From the NCBI RefSeq assembly GCF_001570525.1, contig NZ_BBXC01000009.1, forward strand, positions 302,363 through 366,362: a stretch of DNA of 64,000 bases, given 5' to 3'. The notes beneath the pieces are model-generated. The model was not told the DNA's origin. It ran no database searches and worked only from the letters and a program-made list of their open reading frames with translations. This document shows positions 1 through 64,000 of this stretch, piece after piece. Source of the stretch: Herbidospora sakaeratensis (GTDB taxonomy: Bacteria > Actinomycetota > Actinomycetes > Streptosporangiales > Streptosporangiaceae). Position numbers and translations under genes: made by a program. Positions within the stretch are counted from its first letter, which is position 1, and every line of letters begins with the position of its first letter.

Positions 1-2768
1 TCGCCGTCCGATCCGGCCCACTCGTTCGTCAGGCCCACGATCGGGCCGCGCGGCGACTCGTCGGGGTAGGGGGCCGGGACGCCCCAGCGCGGGAAGTCGT
101 AGCCGAGCCGCCGCCGCGACAACTTCTCCAGCAGCAGCGCCGACACGTTCCCGCCGCCGTTGAAGCGCACGTCGACGATGAGGGCCTCGCGGTCGTACTC
201 GGTCAGGAAGCCCCGGTGGAACTCGGCGAAGCCCTCGGGGCCCATGTCGGGGACGTGGACGTAGCCGACCCGGCCCCCGGTGTGCTCGTGGACGAGCAGG
301 CGGTTGGCGTTCACCCAGTCGCGGTAGCGGGCCGGCTGCTCGTCGCACAGGGCCCGCACGACCACCAGGTGGTATTCGTCGTCGCGTTCGATGGTCAGCT
401 CGACCTCCTCGTCGGCGAGGTTGACCAGCAGCCGGCCGGGTGAGGCGTCGGGGCCGACGGGCATGCCGTTGATGGCGGTCACGACGTCGCCGGGGGCGAC
501 GTCCACCCCCAGGCGGTTCAGCGGCGAGGTGGCGAGCGGGTCCCACGGGTCGCCGGTGACGATGCGGCCGACGATGTAGCGGCCGTCCTCGTAGAGCCAG
601 TCGACGCCGAGTTTGCCCTGCCAGTAGTGGGGGCGGTCGCGGTACTCGCCGCCCGACTCGAAGGCGTGGGAGGTGCCGAGCTCGCCCAGCAGCTCCCACA
701 GCAGGTCGGAGAACTCGCCCCGGGTGCCGACCCGGTCGACCAGCGGCAGGTAGCGGGCGTAGACGCCGTCCCAGTCGATGCCGGCCATGTCCTCGTCCCA
801 GAAGTTCTCGCGCTGGAGCCGCCACGCCTCGCGGAACATCTGCCGCCACTCCGCCTCGGGCGCGACCGACACCTTCACCCGGTCGAGGTCGATCCAGCCG
901 TCGTTGCGGTCGGTCTCGTCGTCCTCCGACGGGCTCTCCCCGGCCTTGACGACGCGCAGCCGGTCGCCCGACCGGTAGAGCAGGGTCGAGTGGTCGCGGC
1001 CGAGGCTGAAGTCGGCGACGTCGGAGACGAGCTCCTCGGCCTTCTGCTTGGCGAACTCGTAGCAGTGCAGGGTCGAGCCGTGGTCGCCGACCACCGGGGT
1101 CGTGGTGTAGATGACCTTGCCCTTGAGCCCGGCGACCCGCTGGTAGCGGTTCTCGTCGACGGGGAAGGCGACGATCCGGTGGGTGAGGCCCTCGGTGTGG
1201 ATCTCGAAGTCGGGTTCCTCGGTGTCCTCGTGGTCGAGCGGCCGGGGTTCCGGTACGAACGGCGACCCGATCCCCTCGCGCAGCGCCACGGCGTAGGGGC
1301 GGGTGCCCATCGGGAAACCCAGGTCGAACTGGAGCTCGTCGTAGACGGGGTTGAACACCCGCTGCCCGATGAAGTAGAGGTAGCGGCCCTCGGGGTCGAA
1401 GGCGGGCCGCCGGTCGACCAGCACCGGGTCGGTCGCCGGGGCGATCTCGCCGGTCTCGGCGTTGAACAGCTTGATGACGGTCGTCTGCCGGGCGACCGGG
1501 CACGCGTAGGCGAGCCAGGTTCCGTCGGGCGACCACGCCGGGTCCTCGATGGCGCCGAACGGGCTGGCCTCCACCTCGGTCACCGTCGCCCCGTCGTCGT
1601 GCAGTTCGACGACCAGCAGCTCGTTGCGGTGGTTGGTGACGGCGAACCGGTCGCCCCTGGGAGAGACCTCCAGCTCGGTGATGCGGCCGGTGTCGGCGTC
1701 GTCGAGCCGAATCGGGTCCTCGTGCGACAACACGACCAGCACCTCGCGGTCGGCGTCGTCGCTGGCCGCCGCGACCAGCCGGTCGCCGTCGTCGTCGAGC
1801 CAGGTCAGGAACCGGTAACGGACGCCGTCGGGCTCGCCGTGCTGGAGCACCGGGCCCTCCCAGCAGGCGAACGAGAACGCCTTCCCCCGGGTGGTGACGG
1901 CCAGCCGCGAGCCGTCGGGGCTGAGGGTCGCGCTGTCGAGGTAGCCCGCCGCCGGCACGAACCGGCGGTTGCGCTGGGTCAGCGAACTGCCGAGCCGCAC
2001 GTCGACGCGGCGCGGCTCGTCGGCGTCCGGGTCGAGCAGGAACAACTCGGCGCCGCAGTGGTAGACCAGCCGCCGCCCGTCGGACGACAGGTTGCGGGCG
2101 TAGTAGTCGCCGTGGTCGGTGTGCCGGCGCAGGTCGCCGCCGTCGGGGGAGCACGAGTAGACGTTGCCGACGCCCTCGTGGTCGGACAGGAAGAAGACGC
2201 GGTCGTCCACCCAGCACGGCGAGGCGAGGTTGCCGGGCAGGGCGATCAGGCGGCGGAAGCGGCGCGTGCCGATCCACAGGTCGCCGACCGTGCCGCCCCG
2301 GTAGCGCTTCCAGCGGGCCGGGTCGGAGGTGTTGCGGCCGAGCACGATCCCGCCGGGCCCGTAGGTGATGGCGGAGGCGGGGCCGTAGGGCAGCGGCTCC
2401 GGCACTTCGCCCGGCACGACCCGGTGCAGCCAGCGGTAGCCGTGGAAGGGCTGGCCCTCGTCGCTGGTGTAGACGATCGCGCCGTGCGGGTCCCAGCCGG
2501 TGACCTGGCAGTCGGCGCCGTGGAAGGTGAGGCGTTCGGCGGCGCCGCCGTCCGCCGGCATGACGTACACCTCCTCTGGGCCTTCTTCGCGGCCGACGAA
2601 GGCGATCTGGGTGCCGTCGGGGGACAGGCGGGGGTAGGCGGCCTCGGCGACCCCGGCGGTCAGCCGGAAGGCGCGGCCGCCGTCGGCGTGCACCATCCAG
2701 AGGTCGTCTTCGGCGGCGAACACCACGACGTCGCGGAAGATCGTGGGAAAGCGCAGATAGCCGGCCAT
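1..2768 (-). CDS. Tricorn protease homologue (S41 family), 3' end beyond window
   Basis: A cytoplasmic tricorn-type peptidase that trims oligopeptides released by upstream proteases. The first 922 codons are in the window; the C-terminus lies past base 1. The N-terminal ~500 residues are WD/PD40-like beta-propeller repeats (for example [15 protein letters not shown] and [13 protein letters not shown]), followed by a core with GTSHAFE (Ser700-His701, matching the tricorn Ser-His pair), a PDZ-like stretch around INGMPVG, and the nucleophile motif NEWAGSD with Ser920. The last catalytic Glu of the family would lie outside the window. ATG at 2768 has an AGGAAGGG ribosome site. Family members are about 1,050-1,100 aa, so roughly 150 residues are missing. 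It is the last gene of its strand here, behind a hairpin. Confidence 0.93.
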
Positions 2769-2793
2769 CCGTCCCTTCCTCGCACACGGGAAC

Positions 2794-2829
2794 GGGCTCG
2801 GGGAACGGGTCGCCCCCTTCCCCGAGCCC
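2794..2829 (-). terminator. Hairpin between the small basic gene and the tricorn gene
   Basis: GGGCTCGGGGAA (2794-2805) pairs perfectly with TTCCCCGAGCCC (2818-2829), and the stem continues after one mismatch. It lies just downstream of the small gene ending at 2855 and upstream of the tricorn start. There is no clear U-run, so it may be a weak or L-shaped actinobacterial terminator. Confidence 0.5.
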
Positions 2830-2854
2830 TCACCTCAGACCCCCACTAGGCAGG

Positions 2855-3091
2855 TCAGTGGTGCTGACCACCCTGGCGCTGCTGATGCTGCTGCTGCGAG
2901 GAGTGCCCCGGCTGCCGGCTCTCCCCGCCGCCCATGCGGTTGCCCATCGAACCGCCGCCCATGCCCTCACGCTCGGGACGGTTCTCGCCGCCCTCGCGCT
3001 TGTCCTGCTTGGCCGCACGCTGATCCTTGATCGTGGCGCGCTTGGCCTTGCCCGAGACCTTGGGCTGGCGCTTCTGAGGCATTTCAGCCAT
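2855..3091 (-). CDS. Small basic, Gln/Gly/His-rich protein of unknown function
   Basis: 78 residues from ATG at 3091, preceded by GGGGGA; a second ATG at 3082 is also possible. The N-terminal half is strongly basic (KRQPKVSGKAKRATIKDQR), and the C-terminal half is low-complexity with GMGGGSMGNRMGGG and a Gln/His tail (HSSQQQHQQRQGGQHH). No membrane segment or known domain is visible. The Lys/Arg-rich start suggests nucleic-acid binding, but that is only inference. It is transcribed divergently from the acyl-CoA synthetase. Codon use is compatible with a real gene, and no competing frame is convincing. Confidence 0.6.
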   Translation of the reverse strand: MAEMPQKRQPKVSGKAKRATIKDQRAAKQDKREGGENRPEREGMGGGSMGNRMGGGESRQPGHSSQQQHQQRQGGQHH

Positions 3092-3202
3092 TTTTTCCCC
3101 CGAAAGTGGCTTTGATGACGCTCTGTGTGCCATCGGTGACATTCATACCCATATGGGCGAAAGTAATCACACATGCGGTTTGTGTGAGAATGGTCGCCGA
3201 CG

Positions 3203-3226
3203 ATTGTTCTGGACTATTGTTCTGGA
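3203..3226 (+). repeat. 11-bp direct repeat in front of the acyl-CoA synthetase
   Basis: ATTGTTCTGGA occurs at 3203-3213 and again at 3216-3226, a 13-bp period, ending at the ribosome site of the gene starting at 3236. This looks like a tandem regulator half-site. A related CAGAACAATC is found in front of the hydrolase at 26587. Confidence 0.5.
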
Positions 3227-3235
3227 GGACGTGCG

Positions 3236-4798
3236 GTGACCCAGTTCGACCTGGCCACGCTGCATGAGGCGATCGCGGCGGCCGTTCCCGACCGGGAGTG
3301 CCTGGTGTGGCGCGACCGGCGCCACTCGTGGCGGGAGGTGACCGACCGCACCCGGCGGCTGGGTGGCCTGCTGCACTCCCGGGGGCTCGGGCCCGGCGCG
3401 CGGATGGCCGTCTACCTGCACAACGGCCCCGAATACCTGGAGGCCCTGCTCGGCGCCCACAAGGCCCGGGTGACCCCGTTCAACATCAACTACCGCTACA
3501 CCGCCGACGAACTCGCCTACTTGTTCGCCGACGCCGGGCCGTCGGTCGTCGTCTTCCACGCCGCCTTCGCGCCGCTCGTCGCGAAGGTGGCGCCGCCGTC
3601 GGCTCTCCTGCTCCAGGTCATGGACGACACGGGCCTCCCCCTGGTGCCCGGAGCCCTCCCCTACGAGGAGGCGCTGGCCGCCGCGTCGCCCGATCCGGCG
3701 CCGGTCACCCCCTCACCCGACGACCACCACATCATCTACACGGGCGGCACGACCGGCATGCCCAAGGGCGTCGTCTGGCGCATCGGCGACCTGCTCGACG
3801 GCCCGGTCGGCGTGCGCCGCCGGGACGGCTCCGCGTTCCCGACCCTGTCCGCCCTGGTCGAGCACGCCGCCGCCAGCCGCCGCCGCATCCTCCCCGCCGC
3901 CCCGCTCATGCACGGCACCGGCGTCTGGTTCACCCTCAACGGTTGGTGCCTGGGCTCGACCGTCGTCATCGCCGACCGCGTCGACCGCTTCGACGCCCCG
4001 AGCCTGCTCGCCACCCTCGACCGCGAACGTGTCACCGGCACCGTCATCGTCGGCGACGCCTTCGCCCGCCCCCTGGTGGAAGAGCTCCAGAAGGGGGTGT
4101 ACGACCTGCGCCTCGGCATGATCGGCACCAGCGGCGCCTTCCTGGGAGAGGCCCTGCGCGCCCGCCTGGCCGAACTGATCCCGGGGGTCCGGACCGTCGA
4201 CACCCTCGGCTCCTCCGAGACCGGCAACTCGGCCGTGCGCATGGACGGCGGCCGGTTCGAGGCCGGCCCGTGGACGGTCGTGCTGAGCGCCGACCAGACC
4301 CGCGTCCTGTCCCCCGGCGACCCGGAGGAGGGCTGGCTGGCCCGCTCGGGCCCGATCCCGCTGGGCTACCTGGGCGACCCGGAGAAGACCGCCCGCACCT
4401 TCCGCACGATCGGCGGCGTGCGCTACGCCATCCCGGGCGACCGCGCGCGCTGGCGCGCCGACGGCACCGTCGACCTGCACGGCCGCGAGGCCACCGTGAT
4501 CAACACGGCCGGGGAGAAGGTCTTCGCCGAGGAGGTGGAGGGCGTGCTGCGCGAGGTCGAGGGCGTGGTCGACGCCCTGGTGGTGGGCCGCCCCAGCGAG
4601 CGGTGGGGGCAGGAGGTCGTGGCGGTCGTCCAGACCGAGAAACCCGGCGAACCGGACGACGCGACGCTCAAGAGCGCGTGCGCCGCCCGGCTGGCGGGTT
4701 TCAAGGTGCCGAAGGAGTTCGTCAGGGCCGACGAGGTCCGCCGCCACGCCAACGGCAAGGCCGACTACGCCTGGGCGAGAGCACGGGTGTCGCCGTGA
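3236..4798 (+). CDS. Acyl-CoA synthetase (AMP-forming), FadD type
   Basis: A 520-aa ANL-superfamily enzyme that activates a carboxylic acid to its acyl-AMP and then acyl-CoA. The ATP/AMP-binding signature TGGTTGMPKG is at residues ~169-178, an SSETGN motif (A5-like) near 327, YAIPGDRARW and GREATVINTAGEKVF in the C-terminal hinge, and the terminal KVPKEFV...NGKADYAWA carries the catalytic lysine region. GTG at 3236 follows GGAGGA by six bases. The TGGTTGMPKGV form with a following WR resembles actinobacterial FadD17/FadD19-like steroid or branched fatty acyl ligases; the substrate cannot be assigned. It stands alone between divergent and convergent neighbours. Confidence 0.9.
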   Translation: MTQFDLATLHEAIAAAVPDRECLVWRDRRHSWREVTDRTRRLGGLLHSRGLGPGARMAVYLHNGPEYLEALLGAHKARVTPFNINYRYTADELAYLFADAGPSVVVFHAAFAPLVAKVAPPSALLLQVMDDTGLPLVPGALPYEEALAAASPDPAPVTPSPDDHHIIYTGGTTGMPKGVVWRIGDLLDGPVGVRRRDGSAFPTLSALVEHAAASRRRILPAAPLMHGTGVWFTLNGWCLGSTVVIADRVDRFDAPSLLATLDRERVTGTVIVGDAFARPLVEELQKGVYDLRLGMIGTSGAFLGEALRARLAELIPGVRTVDTLGSSETGNSAVRMDGGRFEAGPWTVVLSADQTRVLSPGDPEEGWLARSGPIPLGYLGDPEKTARTFRTIGGVRYAIPGDRARWRADGTVDLHGREATVINTAGEKVFAEEVEGVLREVEGVVDALVVGRPSERWGQEVVAVVQTEKPGEPDDATLKSACAARLAGFKVPKEFVRADEVRRHANGKADYAWARARVSP

Positions 4799-4802
4799 CG
4801 TC

Positions 4803-4834
4803 GGCCGGATGGCGGTGTGCGCCGCCATCCGGCC
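4803..4834. terminator. Bidirectional terminator hairpin
   Basis: A perfect 13-bp stem: GGCCGGATGGCGG (4803-4815) pairs with CCGCCATCCGGCC (4822-4834) around a 6-nt loop. It fills the 40-bp gap between two convergent genes. Confidence 0.8.
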
Positions 4835-4838
4835 TCGT

Positions 4839-6272
4839 TCACGCCTGGGCCCGGTCGGCGGGCTGCATGCTGAGCGGTTCGGCGATGTCCTCCAGGGACC
4901 GCCGGGCCGCCTCGACGCCGAGGAACCACTGCACCAGGCCGGCCGCGACCATCAGGCCCGCCCCGATCAGGTAGCCCACCGTCACCTGGCCGACCTGTTC
5001 GCTCTCCACGAGCCGGCCGAACAGCACCGGCCCGATGATGCCGCCGAGGCCCGTGCCGACCGCGTAGAACAGCGCGATCGCCAGCGCCCTCGTCTCCATC
5101 GGGAAGATCTCCGACACCGTCAGGTAGGCCGAGGAGGCCCCCGCCGAGGCGAAGAAGAAGACCACCATCCAGCAGACGGTCAGCGTCGTCGCGTTCAGGG
5201 CCCCGGCGTCGAACAGCAGGGCCGTGCCGACGAGCAACAGGCCCGACAGCACGTAGGTGCCCGCGATCAACGGCCGGCGGCCGATGGAGTCGAAGAAGTG
5301 GCCCAGCAGCAGCGGCCCCAGGAAGTTCCCGATCGCGATGGGGATCAGGTACCAGGGGGTCGAGCCGTCGGGAACGCCGAAGAAGGTGGCCAGCACCAGG
5401 GCGTAGGTGAAGAAGATGGAGTTGTACAGGAACGCCTGGCCGACGAACAGCGACAACCCGACGACGGTACGCCGCGGATAGCGCCGCACCAGCGTCATCG
5501 CGACCTCCGACAGCGGGGTGTGGTCGCGCTGGTTGACCGTGATCTGCCGGTCGGCCTTCGGGAGCTCCTGGTGCACCGACCGCTCGATGTCGGTGACGAT
5601 CCTCTCGGCCTCCTCGTCCTTGCCGTGGATGAACAACCAGCGCGGGCTCTCGGGCACCAGCCTGCGGATCAGCAGGATGCCGATGCCCAGGATCGCGCCC
5701 AGCCCGAACAGCACACGCCACCCGATGTCCTCGGGCAGCACCTCCGGGTTGAGCAGCGGGATGGCCACCAGCGCCCCGAAGACGGTGCCCAGCCAGTAGG
5801 AGCCGTTGATGATCAGGTCGATCCGGCCCCGCAGCCGGGCCGGGATCAGCTCGTCGATGGCCGAGTTGATGGCGGCGTACTCACCCCCGATTCCGGCGCC
5901 GGTGAAGAACCGGCACAGGAAGAAGTACCAGGGCTCGAACGAGAACGCCGTCGCCACCGTGGCGGCCAGGTAGAGGGCCAGCGTCGCCAGGAACAGTTTC
6001 TTCCGCCCGAACCGGTCGGTCAGGTGGCCGAAGAACAGTGCGCCGACGCACGCGCCGAGCACGTAGACGCCCGCCGCGAGGCCCACTTCGGAATCGGTCA
6101 GGTTCAGCCCGCCGGCGTCGCTCGTCAGCCGGGGCCCGATCACTCCGACGATGGTGACCTCGAGACCGTCGAGCACCCACACGGTGCCCAGCCCGAGCAG
6201 CACGAGCCAGTGGAAACGCGACCATGGCAGTCGGTCTAACCGCGCGGGAATGTCAGTCGTGATCTGCTTCAT
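4839..6272 (-). CDS. MFS transporter, sugar-porter-like
   Basis: A 477-aa inner-membrane secondary transporter with 12 predicted hydrophobic segments. The loop 2-3 signature GHLTDRFGRKK, the second half-repeat DSIGRRP and the sugar-porter hallmark PESPRWLF after TM6 are all present, as is the motif WVLDGLEVTIVG in TM1. An expanded central cytoplasmic loop (about 220-255) contains charged helices. This places it near the sugar porter / aromatic acid:H+ symporter families; the substrate is unknown. ATG at 6272 starts MKQITTDIPARLDRLPWSRFH, a common N-terminus for this group. It diverges from the XRE regulator at 6427. Confidence 0.88.
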   Translation of the reverse strand: MKQITTDIPARLDRLPWSRFHWLVLLGLGTVWVLDGLEVTIVGVIGPRLTSDAGGLNLTDSEVGLAAGVYVLGACVGALFFGHLTDRFGRKKLFLATLALYLAATVATAFSFEPWYFFLCRFFTGAGIGGEYAAINSAIDELIPARLRGRIDLIINGSYWLGTVFGALVAIPLLNPEVLPEDIGWRVLFGLGAILGIGILLIRRLVPESPRWLFIHGKDEEAERIVTDIERSVHQELPKADRQITVNQRDHTPLSEVAMTLVRRYPRRTVVGLSLFVGQAFLYNSIFFTYALVLATFFGVPDGSTPWYLIPIAIGNFLGPLLLGHFFDSIGRRPLIAGTYVLSGLLLVGTALLFDAGALNATTLTVCWMVVFFFASAGASSAYLTVSEIFPMETRALAIALFYAVGTGLGGIIGPVLFGRLVESEQVGQVTVGYLIGAGLMVAAGLVQWFLGVEAARRSLEDIAEPLSMQPADRAQA

Positions 6273-6426
6273 GCAAGGCCAGCTACCCCAAGAAGGACTT
6301 GGGATTCTCCAGCGGTGCAGAAATGTCCACCGTCACTAATCGGCATTACCTGGAGTCCCTAACGCGGCGTGGCAGACTCCGTGGCACCGGCATTACCGGG
6401 AAATCGGCTGGGGGGTAATTAGCACA

Positions 6427-7272
6427 ATGGGAACTGGGCGACTGCCGACGATCCGGTTACGCCGCCTCGCCGGAGAGCTGACCCGCCTGCGCACCGAATC
6501 CGGCTACAGCCGCGAGGAGGTCGCGAGCCACCTCGGTGTCGCGTTCTCGACCATCTACCGCATCGAGACCGGGCTCACCCGCCCCCGCGCCAAGACCCTT
6601 CGTGACCTGCTCGAACTCTACGACGTCGACCCCGCCCACCGGGCCGCCCTGGCCGACCTCGCCCGTGACGCGGGGGATCGTGGCTGGTGGCACGCCTACG
6701 GTGACGTCCTCCCCGGGCCCTACGTGGGGCTCGAATGGGAGGCCGTGTCGGTGCGCAACTACGAATCGGTGGTCATCCCCGGACTCCTCCAGACCGCCGA
6801 CTACGCGCGGGCCGTCATCAGCGCCGCTCTCGAGGAGACCCCGAAGGCCACCGGCCGACGGGTCGCCCTGCGGCTCCAGCGGCAGCGCAAGCTCGACCAG
6901 CCGGACTTCGCGATGTGGGTGGTGCTCGACGAGGGCGTCGTCTGGCGCCGCGTCGGCGGTCCGCGGGTGATGGCCCACCAGCTCCGCCACCTGCACGAAC
7001 TGGCCAACCGCCCCAACATCACGATTCAGGTGCTCTCTCTGCGCGGTGGCGCCTACCTCGGAATGGGCAGTCCGTTCAGCATCCTCAGCTTCGCCGGACC
7101 CGCCGACGGGGAGGTCGTGCTGCTCGAGAACCCGGGCGGCGAACTCTACCTGGAGGCGCCCGACCAGCTCAGGCGCTGCGCCCACATCTTCGACCACTTA
7201 AGGGCGGCGGCACTCAGCCCGGAACGGTCGTTGGAAGTACTCGAATCCGCAGAGAAGGAGATGACCTCGTGA
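6427..7272 (+). CDS. XRE-family HTH regulator with DUF5753 (Scr1-type)
   Basis: 281 aa. The N-terminal Cro/C1-type helix-turn-helix covers residues ~14-70 (YSREEVASHLGVAFSTIYRIE is the recognition unit) and the remainder is DUF5753, recognised by VIPGLLQTADYARAV and the ending LRAAALSPERSLEVLE. This family is very abundant in sporulating actinomycetes and nearly always sits upstream of a DUF397 gene, as here. Such pairs (BldB/WhiJ-like, some described as Scr1 toxin-antitoxin type) influence development in streptomycetes; the role of this copy is unknown. The stop codon overlaps the next start as GTGA. Confidence 0.93.
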   Translation: MGTGRLPTIRLRRLAGELTRLRTESGYSREEVASHLGVAFSTIYRIETGLTRPRAKTLRDLLELYDVDPAHRAALADLARDAGDRGWWHAYGDVLPGPYVGLEWEAVSVRNYESVVIPGLLQTADYARAVISAALEETPKATGRRVALRLQRQRKLDQPDFAMWVVLDEGVVWRRVGGPRVMAHQLRHLHELANRPNITIQVLSLRGGAYLGMGSPFSILSFAGPADGEVVLLENPGGELYLEAPDQLRRCAHIFDHLRAAALSPERSLEVLESAEKEMTS

Positions 7273-7481
7273 AGTTCACCGACCTCGACGTTTCCGCCGC
7301 CACGTGGCGCAAGGCCGAGAAGTCCAACAGCCAGGGAGACCAGTGCGTGGAGGTGGCCCTGATGGGCCACGCCATCGCGCTGCGCGACTCCAAGAACCCG
7401 ACCGGGCCCATCCTCGCGTTCACGCCGGGTGAATGGGACGCGTTCGTCCACGGGGTGAAGGGCGGCGAATTCGACCTTTAG
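7269..7481 (+). CDS. DUF397 small protein
   Basis: 70 aa from the GTG overlapping the previous stop by four bases. The family signature is complete: ATWRKAEKSN, a central VEVA...AIALRDSKNP and FTPGEWDAFV. DUF397 proteins are the usual downstream partners of XRE/DUF5753 regulators and probably antagonise or modulate them; the family includes BldB-pathway paralogues. The 4-nt overlap implies translational coupling and fixed stoichiometry. A strong terminator follows. Confidence 0.92.
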   Translation: MKFTDLDVSAATWRKAEKSNSQGDQCVEVALMGHAIALRDSKNPTGPILAFTPGEWDAFVHGVKGGEFDL

Positions 7482-7493
7482 TCGTCGACGAAG

Positions 7494-7526
7494 GCGGCGG
7501 AAAGGCATTTCTCGCCTTTCCGCCGC
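7494..7526 (+). terminator. Terminator of the XRE/DUF397 operon
   Basis: GCGGCGGAAAGGC (7494-7506) pairs perfectly with GCCTTTCCGCCGC (7514-7526), 13 bp with a 7-nt loop, beginning 12 bp after the DUF397 stop and followed by TTTCC. Confidence 0.8.
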
Positions 7527-7548
7527 TTTCCGTCCGCCGGAATGGAAA

Positions 7549-7580
7549 AAGGTGGGGGGCCACGGGGGCCTCCCCACCTT
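7549..7580 (-). terminator. Intrinsic terminator of the sugar dehydrogenase gene
   Basis: Read on the minus strand, AAGGTGGGG-A-GGCC pairs with GGCCCCCCACCTT with one bulge, followed by a run of T (the + strand shows GGAAAAA at 7544-7550). It lies 16 bp past the stop at 7597. Confidence 0.75.
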
Positions 7581-7596
7581 CTTCGTCAGTTACGGA

Positions 7597-10500
7597 CTAG
7601 ATCTCGGAGAGAAGCCGGTTGGCGTCCCTTTCGAGGGCCGCGCGGAGCTCCGCGTCCTTGACATAGTCGCGCTGCGACAGCGTGCGGATGAAGCCGTTCA
7701 GCTCCGACCTGGCCGCCGACGGCTTGTTCAGGCTGAGGCTGTGCTGCGCGTCGCGCAGGTGGTTCAGCAGCGCGGTGGCGCCGTTGGCGGTGATCTTGCC
7801 CGCGTCGCGGAGCCTGGGGATCAGCGTCTCCAGGTCCTCGTACGACGTGGTCACCGTGAACTTGACCTGGGCGGTCGCGGTGCGGCCGGCCTTGTCCTTC
7901 ACCGTGCCGACGAGCGTGTGCTCGCCCAGCGACAACTTCCACAACTCGACCGGCTGGCCGGGGGTGACCGGTTCGCCGTCGATGGTGGCGGTCATGGTGT
8001 CGATGCCCGAGCCCGCGTCGGCGCCGGTCACCACGGGGGTGACGACGTCGGCGGTGCCGTACTCGGTGGCGGTGACGCCGGTGATGCCGGCGGTCGGGTT
8101 GGTCTTGTCGATGCGCACCGTGAGCGTGCCGACCGGGGAGACGTTGCCGCCCGAGTCGGTGGCCCGGTAGAGGAACGTGGTCACGCCCTCGGTGGTGATG
8201 CTGACCGGGTTGTTGGCGTTCTGCCAGGTCTGGCCGCCGTTGATGGAGTACTGGCGGCTGGAGACGGTGCCGTTGTCGGTCGCCCCGACGGTGACGGTGA
8301 CGTTGCCGTCGTTCCACCCGTTGGCGTTCGGCGCCGGGTTCGGCGTCGCGGTCACGGTCGGGGCGGTGGTGTCGGCCACGCCGCCGCCGACGTAGGTGAA
8401 CGAGTCCACCTCGACGCCGCCGGTGGAGGTGACGTACAGCTGGCCGGTGCCGGTCGGGGCGTTGGCGAGGGAGGTGGTGACCTCCTGCCAGCCCGCGCCG
8501 GCCGGGATGGTGGCGGTGGCGAACGGCGCGGCCGTCGCCGAGTTCCAGCGCAGCGACAGGGTGCCGGCGCCGGAGGCGCGGACCTTCACGCTGTTGATGC
8601 CGGCGAAGTTCACCGGGTCGTAGGCGATCGAGTCACCCGGGTCGAGCGAGGTGATCTTGCCGAGGCCCGAGGCGTTCGGGTCGTCGGTGTCGACCGCGCC
8701 GGTGATGATGTCGGCGTGCTCGGCCTGCTGGAGCTTGGGGTTGAGGATGATGCTGGCCTCGCCCAGCGCCGGCGGGAGGCCGTTGGCCCCGTTGTCCCGG
8801 TAGGAGATCACGATGACGCCGAAGATGTTCTCGGTCTCACCGTGCTCGGGGGCGTTGGCCGGGGTCGGCCAGGCGCCGGTGCAGCCCGTGCCCAGGGTCT
8901 CCGGGTGGGCGTGGTTGTCGTGGCCGAGGCCGAAGTTCCACTGCATCCGGGAGCAGACCGCGTTCGGGCCGTCCTCGGCGTCGGTGGCCGACAGGTTGAA
9001 CGGGATGGCCTGGCCCCAGTCGAAGAAGCCGCCGTTGCCGGGGGTGTTGACGCTGACCACGGGAGCGGTGTTGCCGACGGAGATCTCGACCGAGGCCAGC
9101 GCCGACTTGCCACCGGCGTCGGTGACCTTGAGGCGGGCGTAGTAGAGGCCGTTGGTCGCGTAGGTGTGGCTGACCTGGACGCCGGTCTTGTCGAAGGTGC
9201 CGTCGCCGTCCACGTCCCACTCGTAGGTGAGGGCGCCCGGCTCGGTGTCCGTCGAGCCCGAGGCGTCGAAGTTCACGGTCAGCGGCGGCGCGCTGGCCGA
9301 GGCCTTGTCGACCTTGATCTTGGGCTGCGGGGTCTTGTTGTCGGCCGCGTAGTCGATCCGGTAGAGACCGGAGTCGGGGTTGGCGCGGAAGAAGCCGTCG
9401 CCGTAGTCGAGGACGTAGAGCGCGCCGTCGGGGCCGAACTCGATGTCGATCGGGCTGTCGGTGATCGGCATGGCGGCCTGGGTCAGCGCCCTGTTCGGGA
9501 AGAACTGCTCGATCTTGGTGACGGGACCGTCGGGGCCGCTCAGGGTGAAGGCCGCGAGGTAGTCCTGCGAGAACTCGGCGAAGAACGCCTTGCCGTCCCA
9601 GTACTGCGGGAACTTGTAAGGCGAGGGGTTCGCGGCGTCGTAGTGGTAGATCGGGCCGCCCATCGGGCCCTGGCCACCCTGCGGGTCGAAGTCCGTCAGA
9701 CCCGCCCACTCGGCCGGCTGGTGGGTGTTGTTGTCGCCGTAGTACAGGTCGGCCGGGACGGCCGGGGGCAGCTGCGCGATGCCGGTGTTGTGGCGCGAGC
9801 CGCTGATCGGGCCGGCGGCGCAGTCGAAGAACTCACGCGGCGTGTTGGTCGCGAAGTTCCAGTTGTTGTAGTTGAAGTTGTTGCCCGTGCAGTACGGCCA
9901 GCCCGCGTTGATCGGCTTGTTCGTCGGGGTGGTGTTCCACTCGACGTAGCCCATCGGGCCGCGGTCGGCGTTCGGCGCGCCGGCGTCGGGACCGTAGTCG
10001 GCCCACGACAGGGTGCCGGTCGACGGGTCGACGTCCAGGCGGAACGGGTTGCGCACGCCGGTCACGAAGACTTCCGGACGGGTCTTCTCCGTGCCGACCG
10101 GCCACAGGTTCCCGGCCGGGATCGTGTACGAGCCGTCGGCCTGGACCTTGATGCGCAGGATCTTGCCCCGCAGGTCGTTGCTGTTGCCGGCGCCGCGACG
10201 GGTGTCGTTGCCCGGGTTGACGCCGGGGGCGTCGTTGTTCGGGGCGTAGCCGTTGGCGCCCGGCGCGGAGGCCGGGGTGTTGTCGCCGGTGCCCAGGTAG
10301 AGGTTGCCGTCGGCGTCCCAGTCGATGTCACCGGCGACGTGGCAGCACTGGCCGCGCTGGGTCTCGACCTTGATGATGACCTGCTCGGTCGACAGGTCGA
10401 GCTTCTCGCCGTCCCACTTGAACCGGGAGAGCTGGTTGTAGCCCTTCCACTGGTCCCAGTAGGCGTCGGTCTGACCCGCCGGCAGCGTGTTCGGCGCCGA

Positions 10501-10896
10501 ACCCGTCGGGGTGGTCGCGACGTAGGGCGGGGTCATCGTGCGCGGGGCGTAGTAGAGGTACACCCACTTGTTGGTCGCGAAGTCGGGGTCGAGCTCGACC
10601 GTCTGGAGGCCGTCCTCGGAGTTGTTGTACACCGGGATCGTGTTGATGATCTTGGTGATGCCGGTGCCCGGGTCGGTCAGGCGCAGGTCGCCGTTCCGGG
10701 CCGTGTGCAGGACGCGCAGGTCCGGGAGCACGGCCATGTCGACGGGCTCGCCGACGTTCTTGGTGAGGGTGATCTTCTCGTAGTTCGACCAGGTCACGGC
10801 CGGGTCGTCGGCGGCCTGCGCCGGGGCGCCGAGCATGCCTAACGGAAGCGCCAGGGCGGTCACGAGGACCCCCAGCGCCCTTCGGGTACGCTGCAT
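7597..10896 (-). CDS. Secreted PQQ-type glucose/sorbosone dehydrogenase with PKD, CBM6 and FIMAH-like domains
   Basis: 1,099 aa. The signal peptide ends near residue 28 (LGAPAQA). A GSDH six-bladed propeller occupies about 35-520 (VDMAVLPDLRVLHTARNGDL, YLGTGDNTP, DIDWDADGNLYLG, IDIEFGPDGALYVLDYGDG). A PKD domain follows (~525-605, NFDASGSTDTEPGALTYEWD), a second Ig-like module with DAEDG, a CBM6-like jelly roll (~720-835, AEHADI...SIAYDPVNF), an OmpL47-type Ig repeat (~840-925, YSINGGQTW), another Ig-like module, and a C-terminal helical FIMAH-like domain (~1,015-1,099). It probably oxidises exocellular sugars at glycan surfaces; PQQ use is inferred from the family. It is downstream of the Tat-exported epimerase on the same strand. 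Confidence 0.9.
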   Translation of the reverse strand: MQRTRRALGVLVTALALPLGMLGAPAQAADDPAVTWSNYEKITLTKNVGEPVDMAVLPDLRVLHTARNGDLRLTDPGTGITKIINTIPVYNNSEDGLQTVELDPDFATNKWVYLYYAPRTMTPPYVATTPTGSAPNTLPAGQTDAYWDQWKGYNQLSRFKWDGEKLDLSTEQVIIKVETQRGQCCHVAGDIDWDADGNLYLGTGDNTPASAPGANGYAPNNDAPGVNPGNDTRRGAGNSNDLRGKILRIKVQADGSYTIPAGNLWPVGTEKTRPEVFVTGVRNPFRLDVDPSTGTLSWADYGPDAGAPNADRGPMGYVEWNTTPTNKPINAGWPYCTGNNFNYNNWNFATNTPREFFDCAAGPISGSRHNTGIAQLPPAVPADLYYGDNNTHQPAEWAGLTDFDPQGGQGPMGGPIYHYDAANPSPYKFPQYWDGKAFFAEFSQDYLAAFTLSGPDGPVTKIEQFFPNRALTQAAMPITDSPIDIEFGPDGALYVLDYGDGFFRANPDSGLYRIDYAADNKTPQPKIKVDKASASAPPLTVNFDASGSTDTEPGALTYEWDVDGDGTFDKTGVQVSHTYATNGLYYARLKVTDAGGKSALASVEISVGNTAPVVSVNTPGNGGFFDWGQAIPFNLSATDAEDGPNAVCSRMQWNFGLGHDNHAHPETLGTGCTGAWPTPANAPEHGETENIFGVIVISYRDNGANGLPPALGEASIILNPKLQQAEHADIITGAVDTDDPNASGLGKITSLDPGDSIAYDPVNFAGINSVKVRASGAGTLSLRWNSATAAPFATATIPAGAGWQEVTTSLANAPTGTGQLYVTSTGGVEVDSFTYVGGGVADTTAPTVTATPNPAPNANGWNDGNVTVTVGATDNGTVSSRQYSINGGQTWQNANNPVSITTEGVTTFLYRATDSGGNVSPVGTLTVRIDKTNPTAGITGVTATEYGTADVVTPVVTGADAGSGIDTMTATIDGEPVTPGQPVELWKLSLGEHTLVGTVKDKAGRTATAQVKFTVTTSYEDLETLIPRLRDAGKITANGATALLNHLRDAQHSLSLNKPSAARSELNGFIRTLSQRDYVKDAELRAALERDANRLLSEI

Positions 10897-10931
10897 GGAA
10901 GGTACTTCTCCTTGGACGAGGAGTATCGGTG

Positions 10932-10983
10932 ACCGGACCGCCGTGCCCGCCGGGGCAACGGCGGATCCGCGCGGCGGTCCGGT
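10932..10983 (-). terminator. Inverted repeat between epimerase and dehydrogenase genes
   Basis: ACCGGACCGCCG (10932-10943) and CGGCGGTCCGGT (10972-10983) are perfect 12-bp arms with a GC-rich 28-nt interior. It could terminate or attenuate transcription between the two co-oriented genes. There is no U-run. Confidence 0.45.
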
Positions 10984-11013
10984 AGAGAACAGGGCTGCGA
11001 AAACGGCGAACGG

Positions 11014-12183
11014 TTACTCGTAGTACCGGTCTTCGCGCATGTCGGCCCAGTTGTTCCAGCTCAGCTGGGCGAGCCCGAGAGACTGCGCCGGGTCGGCGCC
11101 GTTGGGGGCGTTGTCCTGCTCGTACATCGGGTGGTGCTTGTCGCGGATCTTGACCCGCTCGAAGAACTCCCGGTAGTTGATGTTGCCGGTGCCCAGCGGG
11201 ACCATGTCGTAGCCGTTGGCGATCGCCGGGTTGACCTTGCCGTCCTTGATGTGGAAGAGCGGGTAGCGCTTCTGGTTGTCGCGGATCAGCGTGAACGGGT
11301 CGAAGATGTCCTGCACCACGGTGCCGTCGGCGGCGGTGTAGTTGCTGAACTTGTACTGGGCGACGTGGGCCCAGAACAGGTCCATCTCCAGGAAGACCAG
11401 GTGCTTGTCGGTCTGGCTGAGGAAGTACTCGAGCTTGCGGATGCCCGACGAACGGGTCGGCCGGCCGAGGGCGTCGAGCGGCCCGCTGTCGAGCAGGAAG
11501 TTGTAGGCGGCGTCGTGGTTGTGGGTGTAGAGCTTCAGGCCCGCCGCGGTCGCCAGCTCGCCCAGGGCGTGCCACTTGGCGATGGCGACGTCCCAGTCGG
11601 CCTTGTAGTTGCTGCCGGTCGGGTCGCTGCCCGTGCCGACGTGCTGCATGCCGAGGATGTTGGCGATCTCCAGCGTGCGCTTCCACCGGTCGAGGTCGGC
11701 GGTGCTGAGCGGCCACGAGCCGGGGATGAAGCCGTGGTTGCCCTGCGCCTTCAGCCCGTTGGCGTCGAGCCACGACCGCAGTAACGTCGCGCCGGCGACC
11801 GACTCGAGGTTGTTGCCGCCCTCGGAGTTGGCGTGCTGGGTGTAGCCGGCGAACTCGATCTGCTTGTAGCCGATCGCGGCGAGGGCCGCGAAGACCTCCT
11901 TGAAGCCCGAGGGGTGCGGGCTCGCGTTCGGGTCACGGCTGATGGCGTCGCGAACCGTGTAGAGGATGATGCCCCGCTGCGAGGCGGGAACCAGGGCGCT
12001 CCGGTCGTCGGGCAGCGCCGCGGCGGCGTCGGCCACGGGCACCTCCTCGGCCTGGGCGGTCGCGGGCAGGGCGAGCGGCAGCGCCGTGGCCGCGGCCACG
12101 CCGGTGGTCGCCGCCATGAACTGGCGCCGGTTCAGCCCCAGGTTGCGGCGCAGGGAGTCTTGTTGGGCATGCGTGTCGCTCAC
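11014..12183 (-). CDS. Tat-exported sugar phosphate isomerase/epimerase (xylose-isomerase-like TIM barrel)
   Basis: 389 aa from GTG at 12183, chosen because GAGGAG lies seven bases upstream and the protein then starts VSDTHAQQDSLRRNLGLNRRQF. The twin-arginine signal is NRRQFMAAT with a hydrophobic stretch ending LPATAQA. The rest is an AP-endonuclease-2/xylose-isomerase-like barrel: GYKQIEFAGYTQH, LKAQGNHGFIPGSW, LYTHNHDAAY, VFLEMDLFWAH and PLFHIKDGK carry the acidic and His residues that bind a divalent metal. It probably rearranges or cleaves an oxidised sugar together with the downstream dehydrogenase; the exact reaction is unknown. An upstream promoter is proposed at 12282-12310. Confidence 0.87.
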   Translation of the reverse strand: MSDTHAQQDSLRRNLGLNRRQFMAATTGVAAATALPLALPATAQAEEVPVADAAAALPDDRSALVPASQRGIILYTVRDAISRDPNASPHPSGFKEVFAALAAIGYKQIEFAGYTQHANSEGGNNLESVAGATLLRSWLDANGLKAQGNHGFIPGSWPLSTADLDRWKRTLEIANILGMQHVGTGSDPTGSNYKADWDVAIAKWHALGELATAAGLKLYTHNHDAAYNFLLDSGPLDALGRPTRSSGIRKLEYFLSQTDKHLVFLEMDLFWAHVAQYKFSNYTAADGTVVQDIFDPFTLIRDNQKRYPLFHIKDGKVNPAIANGYDMVPLGTGNINYREFFERVKIRDKHHPMYEQDNAPNGADPAQSLGLAQLSWNNWADMREDRYYE

Positions 12184-12281
12184 GCTTACTCCTCTTCGGT
12201 GAGGGACGCGTGCGCCGATCACGTCTCTGTGACTCTGTGTCGACCCGCAGGCTGCCACCGCCCTTGAGCTGATCGATGACA

Positions 12282-12310
12282 TTGTTACTACGGGATATGA
12301 GGGGGGTCAA
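12282..12310 (-). promoter_or_regulatory. Putative promoter of the Tat-exported epimerase
   Basis: On the minus strand a TTGACC (12305-12310) is separated by 17 bp from TAACAA (12282-12287). It would leave a leader of about 90 nt before the GTG at 12183. Sequence-only prediction. Confidence 0.35.
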
Positions 12311-12451
12311 CGGGCCCCGACCCCGGTTGTGATCCCCGCTCGGACCGTTCCCGATGTGTGTGGGAGCGTGTTCTTGCTGGCAGTCGCCGACAGTGCAACG
12401 TCACATGGGGCCCGGCGAGGCCAATTAATCTCGTCGATCGGCAGACTTCTG

Positions 12452-12481
12452 TTGACAAAAATCATAAGTCCCATCTATCGT
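12452..12481 (+). promoter_or_regulatory. Candidate promoter with no obvious gene
   Basis: A perfect -35 TTGACA at 12452-12457 and TATCGT at 12476-12481 with 18-bp spacing, inside a locally AT-rich patch. No ORF follows; transcription would run toward the strong hairpin at 12695. Confidence 0.3.
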
Positions 12482-12490
12482 CCCGAAACA

Positions 12491-12517
12491 TGTAGGACAT
12501 CTGTGGTTTCTCCTACA
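12491..12517. repeat. Inverted repeat TGTAGGA-N13-TCCTACA
   Basis: TGTAGGA (12491-12497) and TCCTACA (12511-12517) form perfect 7-bp arms just after the candidate promoter, at the position expected for an operator near a start site. Confidence 0.4.
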
Positions 12518-12694
12518 AAACGTCCGATGTATACCGGGTGACGGCTCCTCCAGAGCCGGGCTCCCTCCCCACCCCCCGCTATTCCGTGTCCTGGTGGATT
12601 CGGTTCGGTCCCTCCCGTCGTCGCGCCGAGTCGACGGGGTCGCCAGGGAATGCCACCCCGGCCTGGATCCCTCAGCCTGATTGTTCGGAAAACG

Positions 12695-12735
12695 CCGAGA
12701 TCGCCGTACCTCTTCGTGAGGTACGGCGATCTCGG
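12695..12735. repeat. Perfect 18-bp hairpin with 5-nt loop
   Basis: CCGAGATCGCCGTACCTC (12695-12712), loop TTCGT, then GAGGTACGGCGATCTCGG (12718-12735): 18 of 18 pairs. It is not followed by a T-run on either strand, and the nearest stop codon is almost 300 bp away. It is the longest perfect stem I noticed in the window. Confidence 0.8.
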
Positions 12736-13029
12736 GTTGACCTGTGTGCTTACGTGCCCGACGACCCGCCGGTTGTTTCGCCGGCCGGTCGTCCGGCCGG
12801 ATGTGTTCCCGCCGTGTTCTGGCCGGTGGGGCTCCGGGTGTGCCTGACCGTGTCTATTACCGGCCGGGGCGCCCGTCGATTTCGCCGCCCGGCCCGCGTT
12901 GCCTTTCCGCCTGTCCGTGCTGCCCGCGTCGCGGCGTGGAGCCGCGCGGCCGGTTGGCGCCGGGGGCGGTGCTCAGCCGTGGGCGGCGGGCGGCGCCGTG
13001 GTGGGCGGAGCCGTAACGGAGAGCGGTTG

Positions 13030-13395
13030 TCAGCCGCCGCAGGCGACGGCGAGTTCCTGGGTCGCCTCAGAGGTCTTGGTGGCGAACTCCGTGATCGCCG
13101 ACGGGTTCGCCGGGTCGATCTTGAGGGTGGCCCACGTGTCGGCCATCTTGGTGAGCGACGACTTGAGGTCCCCGTCGGCCTTGCCGGCCAGGCCCTTCAG
13201 CTGGGTGGCGAGGGCCTGGGTCTCGGTGTTGATCCCGTCGAGGTTCCCGGCGGCCTGGCCGACCTTGGTGCTGTAGTCGGTGAACGCCTTCATGGCCTCG
13301 TTGCAGACCTCGGTCGTGTTGCCGCCGCTGCACGCGGTGACGCCCAGGAGAAGGGAGGTCGCACCGGCGACGAGGATGAGGCGAGCGGTCTTCAT
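13030..13395 (-). CDS. Small secreted lipoprotein, unknown function
   Basis: 121 aa. The signal peptide ends in the lipobox VTAC (Cys22), so the mature protein is lipid-anchored outside the membrane. The mature part is almost all helical and contains four Cys-poor heptad-like segments (FTDYSTKVGQAAGNLDGI, ALATQLKGLAGKADGDLKSSLTKM), with a terminal VACGG that may pair with Cys31. It looks like a small helical-bundle lipoprotein common in actinomycetes. It follows mscL on the same strand after 111 bp, possibly co-transcribed. No function can be assigned. Confidence 0.85.
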   Translation of the reverse strand: MKTARLILVAGATSLLLGVTACSGGNTTEVCNEAMKAFTDYSTKVGQAAGNLDGINTETQALATQLKGLAGKADGDLKSSLTKMADTWATLKIDPANPSAITEFATKTSEATQELAVACGG

Positions 13396-13506
13396 TGGGA
13401 GAGTGCCTTCCTAGTTGTCTTTGACGAGACGGGACACTAGGGAAGCCCGCTTGCGGCGGCCTTTCACGCCGCTTACAACTTTTACGCCCGCCTTATGCCC
13501 GAACTC

Positions 13507-13932
13507 TTACGCGGGCGGCCGCTCCGCCGCCGCCGGGGTCAGGTCGCTTGTGCAGAACGCACACCTGCGCGCCTCGATCGGTACGTCGCTCAGACACTCC
13601 GGGCACTTCTTCTCCGTGGCGACCTTGTCCTTCTCGAACATGGCGACCAGCCGGGTCATGGGGGTGACCACCAGCCAGTAGACGACCGCCGCGATGATCA
13701 GGAAGCTCAGCAGGGTGTTGAGGAAGTGGCCGTAGGCGAACTCGCTGCCGTTGACCGTGAACTTCAGCGCGCCGAAGCTCTCGCCGGCGCCGCCGGTGAT
13801 CGCCTTGACCAGGGGAGTGATGAAGTCGGCGACCACGGCCTGGACGAGACCGCCGAAGGCGGCGCCGATGACCACGGCGACCGCCAGCTCCACGATGTTG
13901 CCGCGGAGGAGGAACTTTTTGAATCCGCTCAT
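13507..13932 (-). CDS. mscL: Large-conductance mechanosensitive channel MscL with C-terminal zinc ribbon
   Basis: 141 aa. The N-terminal MSGFKKFLLRGNIVELAVAVVIGAAFGG is the MscL pore-forming TM1 signature; TM2 is near 75-95. Instead of the usual short charged helix, the C-terminus carries CPECLSDVPIEARRCAFC, with CxxC pairs at 110/113 and 124/127, a zinc-ribbon arrangement. The channel releases solutes on hypo-osmotic shock; the ribbon faces the cytoplasm and might bind a partner or sense metal or redox state, which is inference. ATG at 13932 gives the standard family N-terminus; the longer open frame upstream has no family similarity. Confidence 0.9.
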   Translation of the reverse strand: MSGFKKFLLRGNIVELAVAVVIGAAFGGLVQAVVADFITPLVKAITGGAGESFGALKFTVNGSEFAYGHFLNTLLSFLIIAAVVYWLVVTPMTRLVAMFEKDKVATEKKCPECLSDVPIEARRCAFCTSDLTPAAAERPPA

Positions 13933-14054
13933 GGGCCCGCAGAGTACCCAATGAAAGGGCGCAGAATCCGTACGAAAGATTCGGCAGGCTTGCGGGAAGG
14001 TGAAGGGCGGGCCCGGCAACCGAGGCGATACGGGCATGAAACACATGCTTATTC

Positions 14055-14086
14055 TGGGAGCGCTCCCATTGACGGGAGCGCTCCCA
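14055..14086. promoter_or_regulatory. Tandem CebR-type LacI-family operators
   Basis: TGGGAGCGCTCCCA at 14055-14068 and CGGGAGCGCTCCCA at 14073-14086, centre-to-centre 18 bp. TGGGAGCGCTCCCA is the known streptomycete CebR (cellobiose repressor) box. The same box lies in front of the LacI-family gene at 16717. Nearest downstream gene is mscL, 123 bp away on the minus strand; no sugar gene is adjacent. Confidence 0.8.
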
Positions 14087-14121
14087 CGGGATATCGCGGG
14101 TTTTGCGCGGGGAGAAACGCG

Positions 14122-14155
14122 GATCGTGCGGACACGTGCGGGGGCCCGCACGATC
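14122..14155. repeat. Two mutually exclusive hairpins
   Basis: GATCGTGCGG (14122-14131) pairs with CCGCACGATC (14146-14155), while CGTGCGGG (14135-14142) pairs with CCCGCACG (14145-14152). The right arm is shared, so only one can form at once. Confidence 0.5.
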
Positions 14156-14286
14156 GGTCTTTACCGTGCCGGGTCAGAACCGGAATTCGCCAGCCCGCGT
14201 TCCACGGAGTGGACCGCGGGGGGCTTTTCGCCGCTTTCCGCAAAGGTCGGATGGAATGGCCTCCCGCGCGGCCCTCAGGAGCCCGC

Positions 14287-15726
14287 TCAGGTCCCCTTGG
14301 CCGCGAAGGCGGCCGACAGCCGGTCGAGGGCCCTCTCCAGGCGGGTCTTGAAGGCGGGCGTGAGGACCTGCTCCCGCAGCCGGTCGTCGAGCTTCCTGCG
14401 GAGGTTGGCGACCGCGTTCGCGTCGTCGTTGGCGATCATGTTGCGCAGTTCCAGCCGCAGGTCGTCGGCCGCGTAGCCGGCGATGTGGCCGGTCTCGTCG
14501 CCTTCGGCCACCAGGCGGTCGAACTCCGCCGCCGCCGACGGCACGGTCGGGGCTCCGGGCGCGGGGCTGGCCAGCGGGATGGGGCCCAGCGTCGACCCGG
14601 GGCGCGGGGTGGGCCGCGGCGGCCGGGTCTTCGGCGGGGGTTTCGGCTCGTCCTCCGGGCCCGGCGGCGCGCCCGCGTCGGTCGCCTCGGGCTCGGCCGT
14701 CTCGGGGGCCGGGTCGAAAACGGGCACGCTGTGGTCGGCCGGAGCTCTGGCGGTGGCCTGGCTCGTGGGGGTGACGCTCAGGGTGATGTCGGCCGCCAGG
14801 CCCGCCGGGGTGCCCGGTTGCTGGACGAGCAGGACGCCCAGCGCCAGCACCCCCGCCACCGCCGCGCCCCATTTCACCCAGCCGGGCTCGCGTTCGGCCT
14901 CGCCGGGCATCAGGGCGGCGGCGACCTCGCGGGCACTGGGCCGTTCCGTCGGGTCAGGCGACAGACAGCGGCGGCAGAGGGCGGAGATCTCGTAGGGGAG
15001 GCCGGGCACGCCGTCGGGCCCCGGTGGGGGGCCGTCGCGGCGGGCCTGTTCGATGCCCTCCCAGGTCGTCTCGGGATAGGGCGGGCGGCCCTTGAGCATC
15101 TCGTACAGCAGAACGCCCAAGGAGTAGACGTCGACCGCGGGCGCGGCCGGTAACTCCTTGAGGCGTTCAGGGGCCACGTAGGGCGGGGTGCCGAAGTCCT
15201 TGACCAGCTCGTCGTCGGCCTCGCCGGCGAACGCGGCGATGCCGAAGTCGAGCAGCTTGGCGCCCTCGGGCGTGAGCAGGACGTTCTCCGGCGTCACGTC
15301 ACGGTGCACGATGCCGCGTTCGTGGGCGGCGGCGAGCACCAGGGCCAGGCGGGCCGCGGTGGCGGCGGCCTCCTCCCAGGGGAGCGGGCCCTCGGCCAGG
15401 CGATCGGCCAGGGACCGGCCCTCCAGGAGGCGCATGACGACGTAGGCGGCCAGGCGTCCCCGGGGGGTGACCGTCTCGCCGTAGTCGTAGACCTCGATGG
15501 CGTCGGGGTGGATCAGCCGGGCGGTGGCCCTGGCCTCCCGGCGGATGAGTTCCCGGCCGGGGTTGTCGCCGTCGAGGGACGAGTCGAGCAGCTTGATGGC
15601 GACGGTCCGCTGGAGAGACTGGTCGAACGCCTTCCAGATGACCGACATGCCGCCCGTCGCTATCCGCTCCTGGAGCAGATAGCGACGGGTCAGGACATCG
15701 CCTTCGGCCAGCTCAGGTCGATTCAC
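14287..15726 (-). CDS. Membrane Ser/Thr protein kinase, PknB type, with altered catalytic loop
   Basis: 479 aa. The kinase domain spans ~14-270: Gly loop IATGGMSV, VAIK (Lys45), catalytic loop HRDVTPEN (Asp143, Asn148), DFG at 160-162, APE as VAPERL. The canonical catalytic-loop Lys (HRDxKxxN) is Thr145 here. One TM segment (WGAAVAGVLALGVLLV, ~283-300), then a Pro/Thr-rich exterior linker and a helical C-terminal domain (~395-479) of the kind seen in several actinobacterial kinases. The start ATG overlaps the end of the LacI-family gene by 14 nt, implying coupled translation with a sugar repressor. Activity is likely but the Thr substitution should be tested. Confidence 0.88.
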   Translation of the reverse strand: MNRPELAEGDVLTRRYLLQERIATGGMSVIWKAFDQSLQRTVAIKLLDSSLDGDNPGRELIRREARATARLIHPDAIEVYDYGETVTPRGRLAAYVVMRLLEGRSLADRLAEGPLPWEEAAATAARLALVLAAAHERGIVHRDVTPENVLLTPEGAKLLDFGIAAFAGEADDELVKDFGTPPYVAPERLKELPAAPAVDVYSLGVLLYEMLKGRPPYPETTWEGIEQARRDGPPPGPDGVPGLPYEISALCRRCLSPDPTERPSAREVAAALMPGEAEREPGWVKWGAAVAGVLALGVLLVQQPGTPAGLAADITLSVTPTSQATARAPADHSVPVFDPAPETAEPEATDAGAPPGPEDEPKPPPKTRPPRPTPRPGSTLGPIPLASPAPGAPTVPSAAAEFDRLVAEGDETGHIAGYAADDLRLELRNMIANDDANAVANLRRKLDDRLREQVLTPAFKTRLERALDRLSAAFAAKGT

Positions 15727-16717
15727 GGACGATCAGTTCCGTGGGCAGGACGGGGTTCCCCTTCGGCGACTCGCCTTCGGCGAGGGCCATGAGGAGCATC
15801 CGGGCGGCCAGGGCCGCCTGTTCCTCTACGGGCTGGCGGACCGTGGTGAGCGTCGGCGAGGTGTGCCGCGCGATGGGGGCGTCGTCGAACCCGACCACCG
15901 CGACGTCGTCGGGCACCTTGCGCCCGGCCCGCCGCAGCGCCTGGATCGCGCCGGCCGCCATCACGTCGGACGCGGCGAACACCGCGTCCAGCCGGGGCGC
16001 GCGTTGCAGCAGCCATTGCATGGCGTGCGCGCCCGAGGCGTGGGTGAAGTCGCCGTACGCGACGGGCATGTCGGTGACCCCCGCGTCGCGGAGGGTCTCC
16101 CGGAACCCGTCGAGCCGGTCTCTGGCCGCCGGGAGAGTCGGCGGCCCCGCGATCGTGGCGATCACCCGCCGGTTGCCCAGCAGCAGGTGCTCGGCGGCCT
16201 GGCGGCCTCCGTCGCGATTGTCCATGTCGACGTACGGGAGGTCCACGCCGTCCGGCGGACGCCCGGCACTGCGGACCGGGATCCCCGAGGCGGCGAGTGT
16301 CACGGCGAGCGGGTGGCGGGCCCGCGCCCCGATCAGGAGCACCCCGTCGACGGCCCCCGCCACGAGCGGCGGGGCGGCGATCGCGGCGGTCGCCGGAGTG
16401 GCCGTCATGACCACGAGGGGGACCCCGTGGCCGGCGAAGACCTCTTCGGCGGCCGACAGCAGCCGTGCGTAGTACGGCTCGGTGAACAACCGAGGCGTCT
16501 GCTCACAGACCACTGCGGCGACGATCTGGTCCGTACGGCGCGCGGTGGAACCCCGAGGGGCTCTCCGGCGGACGTACCCCAGGCGCGACATGGCGTCGTG
16601 GACCTGTCGCCTGGTGCTTGTTGTCACTCTGACCGAGCCCGTCAGGACTCGGGAAGCGGTTGCCGGGGAGACGCCAGCAGCGGCGGCTACCTCTGCGAGG
16701 GTGGGAAGATCGGCCAT
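15713..16717 (-). CDS. LacI-family repressor, CebR-like
   Basis: 334 aa. The N-terminal HTH reads PTLAEVAAAAGVSPATASRVLTG (residues ~5-27), followed by the hinge and a periplasmic-binding-protein-type effector domain (VDGVLLIGAR, YVDMDNRDGGRQAAEHLL, AVFAASDVMAAGAIQALRRAGRKVPDDVAVVGFDD, PTLTTVRQP). The CebR-type box TTGGGAGCGCTCCCAA lies 38 bp upstream of the ATG, so autoregulation is likely; two further boxes lie downstream of the kinase. CebR itself responds to cellobiose, but no ABC sugar transporter or beta-glucosidase is adjacent, so the effector is open. The kinase gene overlaps its 3' end. Confidence 0.9.
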   Translation of the reverse strand: MADLPTLAEVAAAAGVSPATASRVLTGSVRVTTSTRRQVHDAMSRLGYVRRRAPRGSTARRTDQIVAAVVCEQTPRLFTEPYYARLLSAAEEVFAGHGVPLVVMTATPATAAIAAPPLVAGAVDGVLLIGARARHPLAVTLAASGIPVRSAGRPPDGVDLPYVDMDNRDGGRQAAEHLLLGNRRVIATIAGPPTLPAARDRLDGFRETLRDAGVTDMPVAYGDFTHASGAHAMQWLLQRAPRLDAVFAASDVMAAGAIQALRRAGRKVPDDVAVVGFDDAPIARHTSPTLTTVRQPVEEQAALAARMLLMALAEGESPKGNPVLPTELIVREST

Positions 16718-16754
16718 CCGGTCTCCTCAGGCCCGAAGTGTGTTACGCGGCGGC

Positions 16755-16770
16755 TTGGGAGCGCTCCCAA
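16755..16770. promoter_or_regulatory. CebR-type operator of the LacI-family gene
   Basis: TTGGGAGCGCTCCCAA, a perfect 16-bp palindrome 38 bp upstream of the repressor start, at the position of an autoregulatory operator. The core is identical to the box at 14055. Confidence 0.8.
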
Positions 16771-16801
16771 GAACGTATCACTGTTTCGTGCGTGTCAACA
16801 G

Positions 16802-16823
16802 AGGTTTCAAGTGGATGAAACCT
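16802..16823. repeat. Second palindrome upstream of the LacI-family gene
   Basis: AGGTTTCA (16802-16809) and TGAAACCT (16816-16823), perfect 8-bp arms with a 6-bp spacer, about 30 bp upstream of the CebR-type box. It differs in sequence and may bind a different regulator. Confidence 0.45.
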
Positions 16824-17003
16824 TTCATCGATTTTCCGCCCACTTGCGCATGATCGCAGGCTAGAACACGTGCTCCGGAAGCGCATCATGGTTTGACCGA
16901 AAGAGTTAGGAGAGTTCGGTGAGTGGCAAGATACGGGCGTTCCGTAACCGTTCGCCCTTTAGCTGAACACTCCCTTATGCGGGTTTCGGTAGGGTCTCGC
17001 CCC

Positions 17004-17669
17004 ATGACGACCTTCCGCCGGATCGCCGTGCCCGCCGTCGCGGCCATGGCGCTGATCTCCGGGTGTTCCTCCGAGAGCGGCACCGACGCCACGCCGCCCC
17101 CGGCCGCCACTTCCTCCGCCGCCGCCATCCCCACCGTGACGGCGTCGCAGGAGCCCCAGGCGAGTGAGCCGGTCGAGGAGCCGACGGCCACCGAGGAGCC
17201 CGAAGCCGTCGCCGAGACCGGTCCCAACGAGACCGACAAGACCTTCGCCGCCACCTTGATCACCCACAACCTGCAGGCTTACGACCTGACCGGCCTGGCC
17301 GGGACCGCCGCCGGCGACCAGTGGATCCGCGACTTCGCCGCCGAGATCCGGGCGGCGCGCGAGCCCGAGGTGGAGACCCTGAAGGGGTGGCTGGCCGACT
17401 GGAAGGTGGAGCCCCTTGAGCGCGGGAAGCCGATGCCGGGCCTGATCTCGGACAAGGACATGGCCGACCTGGCCGCGTCGGCGGGGGCGGTCTTCGACGA
17501 GCGTTTCGTGGCGTTGATGATCCAGCACCAGAAGGGGGCGCTGGCCCTGGCCGAGGAGGAGGCGACCGGCGGGGCCTACGGGCCGGGGGTGCAGATGGCC
17601 AACGCGATCATCGAGGCGGGGCAGAAGCACCTGAAGGAACTGCAGAAGTATCAGAAGTCGCTGAAGTAG
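17004..17669 (+). CDS. DUF305 lipoprotein
   Basis: 221 aa. ATG at 17004 gives a compact signal peptide with lipobox LISGC (Cys21); the longer upstream frame would bury it. A Ser/Thr/Glu/Pro-rich linker (about 22-75) is followed by a DUF305 ferritin-like helical domain with FVALMIQHQKGALALAEEE, the conserved MIxHHxxA-type metal motif with Gln in place of the second His. DUF305 proteins are exported helical bundles often linked to copper handling; here no copper gene is adjacent, so the function is unassigned. An excellent intrinsic terminator follows. Confidence 0.88.
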   Translation: MTTFRRIAVPAVAAMALISGCSSESGTDATPPPAATSSAAAIPTVTASQEPQASEPVEEPTATEEPEAVAETGPNETDKTFAATLITHNLQAYDLTGLAGTAAGDQWIRDFAAEIRAAREPEVETLKGWLADWKVEPLERGKPMPGLISDKDMADLAASAGAVFDERFVALMIQHQKGALALAEEEATGGAYGPGVQMANAIIEAGQKHLKELQKYQKSLK

Positions 17670-17687
17670 CTTCTCGAATGGTGGAAT

Positions 17688-17714
17688 GGGGCGGCTTTGG
17701 CCGCCCCTTTTTTT
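17688..17714 (+). terminator. Strong intrinsic terminator
   Basis: GGGGCGGC (17688-17695), TTTG loop, GCCGCCCC (17700-17707), then seven T residues. Classic rho-independent terminator for the DUF305 gene, between convergent genes. Confidence 0.92.
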
Positions 17715-17742
17715 ATGCTTTGTTGTTGTACGAGTAAGGAGG

Positions 17743-18342
17743 TCAGGTCTCGTAGGTGTCGAGCCTCGGGGGCAGGGCGTTCCAGGTGCAGAAGGCCGAG
17801 GACTCCTTGCCGTCCTTCAGGAACGTGATCCGCAACCAGTGGGGCTCCGTCCACGTCTGGAGTTCCCAGCCCTCCGCCGGGGTGGCCGACACGATCCGGC
17901 AGTCGGTCTCGCCCACGGCCACGGTCGCCCGGCCGCCTCTGAGGGTGAAGGTGTGCATCTTCTCCTCCGGTGCCCGATCCGCGGCCGGATTCGCGGCCGG
18001 GGTCTGCTGGGCGGGCCGCTCCGGGGCGCTCGGCGTCCGCGTCGCCGTCGGGCGGCTGCTCGTGGCCGGCTTCTTCCTCGGCCTGGGCGTTGGTTCGGAT
18101 GTTGGGCCGGGCGTCGCGGTCGTGGAAGGGCGAGGTGAAGAGGGAGTCGGGGAGTCCTCCGGTGCGGGGGGACGGTCGCGCTGGACGCCCGACGCCAGGT
18201 CCGGGGCCGCGACCACCAGAGGGGTCAGCGGTTCTCCCTCTCCGAGGGCCGTGCGCAGGACGCCGCTCACGCCGAACCAGGCCACTCCCACGGCGAGGGC
18301 GGTGGCTCCGCACCAGGCCACGATGTACCCGATCGCACGCAT
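17743..18342 (-). CDS. Membrane-anchored protein with Pro/Thr-rich linker, unknown function
   Basis: 199 aa. A single N-terminal TM segment (IGYIVAWCGATALAVGVAWFGV, ~5-27) anchors the protein; a long Pro/Ser/Thr linker (about 55-125) leads to a small beta-rich exterior domain (~128-190, FTLRGGRATVAVGETDCRI, LRITFLKDGKESSAFCTWN) with two Cys that may form a disulfide. The layout matches many actinomycete cell-surface proteins whose distal domain reads like a stress or ligand sensor, but no family is recognised. It converges with the DUF305 gene and diverges from the response regulator. Confidence 0.8.
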   Translation of the reverse strand: MRAIGYIVAWCGATALAVGVAWFGVSGVLRTALGEGEPLTPLVVAAPDLASGVQRDRPPAPEDSPTPSSPRPSTTATPGPTSEPTPRPRKKPATSSRPTATRTPSAPERPAQQTPAANPAADRAPEEKMHTFTLRGGRATVAVGETDCRIVSATPAEGWELQTWTEPHWLRITFLKDGKESSAFCTWNALPPRLDTYET

Positions 18343-18395
18343 ATGGCGGCATTATCCCCGAAAGACCATTGATCCGTGTCGTAACGTGTGGGGCC

Positions 18396-19079
18396 ATGGC
18401 GACGGTTCTGGTGGTGGAGGACGACGAGTTCGTCCGGTCGGCGATCATCCGCGATCTGGGAGGCCGCAGCCACGCCGTGCGCAGCGCCGGCGGCGCCCTC
18501 GACGCGCTGCGCGACATCGCGCACTTCCCGCCCGACGTGGTCGTGCTCGACCTGGGCTTACCCGACCTCGACGGGGCCGAGGCGCTGAAGATGTTGCGGG
18601 CCATCTCCGACGTGCCGGTCATCATCGCCACGGCGCGCGACGACGAGGCCGAGATCGTCCGGCTGCTGCAGGACGGCGCCGACGACTATCTCGTCAAGCC
18701 GTTCTCCGGCGACCACCTCAACGCCCGCATCGAGGCCGTGCTGCGGCGGGCGCGGACCGCCCCGGCGACGGCGGCGATCCGCGTCGGCGGGCTGACCGTC
18801 GACACGGCCCGGCGCGAGGCGGCGCTCGACGGGCGGCCGCTGGAGCTGACCCGCCGGGAGTTCGACCTGCTGGCCTACCTCGGGGCGCGGCCCGACCGGG
18901 TCGTCTCCCGCAAGGAACTGCTGACCGAGGTCTGGCGGCAGTCGTACGGCGACGACCAGACGATCGACGTCCACCTGTCGTGGTTGCGGCGCAAACTCGG
19001 GGAGAGCGCGTCGAGCCCCCGTTACCTGCACACGGTGCGGGGCGTCGGCGTCCGGCTGAGCGCGCCTCAGGATCGATGA
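18396..19079 (+). CDS. OmpR/PhoB-family response regulator
   Basis: 227 aa. Receiver domain residues 1-115 with the acidic pair Asp9/Asp10, phosphoacceptor Asp52 (VVVLDLGLPD), Thr79 and Lys101 (VKPF). A winged-helix DNA-binding domain follows (LTRREFDLLAYLGARPDRVVS, DVHLSWLRRKLGE, LHTVRGVGVRL). ATG at 18396 gives the exact family N-terminus MATVLVVEDD. Its likely partner is the histidine kinase starting at 20320, separated from it by an antisense glycosyltransferase gene. The two genes face the same way but cannot be a simple operon because of the insertion. Confidence 0.95.
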   Translation: MATVLVVEDDEFVRSAIIRDLGGRSHAVRSAGGALDALRDIAHFPPDVVVLDLGLPDLDGAEALKMLRAISDVPVIIATARDDEAEIVRLLQDGADDYLVKPFSGDHLNARIEAVLRRARTAPATAAIRVGGLTVDTARREAALDGRPLELTRREFDLLAYLGARPDRVVSRKELLTEVWRQSYGDDQTIDVHLSWLRRKLGESASSPRYLHTVRGVGVRLSAPQDR

Positions 19080-19082
19080 CCT

Positions 19083-20258
19083 TCAGGGTCGGAGCAGCGC
19101 CTCCACCAGGTCGGCGGCCTTCGCCGTGCCGCCACCGGCGTGCAGGTCCTCCTTGATGGCGGCCAGGCGCGCCGCGACCCCGGGATCGGAGGTCAGGTCG
19201 AGCAGAGCCTGGCGCAGCCGTTCCGGGGTGGCCTCGTCCGCCGGGACGTGCAGCCCGACGCCGAGCTCCTGGAGGCGGTCGGCGTTCTGGAACTGGTCGG
19301 CCGCCTGCGGCACCGCGATCATCGGCACGCCGTGGTAGAGCCCCTCCCTCGTGCCGCCCATGCCGGCGTGGGTGACGAACGCCGAGGCTCGGGCCAGGAT
19401 CGCCAGTTGCGGCACCCACGGGTGCACCTCGACGTCGCCGGGCACCTCGCCGAGCACCGCGGGGTCGGTGCGGGCGCCGATCTGCAGCACGACGTGCCAC
19501 CCGATCCCCGAGAACGCCTCGACGCAGTTCCGGTAGAACTCCGGCCGGTCGGTGAAGGCCGAACCGAGGGACACCAGCAGCACGGGCCTGTCGTCCGGCG
19601 GTGTCCAGTCGCCCTGGTGGGCGCGGTCGGCGAGGGTCGGCATGACGAAGGAGACCCGGTCGGAGACCCGGTCGGCGTTGGGCTGGAGCACCTTCGGGAT
19701 CAGCGCGACGCAGCGTTCGGGACGGCCGGTGAACTGGTCGCAGGGGATCTCGACGCCGTTCGCGGCCAGCCACGACGTGAAGTCGGCGTAGTAGTCGTCG
19801 CCCCCGGGCACCGCGCGGACCATCGCCTCGACGCCGGCGGCGACCTCCTCCTCGTAGCCCTCCCAGGCGACGTAGGTGGGCGAGAGCTGGATGGCCGGGA
19901 TGCCGTGCTTACGGGCCAGCACGTGCCCGGCGTAGCCGCCGATGTCGTACATGACGACGTCGGGCCGGTCGTCCTCGTAGAGCTTCTCCACCTGCGGGAG
20001 CACGTGGACGGCCTCGTCGAGGAAGCACCGGAAGGCCATCAGGAGGTCGTCGTCGGCGTAGGGCCACGGCCGGCCCGGCGGCGGGAAGACGGAGTCGTGC
20101 GGCAGCGGCTCCGCGCCGGAGGCCGCGACCGCCTCGGTGAAGTCGGCGGTGGTCGGGAAGGTCACCCGGTGACCGCGCCGGACCAGCTCGGCGATGACGG
20201 CCAGCGACGGGTTGACGTGGCCGTGCGCGGGCACGGCGAACATGGCGATGTGAGCCAC
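19083..20258 (-). CDS. MGT-type glycosyltransferase (GT1, macrolide/UGT-like)
   Basis: 391 aa from GTG at 20258 with GGAGG eight bases upstream; a much longer antisense frame upstream is spurious. The N-terminal acceptor domain begins VAHIAMFAVPAHGHVNPSL, and the C-terminal nucleotide-sugar domain has the signature VTHAGMGGTREGLYHGVPMIAVPQAADQF (His and Gln of the PSPG-like motif) plus LLVSLGSAFT. Members transfer sugars from NDP-sugars to hydrophobic acceptors, frequently inactivating macrolides or decorating natural products. The acceptor is unknown. It ends three bases from the response regulator, tail to tail, and separates that gene from its kinase. Confidence 0.9.
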   Translation of the reverse strand: MAHIAMFAVPAHGHVNPSLAVIAELVRRGHRVTFPTTADFTEAVAASGAEPLPHDSVFPPPGRPWPYADDDLLMAFRCFLDEAVHVLPQVEKLYEDDRPDVVMYDIGGYAGHVLARKHGIPAIQLSPTYVAWEGYEEEVAAGVEAMVRAVPGGDDYYADFTSWLAANGVEIPCDQFTGRPERCVALIPKVLQPNADRVSDRVSFVMPTLADRAHQGDWTPPDDRPVLLVSLGSAFTDRPEFYRNCVEAFSGIGWHVVLQIGARTDPAVLGEVPGDVEVHPWVPQLAILARASAFVTHAGMGGTREGLYHGVPMIAVPQAADQFQNADRLQELGVGLHVPADEATPERLRQALLDLTSDPGVAARLAAIKEDLHAGGGTAKAADLVEALLRP

Positions 20259-20319
20259 GGTGAGGGCCTCCAGATGGGAATCGACGAGTTTACGGCACCA
20301 CGCCGTATATTCCTGTCCC

Positions 20320-21603
20320 ATGCGCAGGAGCCTGGCGCTCGTCGCCGTCGCCGTGACGGCCATGGTCGCGCTCGCGTTCCTGGTCCCGCTGGCCGCCGCC
20401 GTCCGGCAGGCCGCCGAGAGCCGGGCGCTGAACGACGCCGAACGCCAGGCCAGCATGATCGTCCCGGCGCTCGTCGTCACCACCGACCCCGAGCGCCTCG
20501 AACCGGCGCTGGCCAGCACCGCCGCCGGGGGCGCGAGCCGGCTGGCCGTGCATCTCGACGGCGGCTCGGTCGGCGTCAGCCGGGTCAGCGGGCTCGACCC
20601 CGCCACCGCCCGCGCCCAGACGATCCGGGTCGCGGGCGGGTTCGCGCTGCTCCGCCCGGTCGCGCTCGACCGGGGAGGCAGGGCGGTCATCGAGGTGTAC
20701 GTCCCCGACGCCGCCCTCAGCAGGGGAGTGGCCGCCTCGTGGGCGGTGCTCACGGGGGTGGCCGTCGCGCTGGTCGCGGGCTCGGTGGTGGTGGCCGACC
20801 GGCTCGGGTCGCGGATGGTGCGGGCGACCCGGTCGCTGGGCGAGGCCGCGAGCGCCCTGGGCGCGGGCGACCTGTCGGTGCGCATCACCCCGGCGGGGCC
20901 GCCGGAGCTGGTCGCCGCCGGGCAGGCGTTCAACACCATGGCCGACCAGGTCGCCGGGCTGCTCGCGGCCGAGCGGGAACTCGCCGCCGACCTGTCCCAC
21001 CGGCTGCGCACCCCGCTCACCGCCCTGCGCCTGCACGTCGGCAACCACGGCCCGGCCGCCGAGCAGGTCGACCGGCTCGAACGTGAGGTCGACGCCATCA
21101 TCGAGACCGCACGCCGGCCCTCCCGCCCGGTGCAGGGCTGCGACGCCGCCGCGGTGCTGACGGAGCGGCTCGCCTTCTGGTCGGCGCTGGCCGAGGACCA
21201 GGGCCGGCCGTGGGATCTGCACGGCGCCGAGGAGCCCGCCAAGGTGCCCGTCGCGGCGGCCGACCTGAGCGCGGTCATCGACGCCACCCTCGGCAACGTG
21301 TTCCGGCACACCCCCGAACGCACCGCCTTCACCGTCACCCTCCACCAGGGCTCGGGCATGGTCGGCATCCTGGTCGCCGACGCCGGGCCGGGCATCGACG
21401 ACCCGGCGGGCGCGCTGGAGCGCGGCCGCAGCGGCGCGGGGTCGACCGGTCTCGGGCTCGACATCGCCCGCCGGCTGGCCGAGTCGACGGGCGGCCACCT
21501 CAAGGTCGACCGGTCGCCGCTGGGCGGCGCGGCCATCCAGATCTGGCTCCGTACGACCGGCCCGCGACCGGCGCGCCGGTTGTTGCGCAGAGCCGGACAT
21601 TAG
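20320..21603 (+). CDS. Sensor histidine kinase
   Basis: 427 aa from ATG at 20320. TM1 is ~5-27, a short exterior segment follows, TM2 is ~140-162, then HAMP (~163-215), a HisKA dimerisation domain with phospho-His227 in LAADLSHRLRTPLTALRL, and an HATPase domain with N-box NVFRHTPE, G1 DAGPGI and G2 GLGLDIA. It has the standard order of an OmpR-partner kinase, so it should phosphorylate the regulator encoded at 18396-19079. No clear Shine-Dalgarno is seen before the ATG; a TATATT a few bases upstream could make a leaderless start. The SARP-type regulator follows after 23 bp. Confidence 0.93.
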   Translation: MRRSLALVAVAVTAMVALAFLVPLAAAVRQAAESRALNDAERQASMIVPALVVTTDPERLEPALASTAAGGASRLAVHLDGGSVGVSRVSGLDPATARAQTIRVAGGFALLRPVALDRGGRAVIEVYVPDAALSRGVAASWAVLTGVAVALVAGSVVVADRLGSRMVRATRSLGEAASALGAGDLSVRITPAGPPELVAAGQAFNTMADQVAGLLAAERELAADLSHRLRTPLTALRLHVGNHGPAAEQVDRLEREVDAIIETARRPSRPVQGCDAAAVLTERLAFWSALAEDQGRPWDLHGAEEPAKVPVAAADLSAVIDATLGNVFRHTPERTAFTVTLHQGSGMVGILVADAGPGIDDPAGALERGRSGAGSTGLGLDIARRLAESTGGHLKVDRSPLGGAAIQIWLRTTGPRPARRLLRRAGH

Positions 21604-21626
21604 CCCTTTTTCGGTAGCATCCCCCA

Positions 21627-24600
21627 ATGGAATTCCGGGTGCTCGGGCCCATTTCGGTGATCGGCGCCGACGGCGTCGCCCTTGACATCGGACCGCTCCA
21701 ACAGCGGTCGGTGCTGGCGCTCTGTCTGCTGGCCTCACCCCGGCCGGTGACGGTGACGCGCATCATCGACGCCCTGTGGGAGGAGGAGCCCCCGGTCAGC
21801 GCGGTCAACACCGTGCAGGCGTACATCTCGAAGTTGCGGCGGGTGCTCGAACCGGGCCGGTCGCGCCGGGGCGCCGCGGCCGTGCTGGTCGGGCGGGCCG
21901 GCGGCTACGCCCTCGACATCCCCGACGGCGACGTCGACCTGCGCCGGGTGAGCGCGCGGGTCGACGAGGGGCGGCGGCTGCTCGGGGCGGGCGACGCCGG
22001 GAAGGCGGCCCGGGAGTTCCGGCTGGCACTCAGTGAGTGGCGCGGCGACGCGCTGACCGGGTTCGAGAACCTCCCCTGGGCGCGCGAGGAGCGGGTGGCC
22101 CTCGACGAGCTGCGGCTGACCGTCGTCGAGGAGGCCAACGAGGCCGACCTCGCGCTCGGCCGGGGGTCCGAGCTGGTGCCGGAGCTGGTGCGGCTGGTGG
22201 CGGCGTACCCGACGAGAGAACGGGTCAGGAGACACGCCGCGCACGCCCTCTACCAGGCGGGCCGCCAGGCCGACGCGCTCGCCCTGCTGGCCGAGGGGCG
22301 GCGGCTGCTCGTCGACGAACTCGGCCTCGACCCCGACCCGCGCACCCGCGAGCTGGAGGCGCGCATCCTCGCCCAGGACGCCGCGCTCTCGCCGACGGTC
22401 GCGGTCAGGGTGGCCGCCCAGCCCCCGGCGGCGGAGATCCTGGGCCGCTCGGCCGAGCTGGCCCGGCTGGCCGCCGCCGTCGAGGCGCCGGGACACCGGA
22501 TCGTGCTGGTCGCGGGGGAGCCCGGCATCGGCAAGACGAGCCTGGTGGAGGCCGCCGCCCATCGCGCGCCCGGCGCGCGGGCCGTCGTCGGGCGCTGCTG
22601 GGACGGCGGCGGCGCGCCGCCGTTCTGGCCGTGGGTGACGGCGCTGCGCGAACTGACCGGCCGCGACGGCGAGCTGGCCGAGATCACCGCCGCCACCGGC
22701 GAGTTCCCCCTGTACGAAGCCGTCGCCCGCCTGGTCAACGCGGCCGGCCCGGCGGTGGTCGTGCTCGACGACCTCCAGTGGGCCGACGCCGCCTCGTTGC
22801 GCCTGCTCGACTTCCTGGCCACCACCCGCTCGTGCCCGGGGCTGACCGTGCTGGCGACCTACCGCGACACCGAGGTCGGTGAGTCGCTGGCCCGCACGCT
22901 GGCGGCGCTGCGCCGCCTGCCCCACGTCGAGGGCGTGACCCTGGGCGGGCTGCCCGAGGACGCCGTGGCCGAGTACCTGGCCCGCTCGGGCGGCGACCCG
23001 CTGAAGGCCGGGGTGGAGTTGCGGCGGACCGGCGGCAACCCGTTCTTCCTCGGCCTGGGCGACACCCCGGGCGCGATGGCCGAGGTGCTGCGCGGACGGC
23101 TGGCCGCGCTGCCGCCGGGCGCCCACGACGTGCTGAGCGCCGCCGCGCTGATCGGCCGGGAGACCGAGCTGGGCGTGCTGCTCGACGTGCTCGACTTGCC
23201 GCAGGACCAGGTGCTCGACGTGCTCGACGCGGCGGTGCAGGCCCGGCTGCTGACCGAGCGGCAGCTGACCTATTCGTTCGGCCACGACATCGTGCGCGAG
23301 GTGCTGCGCGACGGGCTCGCCCCGCTGCGCCGCCGCCGCATGCACGCCCGGGTCGCGGCCGTGCTCGAAGGCCGCGGCACCCAGCCCGGGGAGCTGGCCT
23401 ACCACTACCGCGAGGGCCTGGTCATCTCGGGCATGGCCGCCAAGGCCATCACCTACGCCCGCGCCGCCGCCCGGCACGCCGCCGGCCAGTTCGCCCACGA
23501 GGACGCCGCCGTCCACCTGGAGCACGCCGTGGCCCTCACGGGCCAGCTGCCCGTCACCGACCTGGCGCTCCGCTGCGACCTGCTCATCGAGCTAGCCGAG
23601 GCGCTGACCGTGGCGGGGCTCAACTCCCGCGTCCACCCGGTGCTGGACGAGGCCGTCGCCGTCGCCGACGACCTGGGCGACGGCGAACGCCTCGCCCGCG
23701 CGGCCCTGGGCTTCTCCGACCCGCTGGTCTGGGCCATGTACGAGGAGCTGAACGCCACCGCCGTCCTGGTCGAGCGCATCGACCGGGCGCTGAGCGGGGC
23801 GGGCGCCCGCTGGCGCTCCATGCTGCTGTCGGCCTCGGCGATCATCGGCGCCTTCACCCGCCCGATGGACGACAGCCGCGCCCTGGCCGCCCGGGCCATC
23901 GAGGAGGCCCCCGACGACCGCTCGCTGCTGCGGGCGCTGAGCGCGGCCGAACTCCTCTCGCGCGGCGTCGCCCCGGTCGAGGAGCGCGCGGCCCTGCTCG
24001 ACCGGATGCGCGGCGTCGGCGTCGACCTGGTCGACGAGTGGCTGGTCCGGGAGGCCTGGTACGTCGAGCTGTTCACCCAGGGCCGCTTCGACGAGGGCCG
24101 GCCGATCCTCGACTGGCTGCGCCGGACCGCCGCCGAACTGCGCCGCCCCGCTCTGGTGGGCCTGGCGGCCTGGCAGGCGGCGATCAGGGCGTACATGCTC
24201 GGAGACCTGGCCCTGGCCGAGGCCGAGGCGGCGGAGGCCGCCCGCGCCCACCCGGAGGGCGGCCGGGGCCCGAAGTCGCGCGCCGACCTGATGCGCGCCC
24301 TGCGGCTGCGCGCCGAGGGCGACTCGGCGGCGGCCCTGGAGATCGTCCACCAGGAGCAGATGTGGACGGTCCTGCGCTGCGCCCTGCTGCTCGACGTCGG
24401 CCGGGAGGAGGAGTCGAGGGAGATCTTCGCCGCCCTGTCGCGCGACGGCTTCGCCGTGATGGTCGGCGACCTCGCCTACCGGATCGTCCCCGACCTGCTC
24501 ACCGAGCTCATCGTGGCCTTCGGCGATCAGGAGGCGGCCCGGGCCCTCTACCCCCACCTGGAGGTCTGCGCCGGGCGCGTGCTCGGCTGGGCGGTGGCCG

Positions 24601-24701
24601 ACCGCTGCCTGGCCCGCCTGGCCGACGTGCTGGGCCGCGACTCCGCCGCGCTGCGGAAGTCGGCCGACGAGTTCGCCCGGCGGGCCGGCCTGCCGCACTG
24701 A
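21627..24701 (+). CDS. AfsR/SARP-family regulator with BTAD, AAA ATPase and TPR-like region
   Basis: 1,024 aa. An OmpR-type winged helix is at ~1-95 (VNTVQAYISKLRRVL), a bacterial transcription activation domain at ~100-250 (LALSEWRGDALTGF, RHAAHALYQAGRQADALALL), then an AAA ATPase with Walker A GEPGIGKTS (~297-305) and Walker B VVVLDDLQWADAASLRLL (~377), and a long helical TPR-like tail. Such large SARPs activate secondary-metabolite or developmental operons, often in response to phosphorylation or ligand binding. It starts 23 bp after the kinase stop and may be co-transcribed with it. No biosynthetic cluster is adjacent in this window. Confidence 0.93.
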   Translation: MEFRVLGPISVIGADGVALDIGPLQQRSVLALCLLASPRPVTVTRIIDALWEEEPPVSAVNTVQAYISKLRRVLEPGRSRRGAAAVLVGRAGGYALDIPDGDVDLRRVSARVDEGRRLLGAGDAGKAAREFRLALSEWRGDALTGFENLPWAREERVALDELRLTVVEEANEADLALGRGSELVPELVRLVAAYPTRERVRRHAAHALYQAGRQADALALLAEGRRLLVDELGLDPDPRTRELEARILAQDAALSPTVAVRVAAQPPAAEILGRSAELARLAAAVEAPGHRIVLVAGEPGIGKTSLVEAAAHRAPGARAVVGRCWDGGGAPPFWPWVTALRELTGRDGELAEITAATGEFPLYEAVARLVNAAGPAVVVLDDLQWADAASLRLLDFLATTRSCPGLTVLATYRDTEVGESLARTLAALRRLPHVEGVTLGGLPEDAVAEYLARSGGDPLKAGVELRRTGGNPFFLGLGDTPGAMAEVLRGRLAALPPGAHDVLSAAALIGRETELGVLLDVLDLPQDQVLDVLDAAVQARLLTERQLTYSFGHDIVREVLRDGLAPLRRRRMHARVAAVLEGRGTQPGELAYHYREGLVISGMAAKAITYARAAARHAAGQFAHEDAAVHLEHAVALTGQLPVTDLALRCDLLIELAEALTVAGLNSRVHPVLDEAVAVADDLGDGERLARAALGFSDPLVWAMYEELNATAVLVERIDRALSGAGARWRSMLLSASAIIGAFTRPMDDSRALAARAIEEAPDDRSLLRALSAAELLSRGVAPVEERAALLDRMRGVGVDLVDEWLVREAWYVELFTQGRFDEGRPILDWLRRTAAELRRPALVGLAAWQAAIRAYMLGDLALAEAEAAEAARAHPEGGRGPKSRADLMRALRLRAEGDSAAALEIVHQEQMWTVLRCALLLDVGREEESREIFAALSRDGFAVMVGDLAYRIVPDLLTELIVAFGDQEAARALYPHLEVCAGRVLGWAVADRCLARLADVLGRDSAALRKSADEFARRAGLPH

Positions 24702-24763
24702 CCGGCCCGGCGGCCAAGTGCCCGGCAAGAAACGGCCAAGCCGGAGCCGCGACGCTGGACCGC

Positions 24764-25462
24764 ATGCTCGAACCGCATCGCATCGCCCCCGACACCGTGC
24801 TGGTCCCACGCCTCGTCCCGGCCGCCGACGGGTTCGGCTTCGTCAACACCATGGTGATCACGGGCCGGGAGCCGGTGCTGGTGGACACCGGCTCGGACGT
24901 GCACCGCGACCAGTGGCTGGAGGACGTCTTCTCCGTGGTCGAACCGGCGGACGTCCGCTGGATCTTCATCAGCCACGACGACCCCGACCACGTCGGCAAC
25001 CTGACGACGACCCTGGACCTGTGCCCCCGCGCGACCCTGGTCACCGGCCGCCTGCGCCACCCTCCGCTCGATCCCCGGCGGCGCGTGCGCCACATCCGCG
25101 CCGACGAGTCGTTCCCGGCCGGCGACCGCACCCTCACCGCGATCCGCCCGCCGTTCTACGACGCCCCCGCCACCCTGGGCCTCTACGACACCCGGACGGG
25201 CGTCTACTGGGCGGCCGACTGCTTCGGCGCCGTGGTCCCCCACCCCACGGCCGACGCCGCCGACCTGCCCGCCGAGGAGCACCTGGAGTCGGTCGACCGC
25301 TTCGCCACGGCCCTCAGCCCATGGCGGGCCTGGCTGGACCCCGTGGTCTTCGGCGGGTACGTCGACCGGCTCGCCGCCATGGAACTCACCGCCCTCGCGA
25401 CGGCCCACGGCCCGACGATCACCGACCGGCGGATCGGCCCCGCCTTCGACGTGCTGCGCTAG
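24764..25462 (+). CDS. MBL-fold metallo-hydrolase
   Basis: 232 aa from ATG at 24764, where the fold begins; the upstream extension of the frame is antisense-like noise. Metal motif ISHDDPDHVGN supplies HxDDxDH, with later ligands in VVFGGYVD and ATAHGPTI (His). The pattern resembles the oxygen-binding ODP/flavodiiron-type MBL subfamily (HxxDxDH with acidic residues), but the flavodoxin partner is missing. It lies 62 bp after the SARP gene and could be in the same transcript. Substrate unknown. Confidence 0.85.
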   Translation: MLEPHRIAPDTVLVPRLVPAADGFGFVNTMVITGREPVLVDTGSDVHRDQWLEDVFSVVEPADVRWIFISHDDPDHVGNLTTTLDLCPRATLVTGRLRHPPLDPRRRVRHIRADESFPAGDRTLTAIRPPFYDAPATLGLYDTRTGVYWAADCFGAVVPHPTADAADLPAEEHLESVDRFATALSPWRAWLDPVVFGGYVDRLAAMELTALATAHGPTITDRRIGPAFDVLR

Positions 25463-25576
25463 GTCGCCTGGCCAGTTGCGGACGCCTCCGTCCGCCACCT
25501 CGCCCTGGGTGATCCGCGCGTCGGCCTGTTCGTCCCGCACTTCCTGCCGCAGCCTCTCCCATCGCGGTACCGTCAC
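25463..25576 (-). other. Possible remnant of an HTH gene in a 195-bp gap
   Basis: The gap between the hydrolases reads on the minus strand as VPRWERLRQEVRDEQ...ITQGEVADGG, which resembles the opening of small actinomycete XRE-type proteins. The frame then runs antisense into the MBL gene with no domain. Treated as a possible decayed fragment only; it may be chance. Confidence 0.2.
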
Positions 25577-25657
25577 CGCCCATGTAGTAGAGGTCTCTGG
25601 TGCTCTTCGGAGCGGTCTCGGGAATCCACGAGAAGAAACAGGTGAAAGTAAGACGGC

Positions 25658-26587
25658 CTAACTGCCACTCGAGGTCTCCGGGGGAAAGGTGTGGCCGGTG
25701 CGGAGGAACTCGCGCCACTTCTCCTGGTCGTACCGCTGGGGGTGGGTGCTCTTGACGAAGTCGACGACCGTCTCGACGAAGCGCTCGGGCTGGTCGTGGT
25801 GGGGGAAGTGGCCGGTCTGGGGGAAGACGGCCAGCCGGCTGCCGGGCATGGCCTGGTGGGCGACGGCCGCGTGGGCCGCGGGGATGACCGAGTCGTTGGC
25901 GCCCCAGATGATCAGGGTGGGCATGCCGGCCGTCAGGTAGCAGCGGTCGAGCATGGTGATCACCTGGCCGCTGAGGTCGACCCCGGCGCGCAGCGTCCGC
26001 ATGAACGCCTGCCGGGCCGTCATGCTGGTCAGCCCCTGGTAGCGGGCCAGCACGTGGTCGAAGTCGGGGCCCATGCGCAGGCCTCGCTTCAGCAGCGGGG
26101 CGGCCAGGCGTACCAGGTGCTGGACGGGGGCCGAGGTGGCGACGGCGAGGCCGGTCTCGGCGGCGAGCGGGCCGGCGGCCAGCCGGAGCAGGGGGTGGAC
26201 CTCGCGGCCGACGCCGCCGCTGCTCACCAGCACCATGCGCTCGCAGCGTTCGGGGAACTGGTAGGCGAACTGCATCGCGATGCCGCCGCCGAGGGAGTGG
26301 CCGACCACGGTCACCTCGTCGACGCCCAGAACGCCCAGCAGGTCGCGCATGCCGCAGGCGTAGGCGGCCACCGAGTAGTCGGCGCGGGGACGGTCGGAGT
26401 CGCCGTGGCCGAGGAGGTCGGGGGCGATCACGGTGTGGTGCTCGGCCAGCATGTCGATGACGGGCTTCCACGTCTCGGAGCTGTCGGCGATGCCGTGGAT
26501 CAGCAGCAGAGGCGGCCCCGCCCCGGCTATCCGGTAGGCCCGCCTGTACCCGTGAACTTCGAGGAAGCGCACCTCGCTACTGTCCAT
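25658..26587 (-). CDS. Alpha/beta hydrolase
   Basis: 309 aa. Catalytic elbow VVGHSLGG with Ser98, acid in IIWGANDSVIP, and His in QTGHFPHHDQPERF; the oxyanion loop is LLLIHGIADSSETW. It belongs to the broad esterase/lipase/C-C hydrolase branch (MhpC/epoxide-hydrolase-like); the substrate is unknown. ATG at 26587 is used although no strong ribosome site is visible. The upstream strand contains CAGAACAATC and CCAGCAACAAC elements similar to those before the acyl-CoA synthetase. It diverges from glgX across 117 bp, so the two may share control. Confidence 0.9.
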   Translation of the reverse strand: MDSSEVRFLEVHGYRRAYRIAGAGPPLLLIHGIADSSETWKPVIDMLAEHHTVIAPDLLGHGDSDRPRADYSVAAYACGMRDLLGVLGVDEVTVVGHSLGGGIAMQFAYQFPERCERMVLVSSGGVGREVHPLLRLAAGPLAAETGLAVATSAPVQHLVRLAAPLLKRGLRMGPDFDHVLARYQGLTSMTARQAFMRTLRAGVDLSGQVITMLDRCYLTAGMPTLIIWGANDSVIPAAHAAVAHQAMPGSRLAVFPQTGHFPHHDQPERFVETVVDFVKSTHPQRYDQEKWREFLRTGHTFPPETSSGS

Positions 26588-26704
26588 ACAAGATTGTTCT
26601 GCCAGGTTGTTGCTGGTTTGTAACGCGTCCGTTTCCCCACGAAACCGAGGTTTTCCCGGCCCGTGGGAGTAACTCGCGATATGCGGGCAAAGAGAGTCCC
26701 CGCG

Positions 26705-28816
<2,112 letters not shown>

Positions 28817-28854
28817 CGTTTCTGCCCGCTGAGGAGCGGGGTAAGGGGCCCATC

Positions 28855-31035
<2,181 letters not shown>

Positions 31036-31038
31036 AAC

Positions 31039-32718
31039 ATGTTCGAGGTGTGGGCCCCCACGGCGGAACGGGTCGAGATCGAGAGCGGCGGCAGCCGCCG
31101 CGACCTGACGGCCGACGGCGAGTGGTGGCGCGGCCCCGACCTGCCCCACGGCACCGACTACACCCTGTACGTCGACGGCGACGGCCCCTTCCCCGACCCG
31201 CGCACCCTCCGCCAGCCCTACGGCGTCGAAGGGGCGAGCCGGGCGTACGACCACGACCACTTCCTCTGGGGCGACCAGAACTGGCGCGGCCGCGACCTGC
31301 GCGGCGCGGTCGTCTACGAGCTGCACATCGGCACGTTCACCCCCGGCGGCACCTTCGAGGCCGCCGTCGCCAAGCTCGACCACCTGATCGACCTGGGCGT
31401 CGACTTCATCGAGATCATGCCGGTGGCGCCCGTACCGGGAAAGCGGAACTGGGGCTACGACGGCGTCGACCTGTGGGCGGTGCGGGAGGACTACGGCGGC
31501 CCCGACGGCCTGAAGACCCTCGTCGACGCCTGCCACCGCAACGGCATCGGCGTCATCCTCGACGTCGTCTACAACCACCTCGGCCCCTCGGGCAACTACC
31601 TGAGCAGGTTCGGGCCCTATTTACACGACTACAAGGGCTCCTACTGGGGCGACGCGGTCAACCTCGACGGGCCCCGCTCCGACGAGGTGCGCCGCTACTT
31701 CATCGGCAACGCCCTCCAGTGGCTGCGCGACTACCACATCGACGGCCTGCGGCTCGACGCCGTGCACGCCCTGCACGACAAGCGGGCCGTGCACTTCCTG
31801 GAGGAACTGGCCGCCGAGGTCGAAGTGCTGTCGGCCATCCAGGGCCGCCCGCTGACGCTGATCGCCGAGTCCGACCTCAACGACCCCGGCCTGGTCACCC
31901 GCTTCGGCCTGCACGCGACCTGGAACGACGACGTCCACCATGCCGTCCACGCCAACGTGACCGGCGAGACCCACGCCTACTACAGCGACTTCGGCGGGCC
32001 CGCCTCGCTGGCCAAGGTGCTGACCTCGGCCTACTTCCACGACGGCTCGTTCTCGTCGTTCCGCGGCCGCTCCCATGGCCGCCCGGCGACCGGGCTGCCC
32101 GGATGGCGGTTCGTGGTGTGCGCGCAGAACCACGACCAGATCGGCAACCGCCCGGCCGGCGACCGGATGACCGTCGACCAGCTGTGGGTCGCCTCGGGCC
32201 TGGTGCTGACCTCGCCCTTCACCCCGATGCTCTTCATGGGCGAGGAGTGGGGCGCCTCGACGCCGTTCTACTTCTTCACCGACCATTTCGACCCGGCCCT
32301 CTCCTCGACCGAGGGAGAACGCCGGGAGAAGGAGTTCGTCGATTTCGGCTACGACTGGAAGGCCCCCGATCCCCAGGACGAACAGACCTTCCTGCGCTCG
32401 AAACTCGACTGGTCGGAGAACACCGAGGAGGAACACGCCGCCCTGCTGGGCTGGTACCGCGACCTGATCGCCCTGCGCAAGTCCCACCCCGACCTGGCCG
32501 ACCCGCGCTTCGAGCTGGTCAAAGTCGACTACGACGCCGACCGCCACTGGGTGGTGATCGAACGCGGCTCGATCCGCGTCGCGGCCAACCTGGGCGAGAC
32601 CTCGGTCCCGGTCCGGGTCCCGCCGGGCCGCATCCTGCTGGCCTCGGACGAGGCGATCATCCTGACCGGCCGGGACCTCTATCTACCGCCGCTGTCCCTG
32701 GCCGTCATTCAGGTGTGA
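31039..32718 (+). CDS. treZ: Maltooligosyltrehalose trehalohydrolase TreZ
   Basis: 559 aa, GH13. It cleaves the trehalose end made by TreY. An N-terminal E-set/CBM48 (MFEVWAPTAERVEI) precedes the barrel: IEIMPVAPVPGKRNWGYDGV, VILDVVYNHLGPSGNYL, GLRLDAVHAL (nucleophile Asp), LIAESDLNDP (acid Glu), AQNHDQIGNR. Start three bases after treY, so translation is coupled. Its last 14 nt overlap the convergent alkylsulfatase gene. Together with glgX and treY it gives a complete glycogen-to-trehalose route. Confidence 0.96.
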   Translation: MFEVWAPTAERVEIESGGSRRDLTADGEWWRGPDLPHGTDYTLYVDGDGPFPDPRTLRQPYGVEGASRAYDHDHFLWGDQNWRGRDLRGAVVYELHIGTFTPGGTFEAAVAKLDHLIDLGVDFIEIMPVAPVPGKRNWGYDGVDLWAVREDYGGPDGLKTLVDACHRNGIGVILDVVYNHLGPSGNYLSRFGPYLHDYKGSYWGDAVNLDGPRSDEVRRYFIGNALQWLRDYHIDGLRLDAVHALHDKRAVHFLEELAAEVEVLSAIQGRPLTLIAESDLNDPGLVTRFGLHATWNDDVHHAVHANVTGETHAYYSDFGGPASLAKVLTSAYFHDGSFSSFRGRSHGRPATGLPGWRFVVCAQNHDQIGNRPAGDRMTVDQLWVASGLVLTSPFTPMLFMGEEWGASTPFYFFTDHFDPALSSTEGERREKEFVDFGYDWKAPDPQDEQTFLRSKLDWSENTEEEHAALLGWYRDLIALRKSHPDLADPRFELVKVDYDADRHWVVIERGSIRVAANLGETSVPVRVPPGRILLASDEAIILTGRDLYLPPLSLAVIQV

Positions 32719-34510
32719 CGATCGCGAACCCCGGGTCGGGGTCGTCGAGCAGGCTCAGCAGCCGGGTGAGCACGCCCAGGTCGCCCTCGTGGTCGCCCGG
32801 TTCCCGGCCGTTCAGGACCGCCAGGAACTCGGGCTTGGTCAGGCGGAGGCTGAGGTCGGCCGGGCCGCCGGGGCCGATGATCAGGGCGCCGTTCGACAAC
32901 GTGGTGCGGCGCAGTTCGCCGGTGTCGGTGAGGTTCCAGTCGATCGACAGGGTCTCGTTCCACGCCTTCGGGCCGTTGACCCTGATCGCGACCGCTTCCA
33001 GGAGCTGGTCGAGGGAGAGCGCGGTCAGGACGTCGGCCGAGGCGGTCTCGGGGCCCGATCCGAGGGCCCGTTTGGCGGTCAGTTCCAGGGCGCCGGTCAG
33101 GTAGAAGTTGCGCCAGGTGCCGTTCTCGGCGCCCTGGCCCAGGCGGGTGTAGACCTCGGTCAGCCGGCGGCGGGCCTCGTGGTGGCCGGGCGCGGCGAAG
33201 ACGGCGTGGTTGAGCAGGGTGGCGGCGAAGCGGAGGTCGCCGTCCTGGATGTAGCGGGTGGCCCTGGCGACCGTGGCGTCGGGGCCGCCGAGGCATTCGA
33301 CGTAGCGTCTGGCCTGTTCGACGGGCGGGTGTTCCCACAGGTGGGCGGGGTTGCCGTCGAACCAGCCCAGGTAGCGCTGGTAGACGGCCTTCACGTTGTG
33401 GCTGACCGAGCCGTAGTAGCCGCGGGCGCTCCAGGTGGTCTCCAGGGCGGGCGGCAGTTCGATGCGTTCGGCGATCTCGGGGCCGGTGAGACCCTGGTTG
33501 ATCATCCGCAGGGTCTGGTCGTGCAGGTACGCGTACAGGTCGCGCTGGGCGGTGAGGAAGGCGGCGATCTCGGCGCGGCCCCAGGTGGGCCAGTGGTGGG
33601 AGGCGAAGGCGACGTCGGCGTGGTCGCCGAACAGGTCGAGGGTCTGGGCGAGGTAGCGCGACCAGGCGCGGGCGTCGCGGACGGCCGCGCCGCGCAGGGT
33701 CAGGACGTTGTGCAGGTTGTGGGTGGCGTTCTCGGCCAGGCAGAGCGCCCGCTTCTCGGGGAACAGGAAGTTCATCTCGGCCGGGGCCTCGGTGCCGGGG
33801 GTGAGCTGGAAGACGATCCGGACGCCGTCGACCGTTTCGAGCTGGCCCGTCGCCGTGACGTCGATCGTCGGCGGGAGCAGGCTGACCGTGCCCTGCGAGG
33901 TGGTCAGGCCGAGGCCGCAGCCGATCTGGCCTTCGGGGGAGACGGGCAGCGGGGTGCCGTACATGTAGACGCTGCGCCGGGCCATGGCCGGGCCGGCGTA
34001 CACGTTCTCGGCGACGGCGTGTTCCATGAACCCGGCCGGGGCGATGATCGGGAGGTCCCGGCCGTCGGTGACGCCGCGCACGCCGCCGTAGTGGTCGGCG
34101 TGGGAGTGGGTGTAGATCACGCCGGTGACCGGGCGGTCGCCCCGGTGGTCGCGGTAGAGGCCGAGGGCCGCCGCGGCGCATTCGGTGGAGATCAGCGGGT
34201 CGACGACGATCACGCCGCGTTCGCCCTCGACGAGGGTCATGTTCGACAGGTCGAGGCCGCGTACCTGGTAGACGCCGTCGGTGACCTCGTAGAGGCCCTG
34301 CTTGGCGCACAACCGGGCCTGCCGCCACAGGCTCGGGTTCGCGGAGTCGGGGGGTTCTCCGTCGAGGAAGCGGTAGGCGTCGGAGTTCCAGACGATCCGG
34401 CCGTCGGCGGACCTGATCACCCCGGGTTCGAGCCGGGCCACGAAGCCCCGGTCGGCGTTGTCGAAGTCGGTCTGGTCGTGGAAGGGAAGGTCGGCCATGA
34501 AACCGGCCAT
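32705..34510 (-). CDS. Alkylsulfatase-like protein (SdsA1/BDS1 family)
   Basis: 601 aa. N-terminal MBL fold with Zn motif YTHSHADHYGG (His135, His137, Asp139, His140) and further ligands in ENATHNLHN and FASHHWPTWG; then the helical dimerisation domain (~340-480) and an SCP2-like C-terminal domain (~490-600). The family hydrolyses primary alkyl sulfates such as detergents, releasing alcohol and sulfate. No signal peptide is visible, unlike secreted SdsA1. ATG 34510 or the in-frame ATG at 34498 are both possible; neither has a convincing ribosome site. It is 26 bp downstream of the DUF523 gene and may belong to that light-response-type transcript. Confidence 0.88.
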   Translation of the reverse strand: MAGFMADLPFHDQTDFDNADRGFVARLEPGVIRSADGRIVWNSDAYRFLDGEPPDSANPSLWRQARLCAKQGLYEVTDGVYQVRGLDLSNMTLVEGERGVIVVDPLISTECAAAALGLYRDHRGDRPVTGVIYTHSHADHYGGVRGVTDGRDLPIIAPAGFMEHAVAENVYAGPAMARRSVYMYGTPLPVSPEGQIGCGLGLTTSQGTVSLLPPTIDVTATGQLETVDGVRIVFQLTPGTEAPAEMNFLFPEKRALCLAENATHNLHNVLTLRGAAVRDARAWSRYLAQTLDLFGDHADVAFASHHWPTWGRAEIAAFLTAQRDLYAYLHDQTLRMINQGLTGPEIAERIELPPALETTWSARGYYGSVSHNVKAVYQRYLGWFDGNPAHLWEHPPVEQARRYVECLGGPDATVARATRYIQDGDLRFAATLLNHAVFAAPGHHEARRRLTEVYTRLGQGAENGTWRNFYLTGALELTAKRALGSGPETASADVLTALSLDQLLEAVAIRVNGPKAWNETLSIDWNLTDTGELRRTTLSNGALIIGPGGPADLSLRLTKPEFLAVLNGREPGDHEGDLGVLTRLLSLLDDPDPGFAIVTPE

Positions 34511-34536
34511 TCCCCGACAAAAGTAACGCTAGAGGC

Positions 34537-35478
34537 TCAATTCGGTACGTGGTTGCGGAGCCGCAGATCCGCCGGGAACGGTGCGAAGAAGGTCTGGTCG
34601 CGGACGTAGTCGGCGGCCTCGCCCTTGGCGTGGTGCAGCAGCAGCGTCATCGGCACGGTGATCGCCACCTGGTGCTCCTGGTAGGCCGCGATGACCTCCC
34701 GCAGGTCGGCCCGCCGGGCGTCGTCGAGCGCGTGGCCGACCATGCCCAGGCAGTGGTGCAGGGCGTTGACGTTGCGGCCGATCGACGACTTGCGGGCCAG
34801 GGTGCTCTGGAAGGCGATCGTGTAGTCGCGCTCCAGGTCCTCGCGCGGGGCGCTGCCCGCCTGCGAGACCACCCGCCCGGCCGCCCGGTAGCCCTCGGGG
34901 TCGTGGGCGAGCAGCTGCATCTTGTGGCACGAGTGGAAGGCGACCAGGTCGCGCGGTTTCCAGTCGGACTCGAACAGGGCGCGCAACCGGGCGTGGGCGA
35001 AGATCCGCTCGACGAACTGCTCGCGCAGCACGGCGTCGTTGAGGCGGCCCTCGTCCTCGATGGGCAGCAGGGGGTAGGCGTCGACGACCCGCTGCGCGAA
35101 GACGCCCTTGGTGCGGCGGACGGGGTGGTCGTTCTCGTACACGGGGATGCCGTGGATGCCGCAGGAGGGGCTCTTCGACTTGAAGACGTACCCGTCGACC
35201 TCAAGGGTGGCGATGCGCCGGTCGGCGACCTCGCGCATGGTGGCGGTCAGGTCGACGCGGCTCTTGCGGAGCATCAGCCGCTCGCTCTCCTCCGGGCGCT
35301 GCTCCAGGCGGAGCGTCTCGCGCGGGGTGCCCAGGCCCGCCTGGACCTCGGGGCAGAACGGCACCCAGTCGACGTGCTCGGTCAGCTCGCCGGCCAGGAA
35401 ACGGTCGCGGCTGTGCCCGCCGTTGAACCGGACCGGCTCCCCGAGGAGACAACTCGACACGCCGACCCGGGGTCTCAT
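34537..35478 (-). CDS. DUF523/DUF1722 (YbgA-type) protein
   Basis: 313 aa. The DUF523 part (~1-150) opens VGVSSCLLGEPVRFNGGHSRD and contains KSPSCG, with conserved Cys; the DUF1722 part covers ~190-310 (FHSCHKMQLLAHDPEGYR). In Escherichia coli ybgA (DUF1722) is the gene next to phr, and fused DUF523-DUF1722 proteins recur in light-induced loci. Biochemical role is unknown; a thiol or nucleotide-linked chemistry is suggested by the Cys motifs. The start overlaps the sigma-factor stop by four bases (ATGA), implying coupling. Confidence 0.9.
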   Translation of the reverse strand: MRPRVGVSSCLLGEPVRFNGGHSRDRFLAGELTEHVDWVPFCPEVQAGLGTPRETLRLEQRPEESERLMLRKSRVDLTATMREVADRRIATLEVDGYVFKSKSPSCGIHGIPVYENDHPVRRTKGVFAQRVVDAYPLLPIEDEGRLNDAVLREQFVERIFAHARLRALFESDWKPRDLVAFHSCHKMQLLAHDPEGYRAAGRVVSQAGSAPREDLERDYTIAFQSTLARKSSIGRNVNALHHCLGMVGHALDDARRADLREVIAAYQEHQVAITVPMTLLLHHAKGEAADYVRDQTFFAPFPADLRLRNHVPN

Positions 35479-35963
35479 GCGGCCTCGGTCAGCACGGACG
35501 AGAGCTTGTGCAGCGCCCGTGCGGTGCGGGCCTTGACGGTGCCCAGCGGCACGTCGAGGCGTTCGGCGATCTCGCGCTGCGTCAGGTCGCCGTAGTAGGC
35601 CAGCGTGATCGCCTCGCGCTGCACCTCGGGCAGGTGCCGCAGGGCGCGGCGCACCTGGTCGAGGTCGTCGAGCCGGCGGGCCGCGTCGACGTGGTCGCTC
35701 GGCTCGGGCACCCCGTCGAGCGGCACCGTCGCCGGGTGGCGGGCCCGCAGGTAGTCGATGGCCCGGTTGCGGGCGATGCCCAGCACCCAGCCTTCGAGGC
35801 TGCGGCTCGGGTCATAGCGCCGGCGCGACCGCCAGACCTCGCCGAACACCACCTGGAGCACGTCTTCGACGTCCTGCTGCGGGACGAAGTGCCGGAGATA
35901 TCCGCGGACCAGCGGCGCGTGGCTTCGATAGCACTCCGTCACCGCCATCTCCTCGCCGTCCAT
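35475..35963 (-). CDS. ECF-type RNA polymerase sigma factor (LitS-like position)
   Basis: 162 aa from ATG at 35963, which has GGGGAGG four bases upstream. Region 2: PLVRGYLRHFVPQQDVEDVLQVVFGEVWR with the YDPSRSLEGWVLGIARNRAIDYLR -10-binding helix; region 4: LPEVQREAITLAYYGDLTQREIAERLDVPLGTVKARTARALHKL. There is no anti-sigma gene; a MerR/B12 regulator lies upstream on the same strand, as in the light-induced litR-litS loci of Streptomyces. It probably drives the DNA-repair genes and other light-stress genes. The DUF523 gene overlaps its stop. Confidence 0.93.
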   Translation of the reverse strand: MDGEEMAVTECYRSHAPLVRGYLRHFVPQQDVEDVLQVVFGEVWRSRRRYDPSRSLEGWVLGIARNRAIDYLRARHPATVPLDGVPEPSDHVDAARRLDDLDQVRRALRHLPEVQREAITLAYYGDLTQREIAERLDVPLGTVKARTARALHKLSSVLTEAA

Positions 35964-35993
35964 GAGACCTCCCCGATCTGAGAACTTACTCAA

Positions 35994-36022
35994 AACCTAT
36001 TCACACTCGGGCGTAGGTGCAA
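35994..36022 (-). promoter_or_regulatory. Candidate promoter for the ECF sigma gene
   Basis: Minus-strand TTGCAC (36017-36022) and TAGGTT (35994-35999) with 17-bp spacing, between the MerR/B12 regulator and the sigma gene. It allows separate transcription of sigma-DUF523. Prediction only. Confidence 0.35.
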
Positions 36023-36047
36023 GTGGTTCGACGGGAATATGCCCTGC

Positions 36048-36974
36048 TCAGCGCAGGACAGCGCAGATCGACGCGATGGCGTCGTCAAGAGATCGCAGGT
36101 GGACGACACCTGCGGGGAGATCACGCCACCCCGGCCCGCCCGCGAAGAGGCTGCACGCGGGGCGTAGCCGGGGCAGGTCGGCCAGCGGCGCGGCGTCGCC
36201 GGTGTCGGCCTGCTGCGACCACAGGAACACCGCGACCGGGGCGAGCCGCCGGATGGCGTCGGCGAGGGCGTCGTAGGGCATCCGGGCCCCCATGACGCGG
36301 CACTCCACCTGGTGTTCGACCGTCAGCGCGGCGGCCAGCGCGAACAGCGGGAGGCTGTGCTGCTCCTCCTCGGCGCAGGCCAGCAGGACCGGGCGCGGGC
36401 AGACGGGCGCGGCGGGCCGCTCGACCAGCGGGGCCAGGGCGGCCAGCACCCGTTCGGAGAACAGGTGCTCCAGATCGATGCCGGCGCCGGTGTCGTCCTG
36501 GCGGCGGGAGATCGCGGCGAAGACCGGGATGACCAGGTGGTCCCAGGTGTCGGCGACGCCGCGTTCGCGCAGCCAGTTCTCCAGGGCGGCGGTGACGAAC
36601 CAGGAGTCGAGGGTGAGCGCGGCCCGCGCGACTTGGGCGGCGGAGTAGAGGGGCTCGTCCCACCCGGCGGCCGATCGCCGGGTCTCCCGGCTCCTGGTCG
36701 TCGAGCCGGGCCGCAGGATCTTGAGCGCCACCTCGGCCGCCTCGGCCGCCGGCGCGCCCGACCGCACCAGGCGGTGCATCTCCTCGATCCGGCGCACGTC
36801 GAGCTCGGTGTAGCGCCGGTGGCCGCCCGCGGTGCGCAGGCTCGGCCCCAGGCCGTAGCGCTGGTCCCAGGTGCGCAGGGTGGGGGCGGGCAGGCCGAAG
36901 CGCCGGGCTACCGCGCCGATGCCGTAGCTCGGGGCTGTCGGTTCCCGTTCCGGCACAGTCCCGTACCTCCTCAC
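36048..36974 (-). CDS. MerR-family regulator with B12-binding domain (LitR/CarH-like)
   Basis: 308 aa. MerR HTH at ~17-75 (YGIGAVARRFGLPAPTLRTWDQRYGL, TAGGHRRYTELDVRRIEEM), then a helical cap and a cobalamin-binding domain from ~195. The key photoreceptor residues can be placed: CarH Wx9EH becomes Gln159 followed nine residues later by Glu169-His170, and the lower-ligand His is His206 in EEEQHSLPL. So EH and the cobalt ligand are kept but Trp is replaced by Gln. CarH/LitR proteins hold DNA in the dark via adenosylcobalamin and release it in light. Divergent from photolyase and upstream of the ECF sigma gene. Confidence 0.9.
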   Translation of the reverse strand: MRRYGTVPEREPTAPSYGIGAVARRFGLPAPTLRTWDQRYGLGPSLRTAGGHRRYTELDVRRIEEMHRLVRSGAPAAEAAEVALKILRPGSTTRSRETRRSAAGWDEPLYSAAQVARAALTLDSWFVTAALENWLRERGVADTWDHLVIPVFAAISRRQDDTGAGIDLEHLFSERVLAALAPLVERPAAPVCPRPVLLACAEEEQHSLPLFALAAALTVEHQVECRVMGARMPYDALADAIRRLAPVAVFLWSQQADTGDAAPLADLPRLRPACSLFAGGPGWRDLPAGVVHLRSLDDAIASICAVLR

Positions 36975-37040
36975 CCGTGCTTTCGGGCGCGGTCGTCGAT
37001 CGGATGCAACCGGTCACGCGGAGTTCACGAAGGTACGGTC

Positions 37041-38294
37041 GTGCCGGATGTCATCATTCTCCTCTTCAACCGGGATCTCCGGGTCACCGATCACCCCGCG
37101 CTGCAGCAGGCGTGCCAGGACGCGCGCCAGGTGGTGCCCCTGTTCGTGATCGACCCGGCCATCCCGCCGCGCGGACGGGCCGGCTTCCTCATCGAGTGCC
37201 TGGACGACCTGCGCGCGTCGCTGCGGGAGAGGGGTGCCGACCTGGTGGTCCGGCGCGGCAACGTGGTCGCCGAGACGATGCGGATCGCGGCCGAGACCGG
37301 CGCCACCGCGATCTACACCAGCGGCGACGTCAGCGCGCTGGCCCGCAAGAGGGAGGGCCGCTTCCGGCGCGAGAACATCGAGTTCCGCACCTTCCCCGGC
37401 ATCACGATCGTCCCGCCCGCCCAGCTCAAGCCCGTCACGGGCGACCACTACAAGGTCTTCACCCCCTACTTCCGCGCCTGGTCGGAGATCCGCTGGCGGT
37501 CGATCGCGGAGACCCCCGACACGATCGCGATGCCCGAGGTGCGGCCCGGCGACATCCCCCGCCCGCGCCGCAGGCCCCATCTGCCCGGCGGCGAACGCGA
37601 GGTGCGCCGCCGCCTCGACCTGTGGCTGCGCCACTGCCTGCGCGACTACGCCGCCGGCCACGACGACCTGGCCGGCGACCACACCTCCCGGCTCAGCCCC
37701 TACCTGCGGTTCGGCTGCGTCTCGCCGCTGGAGCTGGCCACCCGGTCGGGCGCGTCGGAGGAGTTCGTCCGGCAGCTCTGCTGGCGCGACTTCTACGCCC
37801 AGGTCGCGCTCGCCTTCCCGGGCCTGCCGCGGGAGGACTACCGGCCCGGCCGGCGCGAGTGGCGGCACGACAAGGAGGCCGAGGACGCCTGGCGCGAGGG
37901 CATGACCGGCGTGCCCATCGTCGACGCCGGGATGCGCCAGCTCGCCGCCGAGGGCTGGATGCACAACCGGGCCCGCATGATCGTCGCCTCGTTCCTGACC
38001 AAGACGCTCGGCATCGACTGGCGCGTCGGGGCCGACCACTTCGAGGAACTGCTGCTGGACGCCGACGTCCCGAACAACTACGGGAACTGGCAGTGGGTGG
38101 CCGGCACCGGCAACGACACCCGGCCCAACCGGGTGCTCAACCCCGTCCGCCAGGCCAAGAGGTTCGACAAGGACGGCGAGTACATCCGCCGCTACGTGCC
38201 CGAGCTGGCGAACATCCCGACGACGATGCTGCACGAGCCCTGGCGGGCGCCGTCGCCGATCCTGGGGTACACCGCTCCGATCTGGCGCGGTTAA
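37041..38294 (+). CDS. phr: Deoxyribodipyrimidine (CPD) photolyase
   Basis: 417 aa. The N-terminal antenna domain opens DVIILLFNRDLRVTDHPAL; the FAD domain contains LSPYLRFGCVSPLELA, LCWRDFYAQVALAFP, TGVPIVDAGMRQLAAEGWMHNRARM and NNYGNWQWVAGTGNDTRP, all class-I photolyase hallmarks. It repairs UV-made cyclobutane pyrimidine dimers using blue light. GTG at 37041 is taken as start because the family N-terminus begins there; a GAAGGT lies just upstream. It diverges from the MerR/B12 regulator across 66 bp, so light control of this gene is likely. Confidence 0.95.
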   Translation: MPDVIILLFNRDLRVTDHPALQQACQDARQVVPLFVIDPAIPPRGRAGFLIECLDDLRASLRERGADLVVRRGNVVAETMRIAAETGATAIYTSGDVSALARKREGRFRRENIEFRTFPGITIVPPAQLKPVTGDHYKVFTPYFRAWSEIRWRSIAETPDTIAMPEVRPGDIPRPRRRPHLPGGEREVRRRLDLWLRHCLRDYAAGHDDLAGDHTSRLSPYLRFGCVSPLELATRSGASEEFVRQLCWRDFYAQVALAFPGLPREDYRPGRREWRHDKEAEDAWREGMTGVPIVDAGMRQLAAEGWMHNRARMIVASFLTKTLGIDWRVGADHFEELLLDADVPNNYGNWQWVAGTGNDTRPNRVLNPVRQAKRFDKDGEYIRRYVPELANIPTTMLHEPWRAPSPILGYTAPIWRG

Positions 38295-38345
38295 CACCCG
38301 ATGAATAATCGGTCATTGACTGTCTTTGACGCATAAACGGGTCGG

Positions 38346-38363
38346 CCCGACATATATGTCGGG
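38346..38363. promoter_or_regulatory. Perfect 18-bp palindrome at the pit start
   Basis: CCCGACATATATGTCGGG ends two bases before the ATG of the phosphate transporter, covering the place of the ribosome site. As DNA it is a symmetric operator; as RNA it could mask the start. A TTGACG lies upstream near 38324. Confidence 0.6.
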
Positions 38364-38365
38364 TT

Positions 38366-39514
38366 ATGACTGGTGACCTGATTCTCCTGATCGTGGTCGT
38401 GATCACCGCGTTGTCGTTCGACTTCACCAACGGCTTCCACGACACCGCGAACGCCATGGCCACTTCGATCGCCACCGGAGCGCTGAAACCCAAGATCGCG
38501 GTCGGGTTGTCGGCGGTGCTGAACTTCGTCGGCGCGTTCCTGTCGCTGAAGGTGGCGGCCACGATCGCCACCGGGATCGTCGAGAGCGGGGCGATCACCC
38601 TCACCGTCGTGTTCGCCGGGCTGGTCGGCGGCCTCGCGTGGAATCTGGTGACCTGGTACTACGGCATCCCGTCGAGCTCCTCGCACGCCCTGATCGGCGG
38701 CGTCGTCGGCGCCACCCTGCTCGCGTCGGGCGTGAACGCCGTCAAAGGGGAGGGGCTGGTCTCCCACGTCATCGTCCCGGCCGTGCTCGCCCCGATCGCC
38801 GCCATCCTCGTGGCCACCATCGGCACCTACCTCGTGTACGTCCTGACCAGGAAGGTCGACGAGAGGACCCGCACCAAGGGCTTCAAGATCGGGCAGATCG
38901 GCTCGGCGTCGCTGGTGTCGCTCGCCCACGGCACCAACGACGCCCAGAAGACCATGGGCATCATCACCCTGGCCCTGATCGCCAACGGCACCATCACCCA
39001 GGACGCCGGCACCCCCTTCTGGGTGATCGTGTGCAGCGCCACCGCCATCGCCGCCGGCACCTACATCGGCGGCTGGCGGGTCATCCGCACCCTCGGCAAG
39101 GGCCTGACCGAGATCGAGACCCCGCAGGGCTTCGCGGCCGAGGCGTCGTCGGCGACGGTCATCCTGACCTCGACCCACTTCGGCTTCCCGCTCTCCACCA
39201 CCCAGGTCTGCACCGGCTCGGTGATCGGCGCCGGCCTCGGCAAACGCCTCGCCCAGGTGCGCTGGAGCGTCGCGGCCCGCATGGGGGTGGCCTGGCTGAT
39301 CACCCTCCCGGCCGCCGCCCTCGTCGGCGCCATCGCCTTCGGCGCGGCCCAGCTCATCGGCGGCGCCCTCGGCGTGATCGTCGTCTTCACGGCGGCCGTC
39401 GTCTTCGCCGCCCTGCTCTACGTGGCGTCCAGGAAGACGGCCGTGCACGCCGGGAACGTCAACGACGAGTGGGTCGGGCGCGGCACGCCCACCCAGGTGG
39501 GGACCCCGGTATGA
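38366..39514 (+). CDS. pit: Inorganic phosphate transporter, PiT family
   Basis: 382 aa. The two PiT repeats are evident: FDFTNGFHDTANAMAT near the start and SLAHGTNDAQKTMGII near 190. About ten to twelve hydrophobic segments. PiT permeases import phosphate (often with a divalent metal) using the proton gradient. A perfect palindrome lies two bases upstream of the ATG, suggesting direct repression. Its stop overlaps the next start as ATGA. Confidence 0.95.
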   Translation: MTGDLILLIVVVITALSFDFTNGFHDTANAMATSIATGALKPKIAVGLSAVLNFVGAFLSLKVAATIATGIVESGAITLTVVFAGLVGGLAWNLVTWYYGIPSSSSHALIGGVVGATLLASGVNAVKGEGLVSHVIVPAVLAPIAAILVATIGTYLVYVLTRKVDERTRTKGFKIGQIGSASLVSLAHGTNDAQKTMGIITLALIANGTITQDAGTPFWVIVCSATAIAAGTYIGGWRVIRTLGKGLTEIETPQGFAAEASSATVILTSTHFGFPLSTTQVCTGSVIGAGLGKRLAQVRWSVAARMGVAWLITLPAAALVGAIAFGAAQLIGGALGVIVVFTAAVVFAALLYVASRKTAVHAGNVNDEWVGRGTPTQVGTPV

Positions 39515-39711
39515 GCTACATCGACGTCGACGCCCTCTGGCGGGTGCTGGTGGCCTCGCTCATCGGCGGCGTGGGCATCGCCGCGCTGTTCTCGGTCGGG
39601 CTGATCGGCGTATCGTCCGGCAGGGTGGCGGGCCGCGTCGCGGGCGGCGTCTGCTTCCTGCTCGTGGTCGCCGGCGTCCTGCTCGGCGTGTACGTCATGC
39701 TCGACAAGTAA
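39511..39711 (+). CDS. Small two-helix membrane protein next to pit
   Basis: 66 aa: MSYIDVDALWRVLVASLIGG followed by two TM segments (about 12-32 and 42-62) and a short polar tail LDK. Overlaps pit by four bases (ATGA), so co-translation is expected. Small proteins of this kind behind actinobacterial pit genes may assist or regulate the permease; no family is certain. Confidence 0.8.
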   Translation: MSYIDVDALWRVLVASLIGGVGIAALFSVGLIGVSSGRVAGRVAGGVCFLLVVAGVLLGVYVMLDK

Positions 39712-39735
39712 CGGACATCAAGGGAAGGACGCCGG

Positions 39736-40275
39736 GTGGGTTCCATCGAAGCGGTCAGCAGATCGGCGCAGTACACCTTCAGCAAGCCCAGCGAGGGCGT
39801 CATCAGGCTGATCGCCGGGCTCGGCGTCGAAGGCGACGCCCACTACGGCGAGAAGGTGCGCCACCGCAGCCGGATGGCCCGCACCCCCGACGCGCCCAAC
39901 CTGCGCCAGGTCCACCTCGTGCACGCCGAACTCTTCGAGGAGCTCGCGGGCCGCGGCTTCGCCGTGGCGCCCGGCCAGATCGGCGAGAACGTGACCACCC
40001 GCGGCGTCGACCTGCTCGGCCTGCCCACGGGCACGCTGCTGCAGCTCGGCCCGGAGGCGGTGGTGGAGGTGACGGGGCTGCGCAACCCGTGCGTCCAGCT
40101 CGACGGGTTCCAGCCGGGCCTCATGAAGGCGGTGCTCGACCGCGACGACGACGGCGGGCTGGTGCGCAAGGCGGGGATCATGGGCGTCGTCGTGACGGGC
40201 GGCGAGATCCGCCCGGGAGACGAGATCAGGGTGACCCTGCCCGACGGGCCCCACCGGAAGCTGGAGCCCGTCTGA
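39736..40275 (+). CDS. MOSC-domain protein
   Basis: 179 aa. The MOSC barrel is clear: GLGVEGDAHYGEK, RQVHLVHAELFEEL, PGQIGENVTTRGVDL and the terminal RNPCVQLDGFQPGL with Cys119, the conserved Cys. MOSC proteins handle sulfur from molybdenum cofactor or use it in molybdenum-dependent oxotransfer. GTG at 39736 follows AAGGGAAGGA. It is 25 bp after the small membrane protein. Confidence 0.9.
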   Translation: MGSIEAVSRSAQYTFSKPSEGVIRLIAGLGVEGDAHYGEKVRHRSRMARTPDAPNLRQVHLVHAELFEELAGRGFAVAPGQIGENVTTRGVDLLGLPTGTLLQLGPEAVVEVTGLRNPCVQLDGFQPGLMKAVLDRDDDGGLVRKAGIMGVVVTGGEIRPGDEIRVTLPDGPHRKLEPV

Positions 40276-40286
40276 CAGGTCGTGGC

Positions 40287-40622
40287 TCACACGTGGTCGT
40301 GGTCGTGCTCGTCCTCTTCGTCTTCAAGGGCGCCGTCCGACGGCTCGACACCCAGCATCGCCTCACGCGGCTCGACCTCGTCGATGTGCTCGACGAGGCT
40401 GAGCACGTGGTCGGGCTCGATCAGCCACTGCAGGGCGGCGGCGCCGGTCTCGTCCGCGTTCACCAGGTCGATCTGCTCCTGGCGCTCGGACTCCTCGAGG
40501 TCGGACTCCGGGCTGCGGATCTCCTTCAGCGCGGCGGCCTGGAGGGCGCCGACATCGGTGACTTCAACCACGAGATCCACCGTGAGACGGAGATAGCGTG
40601 CGGTATCCGTAACATCGCTCAT
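40287..40622 (-). CDS. Acidic protein with His/Asp-rich tail, unknown function
   Basis: 111 aa from ATG at 40622. Predicted alpha/beta, highly acidic (LEESERQEQIDLVNADE, VEPREAMLGVEP) and ending EDEEDEHDHDHV, a tail that could bind divalent metal. No recognised family. It is downstream of ung and treS on the same strand (11 bp apart), and converges with the MOSC gene with an 11-bp gap. Confidence 0.75.
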   Translation of the reverse strand: MSDVTDTARYLRLTVDLVVEVTDVGALQAAALKEIRSPESDLEESERQEQIDLVNADETGAAALQWLIEPDHVLSLVEHIDEVEPREAMLGVEPSDGALEDEEDEHDHDHV

Positions 40623-40633
40623 GGTCGCAGATC

Positions 40634-41311
40634 CTAGGGGAGTTTCCAGTCGACAGGGGTCGCGCCCTGCCGCTCCAGCATCTCGTTGGCCTTGCTGAAC
40701 GGCTTGGAGCCGAAGAAGCCGCTCCGGGCCGACAGCGGGCTCGGGTGGGCCGACTCGATGCACGGGACCTGGCCCAGCATCGGGCGCAGGTTCCGGGCGT
40801 CGCGGCCCCACAGGATGGCCACCAGCGGGCCGCCGCGCTCGACGAGCGCCTTGATGGCCTGTTCGGTGACCTCCTCCCAGCCCTTGCCCCGGTGGGAGGC
40901 CGGCTTGCCCGGCATCACCGTCAGGACGCGGTTGAGGAGCAGGACCCCGTTCTCGGTCCACGGGGTCAGGTCGCCGTTGGAGGGCTTGGGCAGGCCCAGG
41001 TCCTCCATCAGCTCGGTGTAGATGTTGCGGAGGCTTCCCGGGATCGGCCGGACGTCTTCGGCCACCGAGAAGCTGAGCCCGATCGGGTGCCCGGGGGTCG
41101 GGTAGGGGTCCTGACCCATGATGAGCACCCGCACGTCGGCGAAGGGCTGTTTGAAGGCCCGCAGCACGTTCTCGCCCGCGGGCAGGTACTGCCTGCCTTC
41201 CGCGATCTCATTCCGGAGGAAGTCGCCCATCTCGGCGATCTTGTCCGCGACCGGTTCGAGGGCCTTCGCCCAACCGGGTTCCACCAACTCGTTTAAGGGA
41301 CGGCCTGCCAT
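40634..41311 (-). CDS. ung: Uracil-DNA glycosylase, family 1
   Basis: 225 aa from ATG at 41311. Catalytic motif [14 protein letters not shown] with Asp68, GVLLLN, and the [13 protein letters not shown] loop with the active-site His. It removes uracil from DNA arising from cytosine deamination. Starts 11 bp after the treS stop, so it may be co-transcribed with treS; the N-terminus [21 protein letters not shown] is the standard actinobacterial one. A GGGAGG lies somewhat far (about 17 nt) upstream. Confidence 0.95.
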
Positions 41312-41322
41312 GCCGCGAAAGC

Positions 41323-43029
<1,707 letters not shown>

Positions 43030-43183
43030 CAGACCTCGCTCCACGGAAAATGAAAATAGGGAATGTCCGCAGCTCAGCGCGGCCTTCCGGAGAAGGTACC
43101 ACCCGGTAGCCCCTGACAAAGAACGGTTACGTAGCCCTTACTTCGGGCTTTCCGTCGGTTGTCGATCGACTACGCCCCGTGGT

Positions 43184-44842
43184 CTAACGGGCGCTCCACG
43201 GAGGCGTGAGGTCGCCCAGCACCTCGTCGTAGTCGGTGAGCCAGGCGCCGAAGAGGGCCAGCCCGCGCAGCCAGAAGCGCGAGTTCCACGACCCGAACGC
43301 GGCCAGCGCGTCGGGGCCGTCCTCGACCACCTCGGCCATCTGGGGCGACAGCAGCCCGGGCACCCGGGCCACCCGGCGGAGCATGGCGTGGTTCCACTCG
43401 CGGGCCCAGACCGAGGCCGAGCGCAGCGGCACGCGGCGGTGCGGCAGGCCGCCGTTGGTCGACGGCAACGAGGCGACGCGGGGGTTGGCGGCCCAGAGGA
43501 TCTCGCGGTAGAACCTGCCGCCCTCCTTGCGGCCGACCGGCACCGACAGGGCGGCGTCGAAGAAGCCGGGGTGCAGGAACGGGAAGACCGGCGTGGCCTC
43601 GGGGCCGACGAGGTTGACGGGGGAGCGGGCGATGCCCCGGGCGGTGCGGGTGTGCAGCACGCTCAGGGCCAGTTCGCTGCGGTGGCCGTTCAGCATCGAG
43701 GTGGCCTGCGCGAACGTGGTCTCGACGACGTCGTCCATCCAGGCGAGCGCGCCCTCGCCGAGCACCGGGATGTGCGCGTCGCCGGTGGTCATCGACTTCA
43801 GCAGCGCCTGGCGGCGTTCCAGCGGGGTCGTGGCGGCCGCGGCGGCCGACATCAGGAAGTTCTTCATCAGCGGGCCGCCGGCCAGGCCGTCGACCACGGG
43901 ACGGCCGCCCTCGTGGACCTCGCGGGCGAACGGCGAGTACCAGGCGTGGTGGCTGGTCAGGAACTCCAGCCTGCGGGCGGCCCACAGGGCCTCGGCCGGG
44001 AAGTCGGCCGCGTTCTGGTCGACGACCCGGTGGGGGATGCCGAGCTCGCGGGTGACCGCGACGGCGAAGTCGATGTCGTTGTCGAGGCCGTCGTCGGGGC
44101 TGGTCGTCCACGAGACGACGTCCTTGCCCTGCGCCACGGCCACGCTCGCCAGCAGCCGCGAGTCGTAGCCGCCGCTGACGGGCACCAGCACCTTCTCGTA
44201 CGGCTTCAGCGACTCGTGCAGCAGGCTGACGATGTCGTGGGCGGTCACCCCGTGGTCGAAGGGCTCCTCGCGCACCCAGCGGGGGGCCCGCTTGTCGACC
44301 GACAACCGCCGCCGGTCGCGCGACCACGACAGGGCGGTCGCCCCCGGCAGGCGCCTGACCTCGGCGTAGGGGGTGTCTTCGAGCAGCGGGTACGTCAGCT
44401 TGAGGATCGCCGCCCAGGCGTTCCAGTTCACCACGTAGGGCTTGCGCGCCAGCGCCAGCAGCGGCTCGATCAGGCCGGAGAAGTAGACCGCGTCGCCGTC
44501 GGTCAGGTAGTAGACGTCGATCAGGCCGAACGCGCCGGTGTGCAGGGTGACCGACGCGGGTTCGTCGATGAAGCCGGGGGCCTCGTAGTGCTCGGCCACG
44601 TGGAGCCAGTCGCCGCCGGCGATCGGGGTGCGGTCGCCCCACGAGAAGGCGGCCATGGTGGGCGAGGAGTCGTACATGGTGAGCGGGCCCGACGACAACA
44701 CGGCGGCGTCACGGGTGACGTAGGCGGTCTCCACGTGGGGGCCCGACCGGGCCAGCAGGTCGAGCCGCTCCTGGGAGAAGGGCCCGAAGGCGCCACACAC
44801 GTACGGCCTGGCCCGGAACGACGGCCACTCTCCCTTGCGCAC
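43184..44842 (-). CDS. Asparagine-synthase-like ATP pyrophosphatase
   Basis: 552 aa from GTG at 44842 with GGGAGGGA upstream. The C-terminal synthetase domain carries the PP-loop VPVSGGYDSRLLASVA (Ser223-Ser228). The N-terminal glutaminase-like domain lacks the N-terminal catalytic Cys (the protein begins MRKGEW), so it cannot make ammonia from glutamine in the usual way. Such AsnB-like proteins occur in natural-product and cell-surface gene sets, making amide or beta-lactam-type bonds or acting on glycans; the substrate here is unknown. It diverges from the coiled-coil/CgeB-like glycosyltransferase gene. Confidence 0.85.
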   Translation of the reverse strand: MRKGEWPSFRARPYVCGAFGPFSQERLDLLARSGPHVETAYVTRDAAVLSSGPLTMYDSSPTMAAFSWGDRTPIAGGDWLHVAEHYEAPGFIDEPASVTLHTGAFGLIDVYYLTDGDAVYFSGLIEPLLALARKPYVVNWNAWAAILKLTYPLLEDTPYAEVRRLPGATALSWSRDRRRLSVDKRAPRWVREEPFDHGVTAHDIVSLLHESLKPYEKVLVPVSGGYDSRLLASVAVAQGKDVVSWTTSPDDGLDNDIDFAVAVTRELGIPHRVVDQNAADFPAEALWAARRLEFLTSHHAWYSPFAREVHEGGRPVVDGLAGGPLMKNFLMSAAAAATTPLERRQALLKSMTTGDAHIPVLGEGALAWMDDVVETTFAQATSMLNGHRSELALSVLHTRTARGIARSPVNLVGPEATPVFPFLHPGFFDAALSVPVGRKEGGRFYREILWAANPRVASLPSTNGGLPHRRVPLRSASVWAREWNHAMLRRVARVPGLLSPQMAEVVEDGPDALAAFGSWNSRFWLRGLALFGAWLTDYDEVLGDLTPPWSAR

Positions 44843-44986
44843 CTCAGGTCCCTCCCCGATCGGTGGTTTCCGACGAGTTTACGGACGTCAGATGGACTCT
44901 TGGTGCCTTAATGACGGTTTCGATGCAGGTAGACCATGATCTGAGATTATGGTGACTGTCGCCGTTACCTGGAGGAGTGGGCGTTT

Positions 44987-46966
44987 ATGAGTGAGCTGGA
45001 GAGCCTGCGGCGGGCGCTGGCACAGGCGGTCGAGAAGGCCGAGGGCGCCGCCGAACTGGCCCGTCTGCTCGCCGACTACCAGGCCCGGCTGGACGAGGCC
45101 GCCCGCACCGAGGCCGAGGCCCTCACCCGGGCCCGCGACGCCGAGACGGCCCGCAAGGCGGCCGAGAAGCAGGCCGACCGCCAGATCACCCAGCTCGCCA
45201 AGCAACTGGCCGAGCAGAAGTACCAGACCGCGGTGGCCGAGTGGAAGCTGGCCAAGCTCCAGGGCAACCGCTGGATCAAGATAGGGGAGGCCGTCCAGGC
45301 CAAGAAGCCCGGTTCGGTGGCCCGCGCGGTGCGGGCCTCCTCCCCGAACGCGGGCAAGGCCCCCAAGCGCACCGACTTCCCGGTCGAGAAGCCCGCCGTC
45401 CCGGAGAAGCCGGCCGCCGAGAAGGCGCCGCCGGTCGAGCCCGACCCCCGCGCCCCCCTGTTCTCCACGCCCCTCACGGAGTACTTCGCCGTGCCGAAGG
45501 GGCCGCTGACCCGGCCGTACATGACGGTCGCGGCGATCGTCGACCGGCGCACCGAGGCCCTGCTCCGCTACGAATGGCGGCAGGTCACCAACTTCGGCCC
45601 CGACGACTGGCCGAAGATGCTCGACGCCTACCGGCCCTCGATGTTGTTCGTCGAGTCGGTGCACGCCGGGCCGCGCCAGGGCAACGGCGGGCGCTGGCTC
45701 GACTCGATGGCGGGCAGGGACCGGGCGCTGCGCGACCTGGTGGAGGCGTGCAAGAAACGCGGGATCAAGACCGTCTTCTGGCACTCCGGCGGCTCGGTCG
45801 GCAAGGCGGTCCCGGTCGCCGAGCTGTTCGACCTGGTGCTGGCCACCACCGAGCAGCGGGCCCGCGAGTGGCGGGCGGCGCTGCGGCACGACCGCGTCCT
45901 GGTGCTGCCGCACAGCGTGCAGCCCCGGGTGCACAACACCTTCCGCGCCGAGGGCGGCCGGACCGGGGGCGTGGCCACGCTCGGCACGGCCGAGGGCGGC
46001 GGCCCGCTGCCCGCCCAGGGCGACGACAAGACCAGCTACGACGACTTCCTGACCGCCGTGCGCAGGGTCGAGGTGGTCGTCGCCGGGCCCGACGCGAGCG
46101 ACCGCGAGATCGCCGAGATCGAGGCGTGCGGCACCCCGGTCGTCGCCACCGGCGCGGCCGAGCTCGCCGCCGACCCGCAGGAGCGCGACCGCCGGGCCCA
46201 CCTGGCCTGGCGGGCGACCGTCCCGGTCACCGCCCGGCTGGAGCCGGTGTTCTCCGCCGCCGGCCTGCCCGACGTGCGCAACACCCAGGTGGTGACGGCG
46301 CTGGTGGCCGTACGCGACCAGATGGAGCTCGACCAGGCGATCACCCAGGTCGTCGGCCAGCGCCGGCGGCCCGACCAGCTGGTCGTGGTGGCCGAGGGCG
46401 TCGACGCGGGGGTGGTCGAGAAGACGGCCCGGCAGGCCATCGGGGCCCGCGAGGAGGGCTACAACAAGGGCGTGCTGCCCGAGCTGGTGGTCCGGACCAC
46501 GCGGATGTCGACCCGGGGGGCCGCGCTGGCCCGCGCGCTGCTGCTGGCCGACGGCGACTACGTGGCCGTGATCGACCCGCGCGACCTCTACGGCGAGCAC
46601 TACCTGGCCGACTCGCTGCGCCGGTTCGCCGAGGTCGAGACCGAGATCGTCGGCAAGGCCGCGTTCTACGCCCACGCGGCCGGGGCGACCCTGCTGCGCC
46701 AGCCCGACGCCGAGTTCCGCTTCCTGCCCGAGCTCGGCGGCGGCACCATCGTGTCCCGCCGGTCGGTGCTGGTCGACCTCGGCATCGCCGACCTCAGCGA
46801 GGAGTGGGACGAGACGCTGATGCGGCAGTGCCGCTCCGGCGGGATCCGGGTCTACTCGGGCGACCGCTTCTCCTACGTGTGCGTGCGCGCCCGCGCGGAG
46901 GGCCGCCTGTTCGGCTCAGCTCGTCTGGAGGGGTACGTCCCCGCCGGTCCCCTCGCCCTGATCTAG
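44987..46966 (+). CDS. Glycosyltransferase with N-terminal coiled coil, CgeB-like centre and GT-A-like end
   Basis: 659 aa. A long alanine-rich coiled coil occupies ~1-90, a Lys/Pro linker (~110-155) follows, then a CgeB-like glycosyltransferase region (SMLFVESVHAGPRQGNGGRW, LVEACKKRGIKTVFWHS, LVLATTEQRAREW) and a GT-A-like C-terminus (TALVAVRDQMELDQAITQV, VAVIDPRDLYGEHYLADSL). Probably a cytoplasmic or membrane-peripheral transferase building a surface glycan. The last 51 bases overlap the PP2C gene on the other strand. ATG preceded by GGAGGAG. Confidence 0.75.
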   Translation: MSELESLRRALAQAVEKAEGAAELARLLADYQARLDEAARTEAEALTRARDAETARKAAEKQADRQITQLAKQLAEQKYQTAVAEWKLAKLQGNRWIKIGEAVQAKKPGSVARAVRASSPNAGKAPKRTDFPVEKPAVPEKPAAEKAPPVEPDPRAPLFSTPLTEYFAVPKGPLTRPYMTVAAIVDRRTEALLRYEWRQVTNFGPDDWPKMLDAYRPSMLFVESVHAGPRQGNGGRWLDSMAGRDRALRDLVEACKKRGIKTVFWHSGGSVGKAVPVAELFDLVLATTEQRAREWRAALRHDRVLVLPHSVQPRVHNTFRAEGGRTGGVATLGTAEGGGPLPAQGDDKTSYDDFLTAVRRVEVVVAGPDASDREIAEIEACGTPVVATGAAELAADPQERDRRAHLAWRATVPVTARLEPVFSAAGLPDVRNTQVVTALVAVRDQMELDQAITQVVGQRRRPDQLVVVAEGVDAGVVEKTARQAIGAREEGYNKGVLPELVVRTTRMSTRGAALARALLLADGDYVAVIDPRDLYGEHYLADSLRRFAEVETEIVGKAAFYAHAAGATLLRQPDAEFRFLPELGGGTIVSRRSVLVDLGIADLSEEWDETLMRQCRSGGIRVYSGDRFSYVCVRARAEGRLFGSARLEGYVPAGPLALI

Positions 46967-47740
46967 CCCTTGATCGGCCGACGCCGACCCGACCATGATG
47001 GGATGTCCGTCGCCGTGCCCGCCCGCCACGACGTCGGCCACGACACAGGTGATGTTGTCGGGGCCGCCGCCCCGGTTGGCCAGGTCGACGAGGGTCGTGA
47101 CCAGCTGGTCGAGGTCGGCGACGGAGGTGAGCAACTCGTGCAGCGTCTCGGGCGACACCACGCCCGCCAGGCCGTCGGAGCACAGCAGGTAGCGGTCGCC
47201 CGCGAAGGCGGCCCGGTGCGACACGTCGGGGCTCACGTTGCCGGTGCTCTCCAGGGCCCGCATCAGCATCGACCGGCGCGGGTGCTCGGCCGCCTGCTCG
47301 GGGGTCATCCGGCCGTCGTCGACGAGCGACTGCACCAGCGTGTGGTCGTGGGTGATCTGGTAGAGCACGCCGTCGCGCAGCATGTAGCCGCGCGAGTCGC
47401 CCACGTGGGCCAGGGCGAAGCCGCTGCCGTCCCACAACATCGCGGTCAGGGTGGTGCCCATGCCGTTGAGCGCCGGGTTGGCGTCGGCCATGCCCTTCAG
47501 GGTCTGCGCCGCCTGCTGGATGGCGCCTTCGAGCGCGACCACGGGGTCGCCGTCGAGGTGGGCGCCGGACAGCACGCGGATCGCGGTGGCGCTGGCCACC
47601 TGGCCGTAGTTGTGGCCGCCCATGCCGTCGGCGACGACCAGCAGGCGGGAGGAGGCGTAGGCGGCGTCCTCGTTCTCCGGGCGGCGCTGGCCGACGTCGG
47701 AACGGGCGGCGTACCGGAGGCTCAGCGTGCTGTGGTTCAT
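46916..47740 (-). CDS. PP2C-family Ser/Thr protein phosphatase
   Basis: 274 aa from ATG at 47740; an upstream in-frame GTG at 47773 is possible. Metal motifs: PENEDAAY (Asp25), VVADGMGGHNYGQVAS (Asp38), LCSDGLAGVVS and GGGPDNITCVVAD. It dephosphorylates Ser/Thr proteins and would oppose the kinase at 49580. No membrane segment is present, so it is cytoplasmic. Its 3' end overlaps the glycosyltransferase gene by 51 nt, and it diverges from the methylase gene over a 61-bp gap that contains CACTTCACAAGTG. Confidence 0.93.
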   Translation of the reverse strand: MNHSTLSLRYAARSDVGQRRPENEDAAYASSRLLVVADGMGGHNYGQVASATAIRVLSGAHLDGDPVVALEGAIQQAAQTLKGMADANPALNGMGTTLTAMLWDGSGFALAHVGDSRGYMLRDGVLYQITHDHTLVQSLVDDGRMTPEQAAEHPRRSMLMRALESTGNVSPDVSHRAAFAGDRYLLCSDGLAGVVSPETLHELLTSVADLDQLVTTLVDLANRGGGPDNITCVVADVVAGGHGDGHPIMVGSASADQGLDQGEGTGGDVPLQTS

Positions 47741-47801
47741 GTCCACAGTAAAACATTGGTTGAAGCACTTCACAAGTGGACGCTTCGTGTAGAGTAACCA
47801 C

Positions 47802-49520
47802 GTGACTTACGTGAACGCCGGTGACATCGCCCGCCTCGCCGACGTCGGCCGGGCCGCGGTGTCCAACTGGCGTCGCCGTCACGACGACTTCCCCCAGCCG
47901 GTCGGCGGAACCGCCGCCAGCCCGCTGTTCTCGCTGACCGAGGTCGAGGAATGGCTGCGCCGCAACGGCAAGCCGTTCTCGTTGTCGGCCGCCGACCTGG
48001 CCTGGCAGCGTCTCCGGGCCAGCGGCGATGACCTGAGGCTAGGGGAGCTGGTGGCGGCCGCGGGCGATTTCCTCGAAGGGCGTCCGTCGGCGTTGCCCCG
48101 CGAGGTCACCCAGCTGGTCGCCGGGCTGGCCGAGGAGCGCGGGCGGCTGGAGGCCTTCGAGTTCCTCTGCGAGCGCTACGTCGAGGCCCACTCGCGCCAG
48201 CTCGCGATCACCCCGCCCGACCTGGCCGACCTGATGGTGCGCCTGTCGGGCGGCGGGGTGCTGCTCGACCCCGCCTGCGGCCTGGGCACCCTGCTGCTGA
48301 CGGCGAAGGCCGCGCGGGCCCAGGACGTCTCCGGTTCCGCGGCCCGGATCGCGGCCACGCGGCTGCGGATGCGGGGGGTGGCGGCGACCGTGCGGACCGG
48401 CGACTCGCTGCGGGCCAACGGGCTGCCCGGCGGCGCCGACGCGGTCGTCTGCGACCCGCCCTTCAACGAGCGGACCTGGGGCTACGAGGAGCTCACCGCC
48501 GACCCGCGCTGGGAGTTCGGCCTGCCGCCGCGCGGCGAGCCCGAGCTCGCCTGGGTGCAACACTGCCTCAGCCGGGTCCGGGCCGGGGGCACGGTGACCG
48601 TCCTGATGCCGCCCGCCGCCGCCGCCCGCCGCCCCGGCCGCCGGATCCGGTCGAACCTGCTGCGCGCCGGGGTGCTCCGGGCCGTGATCGCGGCCGGTTC
48701 CAGCGACATCTGGTTGCTGCGCCGCCCCGAGCCGGGGGAGCGCACCCCGTCGCGCGTGCTGCTCTACGACGCCGCCGGAGACCTCGCCACGGTCGAACCG
48801 GCCTGGCGCGACTTCCAGGAGTCCGGCCGGGGCGGCACCGAGGTCATCGACCTGCTCGACGACGAGGTCGACGTCAGCCCGCTGCGGTTCGGCGGCGCGG
48901 CCGGGCCGCCCGACTACTCCGGCGCCCGCGACCGCTTCACCGCCGCCGTCGACGGCCTGGCCGGCGCCCTGCCCGACCTCGCGCCCGCCGACCCGCCGCG
49001 CGACCCGCCGATGACGACCATCGCCGAACTGGCCCGGGGCGGCTCGGTGGCCATCCACCACTCCTCGGCCCGCCTCGGCTCGGGCGACCAGCCGGTCCTG
49101 ACGGCCGACGACCTGGCCGGGGGCGGCCCGCCCACCGGCTGGGCCGAGCCCGGCCCCGCGCTGGTCATGATCGAGCCGGGTGACGTGGTCGCCACCCCGA
49201 CCGGCCTGGTCCGCGTCGTGACCGAGATCGGCTGGGCCCTCGGCCCCCAGCTCACCCTCTACCGGGTCGACCCGGCCCGCCTGGACGCCGACTTCCTGGC
49301 CGGCTTCCTGCGCGCCGGTTCGAGCCTGTCGCGCGGCGCCAGCCGCCTCGACGCCCGCCGCACCAAGGTCCCCCGGCTGCCGCTGGCCGAACAGCGCGAA
49401 TACGGCCGCTCCTTCCGCCGCCTCGCCGACCTCGACACCGCCCTCCACGAGGCCGGGAGAAGAGGCCAGGAACTCATCCGCCTGGCTCTGGACGGTTTGG
49501 CGGCCGGACATCTGCGATGA
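47802..49520 (+). CDS. N6-DNA methylase with N-terminal HTH and C-terminal specificity-like region
   Basis: 572 aa. Residues 6-30 form an HTH (NAGDIARLADVGRAAVSNWRRRH), a DNA- or partner-binding add-on. Methylase motif I is LLDPACGLGTLLL (156-166; usual DPACGSGG) and motif IV is VVCDPPFNERTWG (Asp218-Pro-Pro-Phe, DPPF instead of NPPF/Y). The TPPDLADLMVRLSG helix before motif I matches HsdM-type methylases. The C-terminal third (GDVVATPTGLVRVV, LPLAEQREYGRSFR) resembles a type I specificity (TRD-like) module. No restriction subunit adjoins. Methylates adenine, presumably in a sequence set by the C-terminal region. Genes on both sides encode kinase and phosphatase. Confidence 0.85.
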   Translation: MTYVNAGDIARLADVGRAAVSNWRRRHDDFPQPVGGTAASPLFSLTEVEEWLRRNGKPFSLSAADLAWQRLRASGDDLRLGELVAAAGDFLEGRPSALPREVTQLVAGLAEERGRLEAFEFLCERYVEAHSRQLAITPPDLADLMVRLSGGGVLLDPACGLGTLLLTAKAARAQDVSGSAARIAATRLRMRGVAATVRTGDSLRANGLPGGADAVVCDPPFNERTWGYEELTADPRWEFGLPPRGEPELAWVQHCLSRVRAGGTVTVLMPPAAAARRPGRRIRSNLLRAGVLRAVIAAGSSDIWLLRRPEPGERTPSRVLLYDAAGDLATVEPAWRDFQESGRGGTEVIDLLDDEVDVSPLRFGGAAGPPDYSGARDRFTAAVDGLAGALPDLAPADPPRDPPMTTIAELARGGSVAIHHSSARLGSGDQPVLTADDLAGGGPPTGWAEPGPALVMIEPGDVVATPTGLVRVVTEIGWALGPQLTLYRVDPARLDADFLAGFLRAGSSLSRGASRLDARRTKVPRLPLAEQREYGRSFRRLADLDTALHEAGRRGQELIRLALDGLAAGHLR

Positions 49521-49572
49521 AAGCGGGAGCCGGGGTGGAGACGGGTCGACCGGCCGTACATCTGCAATAAAG
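49501..49572 (+). repeat. Imperfect 50-bp-spaced direct repeat at the methylase end
   Basis: CGGCCGGACATCTGCGATGAAAG (two ~20-base pieces at 49501-49523) is repeated as CGGCCGTACATCTGCAATAA (49551-49570) with three mismatches in 21 positions. The first copy includes the methylase stop codon; the second lies just upstream of the kinase start. Confidence 0.6.
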
Positions 49573-49579
49573 TTGCGGC

Positions 49580-50467
49580 ATGGTCATCGGTGACCGCTAT
49601 GAACTGGACGACCTCCCGCTCGGCCAGGGCGGGATGGGCGCCGTCTACGGCGGCCACGACAGACATCTCGACCGCAAGGTGGCGGTCAAGTTCCTCCGTC
49701 CCCCCGGCGGGCCCGACCGGGAGCTGGAGCGCCGGTTCATCCGCGAGGCCCGCATCCTGGCCCGGCTCGACCATCCCGGCGCGCCGGTGCTCTACGACTT
49801 CGGCACCCACGAGCAGCGGCTCTTCCAGGTGATGCAGTTCATCGAGGGCGTCACCGTGGCCGACGTGGTCAGCGAGCACGGGCCGCTGCCGGTCCCGTGG
49901 GCCGCCGCCATCGCCGCCCAGGCGTGCGCCGTGTTGTCGGCCGCCCACACGTTGTCGATCTGCCACCGCGACCTCAAGCCGACCAACCTGATGCTCTGCC
50001 CCGACGGCACGGTCAAGGTGCTCGACTTCGGCCTGGCCATCCTGCGCGAGGCCGACGCCGGGCAGTTCACCCGGACCGGCCAGATCCTCGGCACCCCCGC
50101 CTACATGGCCCCCGAGCAGATCAAACGCGGCGTGGCCGACCCCCGCAGCGACCTCTACGCCCTCGGCTGCGTGCTGCACGAGATGCTCACCGGCCGCCAG
50201 CTCTTCACCGGCCCGACCGACTACGCCGTCTACGAACGCCAGGTCAAGGAGCGCCCGCCGAGGGTGCGCGACATCCCGGCCGGGCTGGCGGACCTGGTCG
50301 GGTCGCTGCTGGAGAAGTCGCCCGACCAGCGCCCGCAGACCGCCGACGCGCTCTACACCGACCTCCAGCGCTACGCCGTCGACCTCCCGGCCCTGCCGGG
50401 CTTCCTGACGGCCGCGGTCGCGCCGACCCGGATGTACGCTCGCGTGGTCGGCCGGGTGCCCGGATGA
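49580..50467 (+). CDS. Soluble Ser/Thr protein kinase
   Basis: 295 aa. Kinase domain with the Gly loop GQGGMG (15-20), VAVK (Lys37), complete catalytic loop HRDLKPTN (129-136), DFG at 149-151, and APEQI. No TM segment and no exterior domain follow, so it is cytoplasmic, unlike the kinase at 14287. It starts 59 bp after the methylase stop and its stop overlaps the next gene as ATGA. The opposing PP2C gene lies 1.8 kb away on the divergent side of the methylase, so it may regulate the methylase or a DNA-bound complex. Confidence 0.93.
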   Translation: MVIGDRYELDDLPLGQGGMGAVYGGHDRHLDRKVAVKFLRPPGGPDRELERRFIREARILARLDHPGAPVLYDFGTHEQRLFQVMQFIEGVTVADVVSEHGPLPVPWAAAIAAQACAVLSAAHTLSICHRDLKPTNLMLCPDGTVKVLDFGLAILREADAGQFTRTGQILGTPAYMAPEQIKRGVADPRSDLYALGCVLHEMLTGRQLFTGPTDYAVYERQVKERPPRVRDIPAGLADLVGSLLEKSPDQRPQTADALYTDLQRYAVDLPALPGFLTAAVAPTRMYARVVGRVPG

Positions 50468-50952
50468 TCCCGGTCGGCGACTGGGCGAACGAGGCGACCT
50501 ACCTCGTCCGGGGCGAGCTGGTCATCGGGGAGTATCCCTGGGACCAAATCGCCAAGGTTCCGGAAAACCTGGCCGCCGAGACCTGGCCCGACTTCCCCCG
50601 CACCTGGGCCAACCCCGGTTTCGTGGTCCGCTACGCGTACGCCCGCGCCCGCTGGGCGCATCGGTGGGCGGAGGGCGCCGACCCCGAGTGGGAGTCGCTG
50701 CCCGCCGAGTGGAGGGCCGTGGTGCGGCTGCTCGCGGAACTGCCCAGTCGTTCGCGGAGCCGTAAAGGAAAGTGGAGGACCTTCGCCGAGCACCTCGCCG
50801 CGGGTTATCACGACGCGTTCGAGGCCGCGAACCCCCTGCCAAGGGGGGACGCGGCCTTCACGGGAACGTCGGCGGCGCGGGTCGCGACGGGCGACGCGGT
50901 CGCGGCGGTGCTCGCGGCGATCAGCGCGGAGCGGTTGCCCGAGAGGATCTAG
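50464..50952 (+). CDS. Unknown protein coupled to the kinase
   Basis: 162 aa from ATG at 50464, overlapping the kinase stop by four bases. An acidic-to-aromatic N-terminus (VIPVGDWANEATYLVRGELVIGEYPWDQI) is followed by a helical region with a run of Trp/Arg (RYAYARARWAHRWAEG, PAEWRAVVRLLAELPSRSRSR). No recognised family, no TM. Its coupling to the kinase and the methylase makes it a candidate adaptor or substrate. Confidence 0.75.
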   Translation: MIPVGDWANEATYLVRGELVIGEYPWDQIAKVPENLAAETWPDFPRTWANPGFVVRYAYARARWAHRWAEGADPEWESLPAEWRAVVRLLAELPSRSRSRKGKWRTFAEHLAAGYHDAFEAANPLPRGDAAFTGTSAARVATGDAVAAVLAAISAERLPERI

Positions 50953-51001
50953 GAGATCTTCCGGACATGATGGGACTGGACGACCGTATTTCCACTTTTC
51001 G

Positions 51002-51055
51002 TCACGTCTCGCTACGTGAGCACCTGTCTCGGGAGACACCCCGAGTCGGATAGCC
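51002..51055 (+). promoter_or_regulatory. Inverted-repeat-rich leader and -10 box of lysA
   Basis: TCACGT-N6-ACGTGA (51002-51019), TGTCTC-GG-GAGACA (51025-51038) and the alternative CTCGGG/CCCGAG (51028-51033/51040-51045) precede TAGCCT (51050-51055), eight bases before the GTG at 51064. The spacing fits a leaderless transcript. The region is too short for a lysine riboswitch. Confidence 0.4.
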
Positions 51056-51063
51056 TGCTTCGG

Positions 51064-52446
51064 GTGAGTCGATTCGCCCATCCCGCCGGTGACCGGCATG
51101 CCGAGGTGCTCCCGGAGGACCGTCCTCCCCATGCGCCCGCCGACCTGAACTCCATCGACCCGGTCATCTGGCCGCGAACGTCCGAGCGGATTGCGGGATC
51201 GCTCACGATCGGCGGGCTCGACGTCCGTGACCTGGCGAAAGAGTTCGGAACGCCGCTCTACGTCCTCGACGAGCACGACTTCCGGGCCCATGCCGTCGAC
51301 TTCCGGCAGGCCTTCCACGACGGCGAGGTCCACTACGCCGGCAAGGCGTTCCTGTGCCGCGAGGTCGCCCGGTGGATCATGCAGGAGGGCCTCGGCCTCG
51401 ACGTGTGCAGCGCCGGTGAGCTCGCCGTCGCGCTGAGCGTCGGCTTCCCGCCCGACCGCATCACCATGCACGGCAACAACAAGTCGATCGCCGAGCTCGA
51501 GAAGGCCGTCACCGTCGGGGTCGGCCACGTCGTCGTCGACTCCTTCGAGGAGATCGCCCGCCTCGGCTACCTGGCCGAGAAGCACGGCGCCCGGCCCAAG
51601 GTGCTGATCCGCGTCACGGTCGGCGTCGAGGCCCACACCCACGAGTTCATCGCCACCGCCCACGACGACCAGAAGTTCGGCCTGTCGCTGAGCAGCGGCG
51701 CCGCCGCCGAGGCCGCCCGCCGCATCCTCGCCATGCCGTCGCTGGAGCTCGTCGGCCTCCACAGCCACATCGGCTCCCAGATCACCGACACCGCCGGGTT
51801 CGAGGTCGCCGCCCGGCGGCTGGCCACCCTGCTGGTGCAGATCCGCGACGAACACGGCGTCGTGCTGCCCGAGCTCGACCTCGGCGGCGGCTACGGCATC
51901 CCCTACGTCGACGGCGACGAGTCGCCCGACATGAAGGTCATCGCCGACGCGCTGCGCGAGATCGTCACGACCGTCTGCCAGGGCAAGGGCCTGCCGGTCC
52001 CGCGCCTCACCGTCGAGCCCGGCCGCTCGATCGTCGGCACCGCCGGGGTGACGCTCTACGAGGTCGGCACGGTCAAGGACGTCGAAGGCCTGCGCACCTA
52101 CGTCTCGGTCGACGGCGGCATGAGCGACAACGTCCGCACCGCCCTCTACGGCGCCGACTACACCGCCCGTCTGGCCTCCCGCGAGAGCACCGCCGGGCCG
52201 ATGTTGTCGCGCCTGGTCGGCAAGCACTGCGAGAGCGGCGACATCGTGGTCCGCGATCTCTACCTGCCCGCCGACCTGGTGCCCGGCGACCTGATCGCGG
52301 TGGCCGGCACCGGCGCCTACTGCCGCTCGCTGGCCAGCAACTACAACTACCTGCCCAAGCCCGCGGTCGTCGCGGTCGCCGGCGGCAAGGCACGAGTCAT
52401 CGTGGCGCGCGAGACCGAAGAAGATTTGCTCAGGGGGCAGTTGTGA
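51064..52446 (+). CDS. lysA: Diaminopimelate decarboxylase LysA
   Basis: 460 aa from GTG at 51064, giving the actinobacterial N-terminus [23 protein letters not shown]-Lys94 in VHYAGKAFL; further family motifs [32 protein letters not shown] and the substrate-binding CESGDI. Converts meso-diaminopimelate to lysine, the last step. Stop overlaps the hom start (GTGA). The leader is rich in inverted repeats. Confidence 0.97.
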
Positions 52447-53732
52447 GTAAACCCGTCAAAGTGGCGCTCCTGGGCTGCGGCGTCGTCGGCTCCCAGGTCG
52501 CCCGCCTGCTCCACGAGCAGGCCGACGACCTGGCCGCCCGGGTGGGCGCGCCGCTGGAGCTCGCCGGGGTGGCCGTCCGCAAGATGAGCCGCAAACGCGA
52601 CGTCGACCTCGACCCCGCGCTGCTCACCACCGACGCCCACGCCCTGGTCACCCGCCCCGACGTCGACGTCGTCGTCGAGGTGATCGGCGGCATCGAGCCC
52701 GCCCGCAGCCTGATCCTGGCCGCCATGGCCGAGGGCAAGTCGATCGTCTCGGCCAACAAGGCCCTGCTCGCCGAAGACGGCGCGACCCTCCACGCCGCCA
52801 ACCAGGCCGACCTCTACTTCGAGGCCGCCGTCGCCGGGGCGATCCCGCTGATCCGCCCGCTGCGCGAGTCGCTGGCCGGCGACCGGGTCCACCGGGTGCT
52901 CGGCATCGTCAACGGCACGACCAACTACATCCTCGACAAAATGGACTCCACCGGCGCCTCGTTCACCGACGCGCTGGAGGAGGCCCAGTCGCTCGGCTAC
53001 GCCGAGGCCGACCCGACCGCCGACATCGAGGGCTTCGACGCCGCCGCCAAGGCCGCCATCCTGGCCGGGATCGCCTTCCACAGCCGGGTCACCGCGGCCG
53101 ACGTCCACCGCGAGGGCATCACCGAGGTGTCCGCCTCCGACGTCGCCTCGGCCAAGGCCATGGGCTACGTGATCAAGCTGCTGGCGATCTGCGCCCGCTC
53201 CGACGACGGCCGGACCATCGGCGTGCGGGTGCATCCCGCGATGATCCCGCGCACCCACCCGCTGGCCGGGGTCCGCGAGGCGTACAACGCCGTGTTCGTC
53301 GAGGCCGAGTCGGCGGGCCGCCTCATGTTCTACGGCGCCGGCGCCGGTGGCGCGCCGACCGCCTCCGCGGTCCTGGGCGACATCGTCGCGGTCGCGCGCA
53401 ACCGCATCGCCGGCACCCGGGGTCCGTCCGAGTCCGTGTACGCCGACCTGGCCGTCCACCCCATGGGCGAGACGGTGACCCGCTACCACGTGTCGCTCGA
53501 CGTCGCCGACAAGCCGGGCGTGCTCGCGACCGTGGCCGAGATGTTCTCCCGCCACGACGTGTCGATCCAGACCGTCCGCCAGGAGGGCCGGGGCGACGAC
53601 GCCCAGCTCGTGCTGGTCACCCACCGGGCCTCCGACGCGGCGTTGTCGTCGACGGTCGAGGGCCTGCGCGAGCTCGACATCGTGCGCGCGGTGGCCAGCG
53701 TCATGCGGGTCGAAGGCGACGAAGCGCCTTAA
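52443..53732 (+). CDS. hom: Homoserine dehydrogenase
   Basis: 429 aa. Rossmann motif [17 protein letters not shown], catalytic domain with [14 protein letters not shown] and [21 protein letters not shown], and a C-terminal ACT domain (~345-425, [21 protein letters not shown]) for threonine feedback. Reduces aspartate semialdehyde to homoserine. GTG at 52443 overlaps lysA by four bases. Its last 32 bases overlap the convergent phosphotransferase gene. Confidence 0.97.
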
Positions 53733-54942
53733 CCGCTTCGACCAGCGCTTCTTCGGGGTCGCCGGCGTGATAGCGGCGTTCGGAGGGCTCGATGCCGTCC
53801 AGGAACTCCTGGTACCGCACGGCCTGCCCGAGCGCCGCCAGCGGCGCGGCGACCTCCAGCGCCCGTCGCGGGTCTGCCCCCGGCAGCGACCAGGCGTCGA
53901 CCCATGCCTCGGCGTCGCCGGTCCACTCCTTCAGCCGCAACCCGTCGGCGGCCGGATGCCCGACATGCGCGTCGGCGAAGTCCAGCACCACGGCCGGGCC
54001 GCCGGGCACCGCTCGCCAGTTGCCCGGGTGGAAATCTCCATGAACCAGCGTGTACGGAATCCCGCAGGCCGCCAGCTCCTCCTCCAGGGCGGGAACCCGC
54101 TCCAGCAGTTCGTCTGACCCGGGGACGTGGGGGAGCCGCCCGGTGGCGGCGAGCATGCTCCGCCGATCGGTCAGCCCCGGCGGGGCCTGCCGTGAGCCGA
54201 TCGCCTCGGGCCTGGACGCCTGCATTCCGGTGCTGATCTCCTGCTGGGCCCGCGCGAACCGGCGGACCGTCTCCCGCACCAGGCCGGGGGCCGCCTTCCA
54301 GCAGTCCTGGCCCGGGATGTGCTCCAGCAACATCCAGCCACGGGCGGGATCAGCGCCCAGCACCGTGGGGACCAGCGTGGGATCCACCTCGGCCAGGGCG
54401 GCGATGATCGACGCCTCGGGGGCGGCGAACGGGGGAGTGGTCTTCAGCCAGGCGTTGACGTTCGGCAGGTGGAAGAGCCCGGCCAGGTTCCAGGTCTTGA
54501 CCTGCCGGATCTCGCTCGGCCCCGTGATGGCCAGCGCCCAGTCGAGGGCCGCGCGCAGCCCTTCACGGGTGGCCCACGATGCCCGGAGCGGTTCCTGGTT
54601 CCAAAGGCGACTCCGCACCTCGGCCGGAACGCCGGACATCGCGCCGCCGACGGAGTGTTCCCTCGACTCAGCGGCGGCCTTGAAGCGGTTCGGCGGGTTC
54701 GGGGGCTGGTGGGCCGGGGGCTCCTCCAGGAGTTCCGCATGATAGGTCGCGTGGCCGTCGCGCATCATGGCGCCGCCCTGCACGTCGAGCAGTCGCAGGA
54801 CCACGACCGGCGCGCCCGCTTCGCCGGAGAGCCAGGCCGTCACGGGCGCGACGTCGTTCCACCACGGGGAGGGCATGTCGGCCGGGCCGAACCGGCCGTG
54901 CACCCTGTCGCCGCTGGTCACCACGGCGCTCGCCTGACGCAT
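53701..54942 (-). CDS. APH-family phosphotransferase
   Basis: 413 aa from ATG at 54942. The C-terminal kinase-like fold has the Brenner-type motif YTLVHGDFHPGNW and the metal Asp in VVLDFADAHVGHPAADGLRL. The N-terminal ~150 residues are not assigned. This family phosphorylates antibiotics or small hydroxyl compounds; actinomycete members with ALDWALAITGPSEIRQVKTWN are usually of unknown substrate. Converges on hom with a 32-bp overlap. Confidence 0.85.
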   Translation of the reverse strand: MRQASAVVTSGDRVHGRFGPADMPSPWWNDVAPVTAWLSGEAGAPVVVLRLLDVQGGAMMRDGHATYHAELLEEPPAHQPPNPPNRFKAAAESREHSVGGAMSGVPAEVRSRLWNQEPLRASWATREGLRAALDWALAITGPSEIRQVKTWNLAGLFHLPNVNAWLKTTPPFAAPEASIIAALAEVDPTLVPTVLGADPARGWMLLEHIPGQDCWKAAPGLVRETVRRFARAQQEISTGMQASRPEAIGSRQAPPGLTDRRSMLAATGRLPHVPGSDELLERVPALEEELAACGIPYTLVHGDFHPGNWRAVPGGPAVVLDFADAHVGHPAADGLRLKEWTGDAEAWVDAWSLPGADPRRALEVAAPLAALGQAVRYQEFLDGIEPSERRYHAGDPEEALVEAVKALRRLRPA

Positions 54943-54994
54943 CCGGACAGTCTGCCATTTGCGCGGCTTGCGGGGCTTACGACAAGGTAAGACG

Positions 54995-56338
54995 GTGCTT
55001 GCCCGACCTGTCCCCCTGCTCGGCCTGGTCGCGCTGGGATATCTCGTGCTGCAGGCCCTGCTGGTCCCGGCGGACATGACGCTCGAATGGGACGAGGCCG
55101 TCTACACGAGCCAGGTCGCCCCGGGAGTGCCCGACGCCGTCTTCTCCGCCCCCCGCGCCAGGGGCGTGACCTGGCTGGTCGCGCCGATCGTCCAGGTCAC
55201 CACCGATCCGGCGGCGATCCGCTGGTGGATGATGGTCCTCGCCGCGGCGGGGTTGTTCCTGGCCTTCCTGCCGTGGACGAAACTGCTCAGGCCGCCCGTG
55301 CTCGTCCTGGCCGCCGGGTTGTTCGCCACCCTGTGGGTGACGGTCTGGTACGGGCCCCAGGTCATGCCCAACCTCTACGTCGCCTACGGCGCGGTGCTGG
55401 CGATCGGGTCGCTGCTAGTCGTCCGGGAGTCGCCGTCGGCGTGGGCGTATGCCGGGCTCGCGGCCGGGTTCGCCGGGGTGGCGCTGCTGCGGCCGAGCGA
55501 CGTGTTGTGGCTGGGGGTGGTCGGCGGGCCGGCCGCGCTGCTGTGGCGGAGGTGGGCCGCCGCCGCGACCATCCTCGTCGCGGCGGCGCTGGGGTCGGCG
55601 CCGTGGGTGGTGGAGGCGTACACGGGATTCGGGTCGCTGCTCCAGCGGTGGGCGGCGGCGGGTGAGGTGCAGGGCGGGATCGCGCCCGCGCCCGGGTTCT
55701 GGTACGAGTTCAAGGCCGCCAACGGGCCCGCCTTCTGCCGCCCGTGCGACATCCCGCTGGACCGGCCCTACCTGCTGATCTGGTGGCTGGCCCTCCCGGC
55801 GCTGGCGCTGGTGTCGGCCAGGCGGCATCCGGTCCCGCTGCTGGCGGGGCTGGCGATGGCCGCGCCCTATTTGTTCCTGGTCGACTACGCCGCCCCGCGT
55901 TTCCTGCTGCCGGCCTACGCCCTGCTGATGATCCCGGCCGCCGCGACGGCGGCGCGGTTCCGGCCGCCGTTCGCGGTGCTGCTGGCCGCCTACCTGGTCG
56001 TGCAGTTCGTGGCGTTCGACGGGGTGAAGGGGCAGGACTACCCGCTGCGCCAGTTCCAGGCCGCGTTCGTGCACAAGATGATCGACGCCGGGGTCACCCG
56101 GCCGTGCACCCTCGTGGGCGTCTCGGTCAACCCCGCCCACCAGTTCCTGACCGGCTGCGACGTCCTGATCGTGAAACGCGGGGAGTCGGTCGCCGAGGCG
56201 GCCGAGGGTGTCCCGGGCGTCGTCGCCACCCTCAGCCAGAAGACGCCGCCCACGGGCGCGGAGGGCTGGGACCGGCACGTCCTGGCCAGTAGTAAGGGAG
56301 AACCGACCTGGATCACCATGATCCGGCCGAGTCGATGA
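54995..56338 (+). CDS. GT-C-type membrane glycosyltransferase
   Basis: 447 aa from GTG at 54995 (AAGG seven bases upstream). Multiple TM helices; the early exterior acidic motif TLEWDEAVYTSQ (WDE) is the GT39/ArnT-like catalytic signature. Likely uses a lipid-linked sugar donor. The stop overlaps the next start as ATGA. It heads an envelope-glycan run. Confidence 0.8.
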   Translation: MLARPVPLLGLVALGYLVLQALLVPADMTLEWDEAVYTSQVAPGVPDAVFSAPRARGVTWLVAPIVQVTTDPAAIRWWMMVLAAAGLFLAFLPWTKLLRPPVLVLAAGLFATLWVTVWYGPQVMPNLYVAYGAVLAIGSLLVVRESPSAWAYAGLAAGFAGVALLRPSDVLWLGVVGGPAALLWRRWAAAATILVAAALGSAPWVVEAYTGFGSLLQRWAAAGEVQGGIAPAPGFWYEFKAANGPAFCRPCDIPLDRPYLLIWWLALPALALVSARRHPVPLLAGLAMAAPYLFLVDYAAPRFLLPAYALLMIPAAATAARFRPPFAVLLAAYLVVQFVAFDGVKGQDYPLRQFQAAFVHKMIDAGVTRPCTLVGVSVNPAHQFLTGCDVLIVKRGESVAEAAEGVPGVVATLSQKTPPTGAEGWDRHVLASSKGEPTWITMIRPSR

Positions 56339-57738
56339 GCCGGACCGACGTCGCGATCCCCCTCGCGGCGGGCGCGATCGGCACGGCGGCGATGGTCGCG
56401 GGCATCTCGACGCCCTCGCTCTGGAACGACGAGCTGGCCACCTACAGCGCGATCACCCGGTCGCTCGGCGGGTTGTGGCAGCTGGCCCAGAACGTCGACG
56501 CCCACTTCCTGCCCTTCTACACGGTCATGCACTTCTGGGCGGAGCTCGGCGACGCCCTGTGGTGGTTGCGGCTGCCCGCCGCCCTCGCGATCGGGGCCAC
56601 CGCCGGGCTGCTGGCCGATCTCGGCCGCCGCCTGGCCTCCCGGACGGCCGGGGTCTGGGCGGCGGCCGCCTTCCTGCTGCTGCCGTTCACCTCCTACCAC
56701 GGGCAGAACGCCCGCCCCTACGCCTTCGCCGCCCTCGCGGCCGTGCTCTCCTGCTGGGCCCTCCACCGGGCGGTCGAGGGGAGGGGGCGGCGGCCGTGGT
56801 CGACGTACACGCTGACCGTGCTCTTTCTCGGCTGCACCCACCTGATGGCGGTGCTCGTGCTGCCGGCGCAGCTGCTGGTGGCCTGGCGCAGCGGGCTGCT
56901 CCGGCGGTTCCTGCCGCCCGTCGCGATCGGGCTTCTGCCGTGGGCGGGGCTGGCCGTGCTGGGCGTGCTGCAGAGCGAGGCGGTGAGCTGGATCGAACGC
57001 CCCGCCTGGACCGCGCTCACCGGCCTGCCGAGCGCGCTGACCGGGTCGGCCACGCTGTCGCTGCTGCTGATCGGCGCGGCCGTGGCCGGGGCGGGCGCGG
57101 TGCCCAGACCGTGGCTCGGCGGGCTCTGGACGTGGCTGCTGCTGCCCCCGCTGCTGCTGTTCGCGGTCTCCCTGGTGGCCATGCCCCTGTACGTCGACCG
57201 CTACTTCTTCGCCGCCGCGCCCGCCCTCGCCCTGCTGGCCGGGCTAGCCCTGGCCCGGGTCAGACCACCCGCCGCGCTGGCGTTGCTGCTCTTCGGCGGG
57301 GTGCTCGCGCTGCCGGAGCTCGCCCTCAACCGGTCGCAGGACGGCCGCCGGGAGAACTACCCGCTCGTCGTCGAGACCATCGCCCGCGAGTACCGGCCGG
57401 GCGACGTGCTCGTCTACGGCGCGGCCCCGCAGCGCGAGGGCGTGCTCTACTACCGGCGGACGCCCGACGGCTTCCCGCCCGACGTGCTGCGGCGCGGCGC
57501 CAGCCGGTTCCCCGGCACCTTCGGCTTCGTCGAACGCGGCGACCTCAACCACGTGCTGAGCCAGGCCACGCGGGTGTGGGCGGTCTGGCGCGGCAACCCC
57601 GCCCTGGGCGTCGACGACCTCGGCCGGGTCGCCCCGGCCAAGCTGAAGTCGCTGAGAGTGCTCGGCTTCGAACCGGTCCGGACGTGGGAGCCGGACCGGT
57701 CCCCGGGCCTGGTTCTGGTGCTGTTCGGCCGAAAGTGA
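56335..57738 (+). CDS. GT-C-type membrane glycosyltransferase
   Basis: 467 aa. Early exterior motif PSLWNDELATYSAI (DE) again marks a GT-C catalytic loop; about ten TM segments follow, then a soluble C-terminal domain (~345-467, RENYPLVVETIAREYRPGDVLVYG). It overlaps the upstream GT-C gene by four bases, so the two probably act in one pathway. Donor and acceptor unknown. Confidence 0.85.
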   Translation: MSRTDVAIPLAAGAIGTAAMVAGISTPSLWNDELATYSAITRSLGGLWQLAQNVDAHFLPFYTVMHFWAELGDALWWLRLPAALAIGATAGLLADLGRRLASRTAGVWAAAAFLLLPFTSYHGQNARPYAFAALAAVLSCWALHRAVEGRGRRPWSTYTLTVLFLGCTHLMAVLVLPAQLLVAWRSGLLRRFLPPVAIGLLPWAGLAVLGVLQSEAVSWIERPAWTALTGLPSALTGSATLSLLLIGAAVAGAGAVPRPWLGGLWTWLLLPPLLLFAVSLVAMPLYVDRYFFAAAPALALLAGLALARVRPPAALALLLFGGVLALPELALNRSQDGRRENYPLVVETIAREYRPGDVLVYGAAPQREGVLYYRRTPDGFPPDVLRRGASRFPGTFGFVERGDLNHVLSQATRVWAVWRGNPALGVDDLGRVAPAKLKSLRVLGFEPVRTWEPDRSPGLVLVLFGRK

Positions 57739-57833
57739 GGCGTGTGTACCGATTGGGTCTAGCAGCCGGTTCCGTGGGCAATAGCCGCTAGCCTGGTCAC
57801 CTTCCCCTCCACATGTGAAGACAGGAGTCGGTC

Positions 57834-58655
57834 ATGCGGTCTTCGCTCCGGTTAGGAGCAGTGGGCGTCCTGTTGGGAACGCTCCTTCCGATGCTGCTGG
57901 TCACCGCGCCCGCGCAGGCCGCCCGCCCGAAAGCCAAGGTCAAGACGGTGGTCGCGCTCGGTTTCGACGACGGCGACGCCACCCACTTCACCGCCGCGAA
58001 GATCCTGAATTCACACGGCGTACGCGGAACGTTCTACATCAACAGCGGCGACCTGAACACCAGGGGAAAACTCAGCGTCGGCCAGGTCCGCACGCTCGCC
58101 CGGCAGGGTCACAAGATCGGCGGCCACACCCTTCACCACGTGCGGCTGACCGACCTGACCGCCATCGACCAGCGGGTCGACATCTGCGGCGACCGGGCCG
58201 CCCTGCTCAAGCTGAAGATCCCGGTCACCACGTTCGCCTACCCCTTCGGCGCGAACAACGGCGACTCCCAGAACGCCGCCCGCTTCTGCGGCTACAACGC
58301 CGCCCGCACCGTCGGCGGCCTGGCCCTCGGCAGCGCCCCCGTCGAGTCGATGCGGCCGGCCCTGCTCTACTCGGTCCGCACCTACGGCTCGGTCAACCAC
58401 GACACCACCCTGAACGACCTCAAGAAGCAGGTCACCGCGGCCGAACGGGCCGGCGGGGGGCTGCTCCCGGTGGTGGTCCACAAGGTCTGCGTCCGCGTCT
58501 GCGGCGACTACTCGACCACAGAGAAGCTGCTCGACGAGTTCCTGACCTGGCTCGACTCCCGCAAGAAGCACGGCACGGCCGTCCGCCCGCTCGAAGACGT
58601 GATCGGCGGCCGGACGCGTCCGGTGCCCGACGAGTCGGCCTGGCAGGAGTTCTAG
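57834..58655 (+). CDS. Secreted polysaccharide deacetylase (NodB fold)
   Basis: 273 aa. Signal peptide of about 29 residues ending LVTAPAQA. NodB motifs: catalytic/metal FDDGD (Asp45, Asp46) and GGHTLHHVRL (His98, His102). Removes N- or O-acetyl groups from surface or environmental glycans. It follows the GT-C pair by about 95 bp and its last four bases overlap the convergent phosphoesterase gene. Confidence 0.9.
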   Translation: MRSSLRLGAVGVLLGTLLPMLLVTAPAQAARPKAKVKTVVALGFDDGDATHFTAAKILNSHGVRGTFYINSGDLNTRGKLSVGQVRTLARQGHKIGGHTLHHVRLTDLTAIDQRVDICGDRAALLKLKIPVTTFAYPFGANNGDSQNAARFCGYNAARTVGGLALGSAPVESMRPALLYSVRTYGSVNHDTTLNDLKKQVTAAERAGGGLLPVVVHKVCVRVCGDYSTTEKLLDEFLTWLDSRKKHGTAVRPLEDVIGGRTRPVPDESAWQEF

Positions 58656-61054
58656 GCGATCCCCCCGGTCAGTTCGCCGGGCAGGTCGCCTGAGTCGGCC
58701 GCGCCTTCGAGTCCGGCCGCCGTCTCCTGAGCGGCCTCCGCGATGCGCCGCTCCCACCAATCCGGAGCGTGGCCGTTGGCCTGGGCGGCCTCGGCCACGG
58801 CCGTCCGTTCCGCTTCGGCCAGCGCCATGAGGTCGATCTGGCGCGGAGTGGGTTTGTGGCCGTTCGACTCGGCCGGAACGGTGGCGGGTTCGGGCAGCAC
58901 CGGCGTGTCGGTCCGGGGCTTGGTCCGGGTCAGCACCGGCCAGACCGTCGGCGCCCGCCTGATGCGTTCGTTCGGGCCCAGCATGTCCGACCGTGCGCCG
59001 ACCCAGTCGCGGATCGACGCGAGGATCGACGTGTGGTCGAACTCGGCGCCGGTGGTCAACGCCTCGGGCGCCAGGTGGTTGGCGCCCTTGCGCCGGAGTG
59101 CCACGCCGCGCATCGCTCCGGGAGGCCAGGTCAGCGGGTTGGTGTCCACGTCGAAGGTGGCCAGGCCGCCGCTCGCGGGCACGTGGTTGCCGTTCCAGTC
59201 GGTGTTCTCCAGCCATCGCGGATCGGAGCCGTCGGGGTTGGCGTGCTGGAGGGCCAGCGCGATGCGGTTCCCGGTCGACGGGTCGTGGCCAGGAGGCGCC
59301 TTCTGGCGGAAGGCCAGGCCGGTGACGACGCGGCCGGGCGGGCAGATCAGCGGGTTGGTGTCGGCGAGGAAGCCGCCCAGCCCGCCGTTCCCCGGCACGT
59401 ATTGGCCGTTCCAGTCGGTGTTCTCCAGCCACTGGGGATCGGAGCCGTCGGGCCGGGAGTGCTGGAGCGACAGCGCGACCCGGTTGCCCTCGGAGCCGGG
59501 GGGCGCCTTCCGGCGCAGGGCCATGCCGGTGACGACGCGGCCGGGCGGGCACACCAGTTCGTTGGTGTCGGCGTAGAAGTCGGTGAGGCCGCCGCTCGCC
59601 GGGAAACGTTTGCCGTTGTCGTCGTCGTTGCGGAGCCAGGCTTCGGCCGGCGCCCGGAACACGGTGCCCGCCTCGATGTAGGGCGACACGAGGATGGCCG
59701 GCACCCTCGGTCCGTAGACCCGGAAGGGGTTGATCTCCCCGACGCAGAACTGGGGCACGTAGCCGTCCGGTGGCATGGCCGCGGGCGGGGGAACGTGGTC
59801 GTAGCAGCCGCCGTGCTCGTCGTGGGTGATGACGAACAGGATCCTGTTCCATCGGGGGCTGGTCGACAGCGCCCGGTAGATCGTGCCCACCAGCGCGTCG
59901 CCGCTGGACACCTTGTGCGGCGGATGCTGGTCGTTGTTCTCCAGCCAGTACGACGGCTCGACGAAGATGTATTCCGGCGGAAACTGGATCCGGAATCCCG
60001 GCTTGAGGTCGGGCGCGATGTACATCGCGTGGTGGGCCTGCCGTTTCAGCTTCTGCGGCACCGTCCAGAACTGGGCGCTGAGCAGCGTGCCGAGCACGGC
60101 GGCGTCCTGGTAGAGGCGCCAGCGGATGCCCAGTTCGTCGAGGGTGTCGAAGATGGTGCGCTTCCCGGCGTACGGGAAGAAGTTCGGGACGCAGTCCTCC
60201 TGGTCGGGGGCGTCGCAGTTGTTGAGCCGGCCGAACGAGGTGCCCGCGTGCAGGAAGGAACGGTTCGGCCAGGTCTCGCAGGGCGCCGAGCCGAACCAGC
60301 GGTCGCAGACGGCGAACTGTTTGGCCAGGGTGCTCATGTTCGGCACCTGGTCGGGAGTGAAGCAGTCCATGATGACCGACGGGTCGGGCGGCCGGGTGTG
60401 CGCATGGTAGTTGGCCAGGAACCCCCACATGTTGGGCTGCTGCCGTGCCCCGGGCATCGTGGTGCCGTACATCTGCTCCACGAACGACCAGCAGATCTCG
60501 CTGGGGTTCGGATCGGGGGTGGTGTCGGTCCGCGCCCCCTTCCGCGCGTAGACGCGGCCCTCCTCCGGGGCGGTGTCGTGCGCGGCGGCGGGGGAGGTGT
60601 TCCAGTACGCCTTCTCCTTGAGCCCCAGGAAGTAGGGCTTTCCGTCCGGCGGCGCCGGTACGTTCCGCGGCGGCACGTTGTCCGTGTCGGCGTAGAGCCA
60701 GCCGAGCAGGTTGTCGAACGACCGGTTCTCCAGCATCAGCACGACGAAGTGCTCGATCCGGTCCATCGGGGCGGGGTCGCCGAGATGGTTGTAGACGAAG
60801 CAGCCGTCGGAGTCCTGGTCGATCGAGATCTCGCTCGTCCGCAGCGAGCGCGGGACGTGCAGCATGTCGCCGAGGGCGCCGGTGTTCCAGAAGACCACCT
60901 GCTGCCGGTCGGCGGCCGGTGAGAACTCCTTCCGCTGGTGGGGCCCGAGTTTCTGGCGGGCGCCCCACGGAAACGTGGTGGCGAGGTAGGCCCTGTCCTG
61001 CAGGGTGTACAGCCCCAGCCAGACCGTACGGTCCGTCCTGTTCTCGACCAGCAT
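58652..61054 (-). CDS. Phospholipase-C/AcpA-like phosphoesterase with three internal repeats
   Basis: 800 aa from ATG at 61054 with GGGGGG upstream. Phosphoesterase (PF04185-type) metal motif FVVLMLENRSFDNLLGWL (Glu109, Asn110) and VITHDEHGGCYDHVPPP; the family cleaves phosphate esters of lipids or nucleotides. Between residues ~470 and 665 it carries three repeats starting at Trp473, Trp542 and Trp614 with shared PPGRVVTG and HxxPDGSDP motifs, after which the catalytic-domain signature TTGAEFDHTSILASIRDWVG resumes. No signal peptide is seen, odd for an extracellular lipase. Gene ends next to the deacetylase. Confidence 0.88.
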   Translation of the reverse strand: MLVENRTDRTVWLGLYTLQDRAYLATTFPWGARQKLGPHQRKEFSPAADRQQVVFWNTGALGDMLHVPRSLRTSEISIDQDSDGCFVYNHLGDPAPMDRIEHFVVLMLENRSFDNLLGWLYADTDNVPPRNVPAPPDGKPYFLGLKEKAYWNTSPAAAHDTAPEEGRVYARKGARTDTTPDPNPSEICWSFVEQMYGTTMPGARQQPNMWGFLANYHAHTRPPDPSVIMDCFTPDQVPNMSTLAKQFAVCDRWFGSAPCETWPNRSFLHAGTSFGRLNNCDAPDQEDCVPNFFPYAGKRTIFDTLDELGIRWRLYQDAAVLGTLLSAQFWTVPQKLKRQAHHAMYIAPDLKPGFRIQFPPEYIFVEPSYWLENNDQHPPHKVSSGDALVGTIYRALSTSPRWNRILFVITHDEHGGCYDHVPPPAAMPPDGYVPQFCVGEINPFRVYGPRVPAILVSPYIEAGTVFRAPAEAWLRNDDDNGKRFPASGGLTDFYADTNELVCPPGRVVTGMALRRKAPPGSEGNRVALSLQHSRPDGSDPQWLENTDWNGQYVPGNGGLGGFLADTNPLICPPGRVVTGLAFRQKAPPGHDPSTGNRIALALQHANPDGSDPRWLENTDWNGNHVPASGGLATFDVDTNPLTWPPGAMRGVALRRKGANHLAPEALTTGAEFDHTSILASIRDWVGARSDMLGPNERIRRAPTVWPVLTRTKPRTDTPVLPEPATVPAESNGHKPTPRQIDLMALAEAERTAVAEAAQANGHAPDWWERRIAEAAQETAAGLEGAADSGDLPGELTGGIA
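59060..59645 (-). repeat. Three internal repeats of about 70 residues in the phosphoesterase
   Basis: Units begin at Trp473, Trp542 and Trp614 (spacings 69 and 72). Shared elements: WLxNxDxNG, FxxDTNxL, PPGRVVTGxAxRxKAPPG, and ALxLQHxxPDGSDP; the third unit is degenerate (PPGAMRG). Confidence 0.85.
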
Positions 61055-61136
61055 GATGCGACCCCCCGAATCAATGCAGAACCCGACAAATGGCGTTTTC
61101 CCATGTCAGATAGCCACAAAACGGGCGCGGGTGATC

Positions 61137-62570
61137 TCAGGGCTTGCGCAGGACGACGAAGCCGCCCTCGTCGAAGACCGTCACGTAGCCGGTGGCGCGC
61201 AACCGCGCCACCTCGGCCACCTGGTCGTCGACGCCGTCGAACGGCGTGGTCTTCCAGCGGGTGAAGGCCACGATCCACGGCGGGTTCTCGTAGGCGGGCT
61301 CCGGCTGCCACAGGATCACCGGGTTGCGCGCCGTCAGGCTCGCCCCCACCGGCAGGGCCGCCGCGACCATCGGCCCCGGCGGCACCGCCGCGACCGCCCG
61401 GCGGGCGACCGCGACATAGGCCGGCTCGGGCCCGAGCTCGGTCTTCACGATCGTCCCGTACGCGAACACCGGCGCCGTGACCAGCCCGGTCGCCAGCACC
61501 CCGGCTGCCCAGGTGACCCGCGTGCGGGGCCCGAAGCGGGCGATCCCGTCGACGGCCGCCAGGAACAGCGGGATCGCCAGGAACGCGTTGTAGTGGAACG
61601 GCACCCCCCACCAGTGGGGATACGACGACAACATGCGCTCGGCCAGCAGCGGCAGCGACAGCAAGGCCAGCGGCGACAGCAGGCAGGCCCCCAGCACCAT
61701 CAGCAGCAGCCAGCCCATCGTGACCAGCTTGTCCGGCGGGCTGCCGAACAGGGCCAGCGTCTGCACCGGATGGGTCAGCACGTGGACGAGCGCGGAGAAC
61801 GGGCCGTCGCCGAGGTCCTCGTAGCGCCAGTAGAAGCCGTCGCGCCCGCCGAAGAACGGGATCAGCACCTTGGTCGCCACCAGCACGGCCGCCACCCCGC
61901 CGCCGGCCAGCAGCGCCCCGGCCCGGAACCGCCCCCTGGCCGCCAGGTAGAGGCCGAACCCCGCGACGACCAGGCCCATGTCCTCCTTGGTCAGCAGCAG
62001 CAGCCCGCCCATGACCAGCGCGGTGCGGACCCGGCCGGCGTCGTGCCGCTCGACCATCCACGCGATCAGCGGCGGCGCGAACGCCACCTCGTGGAAGTCG
62101 AACTCGACGGCCTGCGCGACCGGCCAGCAGACGACGTACGCCCCCGAGACCAGATACGCGGCGGCGGGCCCGAGGCGGCGGCGGGTGAACAACCACAGCG
62201 GCGGCACCGCCAGCGCGAACAGCACCCCCTGCGCGAACAGCAGCGACAACGGGCCGTCGTTGATCCAGTAGAGCGGCGCGAGCAGCGCCAGGATCGGCGA
62301 CCAGTGGTCGCCCAGCAGCGAGAACCCCTCGTCGTGGAAGCCGTCGAGGTACTCCTTGGTCACCGACTCGGGCAGCCGGAACTCCGAGTAGCTCCGCACC
62401 CCCTGGTCGAAGATGGCCAGGTCGAGCACCCCGGCCCGCATGCCGCGCAGCTCCAGGTAGCCGACGAGGGTGTAACCGGCGGCCGCGACCGCGACTATCA
62501 GGCCGACCCAGAGGCCGTGAGAACGAGCGGCCTCCCTGACCGGGAGGCCGCGACGTGCGGTGAGGGTCAT
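61137..62570 (-). CDS. DUF2079 multi-TM membrane protein
   Basis: 477 aa. About eleven hydrophobic segments; the DUF2079 hallmark SLLGDHWSPILALLAPLYW and VEFDFHEVAFAPPLIAW are present. Members occur in lipid-linked glycan gene sets and may be GT-C-like transferases, though activity is unproven. Its ATG overlaps the stop of the upstream glycosyltransferase (TGATG), so the two are coupled. Confidence 0.85.
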   Translation of the reverse strand: MTLTARRGLPVREAARSHGLWVGLIVAVAAAGYTLVGYLELRGMRAGVLDLAIFDQGVRSYSEFRLPESVTKEYLDGFHDEGFSLLGDHWSPILALLAPLYWINDGPLSLLFAQGVLFALAVPPLWLFTRRRLGPAAAYLVSGAYVVCWPVAQAVEFDFHEVAFAPPLIAWMVERHDAGRVRTALVMGGLLLLTKEDMGLVVAGFGLYLAARGRFRAGALLAGGGVAAVLVATKVLIPFFGGRDGFYWRYEDLGDGPFSALVHVLTHPVQTLALFGSPPDKLVTMGWLLLMVLGACLLSPLALLSLPLLAERMLSSYPHWWGVPFHYNAFLAIPLFLAAVDGIARFGPRTRVTWAAGVLATGLVTAPVFAYGTIVKTELGPEPAYVAVARRAVAAVPPGPMVAAALPVGASLTARNPVILWQPEPAYENPPWIVAFTRWKTTPFDGVDDQVAEVARLRATGYVTVFDEGGFVVLRKP

Positions 62571-64000
62571 CAGCCCAGCAGCCGCCGGGCCTTGCGCAAC
62601 GCCCGCTTGAACACCGTGCGCTCACCGCGTCGTTGCAACCGCACCGTCTGCACCCGCCAGTTCTCCGCCTTCGCCTGCCAGCGCGCCGTGTCGGCGGTGC
62701 CCTTGGCGGCCTTCTTCTCCAGGGCGCCGACCTGCCGTTCGAGCGCGTGGACCTGCTTCTCCAGCCGTCCGGCGGCGATCTTACGGTCGATGGCCAGCGC
62801 CCGCCAGTGGGCGGCCTCGGTGTTCCGGCTCACGATGGGCGGCTTGACGCCGGTGTCGACCCGGGCGAACCCGAGTTCCTCGCCGTCGAGCCATTCGGAG
62901 CCGTAGAGCTCGTGGACGACGTCGTCGAACTCCTCGCCGTCCTTGATCACGTGGTGGGCGCGGGCGATGGCGGCGGTGCGTTCGAGCCGGGCCGTGACGA
63001 TGCCCTCGTGGGTCTCGGTCAGCGCGATGTGCAGCAGCCCGAGGTCGGCCTTGTCGGCCTTCTCGATGAGGGAGACCAGGGTCTCGGCGGCGATCGTCCA
63101 GCCGGGCGGGCAGACCAGCCGGAACGGGACCGGCGCCGAGGTCGGCCCGGCGTCCTCGACGAGGCGGACGCGGCCGTCGTGCTCGTAGCCGCCCTTGATC
63201 AGCCGGGCGTCGAGCCGGGGGTCGTCGAAGGCGGAGCGGCGGCCGTCGTGCAGCTGCGACCAGTCGCCCACCAGGGTCACCCGTACGTCGGGCAGCGTGC
63301 TGACCAGCGCCGCGTCGGCGCCGCCGCGCACGTTCTCATAGCTCGCGCCCCGGGTGTCGATCACCACGTCGACGTAGGGCACCAGCCACTGGCGGCCGCC
63401 CTCGGTGCGCAGGAATCGCCGGTAGGGGATGCGGTCGGCGACGAACGGCGCGTTGTAGCGCTTCACCTCGGTCTGCCGCCGCATTAAAGTCGACCGGCCC
63501 AGATGCCAGGCCGGCGCCTCCAGTTCGGGCACGAACACCGCGCCCGCCTGGGTGAGCCGGTAGCCGAGGTCGGTGTCCTCGGCCAGCACGAGCGAGGTGT
63601 CGATGCCGCCGGCCTGCGTCCACAGGTCGTGGTGCTGGGAGACGCTCGCCCCGACGTGGAGGCGGTGCAGCATCGGGCTGGGGGCCCGCCGGAGGCCGTC
63701 GTACTCGTCGACGAGCTTGTGCCACCAGGTGTGGCCCTCGCACTCCTCGAACAGCTCGGCCTCCCGCCCCTCGCGGACGGCCGCGCCGAGCGCCCGCACC
63801 GGCGGCAGGTCGGTCTCGGACGCGGTGAACCGCAAATCGCCCAGCACCACCAGGTAGTCGGCCGCGTGGTGCCAGCGCATGTGGGCGCTGACGTGGCCGC
63901 GCGAGGGCACCACGTCGGCGTCGAGCCGCAGCACGACCTCGCCGGTGGCGTGGCCGAACCCGGTGCGGACCGCCCACGCGATGCCCCAGCCCTCGTTGGG
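62570..64000 (-). CDS. Family-2 glycosyltransferase, 5' end beyond the window
   Basis: The frame is open to the window edge, so the start is missing. GT-A features: VVLRLDADVVPSRGHV (DxD), AEDTDLGYRLTQAGAVFV (acidic base motif), and the acceptor helices; the C-terminus is a coiled coil (EKQVHALERQVGALEKKAAKG) ending in a basic tail. Likely transfers a sugar for a surface polymer. It is the upstream partner of the DUF2079 gene. Confidence 0.88.
   Translation of the reverse strand, partial: PNEGWGIAWAVRTGFGHATGEVVLRLDADVVPSRGHVSAHMRWHHAADYLVVLGDLRFTASETDLPPVRALGAAVREGREAELFEECEGHTWWHKLVDEYDGLRRAPSPMLHRLHVGASVSQHHDLWTQAGGIDTSLVLAEDTDLGYRLTQAGAVFVPELEAPAWHLGRSTLMRRQTEVKRYNAPFVADRIPYRRFLRTEGGRQWLVPYVDVVIDTRGASYENVRGGADAALVSTLPDVRVTLVGDWSQLHDGRRSAFDDPRLDARLIKGGYEHDGRVRLVEDAGPTSAPVPFRLVCPPGWTIAAETLVSLIEKADKADLGLLHIALTETHEGIVTARLERTAAIARAHHVIKDGEEFDDVVHELYGSEWLDGEELGFARVDTGVKPPIVSRNTEAAHWRALAIDRKIAAGRLEKQVHALERQVGALEKKAAKGTADTARWQAKAENWRVQTVRLQRRGERTVFKRALRKARRLLG

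Follow-up and report, generated by a model that had tools for sequence, protein, structure and literature searches.

Why should a DNA adenine methylase with an HTH head be placed between a divergent Ser/Thr phosphatase gene and a Ser/Thr kinase gene? The locus lies in Herbidospora sakaeratensis (assembly GCF_001570525.1, contig NZ_BBXC01000009.1, positions 302,363-366,362 of the forward strand), and positions below follow the numbering of this 64-kb stretch, the whole of which we call the window. We refer to the PP2C phosphatase, HTH-N6-methylase and PknB-class kinase together as the trio. Our preferred answer, to which we assign a probability of about 0.5, is that the trio is a core autoregulated switch, in which the kinase and the phosphatase control an orphan DNA adenine methylase. 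A literature search, with most subscription journals outside its scope, found no paper on this PP2C/HTH-methylase/kinase combination. The features of the locus are listed here; the ORFs come from a simple codon-score script, so that gene starts are approximate.

46916..47740, minus strand: soluble PP2C Ser/Thr phosphatase of the Stp1/PstP type (PF00481, NF033484), with an ATG start; the frame is likewise open from a GTG at 47773
47747..47776, unstranded: 30-bp conserved box AGTAAAnCAyTGGTTGArnnrCTTCACAAG between the PP2C and methylase genes, kept in trio loci
47759..47773, unstranded: putative operator core GTTGA-N5-TTCAC (family pattern GTKDA-N5-THMAC)
47802..49520, plus strand: HTH-N6-adenine DNA methylase with an HsdS-like half TRD, 572 aa (Pfam, profile and fold matches)
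47802..48074, plus strand: N-terminal HTH domain of the methylase, aa 1-91 (from conservation; Pfam HTH_17 at E 0.23 only)
48150..48776, plus strand: N6-methylase core of HsdM type, aa 117-325 (N6_Mtase at aa 117-297; profile matches)
48996..49517, plus strand: target-recognition half (TRD) and C-terminal long helix, aa 399-572 (HsdS match; helix 528-568 in the structure model)
49580..50467, plus strand: soluble PknB-class Ser/Thr kinase (Pkinase; intact catalytic motifs)
50464..50952, plus strand: 162-aa ArgRS anticodon-binding-domain protein, NrtL-related, upstream of lysA and outside the module

All four ORFs named in the initial annotation, the divergent PP2C gene, the HTH-N6-methylase, the soluble kinase and the 162-aa ORF, are present as claimed. 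The phosphatase matches Pfam PP2C (PF00481) at E 3e-9 and scores 218.6 bits on NF033484, slightly below the cut-off of 230, while the methylase matches N6_Mtase at E 9e-20. The kinase matches Pkinase at E 2e-46 and carries no further Pfam domain type; its catalytic Lys, HRD and DFG are conserved in 76/76 aligned trio kinases, and no strong hydrophobic segment was found in the window copy.

Our survey of gene order used the best 80 named loci among the matches listed, a choice that skews the sample to close kin. In all 80 the kinase gene comes immediately after that of the methylase, and the PP2C side is visible in 75 (a contig end intervenes in the other five), in every one of which the divergent PP2C gene stands beside the methylase, so that the conserved order on which the earlier proposal had hung holds for three genes. 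The trio stays together in seven groups of loci without any flanking gene in common. Its kinase is single copy in the sampled genomes of two genera (7/7 of Herbidospora, 54/54 of the other) and is present in 123 of 297 genomes of the family Streptosporangiaceae; a scan of 394 genomes of the class at E 1e-105 found it in family members only. Among the best 80 trio loci listed, the additional hosts are Amycolatopsis xylanica and one Nocardia record. The latter, Nocardia aurea (L198), is an 8.6-kb contig on which the flanks look like those of Nonomuraea, so that mislabelling or contaminating DNA is possible. All trio parts are under purifying selection in three genera, with dN/dS of 0.11-0.14 for the kinase, 0.08-0.11 for the HTH and 0.20-0.32 for the TRD (computed on methylase aa 399-530).

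The fourth gene had also been counted in the same cluster, a claim that stands for the PP2C, methylase and kinase genes and fails for this one. Its start does overlap the kinase stop at 50464, giving the ATGA coupling originally described. However, it follows the kinase in only 9 of the 80 listed loci (Herbidospora 5, Acrocarpospora 4, no other genera), with the 4-nt overlap in 5/5 and 1/4 of these, respectively. No Pfam domain matched the protein. It scores 29 bits on NF045898 (NrtL; E 7e-7) against a cut-off of 340, and aligns to positions 203-313 of 327 only, being shorter than the model; a profile search returned the ArgRS C-termini 2zue and 1iq0, and the 13 best matches of a fold search are all ArgRS entries, although the best E is only 0.008. 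The 162-aa protein is an ArgRS-like relative of NrtL and not a full member. This match, the limited spread and the adjoining lysA rule it out as a fourth member of the module.

The DNA between the phosphatase and methylase genes is conserved along with them. A 23-bp core of the box is kept with at most two mismatches over 21 fixed positions in 74 of the 75 trio loci (among the matches listed) and likewise in all 21 PP2C-methylase loci of another sample, which overlaps the first; two of these 21 (L092, L109) have the box with no trio kinase alongside, which indicates that the kinase can be lost. In the 37 methylase rows that lack PP2C (three are fragments), the core shows at least six mismatches on either strand. 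Allowing up to three mismatches, a 22-bp core is single in the genome. A reading of the box as PP2C coding sequence was rejected, as a stop codon blocks the PP2C frame in 56 of the 75 loci listed; in 19, Herbidospora among them, the frame is open through the box, and in nine the start lies beyond it.

The putative operator core recurs in 75/75 trio loci listed, against 0.23 expected from flanking DNA and 0.38 from shuffles, and its sole match in the window is 47759..47773. Its looser pattern, GTKDA-N5-THMAC, also precedes 24 of 30 held-out methylases of a second actinomycete family (f20; expected 0.07-0.10), although these loci are close kin and do not count as 24 independent cases. The pattern is found as well in 11/35 non-trio methylase loci, which are partly training data, since it was drawn up after viewing the methylase rows without PP2C. 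A simple sigma-70 consensus scan of the shared region, 47600-47900, found no promoter-like site. Compared with the window methylase, the f20 methylases are 70% identical in the HTH and 43% in the TRD; the operator is nevertheless kept, which suggests the HTH as the putative binder and makes the TRD a less likely one, because the operator persists while the TRD diverges.

Within the methylase, conservation too is highest in the HTH, whose identity between genera is 0.76, compared with 0.71 in the core and 0.54 in the TRD, and its motif VGRAAVSNWRRR is nearly invariant, non-trio relatives included. The remainder of the protein appears from its sequence to be an HsdM fused to half an HsdS. Profile searches matched 7vru (E 4e-43) and the EcoR124II HsdM 7bst (E 9e-23), and the "specificity-like tail" first noticed by eye is borne out by matches of the methylase-family profile to the HsdS chains 5ybb_D and 3okg at E about 2e-4; profile and fold matches together support a type I RM methylase fold, with an HsdM core and an HsdS-type TRD. 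A type I model gives the protein 249 bits and mad2 gives it 57, but on the curated hsdM model it scores only 14 bits (cut-off 243), so it is not HsdM itself. With an identity of 0.82 within genera, the TRD is not hypervariable. As far as sampled, the methylase is conserved and stands without a cognate nuclease, two traits of an orphan regulatory adenine methylase, which would in addition change gene expression; further HTH-methylase copies occur in only 3/7 Herbidospora genomes. For comparison, S. roseosporus is reported to have a pair of orphan gamma methylases, one of 718 aa and the other of 838 aa (PMC9240718).

Most methylase-linked kinases have shared ancestry. We rooted a tree at its midpoint and took as background 19 kinases from the 42 other matches in the genome. 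The trio kinase falls within a clade whose members neighbour HTH-methylases, at a distance of two genes or fewer and in type I RM and DISARM-like clusters as well, and methylase-linked kinases of the two families share one clade (98/91). Of 15 kinases neighbouring non-trio methylases, 12 are inside the clade and three (L093, L117 and L127) outside; two of the 19 background kinases are in the wider clade, one of which, L271, is itself only some 0.7 kb away from an HTH-methylase. The test did not reject a grouping of 46 of the linked kinases (p 0.42), a result that falls short of proof.

Kin of the methylase-kinase pair do occur in defence clusters. L082, L076 and L083 (type I RM) and L101 (DISARM-like, which L100 and L102 resemble by eye) carry a homologous HTH-methylase, 46-51% identical to that of the trio, and their kinase, from the same clade, is the next gene or the next but one. 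Unlike the trio, the L082 pair lies beside HsdM/HsdR and the L101 pair beside DrmA-DrmB-DrmC (both scanned), the kinases of such loci measure about 480-510 aa, and neither a called PP2C nor the trio box accompanies them.

These kin give some ground for regarding the trio as an immune module, in which the methylase would mark or sense DNA, the kinase would be an abortive-infection effector and PP2C its antidote, and PADLOC adds to it, its best models for the kinase being PD-T4-6, with MAD6 scoring too. Against this, the same tool matched no nuclease, helicase or restriction-enzyme model among 30 trio neighbour proteins from seven genera (10 of them from the window; four matched other models), with HsdR, DrmA, DrmB and DrmC all absent from the matches, and the presence of one copy throughout the genomes sampled from two genera, the confinement to the family at E 1e-105 (with the two extra hosts above) and a TRD that is not diversifying are poorly suited to such a role. 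We consider it unlikely. Of the two functions initially envisaged, a DNA-modification module under reversible phosphorylation remains the best hypothesis, a dedicated unit with conserved order having been found, whereas phage sensing is weakened by the one copy per sampled genome in two genera and the purifying selection on the TRD. The idea that the kinase and methylase recall Pgl/BREX-2 did not survive: both enzyme types are there, but the kinase scores 44 bits on the PglW model NF033442 (cut-off 990), a PglZ (PF08665) search of the own genome gave 0 matches (controls positive in 2/14), and the methylase is about half the size of PglX, so that we give a reduced BREX type 2 (Pgl) system next to no chance.

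Could the methylase instead have ceased to write? As a pseudo-enzyme, it would be a DNA-bound reader or SAM sensor, a transcriptional regulator controlled by phosphorylation. Its first motif IV residue, N in a typical HsdM, drifts among relatives (D, H, E, V, G, A, S); raw counts give N in 6/50 kinase-linked rows versus 17/30 others, and in f20 the residue is H in 19/19 methylases with the kinase cluster (HPPF or HPPY) and N in the other 11. Together with the drift to H or E in 3/76 trio members, this means that activity is not assured, and the primacy of the HTH in conservation fits a reader. However, motif I (DPA[CVA]GxG) is intact in 76/76 trio methylases and motif IV reads DPPF in 72 (HPPF 2, EPPF 1, DPPW 1), a D that serves other adenine methylases. 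Kinase pairing as the driver of N-loss was rejected, the kinship-corrected test being not significant (median p 0.5). We rate this reading as unlikely. A more mundane account, which we find rather doubtful, is that ordinary Ser/Thr signalling genes and an orphan methylase simply have a promoter region in common, and that the PP2C is a second general phosphatase for the many kinases. The genome holds 43 matches to the trio kinase versus two to the PP2C, which may thus serve many kinases, and at E 1e-10 the PP2C has one other match, 64% identical, in a cluster with two kinases. That the three genes remain together in seven flank groups, and that the kinase clade is composed of HTH-methylase neighbours, speaks against it.

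The order of the trio, kept across many genera, and its one shared control site suggest a built-in switch rather than ordinary phage defence. In this autoregulated switch, the HTH head would bind the conserved box in the promoter shared with the phosphatase gene and set both methylase and PP2C transcript levels, with co-transcription predicted at the locus, while the HsdM-HsdS-half body would recognise, and most likely methylate, an adenine site elsewhere. The kinase may phosphorylate the methylase or a common partner, and PP2C would reset it, so that a putative cell signal could be converted into altered methylation or transcription. The known roles of bacterial DNA methylases are those of immune marks and of slow epigenetic switches; if the switch is real, a methylase with its own kinase and phosphatase across whole genera would directly couple DNA marking to protein phosphorylation.

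Several known systems share parts of this design. MADS joins an HTH protein (Mad1), a methylase (Mad2) and a kinase (Mad6); the trio kinase matches MAD6 weakly, at 132 bits where the cut-off is 460, with the trio and 30 neighbours scanned. CamA is a core orphan adenine methylase of one lineage, without a nuclease; unlike the trio methylase, it is no HTH-headed fusion of HsdM with half an HsdS, and we know of no dedicated kinase or phosphatase for it. Its structures appear among the methylase fold matches from rank 18 onward, at low TM-scores near 0.3. As described in PMC11090510, the TerY-P triad is a unit of PP2C and Ser/Thr kinase tied to DNA restriction systems, in which a VWA protein also takes part and the kinase carries a fused zinc ribbon. 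The trio shares the PP2C and the kinase, but has a methylase instead, and its kinase shows a kinase domain only; our VWA scan covered five proteins near the trio.

It is possible, and we put it forward tentatively at somewhat below even chances, that Actinobacteria hold a class of signalling units undescribed in the literature searched, consisting of an HTH-methylase, a co-evolved kinase lineage and an operator of the GTKDA-N5-THMAC type. Such units would be plugged into type I RM or DISARM-like immunity in some genomes, form a core phosphatase-balanced switch in Streptosporangiaceae and a common cluster with another middle partner in the second family, and the methylase would have turned from writer to reader in several branches. 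Operator, trio and immune-cluster kin would then be a case of immune parts turned to core regulation, or the reverse. The f20 cluster, seen in 19 of 30 loci (L283-L312), consists of an HTH-methylase, a protein of about 190 aa and a kinase. It resembles the trio in operator pattern, HTH and kinase clade, and differs in the extra gene between methylase and kinase and in having another divergent gene instead of PP2C; at E 1e-95, 100 genomes out of 150 contain kinase relatives.

The initial annotation had grouped a PP2C phosphatase, a divergent HTH-N6-methylase, a soluble kinase and a 162-aa protein as one cluster, and all four reading frames are present where it placed them, in a host genome of 8.6 Mb whose closest named kin are Herbidospora species:

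46916-47740, minus strand: PP2C phosphatase ORF
47747-47776: box of conserved DNA between PP2C and methylase, AGTAAAnCAyTGGTTGArnnrCTTCACAAG
47802-49520, plus strand: HTH-N6-methylase ORF
49580-50467, plus strand: soluble kinase ORF
50464-50952, plus strand: 162-aa ORF, its start overlapping the kinase stop; lysA and hom lie downstream

The module is three genes. When the kinase was used to scan named genomes, the methylase lay directly 5′ of it in all of the best 80 loci among the matches listed. A divergent PP2C follows in each of the 75 loci that extend far enough, five more ending at a contig edge before it. These best listed loci cover 12 named genera, all Streptosporangiaceae, and one further Streptosporangiaceae strain, with Amycolatopsis xylanica and a record labelled Nocardia aurea outside those genera; the 75 fall into seven groups without any common flanking gene (genes up to three positions from the trio). 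The proposed gene order is thus borne out for phosphatase, methylase and kinase and does not extend to the 162-aa gene, which together with lysA follows the trio in only 5 Herbidospora and 4 Acrocarpospora loci among the same 80. We infer that the 162-aa protein is probably part of the lysA region and became linked to the kinase once the trio had settled there. Its match to NF045898 (NrtL, ArgS-related anticodon-binding) is weak and covers profile positions 203-313; its 28-row profile matches ArgRS C-termini, and ArgRS entries fill all of its top 13 fold matches, at E no better than 0.008.

The trio is core rather than patchy. The kinase occurs in single copy in 123 of 297 genomes of the family as the search tool groups it (E 1e-115; identity 69-100%). 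It is present in 7/7 sampled Herbidospora genomes and in 54/54 of a second genus. Since the 123 genomes represent 22 of 68 genera and 46 sampled genera lack it, the trio marks part of the family; all 16 kinase-bearing genomes among 394 in a class-wide sample (E 1e-105) belong to this family. Two other loci (L092 and L109) retain the phosphatase, the box and the methylase but lack a trio kinase alongside, and the L092 methylase reads HPPF at motif IV. The complete trio of A. xylanica, a member of another family, has a diverged operator and was probably acquired by transfer, and the N. aurea record, an 8.6-kb contig with Nonomuraea-like flanks, is possibly mislabelled or contaminating DNA.

The catalytic Lys, HRD and DFG of the kinase and the CSDGL motif of the PP2C are retained in every one of 76 aligned copies; gaps in the remaining PP2C motifs (at most 12 rows) are probably due to rough start calls. 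The methylase profile matches HsdM and PacII methylases, and at its C-terminus HsdS. Fold matches to the methylase's structure model (mean pLDDT 87) are headed by PacII and type I methylases, CamA entering at rank 18, with TM-scores all modest (0.3-0.4 by query length). Motif I is retained in 76/76 trio members, and motif IV reads DPPF in 72, HPPF in 2, EPPF in 1 and DPPW in 1.

Of the 75 loci, 74 carry the 23-bp box core with two or fewer mismatches across its 21 fixed positions (none in 47, one in 25, two in 2), and the Amycolatopsis copy has seven. The core also recurs in 21/21 PP2C-methylase loci from an overlapping second sample. Within the window's genome a 22-bp core occurs only once, even when three mismatches are allowed, and in 37 HTH-methylase rows without PP2C the best match has six. 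The PP2C reading frame across the box is barred by stops in 56 of the 75 loci and open in 19. Inside the box, GTTGA-N5-TTCAC (for Amycolatopsis, GTGAA-N5-TACAC) fits the pattern GTKDA-N5-THMAC, drawn up after inspecting relatives that include those 37 rows; it occurs in 75/75 trio loci and, against 0.14 expected, in 11 of 35 other family loci that are partly training data. In a second actinomycete family it occurs in 24 of 30 held-out loci, which are close kin of each other (0.10 expected from shuffles, 0.07 from flanking DNA), most commonly as GTGAACCGAGTCAAC. Because that family keeps the pattern with an HTH 70% identical to the window copy and a TRD only 43% identical, the HTH is likelier than the TRD to bind this putative operator.

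Taken together, we put at about one half the probability of a switch in which the methylase head would bind the shared promoter and control both its own operon and the phosphatase, while its body would read, and probably methylate, an adenine site; the kinase would phosphorylate the methylase or a partner, and the PP2C would reverse this. The module could instead serve immunity, being descended from restriction-modification and DISARM pairs: relatives of the methylase stand, with a kinase each time, beside HsdM/HsdR in a type I cluster (L082) and within a set of DrmA-DrmB-DrmC genes (L101). However, mean between-genus identity is 0.54 for the TRD (HTH 0.76, core 0.71, kinase 0.83, PP2C 0.66), rising to 0.82 within genera, and dN/dS is below 0.33 for every part in three genera tested; a TRD with this limited rate of change argues for a single fixed target and against an immune arms race.

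The regulator might also be a pseudo-methylase, as motif IV in the second family begins with H in 19/19 kinase-cluster members and with N in the other 11, although across the methylase family as a whole, loss of N shows no significant link to kinase neighbours after correction for kinship. Finally, these may be general phospho-signalling genes that are plainly co-located, a reading favoured by the 43 kinase matches in the window's genome against two for PP2C.

Returning to the switch, the methylase-kinase partnership looks older than the trio on both trees. Among 73 kinases, the 16 trio kinases form one clade (100/99) nested in a 48-row clade (98/91) of HTH-methylase neighbours, which also holds 18 kinases from the second family, 12 of 15 non-trio neighbours and 2 further second-family kinases; 17 of 19 other kinases of the window's genome fall outside even a wider 55-row group. 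The methylase tree agrees, uniting trio and PP2C-only rows (99) next to a group containing type I methylases. A scan shows L101 to be a DISARM variant in which DrmA-DrmB-DrmC precede an HTH-methylase and a kinase of ~500 aa; L100, L102 and L114 resemble it by eye, with motif IV as VPPF in L100-L102 and DPPF in L114. In the second family, 19 of the 30 loci (L283-L312) encode HTH-methylase, a ~190-aa protein (membrane-like by eye) and kinase downstream of a site such as GTGAACCGAGTCAAC, and 100 of 150 genomes carry kinase relatives. At L117 and L127 the HTH-methylase precedes very long kinases of at least 1812 and 2007 aa, the locus ending inside.

The trio combines familiar components in an arrangement that is new and strictly conserved; our searches of an open-access library turned up no description of it. 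The Pgl/BREX-2 likeness suggested initially was not upheld: the trio fails a tested defining feature of BREX-2, as it does for DISARM and for type I restriction-modification. Its kinase scores below the MADS kinase cut-off, and the trio's make-up differs from that of TerY-P, on features compared in part. PADLOC matched no nuclease or helicase model among 30 trio-neighbour proteins from seven genera, its four matches being GlgB-like, Csa3-like (twice) and mad2-like.

A convergent 659-aa ORF (44987-46966; no match in a Pfam scan) shares the last 51 bp of its 3′ end (46916-46966) with the PP2C gene, an overlap that recurs in six other Herbidospora loci. Further along lies an APH-like phosphotransferase gene (53701-54942); compared with five other Herbidospora loci, its identity is only 70-83%, whereas its two flanking genes reach at least 87%.
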